Shown piece by piece: positions 1-64,000 of a stretch of DNA of 64,000 bases (positions within the stretch are counted from its first letter, which is position 1; each line of letters begins with the position of its first letter). This DNA comes from Falciphora oryzae. Its lineage: Eukaryota; Ascomycota; Sordariomycetes; Magnaporthales; Magnaporthaceae. The DNA lies in NCBI GenBank assembly GCA_000733355.1, contig JNVV01000023.1:335594-399593 (forward strand). The letters are read 5' to 3'. Position numbers and translations under genes: made by a program. The notes under the pieces are model-generated. The model was not told the origin of the DNA and did no database searches. It was given only the letters and a program-made list of their open reading frames with translations.

Positions 1-2114
1 ATAATGCGACTGAATTTGCAAATAAATACCCAAACATAATCGTACTTTCGCTCGTTTTACGGCATATCCTTGCCGTCCACTACCACCTAGTCCTAAACAC
101 CTAACGGAATTAGCAGTGGATAAAGCAAACCGGGTGTTTTATTTCGGGGTACCTTATTACGCCGGCAGTCGTAACAGTTGCGGATATAGCGTCGGATATC
201 TACCTTTATATCCGGCCACTAGTAGTCCTTTTATACCGCTTTAATGGTTTTATTCTATCCCCTATATCCGAAAATTGGAAGTGCATACCTATCCCAAATA
301 AGTACTATACGCAGGAAAATTTTACCGTCCTGTATCTGTTTTAGTACAAACATTTTGCCGTACTAAAAGCCCAATTGCTAGGCGGCGTTTTCTTTTCGGA
401 TAAGGTCAGCAAGGTCGGCACCTTGCGGAATATCTAACTCGGTCCATGCCACCGCTGCAATCGTTAACTAAATTCTTTCTAAAGGGATTAAGGCCATAAT
501 ACGCTCCTCCAGCTCCCGGGCTTTAACTATTAGCAGCTCTATTATTTTACGGGACAGTACGTCCGCACCGATATTCTATTGTCCTAGCCGGTAAATAAAG
601 GTGATATCGAAATTCGACAAAAAGTCTGCCCACCGGACTTGCCGAATCGAAAGGACCTTTTTTTGCGAATAGAAAGCTAAGGCCTAATGGTTTATAACGA
701 CGAAAAACTTTATTCCAAAAAGTTCGGAATAATAATGCTTTAATATTTGCACCACCGCAAGCAGTTTTCGGTCTTGGATCGGATATGCTTTTTTAGCACT
801 GTTTATTAACTTAAAAAAGTAGCCCACTGGCTTCCAATCCCCGTCGTTTTGCTCCTGCCAAATCACACCACCTATCGCGTTGCGAAAAGCGTCGGTTTCA
901 ACTCGTATAGGCTTTCCGGGACGGAAAAATGCCAAAACTGGTGCTTTACAGGCCAGTTGTTTTAGCTTATTAAAAGCTTCAATCTGTTTAAGGCCGATGT
1001 CAAATGGCGTATCCTTTTTTAAAAGCCGGTTAAAGGGTTTAGCTGCACTGCTAGCGTAATAATAAAACATACGCACGTAATTGCACAGTCCCAAAAAAGA
1101 CCGGACAATTATTTTGCTATGTAGGTCCTTAACCTGCCACTCCTGGATCGCTTTCGTCTTTTCCGGGTCAATGCTTACCCCTACCTAGGTTTCGAAAGTA
1201 ACACCCAAATAATTAACCTTTCCGACGTTAAATTTCGATTTTTTAATATCGCTTTAAAACTTAGCCTTAAATAGACGGAAGATGACCTTTTCGACATACT
1301 GCCAGTGCTTTTCCTTTATTTTTAAATAAATTAACACATCGTTAGCGTAAGCACTCGCAAAATAATTAAACAGCTCGTTCAACTAGCAATTAATGTAATT
1401 TTACCACCAAACTGGACCGACCTTAAATCCAAATGGCAAAACCCTTTATTGGAAAGTGCTTTGCCGCGTCCGAAAAGCTATAAAGTATTTAAAAGCGTCG
1501 GTTAAACGAAAACGCCAAAAAGCTTAGATAATATCGATAATCGTTAAATGCTTAGCGTTTTTGCATTTAAAAAATGTCCTTGCGAGGTTTGGTGCTCGCA
1601 CAATCCGGTCCTTAAGGAATCGGTTCCGCTAACGGTAATTAATGCAAAAGCGGCGTGCATTAGGATTTAAGTTGTACGGTTTCGGCACGAATAATACCGA
1701 CGCCGCTTTATCTCCTTCCAACGTCCTTTCGATAAAGCCGAGCTTAAATAGCTTATCGACTACTTCCTTTTCGAAATCCAAAAATTAAATTAGGGTTCGA
1801 AATACCGGTAGCGAGCCTTCCTCAAACTTATTTTGGTCCAATTCCAACACCACGTCCTTCCCCGGCCGATGCGGTAGCAGGGTATCTATTTGCCTCTTTA
1901 AAAAAAAGCCTTCCAAATGTTTCAGTTATAATAGCAGCTTCTCCCGTACGAGTTTAACGTGCTCGGGGTCCTCGTTTAATGGGAAAAAAATGTATTCCCC
2001 GGTATATATCTTCCAATCCTTATCCGCCCTTCCTACCGAACTAATATTAATAATCGGCAAATCTTTAGGGCTATCGTTAAAAAAAATTAGCTCGGTCGGC
2101 ATGCAATCAGCCAT
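1..2114 (-). pseudogene. gypsy pol relic (reverse transcriptase / RNase H)
   Basis: The polymerase active-site region is readable at 1332-1349 as YANDVL, so one of the paired catalytic aspartates is replaced by asparagine (a GAT to AAT change, the RIP type). The RNase H part at about 684-1094 keeps the VETDAF aspartate block, but the later acidic residue in the YPIQDRKLLAV block is a lysine. Downstream, at about 560-660, the typical RNase H to integrase tether is recognisable (VRWADFLSNFDITFIYRLG, then GADVLSRK). Numerous in-frame stops separate these blocks. No working polymerase is encoded. Confidence 0.8.
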
Positions 2115-2899
2115 TTAGGTCCATCGTTTTCGACGAGGGTCTTTTTGCATTTATTACATAATCAAATTAATAATCGTTTATCCTTCCTTTCGATTTAGGC
2201 AATCGTTAGGCTTAGGTTTTTCGAACTTTACAATCTTCTTTTTTTTAAATCCGGTAGGTTCGTTCTTTTTCCACGACCGCTAAAGGATTTAATATCGCTT
2301 ATGGTCCTAATCGATAAGGCGATCCCGCCGGTTTGCGTCTGCTTGCATTTGTAAATTTATTTTTTCGCCGATTTGGCAGGGCGGAAGCAACTTAATCGCT
2401 AGCGAGTATTTAGCTAAAACGGGCCGGTCGTTTAGCTAAATCATTTTTCGGTTAAAGCAATCTAATAGGATATAATGCTTAAAAAGCCAATAAAAACCAA
2501 TAAAAACGTCATACCCTATGTTTGTTACCCAAAAAGTCTGGTCTGGGAACCGTTTGCCATTTATCTCGAAAGTCGAAATCATTTTTATCGTTACCCTTCC
2601 TACTACCTAACGGCGATAATCCTAAAACTAAATCGGTTATTTAAATTTAACGATCCTAGCTTTTAGTTCTCGTTAAGCCCTAGCAGCTATAGCTGGGCTA
2701 ACCAATAAGTTTGTATCTGCTCCTATATTATATAGCCCTTTAACGCGGAAGCCAATCCCATTCACTTATACGAAAGCGGTTTTAGTAAACGAAAACATTA
2801 ATTAACTTTCAACTCGGGCTAATATAAGCATAAAAACCACCGTAAAGATTTCCGGTAGTCCTACTCTTTTCCCGATTTATCCGATAAAAACAACTCGGC

Positions 2900-4140
2900 T
2901 TCCAATCCCTTTTTGCTTTATTTAATTCCGACTGCAGCAACTTTGCCTCGGTTCGGGCAGTCCTTAGAAAGGTGCCGTTCGCTACACGTAAAGCATATAC
3001 TAGCTTTAATATAAGCCTTACGCTTTGCCGGAATTAAAGCTTTGCTATTTTTCGAATTGGAAATAGCTAAATTGCTATCCCTATCTTTCCGTTAATTGTC
3101 CTATGCTTTGCTTCGGGGTAATAACTTGCCGTCACTTTTGGGTTTGTTGCGGTTGCTCCGTTAACTAGCTTTACGCTCGCTAATCTTTTCGTAATATCGC
3201 TTTTAATTATAAACTGCGTTAGCGACGTTTTTGCTAAAAACCTCGTAACTAATATCCGGGTTCTGGGCATCGGTAAGCAGCCGAAAGTTAAAATTCGGTA
3301 GGATGTGCTCCCACAAAGTTATTTTTATATCGGCTACGGCAACATTAGCTATTTAGGCCAAATTATTAAAACTAGCTAAAAACACGTGGATATTTATATC
3401 TTTTATTAAGTCGTATTTTAGTTTTGCAAATTTGGCTTAAACGGCCGAAGCTTAGTTTGGGTTATAATAGGTCGCGCTTAAAACCTAAACCATTTTAGTA
3501 ACAAACGAAAATGGGTTATTATCCGACAAAAATCGTAATTGCAATACCTCCAATAAGCCGCCTTCGAAATACTTTATCAATTTATTTATCCGGCTTTTTT
3601 CCGTCCGGAAGGTCTCGTCGTTTTCCTCAAATTTATTAGCTACGGTTTTAACCCATAAGTTAAAGGTTTTTTTGTCGCTTTTAAAAATTTTGGGCGCGAC
3701 GCCTCGTTTTTTAGCCTTGTTGTTATAACGGGGATTTGCGCTTTTTGCAATCGGTCCGTACGGTTTAAACACGGGGTTGGCGGCTTAACCAGTTGGAATG
3801 AACTGGGTACCCCCGAAAACACTATCGGCGGGCGTCGCCTCCCGGGTTTAACGGCTTCCTCCACCATTAGCCAATTGCGCTTGCAGCGCTGCAATTATAT
3901 CTTTTAATTTTTAAACCTCCGCAACGGAAATGCCAGCTACGGCAACGTTCTGCCTATTATCACCCATCTTTTGCTCCGGACCGGGTTTTGGTTTAACGGT
4001 AAACGGGACGTTATCGGGTTTTTTAAAGTTACTATAATCGGCCGATAAATTGCTATTACCGGCCACAGTAATTAATTTTGCGTAAAGCGCTATCTGGACC
4101 TCGGGGTTTTAAGGCGGCGCTATTTGGGCCGCGGTTCCTA
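2900..4140 (-). pseudogene. gypsy gag relic with CCHC-type zinc knuckle
   Basis: A Gag-like frame can be followed from about 4140 (a Met at 3966 is one possible start) through a capsid-like stretch at 3485-3772, which reads through KTFNLWVKTVANKFEE. It ends in a zinc-knuckle block at about 2944-2982 that reads CFTCSERHLSKDC. The spacing is C-x2-C-x3-H-x4-C, one residue shorter before the His than the common CCHC knuckle. Stop codons and frameshifts interrupt the frame several times. It is the nucleocapsid/capsid remnant of the same element as the pol relic. Confidence 0.65.
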
Positions 4141-4160
4141 AATGGAATCGAACTAACTAG

Positions 4161-4789
4161 CGACTCGTGGAAAAATAGCGTTTCTATTTAAACATTAGCT
4201 AGTCCGATCCTAATTCTAACGCTCAATTAAGCCCCGACGGTGTCTGGCGTCGGTCTGGTTCTAGGTTCTAGGTTTTAGATTGGCGAATTGATTTGCGTCG
4301 CGCGCCGCCGCGACGTAAAGGAAAGGTGCCTATTTCTAAATCGCCGGCAGGCGATTTAAATAAATGTAAAATTGTATTACAGCCAGACTAATGGAGGCAC
4401 GCTGGCCTTGCATTAGCGCTATGAACGAAAATTCTACACTAAAGAAAGGAAAAGGAAAAGGCGCTGGTCGCGCCGGCACGACACGCGCCTAAAGTTGTCG
4501 CGATCTATGTAGCTTGCATGCTTGTATCTGCCCCACATCTGTCCCACAGCTGTGGCGGTGCCACTGGACGTATGGCCTATGGCGGGACCGTCACAGAAAG
4601 GATGCATGCGCTAAAAAAGCCACCGCTCGCTTATACCCACCGCTCGCTTATCAAAAACGTTAAACCCGGAAAATAGGTTGTTGTTCCAGCTGAAGCCCTG
4701 GCGGTCCAACCCACGTGAGCTACGTGCACTTATGTGATCTCCTTGGATTCCATACCTGTGCTGCCTTTTCTCGTTTACCCCGCCTTCTC
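4161..4789. other. Non-coding spacer between the two repeats, with a hairpin
   Basis: No gene is visible. A perfect 8-bp stem with a GGCA loop (AAATCGCC/GGCGATTT) lies at 4338-4357. The stretch may include the 5' LTR of the gypsy element, but I cannot define LTR ends. Base composition returns toward normal at about 4.4-4.8 kb, ahead of the next element. Confidence 0.5.
4783..4789 (+). repeat. Target-site duplication, left copy (CCTTCTC)
   Basis: CCTTCTC directly abuts the left terminal inverted repeat at 4790. The same seven bases directly abut the right terminal repeat at 10889-10895. This is the footprint expected of a staggered-cut DNA insertion. Confidence 0.75.
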
Positions 4790-4809
4790 CTAGTCTCAGT
4801 GCCTCAGAC
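4790..4809 (+). repeat. Left terminal inverted repeat (20 bp)
   Basis: CTAGTCTCAGTGCCTCAGAC, exactly inverted at 10869-10888. The motif is itself an imperfect palindrome (GTCTxAG...CTxAGAC), which may suit binding by a dimeric protein (inference). Confidence 0.85.
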
Positions 4810-4820
4810 GTAATCGATTC

Positions 4821-4917
4821 AAAAAGGGCCGGCCCACCGCGGCTCCATGACTCGGTAGGGTGGCGCAACGAAGTCATTTGGTCTGTGCGCACGTACCGGC
4901 GGGCCGGCCCTCTTTTT
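4821..4917. repeat. Subterminal inverted repeat around GGGCCGGCCC
   Basis: AAAAAGGGCCGGCCC at 4821-4835 faces an imperfect inverted copy at about 4901-4917 (GGGCCGGCCCTCTTTTT), with about 65 bp between them. It sits just inside the left terminal repeat, and no matching structure is seen at the right end. Confidence 0.6.
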
Positions 4918-5236
4918 AAAAATCACGTCTAAAATAACATGGTGATTTTTTCCTTTTTATAGGGATGTTCCCCATACAAACTGAAAAAATCTACATTAAA
5001 CACTCGGCCATATCTATACAACCACATATCGCATCCATTAATAAAAAAGTGTTTAAAAGTGGGAATAGCTTCAACTCTAAACTGAAATACTTTTTATTCC
5101 GCCTAGGCGCTTCGTTCGCAATTGCTAATCGCCAACGCGAAAATTATTTTATAGGGATAAAATAGCATCATTTCCGCAACCTTCCACAACCACCTCCTAA
5201 TTTACCACTTTATATGGTTACCGGACTAAAAATTTG

Positions 5237-7583
5237 ATGGAAAGCATTTCCGAGCCTGCCTTAACAGCCGACGGTATATCGCTTGCGTTGCGCGCAATCG
5301 AAAATAGTCGCGCGTTGGCTACCGGGCAATATCAAAGCCGCCCTTTCCGGGACGTCATCTTTAACATCTACCACTATACGAACAAACCGGAAAACACGCT
5401 TCTTTAACGTAAATTTATTACTTCCGTTACCAGGGCACTTTTAAATTAACCCCGAGAAGGCTAGGAATACCACATACTATGGCGAGAACCCAAGCCCGAC
5501 CAAATCTCCTACATTTAACGTATCGTTTATAAATTTGGGGATACCATCCTTATCGCTAAAACAGGATATAGTAAAAGCATCGTATTTTAAGTAATATTTA
5601 TTATACGGAATTAACATATTACTATCCAATTCGTTCTATTAAATAAGTTGGGGGAAGAACAAACCCAGGTCGTTACCGGGTTCCTATGGGCCAAACCCAT
5701 TTTACTTAACCATTTAACGAAAAATGTAAAATATTGGAGCAACAAAAGCGCAAATCGGGCTAGGCTAATATATATTACCATCTTAAACCGATAACGTATG
5801 GAAACCTAGCAACCCGGCAGGATATACGCATTTTTTGCTTAGGCTAAAGCAAACTACCGATTATCGGTTCCTTCGTTTCCTTCGCAACCCCGAATTTAGC
5901 ATACAAATAGCCTTTATCGCTATCGACGAATTTTATACGGTTTATTAATAGAGGGAATTCCGTACCTTATACCCAAATCTCCATTTTATCCGCTCCGCGA
6001 TCCTTACGTCGATCCCGTTCTTTGGGTGTATAGTAACACTTACCCAAAAAGCCGAACAGTTCGTCCTTATTCACGCGGGGTTTAAATTCCCTGGCTTTAA
6101 CAAAAACCAGTTACAAATTATTCGAACATTTGTAAATAGGCCGGAAATTTCTTTCGTAATGCAGTACCTTGAAAAGGGACAACGACAAAATGACTACCGT
6201 CGCCTTTTCTTTTTAGTAAAAAATATGCTGCCCGGGTTCGAACCTTCCTTAATTCCCAAAACTATCATTTACATAAATTCTCGCAATGGGCTTATAAAAG
6301 CCCGCTATGCTCTTATATCATATTTTAAAAGCCGAAGAATCAACAGCGCAATATTTAATCGTACGATTGTTGCTTACCATTCCATCACACCGCCCATCGA
6401 CCAAAAACGGATATATAATATATTCCGGAAGGCCGATTCCCCTATCAGGATTGTTCTATTTACTGTCTCCCTCGGAATAGGTATGGATATCCCAAACGTT
6501 ATACGTATCGTACAATATAAAGCCCTGCTTTCACAAAATGTTGCGGATTTAATGCAAAGATTTGGTCGCGCATGCCGTTCCGGCAACCGCCGAAGCACGG
6601 GGTATTTTTTCGCCCCCTATTGGTATTTCGACATAATGGGCACAAGCGATAAAATTTCAGCGCAAAAAAAACGCCGCATCCCGCAACAACATGCACCTTT
6701 CACCCCAAGCAACTTACGCTTATCGATGGCAACTTCAAAGGATGATATTGCGATAAACGCGTCCCATGGGTCGGTTGCATCGGCCGCATCGGCCGCGTTA
6801 AACTATTCCACGTTACACTTTACCCCCGTTAACGCAAACCAAATAATCGAAGGGAGGCTATTAGCGCCAGCATTTTAAAACGACGCGGATTATACATTCG
6901 GCATTTACTCGGGCGCTATTCCCCTGCTATAGACCGCTACCGAAATTAAACAGCGAGCTAAATTGCGGAACGAACACCCTCATATGTACGATTTCGTTAA
7001 TGCCTCTTGTTTCCGGCGGGAATGTTTTAATCAATTGCAAAAGGTAAAAGCACATCGAATGCCACCCGAAAATTGCTACAACGCATATTCCCATAAACTC
7101 GGTAAATTCGACGTTCTTCCCAAACTAAACAAACCGATCGTAAAAATTAAAAAGCATACAAAGCCGTGGTTTATACGTAAAAAGCTAATGGCAGTTTTGA
7201 AGCGTATCGCTAATACCAAACTATACCCCGATCCCATTCGGCTATTTACCCTCCCCGGTACAATTTTAATAGAAAATATTATAGCAAACCATTTAGCGAA
7301 AGCTATCGAATCGAAAAAGGGTTCGTTGGATTTGCCACAGGTCCGCGCGCCTGCACAAAACTTCGGGGATTAAAAATGGCACGCATGGTTGGGAACAAAT
7401 GGCGACCTACTACGCGAAAAAGTACAAGGTATATACCGCCGGGAAATTGCTTCGCATTAGAAGCATCACCGCCAATCCACAATAAAAAAGAAGCAGCCCC
7501 AACAGCCACAATCGCAACCGGAAGGAAGTGCTAGCCAAGGACACGGGTCTTCGTCTCAAAAGAAAAGACGCAAACGGGTATAA
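5237..7583 (+). pseudogene. RecQ-like DNA helicase, RIP-inactivated
   Basis: A helicase can be traced through broken frames. The Walker A block at about 5558-5578 reads AKTGYSKS, with Ser where the central Gly of the P-loop is expected. The DExH box at about 5919-5936 reads AIDEFY, with the His lost. Motif III is about 6035. The C-terminal helicase domain is intact over 6159-6878 and includes LFTVSLGIGMDIPNV and the arginine-finger block QRFGRACRSG. A C-terminal extension follows (6963-7373) and a basic tail ends at the stop near 7583. The two altered ATPase motifs and many stops show it is dead. A Met at 5237 is a plausible start, but upstream sequence is too decayed to be sure. It faces the DUF6589-like gene tail to tail. 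Confidence 0.8.
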
Positions 7584-7692
7584 TTTGCGCCGGTTCTAGT
7601 GCAAAAGTTAAAAATGGACCCAAATTGAAATTCTTTATAATTTAAGCATTCAACTTTATTTAACAGCATTCCCATACAAACTTTCCATGCGG

Positions 7693-10598
7693 CTACCTAC
7701 CTAATCGTTTAACCCCTCCTCGCCATCGCTCTCTGCCCTTCCAAACGGGTACAATTTTTCACCCTCTGTATTGGCAATCCCTATCCCTTCCTCGTCGGTA
7801 GCCTTTGGCAGGCTTTGCTAACTTTGCACGCTCGCCGGCCTTACCATAGCTTTGTTAAAATTATCCAACTTGTTTTTTAGCAGGTTGGTAAACCCCTGGG
7901 AAAACAACTGCGGGGCGTCGAATGTTTCGTCCTGGTTTATTCGGTCGAAACTATTTCCCTACCCATTTTTTACCAAAGTACACGCCCATTACACCACGTT
8001 TGCTTTAGTGCTTACAACGGTATATGCACTATTCCTAAGTATGCCGAATTTGGATTCGAAAGTAGCGCGTAATGTTGCGGCGATAGGGCCTAAAGCTGCA
8101 CAATGTTAGAACGTCGTCCATATATCGTAGGTAAAATTGCGGTTATTTTTGATATCCGTAGAAAAGCTTTTGTTAATGTGCTCCACGGCGAGGTTTGCCG
8201 CTTTAAACCCACGTCCGGCAATAATGCACCGGACTAATCCAAACCGGAAAATGGCAGTATTTAGCGGTTCGGCTGTAATTTCTAGGCGTAACAGCCAAAT
8301 TAAATACAGCATTTGTAATCCATAGTTCTTAGCGCCTTTGCAGCCGTAAAAAAACAGGGTAAGCATAGGGATATATTAACGGAATATGCCATAGTTACCG
8401 GTTCGAATAGCTTTATCGATAACCCAAAATATTTCGATAATATAAAGGTACCTGCATTAAAAGCGGAAAAGGATATTGCTTTCCCTATTGTTAGGATAGT
8501 TGCCGGTACTACCAAAATATCCGAACGCGTCCGTTCGGATATTTTAATATAGGTTGTCGATATCGTCGATAAAAACTTTAGCTAAAGCTTCCACCAAAAT
8601 AAACGGGGTGATTTCCGCTATTATGCTTAAAACACCGGTTTACTGGAGCTGGTACATAACCATGGCTAACATTCGCGCACGGTAAACGTCTTGGAGTAGC
8701 CTAATGGCGTAGTAATACTCTGGTACTAGAACGGATAGCTTTTACGTTCGACCCAGTCCTTTCACGTCTATTTTTACCAATAGCTCAAATTCTTTCCATA
8801 TATGGGATAGCATATTAAATTTGATATAGAAAAAGGCCGGGATTGGAAGCATCCATTGTTTGCGGTCGAATAGCTGACTGGCTTCAAACTAGGCGGATTG
8901 GATATGCTGGATAAAGGAAACTGTCTTTTAATCGCCATAAACAAGGACCAGGTTGGCGTTGTAATCGAAGGTAAGGTCGTCAGGCTTCAAACCGAGGAGC
9001 TCTTGGAATAGCTGTTCGTAGATGCGGATAACTCCGCTAAACTCGCCTTCATTTTCCATAATAGCCGGTGTTTGGATAAGGTATAACACCTAAGTTAAAG
9101 CACGTAATACTTCTAGGAAAGGCTTTTCGGGGAAGCGCAACTTTGGAACGTTTTCGGCACCATTATATAAATCGTTAGAAATTGTAAATCCATCGAATAG
9201 GTGGTGGAAGATTTGTTAGCGGAACAGGAACTAGGCACATTCTGGCTGGTTGCGAGGAAAAGGCGACGTAAACATTTCAAATAGCCATCGCTTTTAGAAA
9301 GGCAAAATTGCGCGCCACTGGGATTAGGTATATCGTTCTACGTCGGGGCACCCAATAAATAAACATATGGTAACGTTACGCATAATATCGGTACGTCCAT
9401 ATCCCAGGTTTTGGATGCGATCTATAAAGTTGAAGTTGTCGTATACAATAACGAATAAAAGGTCGCGGGCAACGCGGCGCAAATTCACCTGTCCAAAAGA
9501 TATAATTTAATATGGAATGGATAAAAAAGCAAATTACTCTACAGGCATACGTACTTTAGCTTTCTCCACCAACTTCGTGGTCTCCCCCTTTGCTTAGCGA
9601 TATAAACAAAAAACCCCCAATCCCGCCAAAACTTTTACTACCGGCCTTAGCACTCCGCTATTAAGTAGGTAAATACCCAAACTTTTCGCCAAATAATTGC
9701 TCCGCTTTGGCGAGCGAACGTTGGCTAGGATGCTTGCAATCATAAAGCGAAGGCCTAAATTCTTATCGCGGCGACGAGTAACTGGTGCGTCGGTAAAGCC
9801 TTGCGAAAAGGGCTGGTTGGATCCATAAGATTCCCAATGGCTGCGGTCGTTAGCCATCAGGTGGTCGAGGAGCGCGGATAAATCAGGCGCTTCCCGGCGG
9901 AGAACGGCGTCTGCTTGGCCGAGGTCGTTGCTAATCCAAGACGTATCGCAAAGATTTTTGGCGGCTGCTGGTCCATCCCCTTAGGCCACAGCGGCAGGGG
10001 TAAACTGGTTAAAAGGGGGGTGTACGCTAACGCCGACGAGATTTTGCCGAAAGGTAGGGAATGCAGTTGATGGTGGTACAAATACATTCGACTGTTGGAA
10101 GGTTAAACCAGCAGTTTGGAATGCACGGATAACGTCGTTATCATTCGCAAATTGGCGAAGGGCTCTAACGCGACCAGCTTTGGGTTTGCCGGTAAAAGTA
10201 TTAAGTTGGCATGTCCATTGCTTAAAAAAAGAACGAAAAGATCCCTTAACCACCCTGCTTCGCCAGAACTGGATGGTATCTTTAACGAGCTGGTCATCTT
10301 CACCGCCGTCGGCATCGTCGTCATCTTCACCGCCGTCGGCATCGTCGTCATTTTCGCTGTTGTTTTTTTCAACGTTTCCTATGTTCCCTTCGTCGTAAAT
10401 GAACCGGAGGTTGGAAAAGCCTGGTTGTTCGTTATCGGAAAGGCTGATATCCATAGGATCTGGGGTAGGGGTTGGGCGTTGTGGCGTAGAATGCAAAGGC
10501 GTAAGGTCGGAGGTTGGGAAATCTACCCCTAGCAGCCCCGCGGTAATGGATGCCGCGGATTGTTGGGATTGAGGGGGGAGCGACGGCGACGAAGACAT
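7693..10598 (-). pseudogene. DUF6589-like protein of the TIR element, broken
   Basis: The minus strand from a Met at 10598 encodes a Pro/Ser-rich N-terminus, an acidic DDDADGGED tandem repeat, then a domain readable through many stops to about 7693. The block LLFVIVYDNFNFIDRI (about 9417-9460) and the later stretch KNYGLQMLYLIWLLRLEI, with FGLVRC and KAANLAVEHINKS after it (8106-8366), resemble DUF6589-family proteins as I recall them. The N-terminal 200 codons are nearly undamaged, while the middle and end are heavily mutated. The function of the family is not established; a transposase-like role would fit its position in a TIR element, but this is inference. The family call is moderate. Confidence 0.55.
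10294..10347 (-). repeat. 27-bp tandem repeat (2 copies) in acidic linker
   Basis: Two identical 27-bp units (10294-10320 and 10321-10347) encode the acidic DDDADGGED repeat of the minus-strand protein. They keep the frame and are not AT-enriched. Confidence 0.9.
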
Positions 10599-10868
10599 TG
10601 TAATATTGCACCTATAGGTGAAGATTCGAATCGATAAACGATTTGTATTAAACGGAACAGGGTAAGGAAGTATTATTTGGATGGATCTTTGCGATTGTAA
10701 ATATCGTCAATTGGTGATTGCGGTGAAATGCCGACAAAAGACGAGATTTTCGCACCAAGGTGTTTTAGACCAGGTGATGAGGAAGTTGGGGGGGGGCTGT
10801 GATTGGGTGGATTGGGTGGAGCGGGGAGGGGTGGGGCGGAGTGACTCGGGGGACTTCCGCCACACCTG

Positions 10869-10888
10869 GTCTGAGGCACTGAGACTAG
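10869..10888 (-). repeat. Right terminal inverted repeat (20 bp)
   Basis: GTCTGAGGCACTGAGACTAG, the exact reverse complement of 4790-4809. Confidence 0.85.
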
Positions 10889-10895
10889 CCTTCTC
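10889..10895 (+). repeat. Target-site duplication, right copy (CCTTCTC)
   Basis: Matches 4783-4789 and abuts the right terminal repeat. It lies about 120 bp upstream of the NLR start codon. Confidence 0.75.
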
Positions 10896-11014
10896 CCTGC
10901 TCTCTCCCCTTTTACTTGCTCTTGTCCACCTCTCCGCGCCACTTCGCCGTCGTTTCAGCTTCCATTATCGTTATCCCTTCTCTGTCCTCGTTCCCATCCA
11001 AGCCACTATTAAAA

Positions 11015-14000
11015 ATGGCAGAGTCTCTTGCGGCCCTCGGAGTGGCGGCGAATATCTTCCAATTCATCGAACTAGGATACAACCTCGGCAGAGCCATCTA
11101 CGAAGTTTACCAAAGCGCCGATGGCCTCCCCGCCCAGACCGTCGACATGGCGAACACGGCTGCCGAGCTGAAGACGATGGCCTCCAAAGTGAAGAAGGAT
11201 AACCAGTCATCTGGAGGCAAAGATTCGGTTCTCAACACCGTGCTGCAAAAAGCGACCGACGCTGCCGACGATCTTTCATGGGAAATCAACAATCTGAGAC
11301 TCAGCAGCGGGCTATCCTCGATCTCGGAGCGGCTTGCGAGATTCATCATTGCTATGAGGATCATTCGGAGGAGGAGGAAGGTCCAGGGTCTCAACGAGCG
11401 TATCGTCGAGATCAGACAACAGGTTCTGTTGCATCTCCAGGCGCTTGTCCTACAGCAAGGAAATGAGCAGGCAAACTCTCTCGACGGCTTGCTTGGTGCG
11501 GCGGCGATGGCAACGGAATTTCACGAGTCGCACACAAGGAAGCTGCAAGAGATTGCCCGGGATCTGCAAGCTTTCACATCGGCTGCCACGAGTTTGAGCT
11601 CCCAATGCGACCAAAAATCCAACGAGTTGGTCAAAAGCATCGCCGCCTTTATCGATCGAGTCCGCCATTACGAAACCATCAAGGGCATTCTCGAAAGCCT
11701 GCATTTCAAAGAGCTGAGACAGCGACAAAATGAAATCCCGCAGGCGCACCTCAAAACCTTCGAATGGATGTTTGCTGCTGAAGGTGGCAAAACATTCCGG
11801 GACTAGCTACGTGGCCCTTCTGGCGGCATCTTCTGGATCACTGGAAAACCTGGTTCGGGAAAATCTACCCTCTTGAAGTTTCTCCTCAGGGACTCCCGAA
11901 CTCGCGAGCTTTTGGGGGACTGGCTACAGGACGAGAGGCCTCTTCTTCTGCTCAGTCATTTCTTCTGGGCCATGGGCGACCGAATCCAGAGGTCATACGA
12001 GGGGCTTCTTAGGACCATTCTTTTCCAAGTCTTAGCTGCCTATCCCGAGCTACTCCCGACCGCTTGCCCCAACCGCTACTCAGCCACATATCGTTGCCTC
12101 GAATCTTGGACAGTTGAGGAGCTGTCAGAGTCCTTCCAGTTGTTAGCAAATGCCGGACGATTACCGGCACGCATTTTCATTTTCATCGACGGCCTGGACG
12201 AATATGACGGCGAACCAACCCACATCGCGAAGGTGGTCCATACAATGGCTTCTTCTCCAGAGATCAAAATCTGTTGTGCTAGCAGACCTTGGCGCCTATT
12301 GCAAAGTAGAAGTGCATGCAGTAGACCGTTTGGCTTTATTTCTACCTCTAAAGAACTAATAGGAAAGCGCCCGAGGGTCTTCGACCCTCGGGGTCTTTAT
12401 ACATGAGTGCGCAGTAGGAGTGGAGAGCCCCTCTCGGCGTCGCCGAGTGCTCTATAACCGCTTATTGAGCACCTGCGACGCCAGCGAGGGTGGCGATGCC
12501 GACCCTGGCCGGCATGGCCGGAGGACCCCCTCGATCCTTTGCGACAGCGCCCCTTTGAAGTAGCCTTCAAATCAGCCGCTGGAACCGTCCGCGTCCATGA
12601 CCTTACCGAGAACGACATCCAGCTCTATGTCAAGGGCTCGCTCAAGCAAGATGAAAACTACCTGAAACTTAGCTCAAGAGCTCCTCAGGAGGCTCAGGAT
12701 CTCGTGGATGCCGTCACTTCACGTGCCGAGGGCGTGTTCTTCTGGGTATTTTTGGTTGTCAGGTCTCTTCTACGCGGCCTTGGCGGAAACGACGACATTT
12801 CAACACTACACCGAAGGCTTGAAGAGCTTCCCACAGACCTCGACGCCTTCCTCGGAAGGATGCTTCTGTCGATCGAGAAGGTGTACCAAGATAAAGTGGC
12901 AACCATATTAAACTGTCTCCTGGTCGCCAACAAGTCTCTGCCCGTGGTTGTCTTTTCCGCGATGGATGAGCTCCAAGATTTTCTCGTCCCAAAAAGAAAG
13001 CTGTGGTTTCCTGAATCACATGCCCAGACGGGCCTCAAATCGTTCTTTACTGGACGTGGGACAACGGAGATGACGGGAAACTGGCCAGTGTCAACCGATT
13101 CAAACAGTCGGATTTCTGGAATGGATGGGATTCTCGCGCTAAAAGAAATCCTGCTACACCAATGTCGCGACTTGATACAATCCTGGAACGGGGACTCAGG
13201 CCCAGCAGAGTGGTTGCCTCAGATAGGCTTCATTCACCGCACAGTGGTCGACTTTCTCCGCACCCCGAAGGCCTCATCCATGATAGTGCCCCCCTTGGAG
13301 GCGGGGTACTTCCACTTCTCCCTCGCATGCTCCTTGATCCGCCTAATCGAGATTTCTGGTGGCTGCTCCTACAACATTCTCCAAGAATGTGTCTGCTCGA
13401 CTTTGTCTTTGGCAGCTTCGCAAAGGCACCCAAGAACGAAGGAAGCTTTACTCTTCCTCAATCAACGGCTCCTCGAGCTGCCCCAAGACTCCTTTTACAG
13501 GCGTCAGGAGCCTAAATCTCTATTCCCTCCACTTTCTCATCACAACACTGTCGAACGTCCGCCTAGCGTTTACGACTACACCTTTCCGATGGTGGCGTTT
13601 CGACTGGGATTTTATGAGTGCGATTTTGCCCTGCCCTTGACGGCGGGGGGTGCTCTTGTCGGCGATTATGCAAAGTTCTGGAAAGTTGTCTTTCTCCAAG
13701 CTTTGCAGCCTGCGTGTAGTGCAATTACAGCCGAGGACGCGGCATTCGACGCAGGTGAGGGTGTGGATGGAGGAATAAACCTGGATGGGTTACGTACCCT
13801 TCTTACCAAAGCCAGCGCAGGACACATCTCCGATGCTATTCTCAAAGATTCCTTCTACTCCACCCGGGAGTGCCCGAGCCACGAAGTCCACCTTATCGCC
13901 GGCCGCTCAAACTGTTGCCTCACTCTGGCGGGGGTTAAAAATGGCCGGGGAAGAGACAAGCACTGGAAGGTCTTGGAGATGATTCTCTCCGGATTCTCCG

Positions 14001-14221
14001 CGAGCCTTATTCACTGGAACTTGGAGGACCGAGGATATATGCCGACAAATTTGTTCGACGAATTCTTGTTCTCTTTGCAGGGCAACGCCACGGATAATAG
14101 CTATGCGGCCTGCAAGATGCTACTTGAGGCTCCATTGGCCGAGGACGGTCCGACGGAGCCATGGCTAGTTACCCTCCTAGCCGCTCAGAAGGCAAGGAAA
14201 GCCCCAGGGTTTACGAGTTGA
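11015..14221 (+). pseudogene. NACHT NLR-type STAND protein, disrupted
   Basis: From the Met at 11015 an N-terminal helical domain begins MAESLAALGVAANIFQFIEL, the typical fungal STAND N-terminus. A NACHT ATPase follows: Walker A GKPGSGKST at 11843-11869, Walker B FIDGLDEYDG at about 12185-12214, and the CCASRPW block at 12272-12292. About 550 helical residues come after it with no obvious WD40, ankyrin or TPR repeats. Such proteins are intracellular receptors for non-self recognition and heterokaryon incompatibility. Two lesions break it: a TAG at 11804-11806 where a Trp codon would fit (a CpA to TpA change on the other strand, as RIP makes), and a 261-bp insertion at 12291-12551 that brings stops. 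The frame after the insertion is open to 14221. A short open frame in another phase (14161-14349) may be the shifted C-terminus. Splicing around the lesions cannot be fully excluded. Confidence 0.75.
12291..12551. mobile_element. 261-bp MITE-like insertion in the NLR gene
   Basis: The NLR reading is interrupted between the NACHT RPW block and the EVAFKSAAG block. The inserted DNA starts GGCGC..GCAAAG, and its other end is an imperfect inverted copy (reverse complement GGCGC..GCAAAG). CCTT occurs immediately outside both ends (12287-12290 and 12552-12555). Inside are a perfect 10-bp stem with a 3-nt loop (12370-12392) and a 7-bp stem (12433-12447). No coding capacity is seen. This looks like a non-autonomous TIR element with a 4-bp target duplication, although removing one CCTT copy does not exactly restore the frame. 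Confidence 0.55.
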
Positions 14222-14688
14222 GGAAGAAAACAGATGACCGCTTAACAGAGGCCTTCGGAGCAGAGCGTGCAATAAGGCTCAAGGATGATCTTACGCGGGC
14301 GAGGCGAACAAAGGATCTTGATTCACGAGGTCTACGATGGAGGAACTGAGGACCCTAGAGATGTCTATTTTTGCAGTGAAGAAGAATAAGTACTTGGATT
14401 GGGAGGGTTTCTGCGATCAGAATCATCATGCCCCTAGCTTGCAATAGGAAAGCCTGAGAGGGAGGTGGGTAAGAGGTCCAATGAGTATCTTCCCAATGCT
14501 CGCCCTAGCCACGGAAGTAACGGCTGGGGCTCTGAAGTCGGTGGCTTCGATAAGATTCGAATCAAGAAGAGAGACAAAAAATAGATCGATAAAGCCCCGG
14601 GAGTCCGCGCATAGGGAAGGCACGAAATGTGTGGCCGGCGCTCATATTGGTAAAGAAGTTGGCGGGGAGGAGTGGGTGGTAGTGATGC
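14222..14688. other. Spacer between NLR and ERG24 3' ends
   Basis: This is convergent intergenic DNA. Its first part may hold the frame-shifted NLR C-terminus (open to 14349). I see nothing else. Confidence 0.5.
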
Positions 14689-16310
14689 TTAGTACACGTA
14701 GGGCAGAATTCTCCACGGCACGGCCTTCTTATACTTGACCCAGTCGTCGCCGTACTTCTCAGCGCAGGCGGCATCGTCGCGGCCTTCGCGGTGGATGAGG
14801 AGGACGGCAAAGTAGAGGACGTAAAAGTACGTGAACATCATGCCCCAACCCCTAGCAGCGTCCTGTACAACCTCGCGCCCGTCCAGCATGGTGGCACCGG
14901 CACCCGCGAAGGCCACCCCTCCCGGGAGGATAAGGTAGCCGGCGATGCCGGTAGGCAGGCTAAAGGGGGAGGCCTGCAGCCAGTCGCCAAAGTAGTTGAT
15001 GTGGCGGGAGCGCCCCCACCAGCCGGCGGTGAGCAGGCGGGTGCCGCGCTTGGTCTGGATGTAGGACATGCCCTTGACGCTGGGGTCGTCGGGCTTGGTG
15101 CGGAACACGTTCTTCTGGGTATTGGCGGCGCGGAAGATGTAGAGCCCCAGGAGGAAGACGGTCGTGACACCGACGACGCCGGGGACGCCCAGGTGGACCG
15201 GGTAGACGGACAGGTAGCGGCACTGGGTCGAGTACAGGAAAGGCACCCAGACGATGTCGCCAAAGGTCAGCATGTAGCCAAGGCCGTCGGTCGTGATGTC
15301 CATCATGGTCAGGATGCCCTGCTCGAGGTACTGGCCGTCGAGAACGTAGAAGGACTGGACGATGGCAGTGAAGACGATGCTGTCGGACACGTAGCCGTAG
15401 GAGCGGTACTGCTTGGCAATGAAGGCCAGGTCCATCAGGATCCAGCCCGTCAGGCCAGGGCGCATCTCGAGGAAGGTCTTAACATCGATCTCGCCGAAGA
15501 TGGGGAGGGTGACGCGCGGGTTCAGCTCGCGACCAATGTAGTAGTCGTAGATGAAGTTGCCCGTGTGGCCTCCGGCGGCGAGCTCTCGCAGCTCAGGGTT
15601 GCCCGGCTTGACGGAAAAGCTCTTGACATAGACCCAAGTCGAGATGATGAAGGCCAGGATGATATTTCCTGTCAGCAGCTGCAGGTAGTTGTCCGAGATG
15701 AAGGTCCAGACGACAAAGTTGGCGCCTTGCAGGTACGTGCCAACGGCGCAGCCAAGTAGCTGGACGATGGTGGCAGAGAAAGCTGGGAGGCATCAGTTGG
15801 TCTGCGCGGGGAAGCTTCAACAAACACGTGCCAATGGAACAGACAAGCAGCGAGCCAGCCGACTTACCATTGAAGCGGTACTTGAGCGGGCGATCCGACT
15901 GCTTCAGCTTGGTGCCGAGGACCTCCTGGGCGGGGAGGACGACGTGGAGGACCAGGCTCAGGAAGTAGTAGGCCAGCAGCCAACCGGTGGCCTCCCAGCT
16001 GACGAAGCCGCGCAGGCCTTCGGCGGGCCAGGGAATCTCGGACTTGAGCTTGTCCCAGGTGAGAGTGCGCGGGCTCAGCAGCGACGGGACGGGACAGCCC
16101 GTGATGTCATTGCAGGCGAAGAAGAAGGCCCACAGCAGCACAGGCAGGCCGAAGACGATGGCCGTGGCGCCGGGGCTGTTGGTCCGCAGGTCAGTCAGCA
16201 GCTGAAGGAGGCGGGATGGAGCTCTGTGGCGCCGGAGACGCGTCGCAAGGTTTGCGTGTAAAAAGGGAGACTTACGGGCCTGCAAACTCGTATTTGACTT
16301 TTCCAGCCAT
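14689..16310 (-). CDS. erg24: Delta(14)-sterol reductase (ERG24 family)
   Basis: This ER membrane enzyme reduces the C14=C15 double bond left after lanosterol 14-demethylation in ergosterol synthesis, using NADPH. Three exons join cleanly in frame: 16310-16276, 16175-15868 and 15782-14689, with introns of 100 and 85 bp, giving 478 aa, close to the usual length. The short first exon encodes MAGKVKYEFAG and splices into PPGATAIVFGLP, the family's N-terminus. The diagnostic C-terminal half is present: NTQKNVFRTKPDDP, LLTAGWWGRSRHINYFGDWL and the C-terminal DDWVKYKKAVPWRILPYVY. Multiple hydrophobic segments are seen, as expected. The ERG4/ERG24 family also includes C-24(28) reductase, but the motifs fit ERG24 better. 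Confidence 0.93.
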
Positions 16311-16928
16311 GATTGCTCGATGTATTGAGATGGACGAGAAGTCGTCGCTCGCTCGTCCGTCCTGGGTCGTTCGTGCTTCGTGCAGGACGTTCGCAGAGAC
16401 AGACCGCCCTTGTTCAAAACCGACACCTCTTTGGCTTTTGTTCCACGTCGCCCCTCGACGCAGAAATTGATGGCCTGGTCCGTGCAGTAGCTGTCCAATT
16501 TCGAGGCTTCGATCCCCACATTAAACAGCCCAACCGGGATCGCTGGATCCGGGCCTGCCAAGCCACTGGCCCCACGATCTGCCAGTGACTCGATGAGGTC
16601 AACCGCGGTCGGGGACATCAATCTCCCCGTCCGCAACGAGATGAACTGGGGACGGGCAGCCAGCGGACGGTCACATTGGTCACTCCAATGCCAAACCAGC
16701 TTTCGCATTGCTGGAAACGCAAAGTCATTGCAACGAAATCCAGACGGCTTTTTGCTATGGCGGCCACCAGCCACACCCCACTTCCACCGCAAATCCCGTA
16801 TTCCGCAGCAGAAATACGATGCGAATACGCTGGCCCGATTGATCGTTCCCTGTCGGACTTTTACAGGTCTGACGGCTACAACAACCGACCGACATCCATC
16901 ACGTCAGCCCTCCCAACCCTCGCCGCCT
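16311..16928. other. ERG24 upstream region
   Basis: This is non-coding DNA between the ERG24 start and the 3' end of the next minus-strand gene. It should hold the ERG24 promoter. I see no clear TATA box or convincing gene. Confidence 0.5.
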
Positions 16929-17725
16929 CTACTTGCAAGGACCATCAACCCGGACGTGTCTGCCCCAGCCCTCAAACGGCGACGAGGCCGGGTCGCACTT
17001 CTCCCAGACCGGCGGCACCGTCGTGCGCAGCGCCGGGCCGTCGCCGCCGCGGCCAAGGTAGCCCTCGCCGGCCGCCTCGGTGGTGTTGTCAAAGAAGAAG
17101 GTCTGCATCGACAGCTGCGTCTTGCGCCGCTCGTCCCGCCCCGCCTCGGCCCGCGGCACCGCGACGCTAAAGTCGGCGTCGACGTCGCCGTTGGCGGCCC
17201 AGTCAAGCTTCTTGTTGAAGGTGCCCTGTGGTTGCTGTCAGCTCACGATCTTGATCGCTGAGGTAGCTGCCCTAGGGAGAAACGCGACCACAATCGAAAG
17301 CCACTCACAAAGTAACCCGAGTTAATACTCCACTTGTAATTCCCCACCCCGTCCTGCGCGTTGACGACGTGGCTGTTGGTGATGTCCAGGCTGAACTGCG
17401 TCGACGCGTCCGCCGCGCCCGCGCCGAGCCGCACGCGGCCCTCGTGCCGCACCTCGTCGACGGCGAAGCGCCAGCCGTCCAGCGCGTCAGCGGCCAGGTC
17501 GAACAGCGCGACGCAGGCCGCCGACCGCGACGCCGGGGTCCCCGTGGCGTAGTAGTCAACCGTCGCGGCGCCCGCCGTCAGGCCCAGGCGCAGCGTCTCG
17601 GCGGACGGGCAGCCGCCCGAGTACGACGCCATGATGCTGGCCAAGTGGAAGCCGTCGGCGGACTGGGCCTGCGCGGCTGCGAGGCGCAGCAAGGCAGCGG
17701 AGGCGATGGCGAGGGAGGTGCGCAT
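16929..17725 (-). CDS. Secreted DUF4360-like protein
   Basis: Two exons, 17725-17309 and 17225-16929 (83-bp intron with GTGAGT donor and CACAG acceptor), give 237 aa. The start MRTSLAIASAALLRLAAAQA is a clear signal peptide. The mature part contains GGCPSAETLRLGL, then a Cys in SAACVALFDL, a DGWRFAVDEVRHEGRVRL strand-like block, and after the intron GTFNKKLDWAANGDVDADFS. This layout (GCP near the N-terminus, a Cys in a CxxxxDL block, GxxxL strands) resembles fungal secreted DUF4360 proteins, whose function is unknown. Family assignment is tentative; secretion is well supported. A TATA-like box lies 122 bp upstream. Confidence 0.7.
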
Positions 17726-17845
17726 GTTTGTTTTGCTTGGTTGGCGGTGGGACTTGTGGGCAGGGTTGGTGATGGCAAGGAAGGGGGATGGGGCTGTTGC
17801 TTCTTGCCATCCTTCAAGACGGCCTTCCGTGTCTCGACATGCTAC

Positions 17846-17852
17846 CTTTATA
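17846..17852 (-). promoter_or_regulatory. TATA box of the DUF4360-like gene
   Basis: TATAAAG on the minus strand, about 120 bp upstream of the Met at 17725. Confidence 0.5.
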
Positions 17853-18335
17853 CTCCGAGACCTTCTGGTGTTTTTGTTGGGATATTGAGCAAGTGACTCG
17901 CTCCAGTAGACGAAGGCTCCCGGCAACCCGTCTACCAGCTCCAGTTAGCAGAAACACGATCCCCTCTCGGCAGAGTTCCGGCTTCCTCGGTGAGGGTTCG
18001 TCCGCTCCCGCAAGCAATACCCATTCCATACGACTTGGCCAAACGAAAATTTCCCCCCTGACGCAGTGATTGCTTGCCGCTGCCAACAATCCCGCGGTAC
18101 CATCCACCAGCACAGATCCGAGGATAGACAACATAGGCAAGAGTGGTAGAGGTAATTTCGGTGCCGGTGAGCGGTTTGGGACCCCGCTCCTCGGACGGCC
18201 AGGCCCGGACTACACCTTGAGGCGGCCGGACACTGGGAGGTTGTTAAAGACAGGAGGCGCTTCGCTCGCTCGGATCAAATAGTCGTATCTGCAGGTTATC
18301 TGCATGGGCGGCTCACGGAACCATGGTGGTCAATA

Positions 18336-20522
18336 TTAACGAGTTGCCGAGACTACCGAGCGAGGGTGCGTGAACTGCGGGGTTCGTGGAACACACCTTG
18401 ATACAGGTACCATGGTGTGTAAGCCATCATCTTGGCCTCCCTTCCCTCCATCACGGGTCGGCTTTCTGTCTCGAAAGTCGGGTCGGGACCCGGAAAGCGG
18501 AGGGCGATAGCCCGTTCGGTTTTTAGAGATACCGTCATGACGAAGAAAGACGTCTCGCAGCAACGAAATCTATCCAGCCCGTTGGCATCCATGACAAATG
18601 GGAACCATTCTTGCTGCATGGTCGTAGAAGTTAATGTCCCGGTCCGATGACATCAGCGATTAACTGCGTGTTTGAAGACAGGCGTCAGTCCAGGTAGCTC
18701 GATGTTAATAAACTGCAGGTCTACAGGCTCCAGATCTTAGCAGGATGGGTTTCGAACCATGGTAATGAAGTAATTGATAGCAACCGTTGTGCCAAACCCC
18801 GGGATCCCTCGGCATGCCTCTACTGCCCCCGCGTGCAAGCCTCCGGATCCTTCCAGGGGTTAAAGTCCCCCGTTGCGACCTATTGAATCGTCACCTCGCA
18901 AGTCCTTCGAGAGCTTCAAAGGGGTCGAGGAGCATCAGTCTCCGGGCCTTCTGCAGACCATCGTGGCCATTGGTAGTCCGGAATCTTCAGCCATGACCTC
19001 GAAGTAGCATCGAGGCCGCTTTGAGAAAAGAACTTGGTGACTGATGTTCCAAGCAAATGCGACCCGAGCGAGCGCCACAGGGGAAGCAAAGAAGTCTACT
19101 TATCCATGGGCGAAAGGCTCTTGTTCGACTGCCCGCGTTGGGGTCCATAGATCCCGCCTATGTTTGTATCGACCCGCAGCCGAACCTGGCCAAGGACATA
19201 GAGAGGGGGATGCTCTTGCTGACAAGCATATCTGCTAGTGATCCTAGCGACTAGGCGCGGGACCTCGACCAAGCAATGCATCATCGCACGAGCAACAGCG
19301 GTGAGGCTATTTCCATACTGTGCATGACTCCGCAGCACTGCCCCTCGGAGTCTAGGTCATCAGCAGGGTTGGTCTCAATCCCAAGCAAAGACCCTCAGTC
19401 TGACAGAGAAGCCCTAGTAGTTCTCATTGCTCCATCGGCGTCTTCTCTGTGTGCAAGTAGCCCGCCAGCATATCCGAGCAGCTCATGCTTCTTGGTATTA
19501 GCCATGACTGTCGTGATCCTGGAACGGGAAAGACGACGCCCGCCAGTAGCATCAAGCACCTAGGCGCGACCACACCGCGGTCTTTGGAACCCTGGGCGGA
19601 TACTCATCGCCATATCAAGTTCAAGACCCTCACAGGAGCCTCAGAGCGCATAGCCAGAAACCAGGCCAGTTGTCCAACGAGTCTCGGCTGTTGTGATGGA
19701 AAGTGGACTAGGATCATCATCTTGCCGAAGAAGTCCCATATTCTCGGCCGAATTTTGCCACGCCAGCCCTGGCCTACGGACTGCGGCCATTAGCAGACGA
19801 GGGTCGCTCGAACGGTGTGGTCCGTGGGGTGATGCAAATGACAGGTTCTCTGACAACAAGTCAGTCCCGCGCTCCACGCCTTCCACAGTCCTCAGCCGTA
19901 GGTGTCGCGATGCCTTTGTTAGATGCCGGTCTCTCTTATTGGATGGCTGCAACGGGAGCTATCGGCCTTGGCCGGTTGACATTAGTCTTCGTCAGTCCGA
20001 CTAGAGAGACCTGTGGTGCAATGCTGCCGAGTAACGGTCCCACCGTCCATAATGGACCCTGACGAAATCACAAGAGACTTTGTAAAGTCCACATAGTTTC
20101 GCGCAAACGTCGGTAGGAGCAACGAGGGTCCGAGCAACACACAGGCCTCTCTTCTGCTCATCAGATAGACACCGTGCGCGCCCGGCTCGATCAATCACTT
20201 GGCTCCAGGACTGCTGCACGAAATATCTCCGATGTTGGACTAGACCGCCTTTCTTATTCCGAGTGGGGTTTTTATCTACGTTGATAGACTCTTGTAGTCT
20301 TTCTTCGCGGCTCTCCCCATGGATGTGGCGTGGTTTGGGGCACGGAATTCTCTGCATCTCTCGGAAAACGAGGGTTTTGTGGCTTTGGTTGGCCCATGGG
20401 ATCACCACAACAAGGATTTTGTGTCGCAAAAAGCGAGCCAACAGCGCATTGTTTGAAGGAATGGAAAGTGTGACTTACCAGACGGTCTTTCCAAAGACAA
20501 ACAGGCTTTTTTTTTCTTCCAT
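18336..20522 (-). pseudogene. Decayed coding relic, family not identified
   Basis: On the minus strand, protein-like stretches are strung together but broken by stops and frame changes. Examples are CRGIPGFGTTVAINYFITMV at about 18740-18820 and an open 88-codon stretch at 18353-18619 that contains MQQEWFPFVMDANGLDRF and KMMAYTPWYLYQGVF. Further up, 19350-19560 shows more fragments. The WFPFVM block recalls the middle domain of fungal Zn2Cys6 regulators, but no DNA-binding domain is visible and I do not trust the match. A Met at 20522 followed by a good GTAAGT donor could be the old start. Treat it as a probable gene remnant of about 2 kb; the strand is inferred from where the longest sensible stretches lie. 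Confidence 0.3.
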
Positions 20523-20529
20523 TATCTGT

Positions 20530-23500
20530 TTACCCGCTAAGTAGGCGCTTCCGCAGGTCTGAGAGAGCCTCTGCGGCTGCAGGGTGCGTCTGGGCCATCT
20601 CAGCGAGGTATTGCAGCACTATTGCCTCCGCTGTGCCTTGAGCACTTTGCGGCATTGCAACCGAGGGTCCCAGCTTCAGCGTCCCCAACTGCCCCGACAC
20701 CATATCCGACCCTTGCCGCATTAGCTGCGGCCCATGCTGGCGCTGTTCTTGCGCTTGCTGAAACTGCGGCTGGCCGTGCTGCTGCTGCGAAGGATGCGGC
20801 CGCGACACATGCTGCTGGTGGTGTTGTGTTTGCTGGTACTGGTGCTGCTGGTGCTGCTGATGGTGTTGCGACTGCTCGGAATACTGCTGGTGTCGTTGCT
20901 GCTCCTGCCCGCGGTGAGGTGACGAAGCCCTTGCCAGCTCCATCTGCAGCAGGCCGGCGGCGTACACGAAATAGGGGACAAATGTCGGCGGTCGTCGGAG
21001 GGAGAATATTCGCGCAAACGACTGGGCCAGAGCCAGCACCGCCTGGGCGGACTCGGCGCAGATCACCCGGGGTGAAATCGTACCCGTCCGGAACACGAGG
21101 GATGGCCGATCGAGAAGAGGGCGGAAGAGGACCCCGAGGGAGAAATGGTAGAACATGCTGTTTTGTTGTTTTTCATGCGCCTTTAGTTAGCTTTGATGTT
21201 GGCTCCGCCAAGTGTCTGTGCAACTCCCGCAACAACTCAAAGACTCCAAGCTGTCGGCCGGACTCTTCAACAGCCATCGCATCTCCAGGCAGGCAGCAGG
21301 TTAACACCAAACTTACTGGAGAAACAAGCTGGATGTAGTCCACCCAGCCCCAACCTGCACCATTCCCAGGGCCGAGTTGTACCATTCAAGGCATTTCTCG
21401 TACACGTCCAGCACGAACCCCGAGTCGTTCCCCGAGCCCACGATATTCATGCGCGAGCACGCCAGCGTCGTGATCTGAACCACGACGTCGGAAAACGTCT
21501 CGACTCTTTTGCCGCTAGCCGTCAAGTTGGGTGCCGCCGGTGTTTGATATCCGCCAGGAATTTCTTCCCTGCCGCCGCCAGTAGATAGACTCGCGTGCCG
21601 TGCTGCCATTGATTGCTGATGTCCCAGCTGGTGGTGTTGCTGGTCGGTCCCGCCCTGCGACGGGGTTATCGGGGTCGGCAGGTTGCCTCCGCCCTCGAAC
21701 TGGTTCGGTGCGTGCCAGGCCAGAGAGCGCGACGCCCCTGGCTGGGAATAGGTGATGAGATCTAGCATGCTTCAAAGCTCGGGAAGAAGTTAGATATTTC
21801 CATCGTGTGAATTCTCTTTCCCCTTTTTGTCATGAGATGTTCGGGAAAAGGGACATGGACGTGGGACTTGTTTCAAAAGTCTAGCCAGCTGTTGTGCGTT
21901 TTCTTTTCTTCGCTTTTCTTTCTTTTGCTTTTGCCCTGCCTTTCCTTTCCGTCTCTCCCGACAGGATTTGGACTCACCTGGCAAGACAGAAAGCTCCAGC
22001 ATACGTCTCGGCGGTAGCGGCATGGAAGGTGCCATCTTCAACCGTGCCACGCCTGCGAATGGCGCTGATGTCTCTCAGGCAGCGCTGTGCCAGCACCCGG
22101 GCGGAGGCCTCGCTCCCATTGCACACCTCGCGTAAAGAGAGTAGTCCCAGAGCCTGGATGTCAGCCAGGCTCTCGCATTGCCTCTGCTCAGCAAGCAACT
22201 TGTACCCCTGCTCAAAGTAGAGCTGACCCGACAGCTCGTGGCCACCGGCGTAACCATGGTATCCGCCATCCGCAGTCGTCGGGCCCGGGCTGGGGCTGGT
22301 GGTCGTAGAGCCAGCGATGGCGGCGCTCTCTAGGATCGGCGTGCTCGTGGTGGAGGCGACAAACTCGTTGGTCGGGGTCTTGAGGGCGTCGACGGCGGCG
22401 GGGTTGTCCTGCAGCCTGCTAGTGACCGCGACGATGGCGCAGATCAGCGGCCAGGAGCAGTACCTATTCTGCCGGCCGATGACGAAGTCGGCCGTGAAGG
22501 CCTCGCGGGTGATCATGGTCAGGGGCGGGCACTCCCACGCGAAGAGGAGGTCCAGCAGCTGCTCCATCATGGCGAGCGAGAAGGTCGGCTGCTTCTTTGA
22601 CGCGTCGAAGCCACCGACCCGGTGGTGGTGCGAGTGCTGCTGGTGCTGCTGCGGCTGGGGCGGGGAGGGCACGGAGGGCGAGGCGGATGCCAGCGAGGAC
22701 GAGGAGGCCGACCCGGGCGACAGGTAGATCTCGCCCCAGTGTCTCGGGAAGAACTGGGCGCCGCCGCCGAAGCCGCCAGTGGCCGGGGCCATGATACTGC
22801 TGCTGCTACTGCTGTTGCTAGGAACCGAGATCCGGGTCTGGGGGTGCGGGAAGGCGGCCGAGGCTGAGCCGGCGCGGGAGAATGGCGAGGGGCTCCTCAT
22901 CTCGGAGTCGTCAGGGCCGGTGGCGGCCCCGTCGCCGCCATCGTCGTACTCACCTTCGGCGTCCGGGTCGAGGTCGCCGCCAAACTCCGAGTAGGGCCTT
23001 CTTGCGGTGGAGGCCGAGGACGAGGCCCGCGCGGAGCCGCCCAGCAGCTTGTTCTCGATGTCGACCAGCGACTCGCCGCGCTGCAGCTGCTCGAGGACCG
23101 GCGCGCCCCGGGTCGGGGAGCGCAGAGCGTCGATGACGGTCTCTGTGATGGCCTCCCGCTTCTTGAACTCCAGGATCTCGGACCGCAGCCCGTCCTTGGA
23201 CGTCCACCGTGTCGGGTTGTACGTGCACTCATCCTGCCTGGCGCGGCAGTTGGAGCACGGGTTGAGACCATCGCACTGCCTCCGGAGTCAGCAAGTTTCG
23301 CTCTCTTGCGCTCAAGTAATTTTTGAAAAAGATAAAAGGTTTTAGAACGGCACGTTATGTGGAAGGGCGGATAGAGAGAACAATGAAAGAACGGAACGTT
23401 TTGGCCGCGACAACTTCTGGCTCTTGCGTCCCGTCTCTTTTCTTGTTCCTCTGCCGCGGAGCTGCATCAACATAATTAATGACAATTATGCTCATCAGCA

Positions 23501-23628
23501 ATACCAGCCCCTAGACAAAAGAGCAGACAGACTAGTGTGTTAGTGACATGGCGATGCAATTTGCTCACCTTGCGCTTCTTTTTGCGGCAGCTACTGCACG
23601 CCTTGCCGGTGAGGATGCCTCTCCTCAT
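20530..23628 (-). CDS. Zn(II)2Cys6 transcription factor, nirA/NIT4-like
   Basis: Exon 1 (23628-23569) starts MRRGILTGKACSSCRKKKRK and splices over a 293-bp intron into exon 2 (23275-21978). Together they complete a C-x2-C-x6-C-x5-C-x2-C-x6-C binuclear zinc cluster that ends CSNCRARQDECTYNPTRW. A helical linker follows, then a fungal regulator middle domain with LLDLLFAWECPPLTMITREA and GRQNRYCSWPLICA, as in NIT4/nirA-type factors. Exon 3 starts at 21769. The last exon starts at 21157 (MFYHFSLGVLFRPLLD) and ends at 20530. It contains a long Gln/His tract typical of activation regions. Exon joins between about 21340 and 21157 are uncertain. The target pathway is not shown by the sequence; a role in nitrogen or secondary metabolism would be guesswork. 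Confidence 0.85.
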
Positions 23629-24252
23629 TGTCGCGGAGAACAGACGAGATACAACAAAAACGGATTTAACCTTAAGTTGCCTTTAGCCGGTGGCTTACGA
23701 GGCGGCCGGGATGTGCACCAGCCCGCGTGACTGTTTTGTGCCAGTTATGCCGTCCGGTGTCCTGGGAGGATCAGCCTCTTGTGTGTCCCGGACTTCTTGT
23801 CCTGGGGGCCTGTTCCGGTTGGTGTTGTTGGCAGGTCGGGTGGCAAGGTACTGGGAGGGGGTTGGTGAGCACGGCAGCAATCGCCAGGGTTGCTGAGCCT
23901 GTATGTAGGTGTGGTGGCCTGCCGAGGCTATCTCAGACGGCGCGTGTGCGTATCCGTTTCCAGGGGGGTGTGAGGGTATGTTGGGTTGGCGCTGTGGCTG
24001 CTTGCTTGACTGTTTTCGGCTCCTGACGTCTCGGGTGCGCGCGGGCACGCACACAACAGGCTCGCCCAGCCCTTACCATCCACCCGCTTGCTCCTCCTGC
24101 TGCCCCGGGCTGCCCGTCGATCCGTAGAATGGACCAGCCGCCCCCGGCACAGCTAGCCCGGAGTGCTAGCAGCGTGGCTATTCGAGGCCACGGCCCTTCC
24201 TTCCTCCTCCACTTTTTTTTTTTTCTTTTTTCAAATTCTTTGCTCTTCTTCT

Positions 24253-24254
<2 letters not shown>

Positions 24255-24298
<44 letters not shown>
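24255..24298 (+). repeat. Poly-T tract, 44 T
   Basis: An uninterrupted run of about 44 T, with a second T-rich stretch just before it (24213-24234). Such tracts exclude nucleosomes. The assembled length may be imprecise. Confidence 0.95.
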
Positions 24299-24300
<2 letters not shown>

Positions 24301-25134
24301 CCAGGGCTAGGCTGGTGGCCCTACGTGATGCTCCTTCCCTCCTCACTCACGTGCTTGTCTCCCGCGGGAGGTGGTCGAATATTAGGCCATGGGTGTCATA
24401 ATGGTTGCTCGCAGGGGATCGATATTATCAAAGACTAAAGAAAGGCAGGGGGGACCTTTTGGTTGGCGGCTGATGTGCGATGGCGGGATGGTCTGCATTT
24501 TCAGCGGCCCATTCCACAGAGTTCGGGAAGATTCGAGGTAGGCGACGAGAGAGCACAGATTTTGGCGCCCGCCCGGCAGAAGGATGCTGCCAGAGCCGGG
24601 GGCCTGCCCTCGCGGCCGCGGGGGGAGAAAGACTACCAGGGATGGGACGAGGCTCATTGGCCCGAATCATGCACCGCTCACCTACCAGGGCGGATGGACC
24701 CTGAAAATCCAACCCAGAAACAGGGAGACGGGTGGGGGTCCAGCCATCCCATCACGATCCCTGGCCTGCTCCTTCCTCCCATGTGCATGTAGCCAGTGCA
24801 CGCATCCACACAGGCCACGCGCTGGGAACCCGGGAGCCCATCTTCGTATTCTGGAGAGAGAGTGGAATGCTGCGCTGGGAACAAAGTGGACGCCCCGCCC
24901 CGGTCCTCGCTACTCGGCAGCGTCTCCCTCAGAGGCTCCCTCGGGAAATCCGGCCCAAAGAGGAAATAAAGCCATTCCGACGCATCACTTTTTTCATCAC
25001 AGAAGCCTATCTGAATGGGCCAGCGTGGTGATGCCGTCGTGTGGATTGTGGGCCGTCTTCTTTCCTGCTCGGATGGTGCCAGGGTGGCCGTTTTCTGTTC
25101 TCTTTCTGGACCCTGGTCGTCGGGGCTCAGGCCC

Positions 25135-25159
25135 TTTTTTTTTTTTTTTTTTTTTTTTT
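25135..25159 (+). repeat. Poly-T tract, 25 T
   Basis: An uninterrupted run of about 25 T in the gene-poor tract. Confidence 0.95.
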
Positions 25160-28100
25160 CAGTTGGCTACCCAACTCGATGATTTGTGATGCTAGGCCGC
25201 GCCGGGCAATGGTTGTCGTATTCTATCTAGCCCTTGCTTTTTCTTACATACACGTCTACACGCTACACGGTACAGTGCCGGGCGATATATACTGGTCAAG
25301 AGGTACCCGGAAAAACAGCCGGCTGGAATGTGACAGGGCCTCCGGGTTATTGATTTTACTCTGTTCAGGTGGTATTACCCACCCACTGTCTCACACCAAG
25401 CTGCGTCTCCATATACTGTACAGCGGCTGGATACCTTGGCACTCGGGGTCAAGGCTGTAGCGCATCTTTGGGCGCGAGGAGCAGGTAGAGAAACAAGCCA
25501 CATCTTCCAAAAATACCTGCACATATCCATCGCCAGCGTGCTGGTAAAGAGAGGGAGTCGAATCCCTACCGGCCGAGTGGAGCAGTGAAGGGATTTAAAG
25601 AGCTCTAGTGCTCTATCAAGCATCGGTCACGTCATAGTGACAACGGCCGACACTTTGGCGCTGCGACTGTTCTTTCTGCCGGGATGCAACCCTCCAATAG
25701 GAAGGAACACGAACTGGCCGCATGGACCCGTTTTGGCGAGGAGCCTGCAGCGCAGAGGGACCCCACGCAGACGAAAAAGCACACACTCCCAACGGCTTTT
25801 GCCCGGAGCAGTTCAAGTCGACAGGGGCCCCGAGAGACAGGTCACAAAAAGGGAGCCGCCAAGGTAGCATTTTTACGTTGTCAATCACCCGGATAACTGG
25901 GCTTGCGGTGTTGGCACCGCTGAAGAATTTTCCGCCCGTTTCCTTGCCAGCGCCGATATCGCCCCATCAACCCACCACCCATGACTCCCCCTGGACTTGC
26001 GGCTTAGGGGTGCGGCATGGCATGGCATGGCCTCCGTGCACGGGTCTGGTGATCAGCCAGTTCTTGGCTGTCTGGTTGAGGCCAGCAAATCTCGGTCAGT
26101 TTGTGGTCTACTGAGGAGGCCCTGTTCACTCAGTCAAATTGTTATCCGCAAAGGTCTCGTTATCAACCAGGCCGCCCAACCTAAATCCCGCTGATGGATC
26201 CAGTGCATTTTTGGGGCCTCGATGCCAAGGCGTGGGTCTAAACCCACCGCGGCATTTACATCAGGATAATTTTCCTTTTTCTCCTATTTTATTGAGGGGC
26301 CCGTTGGTGCTTGACTTGACTTCTCCTCCGCCCATCACCCACTCCAAGAGCCAAAACCGTTGTTGACAACAGACCAAAAGAGTCTAGACTTCGTCGGTGT
26401 CTTGTTAAGCTAGGGGTGCCAGGGTGCCAGAGAACAAACATGTGGGGGGTGGGCTTCGGAGCAGCGTGGCAGCAACCAGACCGGAACCTGGTCTGGTTCC
26501 AACACCCCACCTGGTCCGGGGGGCCACGAATCGCCAGAGCATGCTCGGGTGAAAGGAGAAATGGGATGAGTGGGTATGTCGGTGAACCCACAGGGTAGTT
26601 GGGAGCACAGGCGTCCCGTAGATGGGACTTGGGGTTGTATCCGAGGAGAGGTGCTAGCAGATGGAGGCGAGTAGAGCCCACTTTGGCAGTTGGCCTCCAA
26701 GTCGTCTCTGGGGTTCGCCTTGTGCCGGGACCCGGGAACCTCTCTGCTAGACGGATAAAGCGCAAGGTCAACCCGTAGGATCCATGCGGCAGGACTGATG
26801 ATTAGAACCGACGGCCTGACCGCGGCACTCGCGTGGAATTACACATACAGTTGCAGTCAGGATGACCTCATGAAGGCGAGCGACACGCATGAGGGGACCT
26901 TGGGATCGAAAGGGGCTCTTGGCAACGAGCCTGGAACACGCGCTGCTGGGTCGACGCGCTATTATCCTTCTGAGACAACTGGAGGCTGACAGGCGCCACC
27001 TTGCCACCCTGCTGGCGACGGGTTCAAACACGACTTGGCCACAGCGATGAGCCCTCGTCCCGCGCAGTCCCCAGGTCTATCACGACTCCTCGGACATGCC
27101 GTCGCGATGCCAACAACAGTCTTTCCGGTAGGCCCATCCAACAGACTCCCCGCTGTCACTCTATCTGGGACCGGGTGCCTCCACCAAACGGCGAGCGCGT
27201 TTCCCAGATCGTCGATATGCCGCCGGAACGGCCTGGTGAATAAGCCAGCGAGCTATTGGTGGGCGCGGTCGTTCCCGGAGAACGGTTCCGGGTTTGGTGT
27301 TTGGTTTGGAATTCCCATCCCTGGGGGGCGCGGGGGACGGAGAGGCGCAGCACGGCACGGCGACGACGGGGTTTCCGTTTGAGGCGAGTCGTCGTGCCAT
27401 TGGAGGCGAGAAAAATGCACCCCACGACATGAGAATCGGTCGCGCAGCGCGGGGGAGAAGTGCCGCCCGCCCGCCCACATCCCGATTGGAGATGGTCGAG
27501 CTGCGAAGGCATTGGTTGCCACTCAGGACACACCCTATGGCATCTCTGGTGGCAAAATGGCATCTCGATGAGATGCGGTCGCAGAGATGCTCTTTCTGAT
27601 AGCATTAAAAGAAGCTTTAAGGAACAGCCGACTTTAGCTCAGGAGGAGACCAGACAAGAACTCGATATTTCCCGCGACGTCGACATCCTTCGGATGATCG
27701 GCACCCAGGGTTCCCAAGCGTGCCCTGCGCGGACGGGGGAGGGCTAGAGAGACAAAAGACCGTGCCACAGTCGAGGCGGGCGGACGTTGGTGCAGCCACA
27801 CTGACACACAGCCTGAAGTTGTGCTACGTGAGGCTTAGGGCGGCCTGAGCAGCCAACCAATCGCTGCCTCTGACATTCCTTTAGCGGACACGACACGTAG
27901 GAAACGCTTCGACAAATGGAAGCGACACCCTGCGACGCGACCAAAAAGCAACCATGCAAACAACTGTCTGGACAGCCCAGAAGCGAGCACGATGCTGGCC
28001 CAAAAGGCTGAATTGAGACCTCTGCTGCTGAATAATCGGGGCATCAAGCCCACTTCAAACAGTCATGACGTCAGCGCTGCAAGATCCTGGACGCGCGCAT

Positions 28101-29543
28101 CGAGCTTGGGCCCCTCGCACCTGAACGCTGGAACCGTTTCGTTGCTGGGCTCCCAGGCGTTTTACCTAAAGTCGAATTGAGCCTCGGAAGAGCCCACTCC
28201 CAAACGAGCCAGAGCCAGAGCCAGCCCGCTGGAATCCCACCGTAGGTGATGGGGGCGATGCGACCCAAGGGCAAGGAGGCTCAGTGGTACCTACCAGTTG
28301 AGCCCACCTGGGCCGTTCTGGTCGCAGTGCATGCGCTCCCACAGCCGGAGCTCCCCTCAATTACCTACTCAAACTAATCCTTCGATGTTTGGCAGCAAAC
28401 CTGACACAACTCCAGTCCCAAAAAAGGACATGCCCTTCTCCTCTCGCCTACTCCCGCTGTCGGCCCTGCCTGTGCGCGTCCTTGGGCCACATCAGCGATG
28501 GTGGTTGGTTGATGGCCCGATGTCCCGTCGCTGCTGGTCACCCAATCAGGCCATCCCCCCACGTGCCTGCTCTTAATGCATGCTATTAATTAGGTGTAGC
28601 ACATAATGAAGGTGGACACAGCAAAGGAAAAGGCGGAAGAAGCGGGAGGGAAGACTCGCCGCTTTGCTGCCCAAAAGACGCACCTAAGCGACGGCTGCCG
28701 GGGCAGGGCCTGCAACGACGCGCACACGTGGATCATAATTCTGCGACAGAGATGTCATAGTGCCGCCTTCGTGCGCCCGCCCTAACGTCGAGTGGCCGCG
28801 GTGGCTTGCAGCGCAAAGGCAGCAGCAGACACGGCAGGTTCCCAAGGAAGTCGCCCGGGGCAAACGCTCAACGGCTCGTTCGCTAGGAAGGGAACCATCA
28901 TCATCCAGTCGCCAGCATGACGTGCCTTTCCAATTCGCCCAGACTTGATCGTCGCACAACGGCAAAGCGGTAGGACTGTGGGGGGGCAGACACAAGCAAT
29001 GGCCAAGACAGAGCAGCTCTGGGCTCCTGGGAGGAAGCCGAAGCCCGCGCTGCTCAGAGGCCCGGCAGACACCGCAGCTGCTTCCAGACCGGCCGCCTGC
29101 ACGCACGGCACAGTCGGCCATCACACGCGCAGTAGTGCCTGCACTGATTGGGCGCCGAGCTCTCTTGACGTTCCGCAGATCCCGTCTGTCTATGACGCCC
29201 TTCCTCTCTCCCTAGGGCGGCTAGTCACAACGCGCGCCGGCACCAGCGGAAGCAGGGGTCCTTCCGGGCCTCGCTGGAATCGGCGATGGTGACATCAACG
29301 ACTTCTTCCTCCAGTCGTGCCAGTGCCTTCCTTTGCGCTTGCTGTCGCCGGGTTGGCTGGGCTGCTTGACCGCCCTGACAAACGCGTATAATAGGAACAC
29401 CAGTCGTCCGCTCTGCTGGGAGAGGTTTGCTTCCACATCCATCACCAACCAAACAACATCCATAGCTTCCGTCACCTTTCAGGCAGCTTCATCGTCTAGA
29501 CTCTCCTCCACGAGCCACTAGCGGACTCGCGGATTTTCGTGCC

Positions 29544-29568
29544 AAAAAAAAAAAAAAAAAGAAAAAAA
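29544..29568 (+). promoter_or_regulatory. A-rich leader tract of the MARVEL gene
   Basis: A17-G-A7 lies about 20 bp before the start codon, which itself has a good context (ACACCATGG). Its position suggests a 5' leader or core promoter element. Confidence 0.5.
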
Positions 29569-29588
29569 CCACCACCCCACCAGACACC

Positions 29589-30095
29589 ATGGTCCACTCG
29601 CGCGGATCCGGCATCCTCACGCCGCTGCTGCTCTTCAGCAACGTCCTGATCGTCATCTCGTCCCTGATCGTGCTCGGCATCACGGCCTGGTTCATCGACC
29701 TGATCAAGAGCAGCGGCGGCCGCCACCTGACGTACATCATCGTCGTCGCGACCCTGACGCTGCTCGTCTACCCCGTCGCCCTGCTGCTCTCGCGCTCCGA
29801 CGCCCGCCGCGGCTTCCTGCACCCGCTCAACCTCGTCTTCTCGTACCTCTGGCTCGCCGCCTTCGTCGTCGCCACCGACAACTATGCCGACACCATGTGC
29901 CTCGGCCCCTCGGCCGGCCCCTTTGGCCGCTGCGCCTACAAGCACACCGTCATGGCCTTCAGCTTCATGGCCTTCTTCTTCTCCGCCATCAACGTCCTCG
30001 CCGACGGCCACTACGCTGGCCGCGACGTCGCCGGCGGCCCCGTCGTCGGCAGCAAGCACCGCCACTCGACCGACAACCGCGGTGCTGTCGTCTAA
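29589..30095 (+). CDS. MARVEL-domain membrane protein, 168 aa
   Basis: A single exon of 168 aa encodes four hydrophobic helices. The first is TPLLLFSNVLIVISSLIVLG and the second TYIIVVATLTLLVYPVALLL. Then a basic/charged turn (SRSDARRG) is followed by FSYLWLAAFVVA, a loop with two Cys (CLGPSAGPFGRC), and VMAFSFMAFFFSAINVLA. Size, topology and the short polar C-terminal tail fit the fungal MARVEL family, small tetraspan proteins of membrane domains. No specific function can be assigned. The ATG has a strong context and follows an A-rich leader. Confidence 0.82.
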   Translation: MVHSRGSGILTPLLLFSNVLIVISSLIVLGITAWFIDLIKSSGGRHLTYIIVVATLTLLVYPVALLLSRSDARRGFLHPLNLVFSYLWLAAFVVATDNYADTMCLGPSAGPFGRCAYKHTVMAFSFMAFFFSAINVLADGHYAGRDVAGGPVVGSKHRHSTDNRGAVV

Positions 30096-33000
30096 GTCGG
30101 CATACCGCCCGATACATACACACACCGCATGTGGTCTGCGGGCTCGACAGTTAAACACACACCGAGCCGCGCATACATTACAATGAGCTGTCTTGGCTTC
30201 AAGGCCATCCACTCGGCGTTGTGGGAAATTAGGGGTGGGAAATGGAGGGGTGTGCTGTTGGCTGATTGGGAGAAGTCAATACACTTCTCTGGCGAGGGAA
30301 CGCGTTTTAGCGCACGACATCTTGGTCGGCCTAATCTGAGGCTTCCCCTCTGCGACTAATCACTACTATTTGTGGGCGTGTTTCCAGGAGGTTATACCAC
30401 GATCATGAGCTACGATACTTCTCGTCTGCTAGTATTATTTTTAATCTAACAGTTTTGAGTTTGGCTCTTGCATCTGTTTGTTCTGCTAGTTCCCAACGTG
30501 AGGGTGACATCATTATGCACGGCTAACAATTTAAGGTTACGGCGTATTCGTGTGCTAGCTTGCTGGGAGCTGGGCGAACCAAACGTCTTCCGCCCCAGGT
30601 CCATCCCTCCAGACATTTCGATACGTGGACCAGACGGACCCTGGGGCCCGTGGATGGGATGATTCACCCAAATAAATAATGGTTAGACTTTACCCGACTC
30701 TGCGACAACGGCACCCGCTCCCTTCGATCAGCTTGGAGGCGGATTAGGGGGACAGCAAATGCGGGGGGACGTTAGCTTGGTTTCGTGATCAGATCGCGGC
30801 GAGCTACGCAAAGGTGGGGTGAATCTCCATGTTATTCATTGATTGATTGCATGCGAAGTGATGCTGGGGGAAACCGCAGCGTTGATGTTCGACCTGGGGA
30901 TGCCAGACACGACGGGCGAGGTCATTTTGCTCTCCCAGCTTCTAGCCTCTAGGCAAGCTACAGTAGAGCCCGAGTCTTGCCAGACGCCAAAGCGCTCCAG
31001 GCCAAGTTTCGACGAACACGAAAACCAGACAACAACACTTTGAAATGGCCCGCGTCCCGTTGGCGAGCGGCCCGAACCGGCCGCCCAGCCTGGGTGTCTC
31101 CATCGACGACTAGCTCCTTGGGGAGGAGTGCCGTCCAAGGAAGAACCTGAAGCTTTTTTTAGGTCGTGAAAAATTGGGCACTGTTGCGCCAGGATTGGTC
31201 AGATCCAGCCATGGCGACTTCTAACCTACCCGCGCCTTTCTCCGCGGATCCCGATGGTTGTCACGGGGACATCCTCCTCCCTCCTCCTTGGCAATATTGC
31301 TTGGGCCTCTTGAGCCTGGGGCCTGGAATACTGGTTTGTTGGGCGGGGAGGAAGGCGAGCGTTTATTCCACCAGGAGCATTCGGCTCGCTGCATGTGCGT
31401 TCTATGCATGCCTTCGGCTGCAGCGAAAGCCCGCCAAAAACGGGCTGTTGCTTCCGTCCGACGGGGGATGGGGCTTGGGCATGTTAGGCTAACACGCTAA
31501 TTATGTTGCCCCCTAGCGGATCCCAATACACATGCATGCACAATCGCGTACTCGCTAATGAACGCAAGCCCCAAAAATCGCCATGGGAAAGCGAGATTTC
31601 GCATCTCAGTCTCGGCGGTTCATGCGCAAACTTGCGACGTCCCAAGTTTTGCGACGAACTTCCTGCCTATTCCTCCCACATCGTGTCCCGCCTGAGGCCA
31701 ATGTCCACTGTTGGTCATCTGTAAGATTGGTGGCTCAGCACCTGGGGAGCGCCCAGGAGGCCATCGTGACAGAGGGTTCCAGGCCATGTAGGCATGGAGG
31801 CCTGGAGGAAAACAAAGCATTCTCGCAGTCTACGACGACCGTCCCATTAGCTAGCTACCTAGCGTCGTTTGGGATGGGGAAAATGTTTCAGTATAATTCC
31901 GAGCCTAGAGGAATTCCTATCTTTCTCGTTTCCCATAGCGAGAGAACCGGAAAAGTCAAGCCCGGTTTCGTGATATTGGCAGACTCTCGTGTGTTCACGT
32001 CAACGGCAGAAAGCCACGGTGAGCGCCGCAGCAACGCGAATACAGGCGACCGCGGCTGTGGATCCCCCGGAGCTGAACGTCCGCTCCGTCCAGGATCGGA
32101 GGTGACGGTGGCTTGCAACCCCCTGTCTCCTCCAGCTGCAGTGCGGTTTTTGCTCTCTCTCCTAGCCAGGAGGCTCCAGTGGCGTTTTCTTCGTGCCGCG
32201 GGGGAAAAAAAAAAATAAAGCAGCAAATCTGAAGCTACCATCCAGTTCTCCACGGCACAACAAACATCCAGGCCAGCTGCCATATTGTTTCCCGCAAGTC
32301 CTCTCCCATTCCAGCCACTGTGATCTTTCCATTCCCCGTTGTCTGCTTTCCCCGACCAAAGTCGGAGCCACGTCACAAAACGTGTTACTCTTCGCCACGA
32401 GGCCTGGGGATCCATTAGCTCAGCGAGGCTAGCAACCACACCATCGCACGCTCGCGCTTCGTGATTTTGTCCAACCACGATAATTGATAACTCGATAGAG
32501 ATGGCATGCGGCTGCCACTGGACTAGCACTAAAGCTCTTTGTGTGAGGGCTAGTTGCTGTCTGGCCCCCGAGAACCCCTTCCCCCTTGCCCCGAACTAAG
32601 AAAGGCTAACCACCCCCTTGGGCAGAGCCCGGAACAAAAGAAGCCTATCCTCCAGACACCAGCCGATTCTCGCGCGGTCCATCCTATCCATCCCCCTTGG
32701 CCGTGACGGCCCGGCAGAACAGAACCGGCCTCGAGCAAACCTTTGCCGCCGCGACCAGCAGCCGTCGCAAGAAAGAGAGGGAAACATGAGACAGAGTAAA
32801 CGAGCCATCTGCTATACACAAATTTCAAGCAGGCCAAGTCCTAGCTTGTTCCAAGAGACAAGACCAGAGATAGTGCGTGTCTGGGCTTGCCTGGGCTAGA
32901 TTCGGTACCCCGACTCTCGGAGGCGAAACCTGTCGAGAACCGAGACTTTCTGGACCGTCTTGTAGCTCAGCCTGCCTCGATCGCTTTTCGCACACACTCC

Positions 33001-35655
33001 GCCCTTCCCGCTGGCCGGTACTGCGCCGCCGCCGGCGCCTTGGCGTGTTCTATGCCAGACACTACGACCCGAATCCACTTTGACGCGAGAGCTATCCAAC
33101 CATCCCGATGCCCTTCTCCGCCCGACGCGTCCTCCCCGTCGGCCCCAAGCAAGATACGGTGTCTGAACAGACCCGTCTGAAGATACTACATGCGGAGGCC
33201 GGGCAAGACGAAGAACACGCACACGAGATTTCAGGCTTGGGTGGTTTCCAGAGACTACGGGCCGCAAGAGTTGGGAATGTCGCTGGCCTTTTACGGCCAC
33301 GGCTAGCGCCATGGACATAGGGAGTCTAGCAGGTGCGAGACTACTTGTGATTGAGTCGGGAATTGCCGCACCCTTCCATGCCCCTGTCCTGGAAACGTTC
33401 TCGGCTTCGGTCTACGGCTGCTGTTTTCCTCCCCAGAGCGAGGGGCGCGGAGGATCCTGCTTGCTCTCTTTGCATCTCCAGTGTAATGGCAACCACGCTG
33501 CCAGGTCACACTACCCAAACCTGATCCGCGGATTGAGCGAGATCAGTGTCGTAGAGCCGAGAGCAATAGTAGTCCCACGCGGGGGCTAGAATGTAGGTCC
33601 CACTGTTGCTATACACACGAGGCCACATGGAGGCGGTCCACACAGTAGGTTTCGTTGACAGAGGAGGAGCTTTCCTGGTAGACGTATTTCCGCACTAGGT
33701 TGCTCTTGAATTAGATATATTTCGCTCTGATCTCCCGGGCCACAAAGAGTCGTAGTTGTTGATGTTGCTATGCCACTCCTGTTCACCCGTCTCTGTTGAC
33801 TACCTACCTATTGAACTTGGCCCTCCTCAGCAGCTCACCTTGCCTGGATCAGCGAGCCTGCTCAAAAATCCGGTTATTGAGGCCAGCCAAGCCTGATCAG
33901 TGCGGCCGGGGCTTCGGTGAAATCTGTTGTGGCGCTCTCTGCAATCTCTGGCCGCACCTATCCGATCTCCCCGTCTAGGCACCGAGCAACAAGTATCCAC
34001 AGTCACTTCTACGTGCTGGATGACTCCGTATCTCGCCAAGAGCAGGCCACAGACTCCGAGCCTCGTCCGTTGCCGTCTCGGTTTCCTCAACGGGATTGCA
34101 TATCCGCCTTGACTAGCTAGAACTTGGGCCCCAATCAACCAAGCTGGGCAAAGATGCGCAGAAAATAAGGCATGTGGCCAGAGTGGAGATTCCTCCACTG
34201 CAGAGTGATGTGGCTTTTTCACCACGCCCCAGCTCGTGCTTGCTTCTGGCTATGCATCCGGGTCCTCGTCGTGCTCAGGGAACCAAGGGCCGCGGAGAAA
34301 GGCTGCTGTGGATGCTATTATTGTACTTGCATGCGGTGGCTTGCATCATCCCCTGCTCACCGGAGGGCGCTCCGGCAAGTTGGGCCAGTCACACGAGTGC
34401 CGAAAACCCTTCCCGCAACCCCCAGGACCACGGTGGGCTGCACTCCTACGTGTAATCCCTGACCAAAAGTCCACAAATCACGGCCAGGCCAGTCACGAGG
34501 CCAGCACCGCACTCCGCTGTCGACGATCCGTATCTCTCTCTGCCTGCTGCCTTGGTTACCTATTGACGCCCGCCTGTTTGTAATTACACGACTGGGGCAA
34601 GTGTGGTAACTTCTGCGTGCGGTGGTTATTTATTTAGATTTGGCCTTGAGTGATTATGACAACCAAACCTCGTCCCCCTGATCACTGTCGGGGCACGGCA
34701 GAGCAAGGGATGAAATCTGCTGGGTCTTTTTTTTTTTTTTTTTTTTCCTTCCCTGCCAAGAAATCCTAGCCATCGCGAGTGTCCCCTCGTGCGCCGTTAA
34801 TTAGACCTCACAGGCTTAAATAGGAAAATGCTCCTACAGTTTATCCTTGTTGAAATACTTGGTTGGTTGAGAGGGGAAAGCTTTGTGCATAGTGCGAGGC
34901 CCAACAGCACCCGAGGCGATGGAGGACAGAAGGATCATGCCCGACGGGCTGGCACGCAGTACCGAAAAAGGCCACTGATCTGTCGTCTCAACTTTTGTCC
35001 TTGCCTCTCTCTCTGCAAACCCTGACCTCATGCGTTTTCAAATGTGGGAAAGTTATTACGCCATTTCTGTGCCGGGGCCGAGCCGCTGGGTCGAGAATCT
35101 CGGCGCGAGACAAATAAACAAACCAGCCGTGGCGTGAGTTTGGGGATGGGCAATTGCTCGGTCCGTCGGTCGGTGTTTTTTCGTTTTTATCACAGCTCTG
35201 GCCTTTCAAGGATGCGGGACGAAAAAAAAAAAGGGACGAAAAATTGGCCCGGTGAATCGAGGCCCGTGGTTCGACACTCAATTAGGGTTTTCCCCAACAA
35301 CCTCAGGTCGTTGTAGGATGATGGCGTGTCCCTGCAGGCCACCGCCACCGCTTGCCCGTTGCGGTTTCAAGACTGCTTGTTTGCGCATGTGACAACGGGA
35401 AGCACACGCGACCAACTTTGCGAGGTGTTCCTATTTTCCTTGCCTGGCTACGACAACCGGGAGTCTCGTGCAATGCCCGTCGAGCAAATGGTCGGGGAGC
35501 TGTGATTAGCGACTACCTATGCTTGTCGACCTCCAGGGGTTGTTTCTGTGTGCAATGCCAAATTTAATGTCGTATATGTCCTATCCTCTGTAAACGCCAT
35601 ACAATTATCAGATTCCGTGTTTCTCGACCCTGTATGCTGGGCTCCTTTTCGGGAC
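30096..35655. other. 5.5-kb gene-poor tract
   Basis: No gene is supported. Overlapping open frames of about 210 codons on both strands at 31.6-32.5 kb show no domain, no compositional bias and no splice structure, so I read them as chance. A T20 run is at 34727-34746. Confidence 0.5.
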
Positions 35656-35814
35656 TCAAACTCGGAGTGAGGTGCCGACCACGGCGACCAGCGCCACGGT
35701 CAAACCCGTAATATACGAGACCAGGCAGAATGTTGGGGAAGTGCGCGAGAAAGTAGATAAAAGGAAGGAGAGAAGTAACGGATCGGGGGAGGGGCCACCA
35801 GGCGAGGAACCCTG
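35656..35814 (-). other. In-frame 52-codon extension after the multicopper oxidase stop
   Basis: The reading frame of the upstream oxidase stays open for 52 codons after its TGA, to a TGA at 35656-35658. The extension ends in CLVSYITGLTVALVAVVG followed by TSLRV, which would make a good C-terminal membrane-spanning helix. It may be translated by readthrough, be a relic of a longer anchored enzyme, or be coincidence. No acceptor site is present in the interval that would splice the TGA out. Confidence 0.35.
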
Positions 35815-37844
35815 TCAGGCCATCTCGAGATACTCAGACGGCACCTTGGGCCAGGCGTCGACACCATCCTGGATGACCATGGCCATACCACCCTCGAGAT
35901 GGGCCTGGATGTGGCAGTGCATGAGCCAAGGCCCCGGGTCGGCCGAGTGGTAGCGGACAGCGATCCAGGCGGGCCCGCCGATGGCAACCAGACTCTGGAA
36001 GGTGTCGCGCTTGGGCGGGTTCTGCAGGTTGAAGCTTTGAGGGCGGGCCTGGGCGGCCTCGGCGACGGAGCGCCACGTGAAGTTGCCCTGCCCTGTGCCG
36101 ATCAGGTACATGTGCGTGCCGTGCTTGTGGACGGGGTGCGGCGGCATGGGGAAGATGGTGGACTCGAAGACGAGGTCGACCCAGGTGTTGTTGCGCGTCG
36201 AGATGGTTACGTCGTTCTCACGGTCGGTTGGCGGCGGCCCGAAGAGTATGGGCATTGCGTCATCGGCCGATGCCGGGTAGATGGTGTCATTGAGCGCCCA
36301 CTTGTACGCCGCGCCGTCGTGCCGCATGCTTAGCTTGAAGGTCTGCGCAACGTTCTGAGAGATGGGCTCGGCCGGGTAGTTGCGCTGCGCCTGCTGGTTG
36401 AAGTAGTTGACATTGCGCGCAGCCGCGTTGCCCGCGTCGTTGATGTACGGTGTAGAGGTTGGCGACGCCGCCGGCTGCGACGGAGCCGGGGCCGGCGGCA
36501 CTTGCTGTCTCCTAATTTTCTCCTCGCCGTCTGTGTCATCGTCGCTGCCGTTCCCGTTATGATCGCCCCGGGCAACAACACCTGTCGCGGAGGTGTTGGC
36601 AGCTTGAACGCGCATGGTGGCCATGCCCGACATCAACTGCGGCATGGCAGCAGAGGCCACACGGATTGCGAAGTCGCCGGCACGGTCGGCTTTGATCAGA
36701 ACCGAGTAGCGGTCGCCGTTGGCAACGCTGATGGCCTGGACCAGCTGCGGCTGGATGTATCCTCCATCGACGGCGTACACGTACATGGGGTGCTCGTCGA
36801 TGGAGACGATGCCGGTGAGGAGCCCGAACGTGCCGATCAAGTCGAAAGCGCGCCAGTTTCCACCGCCGGCGGGATCCTGCGTCACCTGAATGACTGCCAG
36901 CTCGCCATTTGTCGGTTGGCAATTTTCAAAGATGTCGGACGGAATGGCGGACAAGTTGACCTGCAGGCCGGGGGAGAGGCCCGCCGCCACAGACCGGGCG
37001 GGGAGGCACCCCTTGTCCGTCAACTGGCTATCTCCTCCACGTTGAAGGAAAATCCTTTGGGTCCCCGTTGTGAGCTGGTTGATCTTGGTGCGCGGCCAGC
37101 AGTTCTCCCGGCCCTTGCCATTGATCAGGATCGAGTTGTAGCAGGGTGTCTCTGCGCCCGAGGCAACGTTGATCTCCCATGACTTCGCCGACGTGAGATG
37201 ACGCCAATCGGAAAACAGGACGGGCTGAACTTTCTGCATCGCCTGTCGCATAGCTTGAAGGGTTGAGTTGTCCTGCGCGATGAAACCAAACGGGTCGGGC
37301 GTATCATTCCTTGGGTGGATGAGGATTGGGCCGTAAAGGCCGTCGTCGATCTGCCCGCGAGAGTGGGCGTGGTACCAGTAGCTTCCATACTGATCCGCCT
37401 TCCATCTGTACGTGAAGCTCTTTCCCGGCTGTATGTAGCGCTGTGTCAAGCCAGGGACGCCGTCCGACCACGGTGTTCCGACTTGAGTGATGCCTAGCAT
37501 ATTGGACTCCTGTCAGTTGATCTATAGGGTTGTGGTCCGCTCTGGAAGGGTTCGGTAACACAAAACAGCTTACCGTGGAAGTGGATCGTGGTGTTCATGG
37601 GCATGTTGTTCGTCACCACGATCTCGAGATTATCACCCTGGTTGGCTTCTATCAGTGGCCCCGGGAACTGCCCGTTGGTGAAGGCCATCTCTCGCTCGAA
37701 ACCATCAGGAGACCCCTTGTCCCAGGTGATGGTGTACTCGTATCTTCGTGGCTTGTCTCCGATATCATCGAGCCCGGCAACCAGTAGTGGGAGGGCCAGC
37801 GGCAAAGCCCAGCGAAGGGCTGCAAGCTCCCGTGAGAAGTGCAT
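35815..37844 (-). CDS. Secreted multicopper oxidase (laccase-like)
   Basis: Two exons, 37844-37574 and 37493-35815 (80-bp intron, GTAAGC donor), give 649 aa. The start MHFSRELAALRWALPLALPL is a signal peptide. All copper-ligand motifs are present: HFHG (spanning the splice site), WYHAHSRGQ, HPVHKHGTH and MHCHIQAHLEGGM. The axial position of the type-1 copper appears to be Met, as in low-potential enzymes. A Pro/Asp-rich insert (about 330 residues in) separates the second and third cupredoxin domains. The enzyme should oxidise phenols, metals or similar substrates with reduction of O2 to water, outside the cell. Alternative identities within the family (ascorbate-oxidase-like, pigment oxidase, ferroxidase) cannot be separated here. 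Confidence 0.9.
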
Positions 37845-40800
37845 GACGAATGCTCCCCTGTTAGGCTCCCCGCGCTTCCTGTTGGCTGAAGGAGGGATTG
37901 GTAACAAGGAAAAGCCTTGTCGGATCTGACCAGCCGGGGATGGGAGGGGAGAGAGGAACGACAGGATGCACCGGTATAAGCTGGCAGCGGATGCTGTGAT
38001 CAAGGCATCAAGCCCTCAGTACCGACTGGGAGAAGAGCGGAATAAATATGACGGCCATCATCTCGACTTGGCTCCCAAGCCGGGTAATGGCCGAACATAC
38101 TGCAGCAGTGGCGGGATGCACATTGAGAGCACACTTCGGCGGCCAACACTTGACGACACAGCAGTGCGGAATCCTCTCGTTGCCTCCATAGTGCGGACTC
38201 TTGGCCCGACGACAGGTTCTGGCCGAGGCCTGCAGATTCCAGGCGGCTCCGCGTCCGACCATGCTTTGGCGATCGATGACTTGCATCCATGTTGGACAGG
38301 GAGCCCCAGTCGGTAGTTGACGCGGCTCTTAGCCGAGGACAAGAAGGCGGGAGGAGAGGCAGAGGTACCGTAGTGGCTTGGCAATGCCAAGCGGCCGAGT
38401 TAGCCGGAGCGGCAACCGACATGTCATTCAGCAGAAGACGGGCGACATGCAAGGTGCGAAGCTTCCAACGTTGCCACCGCAGGATGCTTGCGAGGCGACC
38501 TGGCAGAAGGGTTCGAGCCTCGGGGATGCACGGTTGGGACGACGTCGTGTCCCCGGCCTGGCACCGAAGATCCCCAGGCAAAAACTGGCCAGGGGAACGA
38601 CAAATCGGACGCACGGCTGGCTGGACGCGTCCCCTGGGCTAGATGCCGAATGCTGGGGTTCGGGGAACGGACGAAGGACGAAAATACCGCGCGTGATGGG
38701 TGTTTGGACGGAGGATGCCACCGCCTCGGAACCTGAAGCATAGGGGACCAGTGATGGGCCCAAATAGCAGCGGGCAAGCCAGCCCTGGCGGGGAATCTGC
38801 CGGAAACCTGCCAGAGACGTTTACCACAGAGAAGTAGAGCGAAAGATGTCGGAGAGTTATCGTCGTCCGATCCATCTCTGGACAAATACCCAAGCTCTGT
38901 CCGCGGACGGAGGGTCTCAGCTATGGTCTCAGCGCGAGCGCGTACACGGCGTCTGGCAGCGCTTCGTGGGACAGAACGATGCGATCAACGAGAGATCATA
39001 TCTGACAGCGGGACGGGAACCCATTCCTGGAGGTAGAAGTGCCGGCCAAGAGGATCCGAAGAGAGGTCGGTGGGTGTTCCCGGACCAAATGCTCCTTGAG
39101 CAGGTCGTAGAGGGAGGCCTGAAAAGGGTGCACACGCAAGTAAAGAAGTGGCGATGCACTAGCATCTCGCACAGGCGGAGACAAGATCAAGGGACCAGAG
39201 GCCAGGGAAAAAGCGGAAGCCAGAGCCGTCAGTCACTGCACCGACGAGCCTGCGCTGCTCAGGCCGAGCGTGCGGCGCGCACGGCGAGAGGCACGTCCTA
39301 GCTGCGTCCTGCGGCTGACGACGACAGCTGTCTGTGGACCGTTGGTGCCCGAGCCCATGGATACGATGCTGCCAACCCACATTGCGATCGGGTTTCAGGA
39401 CAGAGGAGTGAGTGGCGCGTCGTCTGGGGAGAGGACCGAGGCTTTGTAGAGGAAAATACGGCTCCGTGTGGCCTAGCCCTTGACGGCATCTAAGGCTGGT
39501 GCACCACGGAAATGAGGAGAGGCGCATATGCAGGAGTGAAGCAAGCGCAGAAGACAACTCGGCGGATCCAAGGTTGGGGGAAGGCGGACGACTGCGAAGA
39601 ATGGGAAGAGGGCCTGGTTAGCCGAGACATCGTGACCCCCACCACGCACCAGCCACAGTGGAGACAATTCTGGTCTACTGCCCCACTCCATGCTCGGAAG
39701 ATGCTGCCAGGCACTGAAAACCCCTGAAGCTCGAAGCAACGTCGAGAGCCATCCACGAGCCTCTATCCAGGACCCAGGCACCAGCGCCGCTGCCCGCAAT
39801 CGAAGTCGGCAATCGAGCGGCACAGGCAATAACGGCGCACCTATTCTGTGCGTTCAGTGCCTCATCTCGTCTCTGCTTCGACCTGACCATCTCCCACTGC
39901 AGGCAATCCCCCAGCCCCGACACGCCGCCCCCTCGTCTCACCGGCTCGACCCCGTCTCCTGTCAACCACAATGCCAAGAAACCAGTTGCCGCCGCCGAGA
40001 ACCGGTAAGGCTGGACCCACCCACCCCTCCCGGGAGTTGGCTGCTTCGGCCCTTGTCTTGGCTGTCCGGCAGGTCGTGTGCTTGACGCGACGCTGACCAA
40101 TTGCTGACTGCTTATAGGCTTCCTCTTCCCAGGCTAGCTTGGACGCAAGGGACGCCTTGTCCGTCAAGCGTCTTCGAGCTTATCGTTCCCCAGCCCCCGC
40201 ACACTCCCGACGCCAGACGATACCGAGCCCACTCGTCTTCGCCCGTTCCACAGCAGTTGCTGCTGATCGACATGTGATGCCTGGCGGAGACTGCGCACCC
40301 CGTCGTGGCGAACGATGCCACGATAAACATCCTTCCGCCTGGGCTGAGGAGGGTTAAAGATGCTGAGGCTGTGTGGTCGGATCTGGATCTGGATCTGTGC
40401 CTGCCGGAGCTGCCTGCTGCTATGCACACTGGGCAGCCTTGTCCTTTGAGACTCTCGCAGGCCCACTTCCAACAATCACCTCGGATGTCAGATCTCCAAG
40501 CGGAGACCCTGGACCCTTGCCGCGACACTGCAACAGTGTTATGCGGCCGTTGGAGCACCTCAGCTCCGCGGCACGGCTAGGCACAGCCGTTCTCGCCCCC
40601 GGGAACCGCGTGCTGTTCTCGGCGCCGCCACCGTTGGCGGTTTCCCTTGCCGTGCCTCCCGGAGCCATGGCCTCGAGGCCACAATACTCTTGTGTCTCTG
40701 AGAGTATCAGACTCAAGCGGCCGGCAGTCAGTCACTGTGCTCCCTGTCTCGTCTCTCGTGGGGGTGGGGCATTGCCTACCACGCTGCATTTTCCAACCCC

Positions 40801-41309
40801 CTCTGCCCAGCCGCTTGAATGCCACAATGCCACGAGCGGCCGTGGAAGAGATCCACAACGGCATCCTGTTCAAGGGATGGGCTGTTGATGGGTGAATGGC
40901 CTCTTCAAGCCACCTGCATCGTTGCATTCTCGTGGCCAACCTAGCCCTTTACCCAAAAGTGAATGTCCGACTGCACTGCTTGGTTTTGCCTTGGCTCCAA
41001 CCGTACCCCGCACCCTTTTCAGCTGCATACTCCCATTCCATTTGCCTTGTCGCATCGTCAAGTCAGCATCTGGCTCTATGGCCTGTTCTCCTAGGCTTTA
41101 GGGCTCCTGGGATGGCCTGCCGCTTCTGACTAATATCCCATGGGCTCCAGTTGTGACGTGATGGTATCGGGAGATTTTGGAATTCCATGTTGTCGACACG
41201 GAGATATATTTACATGCTACCCTTCGTGCTCCTTGGCTCCCCAATGCGGAGGAGACCAAGACGTTATGTCGATTTCTAGCTTGCTGGCTGGGTCAGGCTC
41301 GAGATAATA
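37845..41309. other. 3.5-kb tract without a supported gene
   Basis: It includes the oxidase promoter. A small exon-like piece at 39971-40003 (ATG to a GTAAGG donor, with a matching acceptor near 40118) would give only about 17 residues. An open frame at 40305-40580 is dominated by a GGATCT-type simple repeat. I see no convincing gene. Confidence 0.45.
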
Positions 41310-42307
41310 GTGTCAGTCAAGAGTCAACACCCAGGGAGATTGCCTCACACTCTGGCATCCGCCAGGAACCTCTCTTTGATAATCTCCATCCTTTCCATCC
41401 TCGCGACAGCCTACCCCGCGACCTTGGCTACGATTGGCGCGTCCGTGGGAAATGTGACTTGGGGAACAGATACCGGTCCTCGCACACAGGCTGCTGCCAC
41501 AACAATTACTTCGAAAAGCCATCCTGCTCCGTACAAGCCACCTGCGACGTCCAAAACTCCTGGCACCGGAACCTCCACAAATTCTCCGACGCACGTGGCG
41601 GACTCGTGGACCAATACCTGGCCAGCAATCCCGCCGGCTTCCCCCAACAGCAGCTTTCCCGTACGAGGTACCGCGCCGCCCTCGCCCCAGCCGAATGTGA
41701 GAATCCCTCACCCGGGGCACCCTTCATCTGCGTGGTCAACTTTTGCATCAGCTCGCGCCACCACAGAGCATGCGACACCTACCCGTCCTTGTTCTCATAC
41801 ACGGCCAACACATTCCCTCACGCAATCGCCAGCTCGACGGCGAGTACGCCATCAAAATCCTCGGCGCCGGGAGCTTGCAGCGCCTCCACAGCCTGGTCTG
41901 GAAGCGCCCTGGAGGTCACCCTCCGCGAAGATGCCTTTGATCGCCCCTTGAAACTGCCTTTTGATTACACCTTCACAAGCCCGGCGACAGATATTGTGAC
42001 CATCACTTCAACGCTACCAGCTCCGACGGTGACCATCACTCGCACGCGCACTCCGGCAAAGAATACTCGTCGATCCGCAACAGCCTCGCCCAGCATCCCG
42101 CTAAGCGTCGTGTCTGCCCAGAGATGCCAGCCAACCATCACTGCCACTTTTGTTCACACGATGGCCATCATCAGTATCAAGACCATCGCTGTTTTTACCA
42201 TCATCACGGCCACGCCTCCTGCACAGGTTGTCCAAGAGCCCGTAGGCCGTCCTTACGGCACACCCACGAACGATGTCAGGTCGCCGAGAGAAGAGCAAAA
42301 GTCCTGA
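41310..42307 (+). CDS. Doubtful Ser/Thr-rich secreted ORF, frames broken
   Basis: One frame at 41310-41951 contains a hydrophobic LSLIISILSILATAYPATLA segment followed by a Thr/Pro/Ser-rich tail. A second frame, open to 42307, ends with a valine/threonine-rich stretch (DIVTITSTLPAPTVTITRT) like those of fungal wall-associated proteins. The two do not join by an intron I can identify, so this is either a frameshifted gene, a mispredicted spliced gene or chance. Low confidence. Confidence 0.25.
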
Positions 42308-44445
42308 CAACCGGATTTAGGCAAGCCGTAGCCAAGGTTGATGGGTGATAGCAAGGATGGACACAAGGTTTGCGGAGAAGACTTCCCCCTTTTCTTCGTA
42401 ATCGCCCCCCTTACGGACGAAAGGTGGGGTCTGTTTCTGGGTTGTTCCCTGGTGTGGCATCCGGGCCGCAACAGCTGTGCCATTTGAGCGGCGGGGTTTT
42501 GATCTTTTTTGTTTTTGTGCTGCGTGAAAGATTGTGGCGCCCCTCCACTCCCCGACGCTTAGTTGACGTCGGTACCACCATCTCGTGTTGCTCAGCCGCC
42601 ATCTTTCACGTTTATTATAAAATGCGTTGATCAATGCCTCCCCCGATATTTCGCTCCGTATACCCTCCATCTGTCGCTGGTGTTACTTTGGCAACGCACC
42701 TCCTTACGTATACCCCCATCTACGAACGAAATAGCTTACCATCAGCCTCGGCCCCGGTCCCGGCCTCGACTCTTCCCTGGAGCGCGTGCGGATACACAAA
42801 AAGCGCGAAGGCGCGAAGTTCTGCTCGAAATTTTCTAGCAGCATAATCCTTGATGAGGCTCGGCAAACCACCCAGTTCGGGGGTTTGGGGGGCGCTGTCC
42901 ACGAACAGGACAGGAGCTCTTTTTCTTTTTCTTCTTGGCGACTCTCTCATCCCACGTTTCTCCAGAGGTAGCCAATGGTATCTGCTCGCGCCGGAAACAT
43001 TTCTACAAGGAGGATGCCGGGAGCTCTCGTCGGTCTCGTTGGGCGCACAGACGACAGCCAACCGATTACACAAAACAAGACAGACAGCCAGACAAAGAGC
43101 ATTGATCCTTGATATCGGCCGGGAAAGGCCCTCCCGGCTGGGCGATCGCCGGAGGCCGGCGTTTTCCTTTTTGGTTGGGCATAGCCGCCATGGTTCCTCG
43201 AGGAAAAGCTTGATCGGGCATGCTGCCAATCAAGACTGGAAATCGAGGTTTGGGGATTTTTGGGCGAAGGCCGTTGAAAAAAGTGAGGGCGGGGGCGGCA
43301 CAACCGTCGTCGTCGCATCTCGGCATCGTGTCCGACCTTTGAATTTTTGGCCTCATTTCTAGACAAAAGTAAAACAAGAACACAAAGATATTACCTAACC
43401 CCCACTCTGGCATGACCGAGCCGAGAATCATTTGCTGCAGGTGGGCTTTTCATTTCATTTTTTCTTTGCGTTACATCTGGCCAGAAGAGCGCAGTTGGAT
43501 CATCAGCTGGCCACATGGCGAGAAATATGATTTCACCCCCTCCCATTAATTTGGGCTGTTTCTAAAGATCACCGGGGTTTTGGTCGATGGGTCTGTCTGC
43601 TATCGGAGGCCTTGTGGGCGCATGCAAGTGAACATGCAATTCCATGTAATTCATGTTATTGCTCCCACGATTTTCAACACTACAAACCATGCACTTGGCT
43701 CTGAACTCTGTGGAACGAGCAGCGGCAATGGCAGCGCGGGATCTACCCGCATCACACCCTCCACGACCTCCACTTCCCCGCCCATGATCTTCAGGATGGC
43801 CGTTCGGCTAATCTCGTCGACCCATCCCAAGGGCGGTGTTTCCCCCATGCCCCAATGCAGAAGATAAAACAGCACACTTTCCAGCCCATGTGTCAAGACA
43901 CTTTTTTTTTTTTTCTTTACCCACCCGCCCCACGCCCCGACGTCACTGCCGCAAGCACTGCCAGCAAAAAGCAAGTGGTTCACCTTGGCGGACAAGGGTG
44001 GAGGAGGAGGGTGATTGGGCAGCACAGGATGGCCTCATCCGCATCGACGCTAGCGCTCCCGTGCCCGGTAGGGCTTCCCAGGCCGCCGAGTCAGGTTTTG
44101 CGTTCAAGGTAAGCTGTCGATCCGGCCGAAGCTAATTAATACTTCAGAGCAGCCAGCACGGGTGACGGGCCGCGACGGGCGATGGAAAACGGTCCCCCGG
44201 CACAGGCCAAAACAAAGACAGGAACGCTCCGTCAACCTTCTTGACACCATTGACGCAGCGTGGTGATGGGGAGAGCCTGCGGTCCACTTAGATAATAACC
44301 ACATCCTGTTCCCTCTCGTTTCGTTTCTTTGGACTCTTCCCTACCGCCAACTTTGTTTTGGCTAAACAAGAAACCGTTTCGAACCGGGCGGGCCACCATA
44401 CCCCAAGCACGAAAACAAGCTGGCAGCTATCAGCTCTTCTCGAGA
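42308..44445. other. Intergenic tract upstream of the rhodopsin-like gene
   Basis: I see no supported gene. A T-rich tract (about 43900-43915) and many short chance frames are present. Confidence 0.5.
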
Positions 44446-46190
44446 ATGGCGGTCCTGCGCATGCTGCTGCCGCGGACCCCGCTGCCGGTGCCGCCGCCGC
44501 CGACGGCACCGCTTCCTCTCCCGCTGGTCCCGCTGGTGTCGGTGCAGCCCGCGACGACGACGACGACCCCGGCCTCCTCCCCGTTGTACCCTCAGGGGGA
44601 TGTTTTCGACTCGCTGGACCTGGACGAGGGTGGAGGCGGATCGTCTGTCGAGAAGGCGCTGTGGCTGCTCGTCGGGCTGTCGGCCATCTTCCTGGCCCTG
44701 CGGCTCTACTGCAAGCAGACGTATCCCAACTCGAGGCTGAGGTGGGAGGATGCTGTGCTTGTTGCATCTTGGGTAAGGGGGAACGCCCATGGAACAATGC
44801 TTGTCACTATCTTCTCGTCTGTCTTGTGGACCCGACGCTGACGAGACTTCCAAACACTGTATACAGATGATGCTAGCCGCCGACGCCTCGGTCGTGACCT
44901 TCCTCATCTTTAGTGGCTTCAGCAGCCCCGGCTTCGCCGTGACGCGCGCCAACATCGCGGCCATCAGCGTGGCCGGCCTGTCGTCCGTCACCGTCGGCAT
45001 CGTCGGGCAGGCCTGGAGCAAGACGTCCTTCGCCATGACGCTGCTGCGCATGACGCAGGGGTGGATGGCCGCCTTCATCTGGTTCGCCATAGTCTCCATG
45101 AACGTCCTGTTCGGCGTCTCGGCCACCCTCTTCTGGGTCGGCTGCAGCCCCGTCGAGAAGCGCTGGAGGCCCTTTGTGCCTGGCTACTGCGACCCGGACA
45201 CGTCAGTCCGCGCTGCCGTCTTTGGCTTCTACGTGAGCAGTACGGCGTCCTCCCCATAACATCCCTCTTTCTGATTGATGCTGGAAGTGTGGACGGTGGC
45301 TGGGGGCACTAAGCGGATGGGCTGGCAGTGACTGACGTAGGGGCAACAGTCTACTCGGGATTGATTGACATCATACTGGCCCTACTCCCGTGGCCGATCC
45401 TGCTGAAGCTCAGGGCGAGTCCGGACGGCCTTGAGCTGAGCATCAAGGAGAAAATCGGGGTGGCGCTGGCAATGAGTATGGGAGTATTGTAAGTTTGCAT
45501 TCTGTTTCTTCCCTCCTATCAAATGTGTGGCGCGGCACTGACACAATGTATCGCTGAAAAGTGCTGGCGCAATGGCGTTCATCAAAGCCTCTTACTTCCG
45601 AGTCTTGGAACACCCCAGCATTGACCTGACAGGTGAGAACTCCCGCAATGCGGCAGCCATCTCGTTGGTCCCCCGCCGACTTAGTGTGCTCCAAGGATCC
45701 CTAATCGTGGCTGACGAAACACGAAACAGATGGCAGCGGGGACCTGGCGTCGTGGGCCGCAGCAGAGACGGCCGTGACCATCATGGCGTCCTCGATTCCT
45801 GTCCTGCGAGTGCTGATCCGAGACCTGGCGGCCAAGGAGGCAGCGCGTCTGCAGGCGCGCCTCGCGCGGCGCAAGACGACGATAACGAGGCCGACTCCCG
45901 TCGTCAGCCGCCGTCCATGGAAGGATCAGCTCTCGTCGTCCTCTCGACCGCCCGACCTGGAGCCGATATTGCTGCGGAAGCCAGGGTCAAAGGGCGAGGA
46001 AGACGAGGACGAGTCCACCGACGAAGGCAGGAGGCGGGTGGTCAAAAAGAATAGCCGGGAACGGCGCGTCGGGTGGGTGGACGGTCTGGCGGCGAACGGT
46101 CTGAGGAGCCCGGACAGCTCGTACGGCCCATGGAGCCCGAGGAGTCCGCATAGCCCGCGGAAGATGGGCGGTCCGTGGCGGCAGTCATGA
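44446..46190 (+). CDS. Fungal rhodopsin-like integral membrane protein (SAT4/PF20684 type)
   Basis: Five exons join in frame: 44446-44772, 44867-45239, 45350-45488, 45562-45632 and 45730-46190, giving 456 aa. After a Pro/Thr-rich lumenal N-terminus come several membrane helices, starting with EKALWLLVGLSAIFLALRLY. The family-typical RLRWEDAVLVASW, a long loop with WVGCSPVEKRW and CDPD, SGLIDIILALLPWPILLKL, and a final helix before a basic, phosphorylatable tail (RSPDSSYGPWSPRSPHSP) follow. This architecture is that of the large fungal family with a seven-helix rhodopsin-like fold, related to PTH11-type proteins; ligands are unknown. The exon 2/3 join (donor GTACGG) is the least certain. ATG 44446 is preferred because the longer frame begins with TTG. 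Confidence 0.85.
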
Positions 46191-46399
46191 GAAGGAAATG
46201 TTGACTTGATTCGTCCTTAGAATCCGCGCAGATTAATCCCTCCCCTAATTATTAATATGGTGGCATCGCTGATCCTTCGGAAAGGCCGTGTACGGGCCGA
46301 CTAGAACCTTGCAGCCGGCGTTCTGATGTTGATGCGTTACAGCATGGCTGTCGCAATCTCGTCTTGGTGAGAGTGTATTGGGGAACGTCGGGCGCCACC

Positions 46400-47236
46400 T
46401 CAGGGACCCCTGGAGACGTTGGCGAGCCACGAGTCCCGGAGTCTCCGCGACTCGCGCTTAGCGTAGACCAAGCCGCAGACATTGCACAGCGTCTTGGGTC
46501 CCGACGGCCCCCTGCGCCACCTGGGAGTCTTGGATCTATGGCATTTCTGGCAAGCTCGACCGCCGTGAAGGGCTTTGGCTTTCCGCTTCTGTAACGAGGA
46601 CGATGGTCTCGCGGTCAGCGAGGTTCGGGCGCCGACGGAGTGCAGGGGAGCAGGGGGACAGGGATGGCTTACCATGATCTTGGAGAACACGCGCTGTCGG
46701 CCTAGGCTGCCGTTCAGGCGGCTGTCTTCGTCGTCTGCGAATCTGTCGTTTAGCTCGTCGGCATGGACCACATCCCGGGTCGCGGACCTGCCTGTCGGGC
46801 TGGTGCTCGTGCAGCGATGAGCGATGGCGTCGATGCCGAGCAGGACGGCGTCTTCGAGCGGCGCCGTCGCGGGTGGTCCATCGGCCAGTGCGGGACGAGA
46901 GTCGACGTCCTGGATCAACGGTGGCCGCTTCTGGGTAACAGCAGCGCGCCTTGACCCGGTGCTGGATCGGCTGCCTGCGGACCGAGACGGCATACGAGCG
47001 ACGAGGACGGACGAGGCACGCAGGCCGTTGGAGGAGAAGCGGGTGGGTGACTCGACAGATATGAATGTCGACAGGGCGCTTGATCGGGGACCTGGGGGTC
47101 CGCGCAGGTGGCTTGGCGGGTGGTGCACTGTCAGGGAGCTGCGCTTGCGTGCGGCAGTGGGTGGCTCGAACAGGCTCGTGGAGTCTTGGGTTTGCGGCTT
47201 GTTGGACTTGCGTCGCAGCTTGGACGTGCGTCGCAT
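46400..47236 (-). CDS. GATA-type zinc-finger transcription factor
   Basis: Two exons, 47236-46673 and 46588-46400 (84-bp intron with GTAAGC donor and TTACAG acceptor), give 250 aa. The single finger at the C-terminus reads [19 protein letters not shown], then [14 protein letters not shown], i.e. C-x2-C-x18-C-x2-C. This is the 18-residue-loop class, also found in white-collar and plant GATA factors. A basic region follows ([11 protein letters not shown]). The N-terminal 185 residues are Ser/Arg-rich and begin with a strongly basic KLRRKSNK stretch that could be a nuclear signal. No PAS or other domain is seen. The intron is a multiple of three, so its retention would keep the frame open. Regulated genes cannot be inferred. 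Confidence 0.85.
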
Positions 47237-48714
47237 CTTTTCTTTATTAAAGGCAGATCCAAGTTGAGTGCCGTGTTTGGGTGCAATCGTCTCGTTGGCG
47301 GCCAGCAACAGGTTAGCTAATTAGAGCGTCATGCATTTTATATCAGTGGCGAAAGCTGTCTGACGGCGGAGTCTTTGCTCCTGTTGAATCATGGAAGAAT
47401 CAATCCAGCAGCCAGTGCCAGCCCAGGGCGCCGGGAAAAACTGGAGCTGGACCCTTGGTTTTCTGCAGACCCTTGATTTCACAGGACCCGCGCCTTGGCG
47501 GGAACGTGGTGGCTGCCGAATGAGGGGAAATGGGGACCAGGGGAGAGGACCAATTCAACCGCAGCCATGGTCTGGATGGAGGGCGAGAGGATGGGCCAAT
47601 GTTGTGCTGCGCGAACCAAGAACCAGACCCCAAAGCCAGCCGGGTGCTGATGCTGTGGAAGACACACGAAACGGGAAGGTGTAACTAGTTCCCAGGACAG
47701 CGTCTCCTCCAGCCAGCCACGATCGCCGCGACGGCTCCTTTTCTCGACGATCGGCATCACCTATGGAAATGCTCTGAAAGACCGCATTTCTGACCCCCAC
47801 TGATGCGAATCCCATTGGATTTGGGTCCTGAAATCGACCCCAGAGCCCGGGCAACTGGGGAGTTTTCCCATCGAGGTGGGCATCAATTGATTCTTGCGCT
47901 TCCAGTCTCAATCTGCTAGCGTAAACATCCGCTCGTCCCCAAACCACTGCCTCGGTCAAAATCACGGGCCGCGCAGCCACGCAGCAACCCAGCATTCCAG
48001 CTGATTTTTTCCTTGCTTTTTAGCTTTCGCCTCTGGTGCGCGCCGTCAGCGGCGAACTTCTGTAAACGCACAACAAATGTATACCAGGCACAGTCGCACA
48101 ATCCCAGCGCCGTGCCAACCAACGAGCCATGGGCGCCTTACTTTCGGATGCGGGGTCTCGACCCCCGCTCTCGAGCCCTCAGAGTGCGGCAGTGAGATTC
48201 CTCCGATCACGGGCGTACAGCCGTCCAGTCGTCCAGACCAAACCGTCCTGGGGCTGGGCGGCGAGCGGACCGAGTCTCTGCCCTTGGGACAGCCCCTCGG
48301 CGGCAGACGGCGTCGTTCCACCATCCCAGCTCCCAACAACCCCGCTCCTCCGAGAACGAAGGCTGGGGGGCAAGGGCTGGAGAAGCACGGCTCGGCGGCG
48401 ACCCCAGACCGGACGACGTGCAGCCTTTGAGGGGGTGGCGGTCTGCAGGCGCTTAGCTTCGGCATGCCACCGACATCCGAGTACGCGTGCGCGCAGGGCT
48501 CGCACCATGGACGACGCCCATCGAAACCTTGCTGGAGCTGCTGCGTCACCTAGACCTGGACGCGGGCAGGCAGGCAGCCCAGCGAAACCACAGAGCATCA
48601 GAGTAGAGAGCACCACAGACCAGAGACCTATCTGATCATCAAACTAACGCTGCGACAACTTGGTGTTTTTTTTTTTTTTTTTCGTTTCAGGACGCCAGCC
48701 TAGTACTGCTTGCC
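47237..48714. other. Spacer upstream of the GATA and small-protein genes
   Basis: Divergent promoter region. No supported gene is present; overlapping open frames at 48.0-48.6 kb look like chance. Confidence 0.5.
48666..48690 (+). other. Probable 5'-UTR intron acceptor
   Basis: A T17 run followed by CGTTTCAG ends 24 bp before the ATG of the next gene, an unusually strong pyrimidine tract plus acceptor. It suggests a spliced leader exon upstream. Confidence 0.4.
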
Positions 48715-49336
48715 ATGGAGTCGTTCAATACACGGCCGACTCCTACAACAGCCACCCGTGCACTCCCGTCCAATGATGCTCGCCGCCCGAACGAGGCGCC
48801 ATGCTCGCCAGTAGCAACCACGCCAGGCCTGTCGAGACCTGCTGTAAGTCGCTTACTGATCGAACCTTGTTGTAGAGCCAACTTTGGAACCCAATCCCCA
48901 AGTAAACAAACATGCGCAGTGGTGATTGGGTGCGGGCGTTTCTGCTCGCTGGCGCCAAGACCGCGCCCGTCTGTCCACCAGCCTTGGATTGTGTCCTCAC
49001 CTTGCTGACCTCGACTGTGATTCTTCTTAGGTAATTGATGAACTGGCCTCGGACTACTGCACACAGTTCTTCGACGCAGTTCAGTCTCGAATACCAAGCT
49101 GCATCGGCATTGGTGAGGTTTCGACGTGAGGGGAGAAATTTATTTTCTCAGCGTCGTATCCCATCCCCATGCACGCACAACTCTTGCCTCTTTCTGCGTC
49201 TGCTCGGGCCAGCATCTAGCCGGCCCTGCCTGGATCTCCAGCGTAAGCCCAGGCCGGCGTTCTTCCGTCAAAGTAATTAATTACATGTTATACAGGTCAC
49301 TGCGAGCGAACCCTGAGTTTAGGTCTATGGCTTTGA
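48715..49336 (+). CDS. Small hypothetical protein, 83 aa, three exons
   Basis: The proposed exons are 48715-48843, 49031-49112 and 49296-49336. They have good donors (GTAAGT, GTGAGG) and acceptors (CTTAG, ATACAG) and join in frame to 83 aa. The N-terminus is Pro/Thr-rich (MESFNTRPTPTTATRALPSN). The C-terminal half, VIDELASDYCTQFFDAVQSR followed by IPSC, looks like a short helical domain with Cys residues, then GHCERTL. I do not recognise the family. Support is the splice structure plus the strong acceptor before the ATG; the last exon is the weakest part. Confidence 0.45.
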
Positions 49337-49972
49337 CGTCTGCGGGTCTGGCGTCTCTCCACGTCTCCGACATCTCGCAGGCACCAGGCAACCGAGCGGG
49401 ACAAGCGATTTCTCAGACACGTTCTGCATTAGAAGAGAAAAAAATGCACCAGAAACGCTCGAGATCCGTCCGCCCCAACCCCCAAAACGGGCGAAGAGCA
49501 AACTTCCACCCAACAAACCCAACCGAACAAGACTGGCGCCACTTAGAACAGGGCCGAGAACCACTGTCGTTTAGGGCATAATTCCCGACATCCGACCTCC
49601 CACAGTTAGTGATCTAGACGTCAGCCACTGCAGCTGCGTGAGGGGCCCGCATCCTTTCGTTGCAGTGGGAAACTCAACGCATGGATGATGCGGCTTGCTT
49701 CCCCGCTCCCTCGCCTTCGATGCCCTGAGAGACGGCTGTCTGATGCCGGGCCGTGCAGAGAGGGGCTGCGTTTGAGTTGGAGGCGGCATGAGAAGAGGGT
49801 GGGCGGATGTTTCGCGGCCTCGATCGGCAGGTAGTCCACGCCGTGGCATCCAATGGAGCCAGAGGGGTTGGCCCTCTGAGGGAGGTAGGTGCGTCAAGAT
49901 CTTTGGCCGATGGCGGGAGATGGGCCTTAGTGAACGGCCCAGAAGGTAGGCGGGATACGCTCGCCAGTCGGG
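49337..49972. other. Promoter region of the calpain-like gene
   Basis: No gene is supported. The region leads to a TATA box at 49973 and then to a CT-rich leader. Confidence 0.5.
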
Positions 49973-49980
49973 TATATAAG
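49973..49980 (+). promoter_or_regulatory. TATA box (TATATAAG)
   Basis: A strong TATA sequence 217 bp before ATG 50197, followed by a CT-rich leader with a CAACAACAGCAACTA stretch. This is a typical layout for a highly expressed fungal gene. Confidence 0.65.
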
Positions 49981-50196
49981 TCTCGAGGACATCGCCCTCT
50001 TGGCCCTCTCGATTTGTCCTTAAGATCAGCCTCCACAGCAAGCACTGTTCGGTCATCTCTCAGCTCAACAACAGCAACTAAAAGTTTCTCTTCCTCTCCT
50101 CCTCACTTCACATCCTTCGGGAAAGGATATAATACACTGTCCTTCAATAATAATAATTTGAACCTCCTTTGCTCCCACTCCCTTCACATCGACATC

Positions 50197-51954
50197 ATGG
50201 GCGACATGCGCAGCTTCGCTTCCGAGGGCTCGTCCCGCGCCGTCTCCATCGACCCCTATGCCCTGGTCTCCGCCATCATGGGCAGCCAGATCGAGCGCCG
50301 CGGTGGGGCCACGTCCTCCAGCTCGACTGTCGACGGTCTGCAGGCGGACTACGACGAGCTCGTCGATGTCAGCTCCAGTGACAATGACAACCGCGACCGC
50401 ATGGGCCCCAAGCCCGACGAGGCCCCCAAAAAGGTCTGCGTCGGTGTTGCCAACCCCTACGCCATGGTTGAGGCCATCCTCGGCCGCAAGGTTGACAAGA
50501 CCAGCCTCGAGGTCGCCCGCATCATGTCGGATGTTCTCCAGACCGACTATGACGAGCTCTTCGACATGAAGCACCAGTCCGTCCTGTACGCCGGCCTCAA
50601 GCTCAACGAGGACAAGAAGATGGCCGAGCAGATCTCTCAGAAGGACATGAAGATCCTCAACGAGAATGACCTGATCACCCCGGACCTGTCCCGGGTCGAG
50701 AAGCTCAAGGACATCGAGAAGGTCGGCTTCAAGGATCTCGACAACGCCAAGGTCAAGATGTGCCGCCTGCACAACGGCAAGCTCCGCCTGATCCTGCACG
50801 CCGACCGCATCGGCCGCACCGTCAGCAACCAGGAGGTGACCAGGTCCATCAACGACCTGATCACGCCCTTCCGCGACAACAACAAGAAGTGGACCCCGCC
50901 CAACTCGTCGTGGCGCGACGGCTATGACTACTTCTTCCAGATGTTCAACAGCCGCCTGATCAGCGACATCAACCAGTTCCACATTGGCGGCCGCCCCGAC
51001 CAGATGCTTGGCGCTGGCACCGGCTTCTTCGGCAACAACCAGCAGAATATGATGCTGGCCCAGGCCGCCGGCATCGACACCACCCGCCGGGGTGTCCAGT
51101 TCAACCGCTTCGACGACCCCGTCCAGGGCTGCGCCCCCAACTCGTGGTTTGTGTCGGCCCTCTTCTCAGTCTTCTGGGCCGACCCGTGCTACATCAACCG
51201 CGACACGCGCCTGCACAGCGGCAACATGCACCGCGGCGGCCGCCGTGGCGGCTGCGGCAGCGGCCACGTGGAGGAGCAGGACAGCCGCGACCGCGAGGGC
51301 AGCGAGCGCTACCTCGAGATCAAGTTCCACAACCAGGGCGGCGACAACAACAGCAAGACGCGCACCGTCGAGGTCAACTACGACATCCCCATCAACAACT
51401 CCAACAACCAGCCGCTGTACTGCCGCTCGTCCGACGGCGCCGACATCTGGCCCTCGCTGTACGAGAAGGGCTTCGCCAAGTGGGTGACCGACACCGACTC
51501 TGAGCACCCCGACATCACGCAGCTGCACTGCGGCGACCCCATCAAGGCCATGGCCCAGATCAACGGCCGCACCCCGAACTACTACGAGTGCCGCAACCAC
51601 GCCGCCATCGACCTGATCGGCCTGGTCCGCGCCAACTGCGTCAACTTCAAGACCATCAACCCCATGTGCGCCTTCACCTACGCCACGGGCTCGCAGTTCC
51701 GCGGCTCCAACCTGGTCGCCAACCACGCCTACTCGGTCCTGGGCTACATCGTCCGCGGCGACCGCCACTACGTCGTCCTCCGCAACCCGTGGGGCGTCAC
51801 CGAGCCCCAGGGCCTCACCGCCTACCAGGGCCTGCTCACCCGCGTCGACCCCGACATGTGGACCCCCGCCGCCCTCCTCGACCACGGCGGTCTCTTCGCC
51901 CTCGAGGCCGACAACTTCAAGCAGTGCTTCCAGTACGTTGGTGTTGCCAAGTAA
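50197..51954 (+). CDS. Calpain-like protein with Ser at the catalytic Cys position
   Basis: A single exon of 585 aa. The C-terminal half carries the calpain (C2 papain-like) layout: QGCAPNSWFVSALFSVFW around residues 310-325, NHAYSVLGY with His510, and LRNPWG with Asn530. In active calpains the residue before the Trp of this first block is Cys; here it is Ser316 (codon TCG). A Cys occurs at 312 but not in the catalytic place. The protein is therefore probably a non-peptidase or altered enzyme. The N-terminus holds two copies of a module of about 40 residues: DPYALVSAIMG...DYDELVD at 19-57 and NPYAMVEAILG...DYDELFD at 86-123. Codons end overwhelmingly in C or G, and a TATA box lies upstream, suggesting high expression. 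No signal peptide is seen. Confidence 0.75.
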   Translation: MGDMRSFASEGSSRAVSIDPYALVSAIMGSQIERRGGATSSSSTVDGLQADYDELVDVSSSDNDNRDRMGPKPDEAPKKVCVGVANPYAMVEAILGRKVDKTSLEVARIMSDVLQTDYDELFDMKHQSVLYAGLKLNEDKKMAEQISQKDMKILNENDLITPDLSRVEKLKDIEKVGFKDLDNAKVKMCRLHNGKLRLILHADRIGRTVSNQEVTRSINDLITPFRDNNKKWTPPNSSWRDGYDYFFQMFNSRLISDINQFHIGGRPDQMLGAGTGFFGNNQQNMMLAQAAGIDTTRRGVQFNRFDDPVQGCAPNSWFVSALFSVFWADPCYINRDTRLHSGNMHRGGRRGGCGSGHVEEQDSRDREGSERYLEIKFHNQGGDNNSKTRTVEVNYDIPINNSNNQPLYCRSSDGADIWPSLYEKGFAKWVTDTDSEHPDITQLHCGDPIKAMAQINGRTPNYYECRNHAAIDLIGLVRANCVNFKTINPMCAFTYATGSQFRGSNLVANHAYSVLGYIVRGDRHYVVLRNPWGVTEPQGLTAYQGLLTRVDPDMWTPAALLDHGGLFALEADNFKQCFQYVGVAK

Positions 51955-52440
51955 ACGGTTAGCCCTTCCGCAACCACTCACGACTCTCATCTCGGCGGCT
52001 CGGGGCCCCTGCAGCCTCCCCCCTGATGGTCGATTTCTCTTCTCTTCCTCTCCTCTGCTGTGCTGAGGCCTTTTAACTGTTGATACTTGTCTGCGGATTG
52101 CGTGTCATCGAGTTTTGTTTTGTTCATTTCAGTTGTTTTGGAAAAATCTTTGCCCTTCTGGGTAATTTGGATGAGAAAAAGCTTGAAAAAAAAGAGAACC
52201 CCAAAAGTCATTCCTTTCGACACATTTCCTTTCTCATAATCACGAATCCGCAGACGCCACATTTCCCACATCCCGTCCCCTATCTGCACATTTTCCCTAG
52301 GTCGATGGACGGACGAAGGGGCGGATGGACAATAATATAAATGTGGCTGGATCAGCAAAAAAAAAGTCAGTCAGCAGCTTTAGCTATAGCTTGAATTGAC
52401 GTGCATTCCTTTATCTTTGCGGCCTTCCGCACGATTTGAA
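51955..52440. other. 3' region of the calpain-like gene
   Basis: AT-richer non-coding DNA, presumably 3' UTR and spacer. No gene is seen. Confidence 0.5.
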
Positions 52441-52720
52441 CCGAATCCTGATGCCGAAGAGTGTGATACCAAATGTTACACTACTGGCAGTTGACAACCT
52501 TTAATGCCTTGACGGTTTACCAATAGTGACTTCCGCCTTGTCGATGAAGGTCTATCTCCTTAAGTTAAAGGTTGTCACCAAAGGGAACAAGTGTTGGAAA
52601 CTCCTCTAGAAGACTAAGTTATATTCAAAAGAATATTCCAAGGTTCTTATCCAACNNNNNNNNNNNNNNNNNNNNNNNNNNNNNNNNNNNNNNNNNNCAC
52701 ATCTACTCAAGACATGATCT
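52441..52720 (-). mobile_element. LTR-retrotransposon end (copia-type), relic beside an assembly gap
   Basis: On the minus strand, TGTAACA is followed directly by TTTGGTATCAC (52463-52473). This is the usual arrangement of an LTR end plus a primer-binding site for initiator Met tRNA in copia-type elements. The putative LTR extends to higher coordinates and runs into the Ns. A 13-bp inverted repeat (TGACAACCTTTAA at 52492-52504, inverted at 52565-52577) lies inside it. Only a few tens of bases of internal sequence remain on the left, so this is a solo LTR or truncated copy. Confidence 0.4.
52656..52697. other. Assembly gap (42 N)
   Basis: A run of N. It falls within repeat-like DNA, so the real missing length may differ from the run shown. 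Confidence 0.99.
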
Positions 52721-53030
52721 AGCTTCCCATTGATCACGTGGACTCGTGTCTATCCTGACCACGACCAACAAAACTAGGCAGTATCGATGATATATCATAA
52801 GGTATGATGTCACGATGGCAGCACAGGGGACACTGACCCTTTGGTGATACCGGGAGGGACGCCTGGGTAGTCGGGGTCATGTAAGGGGAGAAGTAAGGGA
52901 TGATGTTGGGAGAATCTAGACTCGATGTCTAGCCCTGGCTGTGCTGGGTCTGGGCATCGCTATGGGTGCTCAGCGGTTAGATGGGGACAATGGTCGACGG
53001 GAGAGTGGAGGACAAGAGAGGAATGTCATA

Positions 53031-53351
53031 CTAGGAGTCAAACTGTGATCCAATGAAAGCGAAGTCCGCCGAGCTGCCCATCTGCTGGCCGTGATACTGG
53101 TCCCACTGTGACTGGTGGTAGGCCATGTCGTCACCGTGGCTCTCCTGGACATGCTCGGCCTGAGAGGCTGTCGCCGAGCCCTGCTGTGCCTTGGTGCTGG
53201 ATGTTGCGCGTCGAGGGCGCTTCTGTTCGGAGCTTGCGTTGGATATTCGTCAGAACCTTCCCCGGCCTTCTGATCAATACCTAGCAGGCGACAGAAATGG
53301 GGCATGTCTTGCTTACTTGTTGGTCTTGGGGGCGCTGGTGGAGGCAGCCAT
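53031..53351 (-). CDS. Small hydrophilic protein, 78 aa, probably nuclear
   Basis: Two exons, 53351-53317 and 53232-53031 (84-bp intron, GTAAGC donor, GCAAG acceptor), give 78 aa in frame. It starts MAASTSAPKTNNSEQ and continues with a basic KRPRR cluster that could be a nuclear signal. A Gln/Ser/Ala-rich stretch and an aromatic-polar tail (YHQSQWDQYHGQQ, FAFIGSQFDS) follow. No domain is recognised; it appears intrinsically disordered. A TATA box lies 170 bp upstream. This gene is too short and split to appear as one open frame. Confidence 0.65.
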
Positions 53352-53520
53352 GATGGGACTCTGTGGGTGGAGGCGTGACAGGGGTCCAGGGACGGTTCTT
53401 AGTAGATATTAGGGTGTAGGAAGCGGCCCCGGGGTACGTCAAAGGGATATAGAGGACTGAAAGGAATGGTTTGAGAAAGGAGAACAGAATGGAGAGGGAG
53501 TGAGGGGGCCCGAGGATAGG

Positions 53521-53528
53521 CATATATA
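53521..53528 (-). promoter_or_regulatory. TATA box of the 78-aa gene
   Basis: TATATATG on the minus strand, about 170 bp before the Met at 53351. Confidence 0.55.
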
Positions 53529-54532
53529 GACTGGAATCAGGATGGCACGGAGGAGGCTCCGCTCGCTCTCTGGCGGCCTGCCTACATAGGTACTTTCTAC
53601 TCGCCCGGGTAGGGCGCTATCACACTTGCTCCCTGGTACTCGCCTTGGGTCGAGATATCAGACACCGCAAGCCCCAGCAGTCCTTCCGGACGGCCCTTGC
53701 GTCACCCTGGCCGGCATGATTGGCTACTCTCTTTTTGCATTGCAGGGGATAGAGGAGGAACACAATGGCATACGACCCAACGCTACTCGCTCCTGGGCCC
53801 GAGACTTCCAAGATCTGATGCCATGTCAGCCATGTCAAGCCCTGCAGAACGAGCCGCTATTGGCCTCTACCCTTTTACACCGACCGTTCGAGCTCTAGCC
53901 CCCCGCAGCTCGGGGGACTGCGTTTCCTTTGCATGCGGGTGGGTCTTTGAACCTTGCCATCACTGGGCAGTTCTCTTTTGCTAGCGCGATACCCCCATGT
54001 GGCGTTCCGGATGGGGCGGGGACATGCGTTGGCCCTATTGACGATTTCTCGCCAGGCCCTCCCATTGGCGCTTCTCTTTTTGCAACGGCCTCTAACTGGC
54101 CATTACTCTTTTGCAGTGGGCTTGCTGCCTGCCGCTCTCTGCATCGCTGGGCGGCGGGCAGCCACCAACGGGCCACCCTGTCTGTCCCGTCACCATGCAG
54201 TGACATGCCCGCAGTGCAAATATGACGCCAATTCTCAGGGGGGATCTCTTGTACCCGCCAAGTACCGCCAAAGTTTACGGACTGAGGCTCTCGCGGCCCA
54301 TGCGAACCATCCCAGGCGTCAGCTGTCGTGCATAAAACGGCTGCGTTTCCCAGCTCGTTTTTTCCACATTCATTCGATCCCCAAGCCCGCTCGCTCATCT
54401 TCACTCCCAATCTTCCCAAGGGCCAGTCGCACCCAAAGCCACCTTTCCCTCCCACAATTCAGCACACGCCGTCTTCAACTCGTCCCGCATCTAATTCCTT
54501 CCCTCACTCCGATCTGTCCACCCCCAGCCACA
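53529..54532. other. Divergent promoter region with recurring CTCTTTTTGCA-like motif
   Basis: Four related motifs (CTCTTTTTGCA or CTCTTTTGC) occur near 53730, 53970, 54070 and 54105, between the 78-aa gene and the Clr5 gene. No gene is supported. Confidence 0.4.
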
Positions 54533-57376
54533 ATGGCCGAACCACCAGATCCCGCCATGGATCGCACCATCCCCCATGACAAGCGGTGGCCCTTGCTCAA
54601 GGACATCATTGTCGACCTCTTCATCGGCCAAGATATGACGATTGCCAGCATAGCCAAACACATGAAGGAGGTGTATGGGTTCGATGCACAGTGAGTTGAC
54701 CGCCGCAAGCCCGTCCATTGATGATGGCCGCTCTTCCCTAGCCCCAACTCCACATCCACTGACCGTTTGCAAACTTTCTTCTGCCCAGGCCAGCACATTA
54801 CCGCTATCGGTTCAAGAAGGTTTGGGGCATCCACAAGCGCATTACAGCTGCGGAGAAGGACAAGATTATTCAGCGACACGCGAAACGTTCCCGCGCGAAC
54901 GCAAGCACTTCCGACATTGTGGTTCACAGAGGGGAGATCGAAAGACCCTTGACAGAGAACGAGAAGGCGCAGCTGAGGAGGCATGTGAACGAGAAAAGCA
55001 AGCAGGGGGCCGCATCACTACCCGCCATCTCTCCAGGCTTGTAAGTCATGTCCTGTGATAGAGTTGCAAACTGGCTTCATCACCGACCATGACCACTAAC
55101 CCAGAAAATAGCATCCTGCAGTGGAACTTCCCATACGACGCGCTGTTTTCGACAAGAGGTGGACCCTTTGATCATCCGTCACCGGCCACGCCTCCTTTTA
55201 TCACAGTCAACAGTCCTGTTGTTATCAACAGCCCTGCTGCAGCCGCTCTATCCCCTGAAGGGTCCACCAACGCCCCCTCGCCGACTACCCAGGCCTTGCG
55301 GAATAAAGCGTCGCTCGATCACGTCGGATTATTTCTCCAGGGGCGGTCAATGGAGCTCCTCAAGTCCCTCGACCCGGTCGAGAAAAAGTGAGAAATCCTC
55401 GCCCTTGATTCAGTAGCTGTTATCCGACAGCAAGATAATGATAGGAGCTAACTTTAATAAATATTAGGGCCGCTGCTGTCTGGCTCCATGACCTGTTTCT
55501 CTTCTCATTCATGTCCGCCAAGTACTTTGGTAAAGGCCCCACTAACTGGAGCGCCGACCTCATTGCCGCGAGAAGCCTTGGAGCTCAGCCTCCAAACGCC
55601 AGCCCACCAACGCAGCCAATCCGCACCCTGCCAGCAACACCGACCTCCGCGCTTCCCCTCGATGTACCTGAGCCTCCAAGTATGCTTTGTCGATGGTGCA
55701 TTCATTACCAAAGCGATGTTGAGGTGAAAGAATGGGGCCCAGACCCAGACGGCGCGCCGGCACCCCAAGAAGAACAAGATATTGAGGACGAGGCGACCTG
55801 GAAACCTTGGGCCGAGAGCACCCGATCCCTCCCCGAAGTCATGAGGCAGGGCATCACTTCTAGCTCTTTTACCCCAACCAACACATCCCTTCCGGTATCA
55901 TCTGCCATTGTGTCAGAGGCATTGGATAAATCACATTCCCAGCTTGAAGCGGAAGCGTATGCCTTTTACATCATAGCTGGGAATTGTGAGCGTTTGATGG
56001 AACTTCAGGAAGACGACAAAGAGGAGACTAGAGAGTTTCTGGCAAAAGCACACCCGTTCCATCTTGCCGCAGCGCACCTGCGCGGCGCGAAGGGTTGCTG
56101 TGTGGCCATGAAAACACTCTGTGACATCCTCGATGGCAGATTCTCCGTATCGATGCTTTACCGCAACGACCAGAGTCATACAGTTCTCGATACGCTGATG
56201 GTGACCATCCTTCGGTCACACACCTCCGTCCGACCACCAGTGGTTTGCAAGTCCTTTGCTAGGCCAGAAAGATTTCCTGGGGAGGGCGTCGACGTGTGCG
56301 GGAGATACGATCTGGACTCACCCTGCATACGTCGGCTTTTCGCGTCTGGACACACATCGGTGCCCGTGTCCTGGAAGCATGTCTTCTGCCATACATCGGC
56401 CCAAGCAATCTGCCACTCCATCATACAAATATTTTCACTGCCCTGGAGCCCCGACATCAACACTCATTCCGGGATCTTTATCAAGGCCTGTGAACATTGC
56501 GATAGACAGCTTACACCAAGGCCACTACACATCCTCGTTGTGGTTGCGTACTGCCTGGCCACACAGGGGTCGCCGGGAGAAACTCTCTTCGGCGCCATCG
56601 CAGTTCTATCTTGCATGCTGGCTCTAGGGGCAAACCCTCTGGAGCAATCCGACATCTCGGCTCATGCTTTGCTTGACACTAGACGGCATCATGCTACGGA
56701 GCAGTGTGGGCATACCCTCATGACGCCACTGGATCTTTCTCGCGCACTTCAGCACATCCAAAATGATGGTTGGACCTACGACACTCGTCTCGGCTGGGGT
56801 ATCTTCGTCAAAATCATACGCCTAGCGGCAACAGCGCGTGCACCCACCCGGGCTCTTAAGTCTCGGTGTTTTCACTTCAACGATATCTCAAGAGACGATC
56901 TCAAAAACTCCTTCTGTGGAAGTCCGGAGCTAGGTCAACTATGGACTGCGGTGCAGGCAGAGCTGGTTACTTATCGAAGACTTCAGGAAGGGCAGGCGTG
57001 GGTATCACCCAACTTCGAGCTTCGACTCCTCCGGGAGAGCCTGGATACTAATCTCGACGCTTCTGGTCTCCCGCTGATTGCCAACGGTATGATTAAAGAC
57101 TGCACCCCTTGTGGTTGGACTTTGAAATACCCTCCCTATTGGAGGTTTCAAAACAACTCTATTCGTTGCATACCTCGTGCCCAGGATATTTGCACATATC
57201 ATTTTATGAACATGGATGTTTGGGGAAGAGCCGAGTTTTGCGAATGGCTTTATGAGGATACATCGGTTGTAGAATGGGATGAGGTGGAATCTGGAGATGG
57301 TGAAGACGTATCTGAGCAGGAGGACGAGGACGAGGAAATGGAGGATCAAGAAGAGGGACTCTACGAGGGCAACTAG
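54533..57376 (+). CDS. Clr5-domain protein, 864 aa
   Basis: Four exons, 54533-54690, 54789-55040, 55112-55387 and 55468-57376, join in frame to 864 aa. The N-terminus has a Clr5 domain, split by intron 1: WPLLKDIIVDLFIGQDMTIA, then HMKEVYGFDAQ, then HYRYRFKKVWGIHKRI. This is a helix-turn-helix-like module common at the N-terminus of fungal proteins of unknown role and named after a fission-yeast silencing factor. A Ser/Pro-rich linker follows, then a long helical region (about residues 230-820) with scattered Cys/His but no repeat I can name. The tail is very acidic (EDEDEEMEDQEE). A nuclear, DNA-associated role is a reasonable inference only. Confidence 0.85.
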
Positions 57377-57899
57377 GGAGAAAGCAATGGTTATCTTCCT
57401 GGCTATCAACGGGAAGGGGATGATGCAATGTGGGTGAGTGGTGGATTCAGCCCGTTTGGCGCTATGTAGCAGCCCATGTATTTAGCTTCCGCAGACTCGA
57501 GTGTCAAGTCCATCAACATTGCTTTCAAATTACAGTAAAAGAGGTGATTGTGGGCGAAAGGCTCTTCGGACGCAGCTACCTAGGTAGATCTCAAGGTTGC
57601 TGTTACGGGGGTTGCGATCAGTTGGGTTGGGCGGGAGCCCCACAAAGGTACCTGGGTACCTACCTCTACCTACCTCTACCTATACCTTGTTGCAACTTCA
57701 CTCCCACCCAGGAGGTTTGAGCCACCGAGACAGGTGCACCCGACCGTGCTTTCCTCCTTGAGAAAGAGCATCCGTTCCAGGCAATCACATCACGTGGCCA
57801 CGCGACTTTCCATGGAAATCGCAGTTTTCCCAGACAAAGTCTTCCTTGTAGCGCGACGCGGGGGTCGGCTACTGCGGTGGCTAAGCCGCCCCCATCAAA
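57377..57899. other. Spacer between Clr5 and ankyrin genes
   Basis: Non-coding. A CTACCTACCT-type simple repeat occurs near 57655-57685. Confidence 0.5.
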
Positions 57900-59739
57900 A
57901 TGCCACCTCCTCAAGAGGTGTTTAAGCGTCAAAGCCGGATCGTCTATTTCAATAGCCTGGCTGAGCCCGATGCCCGCCAATTTTACGAGGCCGCGCGGGC
58001 AGGCGACCTGGACGGCGTGACATCTACTCTGCTGCGGAACCCTAACATCAACATCAACAGCGTCCATGCAGAGCACCCCAACTGGCCTCTCTGGGGCGAA
58101 ACCGCTCTCCACGCCGCCGCCCGAGAACGGCACATCGACATTGTGTGCCTGCTCCTCGCCGTCGGGGCAGACGTCAACGCCGACTCGGAACGCAACCAAG
58201 CACTCTTCTCGCCGCTGCACGTTGCGGTCATGGGCGGAAATCCGGAGGACCCGCCCCTGAGTATCGACTTCCTGCGTCTGCTGCTCGATTCTGGCGCCGA
58301 CGTAAACCGGAGATACTTTCTCTTTCCGCACAATGACGAAACCACCTATGATGGCTTTGCTGGCGACCTCATTTTGCACGGGTATGACACCATGGAACGC
58401 CCTGGCGCCAACTTCCAGGATGATGGAGTCATCAGCCAGACAAACCTTGCCGCCATTGACCTCTCGATCAGCCGTGGTCGCGACATCAACATGATCTCGC
58501 TTATGGATTATCTCGACCGGAGTTTTGTATGCGTTTTTTTGCCTCTGCAACACTACCCTCCATCCTCTCAAGCGCTTGATCAACGCTAATCAAGGTCCAA
58601 GGCATCTGTGGCCCTAGGTAGGGGCGGTCCCGGCTTGTTCAAATGGGCGGTGAGCAGAGGCGCTGTGGTGACAAACGAGACCTTACAAAGCTTCATCAAG
58701 TCTTGTGATTTCAACAAGCCCCCTGAATGGATACAATACAGCATCGAGCTTAGGTGCAGGGACTGCGAGCTTTACATACTTTCGAAGCTGACATATGGGC
58801 CCGGAGTTCGGACCAAAGAAGAGTTTATGGAGCTTGTCGGCTTGCTCCTCGCCAAGATCCCTGAAGACGAAATCGAGCTGCTGCTGCCCAGAGTGCTTTT
58901 TGAAGCACTCAAAAGGCAAGATCTGCTTGTCCTCCAGTTTTGGCTGGATGAGGCTTGGCGGTACAGGGGATTCTACGTCAATAAGCGCAGCGAGCTCAAC
59001 GGAAACACGCTGCTGCACGAGGCTGTAGAGCAATACAACCCGCGCCTCGACATCGTCGAGTTGCTCCTTGAACGTGGTGCAAACGTCAACGCCACTGGCA
59101 TGGATGGGCGTATGCCCCTGCTCATGGCTGCAAAGAGAATGGAGTCCAATGCTGAAGTTGCCAACCTTCTCCTCGAGCGCGGCGCGGACGTGACCGCCAC
59201 CGACGACTATGGAGACAACGCTCGTGAGTTTCCCAGCGTATCAGCTCGTGTCTTTCCTTATATATGTTGTTAACCCGGTGCCTCGTTGCTGACACTCTCT
59301 TGTAATCAGTCCATTACAGCTTGACTCCTCAGTATTCCCAGCGGCCGGATCAGATCGCCACTCTTCTTGCATGCGGCGTCGATCCAGACGAAAGGATTGG
59401 CCGCGGAGACACACCGCTACTCCATGCAGTCAGACTCGCGTTCGGGTTGAAAACGACCCTAGGATCACACCGGCAGAGCGCAACGGCCTGATGGAATGTA
59501 TCGAGTTTTTGGCCAAGGTTGCGAAGAGTATCAACGTGGCCGACGATGCTGGAAGGACTGCGCTGCACCTCGTGGCTCACACCCGCCCGGACTTGCCTGG
59601 CTTTCAGCGCATTGCCATGATTCTACATCAACAAGGCATTCGGATGGACATCCGGGACAATCTGGGACTCACGGCGGCAGAGATGGTTCGGGAAAGGTTT
59701 GGGGTTGAGACGGAGAGCCGGATGCTGGGGTTGATGTAA
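57900..59739 (+). CDS. Ankyrin-repeat protein with one-base frameshift
   Basis: Three exons, 57900-58526, 58602-59223 and 59310-59739, are flanked by proper splice sites. Ankyrin repeats are clear: GETALHAAARERHIDIVCLL plus GADVN, SPLHVAVMGG, then HEAVEQYNPRLDIVELLLER with GANVN, VANLLLERGADV, and near the end AGRTALHLVAHTR. In the last exon the frame has to change at about 59430-59465, between LLHAVRLA and NDPRITPAERNG. Total exon length is one base short of a multiple of three, so a single-base deletion (or a sequencing error) is the simplest reading. The intact product would be about 559 aa. A partner-binding scaffold role is typical of the family; nothing more specific is visible. Confidence 0.75.
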
Positions 59740-61327
59740 TTACGTGATCTGGCCCGCACGTACCGGGATTTCCCAAATCAGGACGGCGGAGGGAGGCTGC
59801 AGGCTCCACGGCGCACGGGACGGGCATCAGCAGACCACGCCCAATGCTGTGCGACGCATGAACTCCGGATTCCATATCGAGCCGCAGGGCCGCCGTCCAG
59901 GTGCGACCCCTGCCGAGCCAGTTTCCGTTGCTTTAGGCTAAACAGAGGATTTCCGTCAAGGACTGGCGAGGAAACAAAAGGAAGAGAGAGAGACAGGACC
60001 CCGCCGTCCCATCGTCGGTTTTTTTCTGCTGATGCGGTCGAGCCCCCCTTGCATTGCGATGACCCCGGCACCATGCATGCACCCCGGAAAATGCACTCTG
60101 GGAGGGGGACACGCTGATGGGTGGGATTTTGCTCCCAAGTGCCGACGCTCGAGGAGCCGCCTTGGCGGACAAATTGCCGCCTGGCGTCACGGGTTTTCCA
60201 GCAGTGGACGCCGCGAAGGATATTTTATTCCCGGGATGCGAGCTTTTTATTCTGGTTGTACAAGGCGAGGTCGACGACGACAGTCACACGAAAGCTGCGT
60301 CCTTTGGCCAAGAAACGAGGCACGTAATTTGGGGATTTGTTTCCCCGTGAAAAACTTTGGAAATCATCAACCTTGAGCTGTTTTCCTGGGAGGGGGGTCC
60401 AACAGCCCTGACCACGGGCTGACAAACAGCTCGCTGGGCAGGGGGCACCCCAGACCCAAGGCGCTGTCGTGCCAGACGTCAGCCTGCCATCTGCTCACTC
60501 TCATGATGGCAAAGGACCTGGGGTGGACCCCCTTGCCGGCGGCTGGCTAATCAACCTGGAGCTATTTGCGCATCATTTGTGGCCACCCCTCATGGTTTTC
60601 TCGGCGCTGCTGCCCGCGACGGAGTCGGACGCATGGCCAGGTTCCGCCCCGATGTCACTCCAAGGTCACCGCGCCGCCCTCCCCGAGAGGGGCTGTGGCA
60701 TGCCGTCCTACGCGCGAGAACTCGAGACTGACAGAGGCCCGATCAAGCATTTGCCGTGGGCAGGTCAAGAGATAGCTTCCGGCTGGGCAACTAGGAGACA
60801 GATGATAGCCGACGACATTGGATGCTACGCGGCTCTTTTAAGCTTCTTGGCCATCTGGCACTTGATTCAACGTCGAGCGGCCATCCATGTTGAGCTTGAT
60901 GAGAACGTTTTTCTGTCTCATCTGCATAACCTCCACGTCGTCCAACTTTCTCTCGGGCGAGGCGAAGCGGAAAGGTTGCTGGTTCCGAGATTGCCGTAGA
61001 TGGGCAAGTTTACCCAGGAAAATGTTTCGATCGACCATGCGAGGGGGTCCCTTGGCTGAAACCCGGCGCCCCTGGCGATTTTCCCGCTCATCGCCGCGCT
61101 GAACCGAACAACACGCGCGCGCGCGCCCCCCAGCCAACGAAGGATGTGTCCCCTGACCCCACGGCCCTACGACACCATGGATAGACGAGGGGGTGGGGAC
61201 TGTGTCCGCGGGGTGCTTTAACCGCGCACTCCATAGATTAACAGCTATAGATCGATTATTACGCCCGGAGCAGACTGGGTGCGCTCCAAAAGGGTGTGGC
61301 GGTTGCGAATGCAGCCATGTCGGGGCG
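59740..61327. other. Upstream region of the xylanase gene
   Basis: No gene is supported. Near the right end are a GTGGGG site (about 61194-61199) and a CCCCAC site (about 61157), both fitting the carbon-catabolite repressor consensus SYGGRG, and an alternating CGCGCG stretch at about 61111-61122. Confidence 0.45.
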
Positions 61328-61334
61328 TATAAAT
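61328..61334 (+). promoter_or_regulatory. TATA box of the xylanase gene
   Basis: TATAAAT, about 150 bp upstream of the start at 61481. Confidence 0.6.
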
Positions 61335-61362
61335 GGGGACCACTGCCCGATGCCCAGAGTGA

Positions 61363-62253
<891 letters not shown>

Positions 62254-63204
62254 ATGCGTGTTCTGTTTCTTTTGCTCCTAGGATCTGCTGTGTCTTTTGG
62301 GATCGAGACTGTTGCGGGCTATCGCGGCCACCGGGCTGTGTCCAAAATCGGGTTTCTTCGCTTCTAACGACAGGGGGCTTACCCACCCTGCCTACGTACA
62401 TATACAAATAACCAGCTGTGTTCTTGTATAGAGGAATTAAGGGCTCGTCGTTTCCGTATTATAAGATGTGAACAGACAGCGTGAATATCTGGTAAAAGGT
62501 TTGGAGGTTGAGAAGCATGGTGTGTCCGATATAATATCAGTCTAACAACCCGACACGTCGTGAGCTCCGCCCTGGGTCGAGACTGAGGCCGAGTGCCAGA
62601 TGACTTTCAAGGGCTGACCAAGCTAACCAAGAGGAGAGCACGAACAAGGCATTCCTCCTAGAAACAGTCCTTCGGGAAGAATCATTTTCTCCATTTGTCC
62701 CTTGCCTCCCTTTGCATGCGGTGGCTGTCAATATTGAGCTCGGCACAGCCGGGCCATGTTGTCTCCGAATCCACCTTCACTGAGGAGCATCGAGGCTTTC
62801 AACGGTGGAGTATTCAATCAAACTAGACCCCTAGCTCGACGCTACATTTGGGGGTTCCGGGGAGGCGTCTTACTCTTGGCGAGCACATGAGTGCCCCTTG
62901 AAGCCTTGTTGGTCAACACCAGGCCATTTCGAGATGGTGGACATTTGCCTCGGATGCTCACCGTTGAATATTTCGGGGGCTGATATGCGGTCTGCCGTCT
63001 TTTAGCCTGTCGGAATGTTTCGTTTCCAGGGGCCGCACGGGTTGGCGCCTGGAATTATCGAAGCCCACCTCGCGCTATAGCTCCAGCCCCAGGTGCGGCT
63101 GAACCCCCGACAGAGGTTGCCGTGCTGCGTGCGGCTGAAGGCCCGAGGATGCTGTTCTTCGAATTGTATAAGTCCGGAGTCTCCGGTGAGAGGCAACAGG
63201 GAGC
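62254..63204. other. Spacer downstream of the xylanase gene
   Basis: Non-coding DNA with the xylanase 3' end and the promoter of the next gene; nothing else is seen. Confidence 0.5.
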
Positions 63205-63212
63205 TATATAAA
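63205..63212 (+). promoter_or_regulatory. TATA box of the secreted Thr-rich gene
   Basis: TATATAAA, about 115 bp upstream of the start at 63327. Confidence 0.6.
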
Positions 63213-63326
63213 CAAGTAGCGGAAGTGTAGGTTTCTTGATGGGGTTTCGTTGCAGCATCCAAGACATCTCAGCCCATCTCGCGGACAGCCAAAGCATCCA
63301 AAACCCTCCAAAATCGGCCATTCATC

Positions 63327-64000
63327 ATGAGGTTCACCGTCGAGAGCGCGCTGGCCATGCTGGCCTCTGCGGCAGTCGTCGTTGCTAACGACTGCAACGC
63401 CAACAACTGCGCCCGCGCTGTCACGGGCACGAGGGACAAGATCCCGTCGTTGGAGACTCGCCGCGCCGACTGCTCAAAGTTCATGCTGGCCACTGTCACT
63501 CCTGCCACCGTGTAAGTGCTGGCATACCAGTGTTGGCTCTGATCGCTTTGTTTGTTGCCTCTGAGCATGACTGACCAAGATCTATTGAAACACACCATAG
63601 AACCACTACCACCACCATCTCCGTCACCGTGAGCACCTCCACCACCGCTACCAGCACGACCAGCACGACCACCACTACGACCACCACAACCGGTATCCTC
63701 GACCCCCGCCAGGTCACGGTGATCCCGAGCGTCGTCCCGGCCTACGCCAGCGCCTGCCCCAACGCGGCGGCCTACAGCTCTGCCTGCTCGTGCTGGGGCA
63801 TTACGGGCAGCACCACGACCCTCGACACGCCCTCCGCCACCGCCAGCACGACCACCACGGTCACCGTGACCGAGACGGCGACGGCGACTGCGACGGCCGT
63901 GGCCACCGACGTGGTCAAGGTCTGCGCTGCGCCCGCCGCGCCCTGCGACCTCCCGCGCCCGGACAAGTGCTGCACGCTCACGTGCTGCCGCATCGGGGGC
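63327..64000 (+). CDS. Secreted Thr-rich, Cys-rich protein (5' part only)
   Basis: Exon 1 (63327-63511) encodes a signal peptide, MRFTVESALAMLASAAVVVA, then NDCNANNCARAVTG. It splices (89-bp intron, GTAAGT donor, CCATAG acceptor) into exon 2 from 63601, which stays open to the window end. After the splice a Thr/Ser tract (TTTTTISVTVSTSTTATSTT and on) is followed by a Cys-containing region (ACPNAAAYSSACSCWGITGS), a second Thr/Ala stretch and a dense Cys block (CAAPAAPCDL, KCCTLTCC). The Thr tracts should be O-glycosylated, and cell-wall or extracellular location is likely. No named domain is recognised; the C-terminus is missing. Confidence 0.8.

Follow-up and report, generated by a model that had tools for sequence, protein, structure and literature searches.

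Dead fungal element with a DUF6589 transposase candidate

The segment 4791-10887 of the window (the whole stretch of 64,000 nucleotides that was analysed) is a dead fungal DNA transposon of the cut-and-paste kind, most probably from the AcademH lineage, in which a DUF6589 protein would act as the transposase and a RecQ-like protein as an accessory. The analysis established the ends of the element, its 9-bp duplications, the existence of unoccupied sites, the pairing of the two genes (within one genome) and an inactivation by RIP-like mutation.

Element ends and target-site duplications

A perfect inverted repeat had been noticed in the sequence-only reading at 4790-4809 and 10869-10888, and it is indeed present there with arms that are 100% complementary; no other pair of inverted repeats of at least 16 nt was reported between 4700 and 11000. 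The border of the element was set by comparison with other copies: the left-end match starts exactly at 4791 in seven of the ten other left ends of the family and 1-5 bases further out in three. Because the other left ends mostly start at 4791, the outermost C/G pair is assigned to the duplication, and the terminal inverted repeat (TIR) is 19 bp long (left copy TAGTCTCAGTGCCTCAGAC at 4791-4809 on the forward strand, right copy at 10869-10887 on the reverse strand). Comparison of the flanks gave a target-site duplication (TSD) of 9 bp, GCCTTCTCC, at 4782-4790 and again at 10888-10896. The stretch CCTTCTC that had been reported as a 7-bp flank does adjoin the element at both ends, but the duplication is 9 bp and not 7 bp, just as the repeat is real but 19 bp and not 20 bp, the earlier figures having arisen because the C/G pair of the duplication was counted into the repeat.

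The 50.2-Mb assembly that contains the window (123 contigs) was searched for these ends. Counting that of the window itself, 11 left ends share 92-100% identity, and the 19-mer with at most three mismatches occurs 104 times versus 7 for the reversed control, which puts the TIR far above chance. A twelfth left-end match is internal and 37 bases long. Seventeen TIR-bounded units, a subset of the copies, were compared, namely ten inward-facing pairs picked by orientation and spacing, five units from longer stretches, and the units C35 and C92. An exact 9-bp TSD was present in 15 of the 17, whereas C41 agreed at 8 of 9 positions and C70 had none; an exact 8-bp TSD occurred in none of the 17, and each of the 272 mismatched flank pairings that served as control showed at least three mismatches. 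The 9-bp duplications have no evident sequence in common among the units.

The helicase and DUF6589 genes

The two convergent genes described earlier, for a RecQ-like helicase and a DUF6589-like protein, were both located in that arrangement, and in the window copy they fill 5267-10598. The helicase gene (5267-7580, forward strand) is broken, with 12 in-frame stops in its matched parts, and its longest frame matches recQ_fam at 4.8e-7. The DUF6589 (PF20231) gene (7704 to about 10598, reverse strand; matched to 10289, with the start codon read by eye) is broken as well, its main part containing 16 in-frame stops and its N-terminal part two. An apparently intact relative was found at C92:31295-37378, where each gene consists of two long open frames that meet at a presumed intron; the best NCBIfam match of its helicase is TIGR00614 recQ_fam (2.8e-22, 79 bits, under the model's curated cut-off of 220). 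Among the PDB matches of the helicase WRN was best, ahead of RecQ and further members of the RecQ family, and the motifs include a Walker A (GYGKS) and DELH.

A profile search of the genome with PF20231 gave at least 45 matches, merged to at least 41 loci, and a helicase search gave at least 57 matches, merged to at least 43 loci. In 35 of the 41 listed DUF6589 loci a helicase lies less than 3 kb away, and all 35 pairs are convergent, the two genes being read inwards from opposite ends. The other six comprise three loci with a convergent helicase 9.8-16.1 kb off, consistent with nested insertions, and three without a helicase inside 80 kb. Eight helicase loci lack a DUF6589 gene inside 3 kb, three of them being these far partners; another of the eight, on C11 (22% identity), probably represents a host RecQ. 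The TIRs and TSDs of the 17 units and the pairing at 35 of 41 loci support the view, already put forward in the sequence-only reading, that the window element is a complete mobile unit with the helicase/DUF6589 pair as its coding content.

A unit on C35 (27.4 kb between the TIRs, TSD TCTTCCAAG) was considered as a cargo-carrying giant version and rejected for now. Its helicase gene is split by a nested stretch that includes a run of N and in which the open frames resemble, by eye, a gypsy-type retroelement (0 Pfam matches for the two scanned). The stretch from the helicase to DUF6589 holds a DDE_Tnp_4 ORF and a Myb-like ORF, and four more ORFs scanned there yielded two without match and two with matches below the curated cut-off (SNF2-related and HC2).

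Unoccupied sites and decay

The joined flanks of three insertions were searched in the same genome, and unoccupied sites were found for two of them. For the insertion on C54, which lies in a short repeat, at least 33 of 46 matches cross the junction uninterrupted at 90-99% identity (40 of 160 candidates scored), two represent the flanks of the site itself and 11 cover one side only. For the insertion at C48:74416, which lies in another repeat, 13 of 15 matches span almost all of the 300 bp at 83-93%, the other two being its own flanks. The joined flanks of the window insertion matched only their own two flanks in this genome. A NACHT/NPHP3_N-type NLR gene follows the window insertion, with its start codon (11015) 118 bp downstream.

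Decay was followed with C51 as the reference, the copy with the longest open frames, which is cut by a contig end. Eight copies differ from it at 290-609 positions over 4,670-5,142 sites, with 94-98% of the differences being C:G to T:A and only one or two transversions per copy. The changes in the window copy fall on CpA (174), CpT (155), CpC (18) and CpG (9), i.e. with similar frequency on the first two and far less often on the last two, which differs from Neurospora RIP with its preference for CpA. As the copies are nearly identical once the C:G to T:A changes are set aside, a recent burst followed by RIP-like mutation is indicated. RIP-like C-to-T changes have left the window copy decayed and dead.

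DUF6589 as a probable DDE transposase

It is very probable, judging from predicted structures, that DUF6589 acts as a DDE transposase, with the RecQ-like protein as its helper. The AlphaFold model of a DUF6589 homologue matches the transposases of Hermes, ISCth4, the P element, RAG1 and Transib (VIA-align, Foldseek), with Hermes (a hAT element), ISCth4 and the P element as best structural matches; the matches were weaker with the first DUF6589 model. The fold predicted for the homologues has an RNase H core with a helical insertion, in agreement with the hAT-type fold of a transposase core. A D-D-E is conserved among DUF6589 proteins, and models and conserved residues together suggest a catalytic triad at the equivalents of D319, D466 and E673. 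The earlier proposal of the DUF6589-like protein as a candidate transposase, for which a structure comparison with known transposases had been recommended, thus gains support from the modelled fold and the D-D-E.

PF20231 was matched by each of the 17 DUF6589 members scanned, in which Pfam gave no hit to a hAT, MULE or P model up to E 0.1. Pfam lists PF20231 as a family of unknown function, and a full-text search of a limited literature collection found no mention of DUF6589. The transposase role that we propose for PF20231 is the chief new point here; AcademH-like elements have already been named. Protein searches with DUF6589 listed at least 11, at least 10 and at least 6 proteins (with P0001 and P0020 each listed twice), all fungal where the source was named, in a listing that reflects an exact-word filter and a candidate limit and in which the lack of animal proteins carries no weight; the nearest named homologue among the matches listed was from Annulohypoxylon truncatum (Xylariales). 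In viral contigs 29 pattern matches contained 0 relatives, and a search of plasmids with one protein as query gave no match, both as expected of a fungal family.

Subterminal structures and a proposed mechanism

At each end an internal inverted repeat was found in which part of the TIR pairs with a subterminal stretch. The left one spans 4806-4930 (arms 4806-4839 and 4897-4930, 76% complementary) and the right one 10760-10879 (arms 10760-10786 and 10853-10879, 78% complementary). A subterminal motif, GTCTAAAATAACATGGTG at 4922-4945 on the forward strand, has a similar counterpart facing it from near the right end (10752-10775, reverse strand). Such a motif (GTCT-A/G-A..ATGGTG or similar) occurs in four of six elements tested, where it is comparably far from either end, i.e. 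at similar offsets in three copies besides the window's, two of which are diverged relatives; the remaining two elements have different best 24-mer matches. The best 24-mer match is 15-17 in the six elements versus 13-17 reached by each of five simple shuffles, and in the window copy alone the motif shows no significant excess over shuffles. We regard the repeats and the motif as candidate protein-binding sites, possibly structures to which the transposase binds, for which the evidence in any single copy is weak.

The following course of transposition may be envisaged. DUF6589, taken as a D-D-E transposase that has an RNase H fold and carries a helical insertion domain, would bind the 19-bp ends (TAGTCTC...GAGACTA), perhaps aided by the subterminal repeats, after which the DUF6589 proteins would pair both ends and cut the element out, probably by the hairpin-on-flank route of Hermes and RAG relatives, as the fold suggests. 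The ends would then be joined across a 9-bp staggered target, with gap repair leaving the 9-bp duplications. The convergent RecQ-like helicase may travel along as an accessory that probably unwinds or repairs the staggered ends or the target, or that may help in gap repair.

Fungal genes annotated as DUF6589 are then probably transposases, which offers a concrete and testable role for a family that Pfam leaves without one, and RecQ genes beside them are probably transposon helicases rather than host repair genes. With an intact-looking relative, sharp 9-bp duplications and unoccupied sites at hand, the question why some transposons carry a helicase becomes directly testable.

Alternative explanations

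Telomere-linked RecQ helicases are subtelomeric genes without TIR or TSD, and Helitrons lack TIR and duplication and encode a Rep protein; here a TIR and a 9-bp TSD surround the gene pair, and the window copy sits about 340 kb into its contig. That a dispersed telomere-linked or host RecQ gene came to lie by chance between inverted repeats is hardly conceivable, although telomere-linked RecQ genes are described as dispersed in fungi in parts of two papers (PMC4522978, PMC5576322), since the repeated pairing with DUF6589, the shared ends and duplications and the unoccupied sites contradict it; a link to the telomere-linked helicases mentioned in the sequence-only reading was not borne out. MULE duplications measure 9-11 bp, which together with the best structural matches of the DUF6589 model would suit the capture of a helicase by a transposon of the MULE, hAT or P type. 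Such an origin is nevertheless very unlikely, as Pfam shows no sequence similarity of DUF6589 to Hermes, ISCth4, the P element or RAG1/Transib at E up to 0.1, however much these resemble the predicted RNase H core with its helical insertion, and as hAT elements, according to a passage in PMC12730594, usually make 8-bp duplications (with variants of 5-7 bp), unlike the 9 bp of 15 of the 17 units.

The TTAA duplications made by Kolobok elements have no counterpart in the window family, with its 9-bp TSDs of no common sequence. Membership of KolobokH, the Kolobok-lineage transposon that carries a RecQ helicase and is described in part of PMC9587614 as confined to fungi, is for that reason even more doubtful than a MULE, hAT or P origin. 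The same passage bears on a further reading, in which the DUF6589/RecQ elements form a separate, so far unnamed superfamily that is AcademH-like by convergence in TSD length and independent acquisition of a RecQ helicase, given that transposons appear to have acquired RecQ helicases more than once (PMC9587614). PF20231 would in that case represent a distinct family of Hermes/P-like DDE transposases, with RecQ recruited independently of Academ, and TAGTCTC...GAGACTA ends and strict 9-bp TSDs would define the superfamily. The silence of the searched literature and of Pfam on DUF6589 agrees with this, but in TSD length, in helicase family and in their fungal host the elements fit the available descriptions of AcademH, and we consider both the convergence and the independent family unlikely, if clearly less so than the other alternatives. 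If the assignment to AcademH is true, there is no new superfamily.

Comparison with AcademH and related systems

The AcademH lineage of the Academ superfamily was reportedly introduced by Kojima in 2020. The nuclease of AcademX is of the XPG type, and a scan of 10 ORFs, taken from the window copy and from two relatives, gave no nuclease match. Membership in AcademH is probable on the basis of TSD length, helicase type and host kingdom, AcademH being compared here by its descriptions in citing papers. According to one of these, AcademH encodes a helicase and makes 9- or 10-bp duplications, whereas AcademX makes 3- or 4-bp duplications and has a nuclease in place of the helicase, a difference in duplication that seems tied to the encoded enzyme (PMC10045372, in part). 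Recognizable domains, e.g. DEAD/DEAH helicase and recQ_fam, are given for 1,568 of 1,938 fungal Academ copies in a passage that also describes Academs as often annotated as host genes (PMC6416283), and Ascomycota, Basidiomycota and Mucoromycota are mentioned as hosts of AcademH in low copy numbers (PMC10799480, in part).

The window family agrees with these partial descriptions in its TIRs with 9-bp TSDs (exact in 15 of 17 units), in its fungal host and in a superfamily II helicase of the recQ_fam type (TIGR00614 below its curated cut-off, with WRN and RecQ as PDB matches), and the fold predicted for homologues of its DUF6589 protein would suit a DDD/E transposase with an RNase H fold. The statement in the sequence-only reading that no named TIR superfamily is built on this gene pair is overtaken by the AcademH descriptions as far as these go (PMC10045372, PMC6416283). 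AcademX shares with AcademH the Academ superfamily, which PMC9587614 lists, in the part available, among the DDD/E superfamilies, and differs from the window family in combining 3- or 4-bp duplications with a nuclease where the latter combines 9 bp with a helicase.

Insertion sites of the element

The window copy of this probable AcademH element (4791-10887) lies next to a NACHT/NPHP3_N-type gene, the start codon of which is found 118 bp downstream of the insertion (interval 10888-11015 of the window); the element may therefore have inserted within the promoter of this gene. A relative on contig C54 of the same assembly (C54:246816-253582) was inserted into a repeat roughly 142 bp long (query 31-172), further copies of which are present in at least 33 other places. 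Parts of a further repeat match on both sides of this host repeat, and the host repeat itself seems to be nested within that further repeat.

Dimeric, short and long units

On contig C9, two copies of the element (L020 and L021) are arranged tail to tail in a dimer of 12.1 kb (C9:1029390-1041537), with a left end at both outer sides and a single 9-bp duplication (AGGTTCAAT) enclosing the entire dimer. It looks as if the two left ends served as the end pair of one unit. The dimer also displays a tandem doubling of the left terminal repeat, and one of the inner right ends lacks about 10 nt.

The same genome holds a 1.5-kb element (C16:215673-217204; L048 and L049) with ends of the same kind and a 9-bp duplication (AGGCACGTC), which is likely a non-autonomous derivative because both genes cannot fit within 1.5 kb. 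Contig C35 carries a unit of 27.4 kb (C35:62164-89625; L054-L056) whose ends are perfect and are flanked by a 9-bp duplication; within this unit the helicase gene is split, the DUF6589 frame is unbroken and nested material is present, including a DDE_Tnp_4 ORF and a Myb-like ORF.

Short DUF6589-like proteins

Searches with DUF6589 queries also recovered four short proteins of Hypoxylaceae (P0016-P0019; 320-343 aa) without the PF20231 label, whose similarity is limited to about one quarter to one third of the DUF6589 protein, namely its N-terminal part as judged from two of them. These are either fragments or, possibly, a stand-alone end-binding derivative.

RIP-like decay

Copies L020-L030 show a RIP-like C-to-T decay relative to the copy with the longest open frames (C51). 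RIP is usually quoted as preferring CpA, whereas in these copies CpA and CpT were struck about equally often and CpC and CpG far less.
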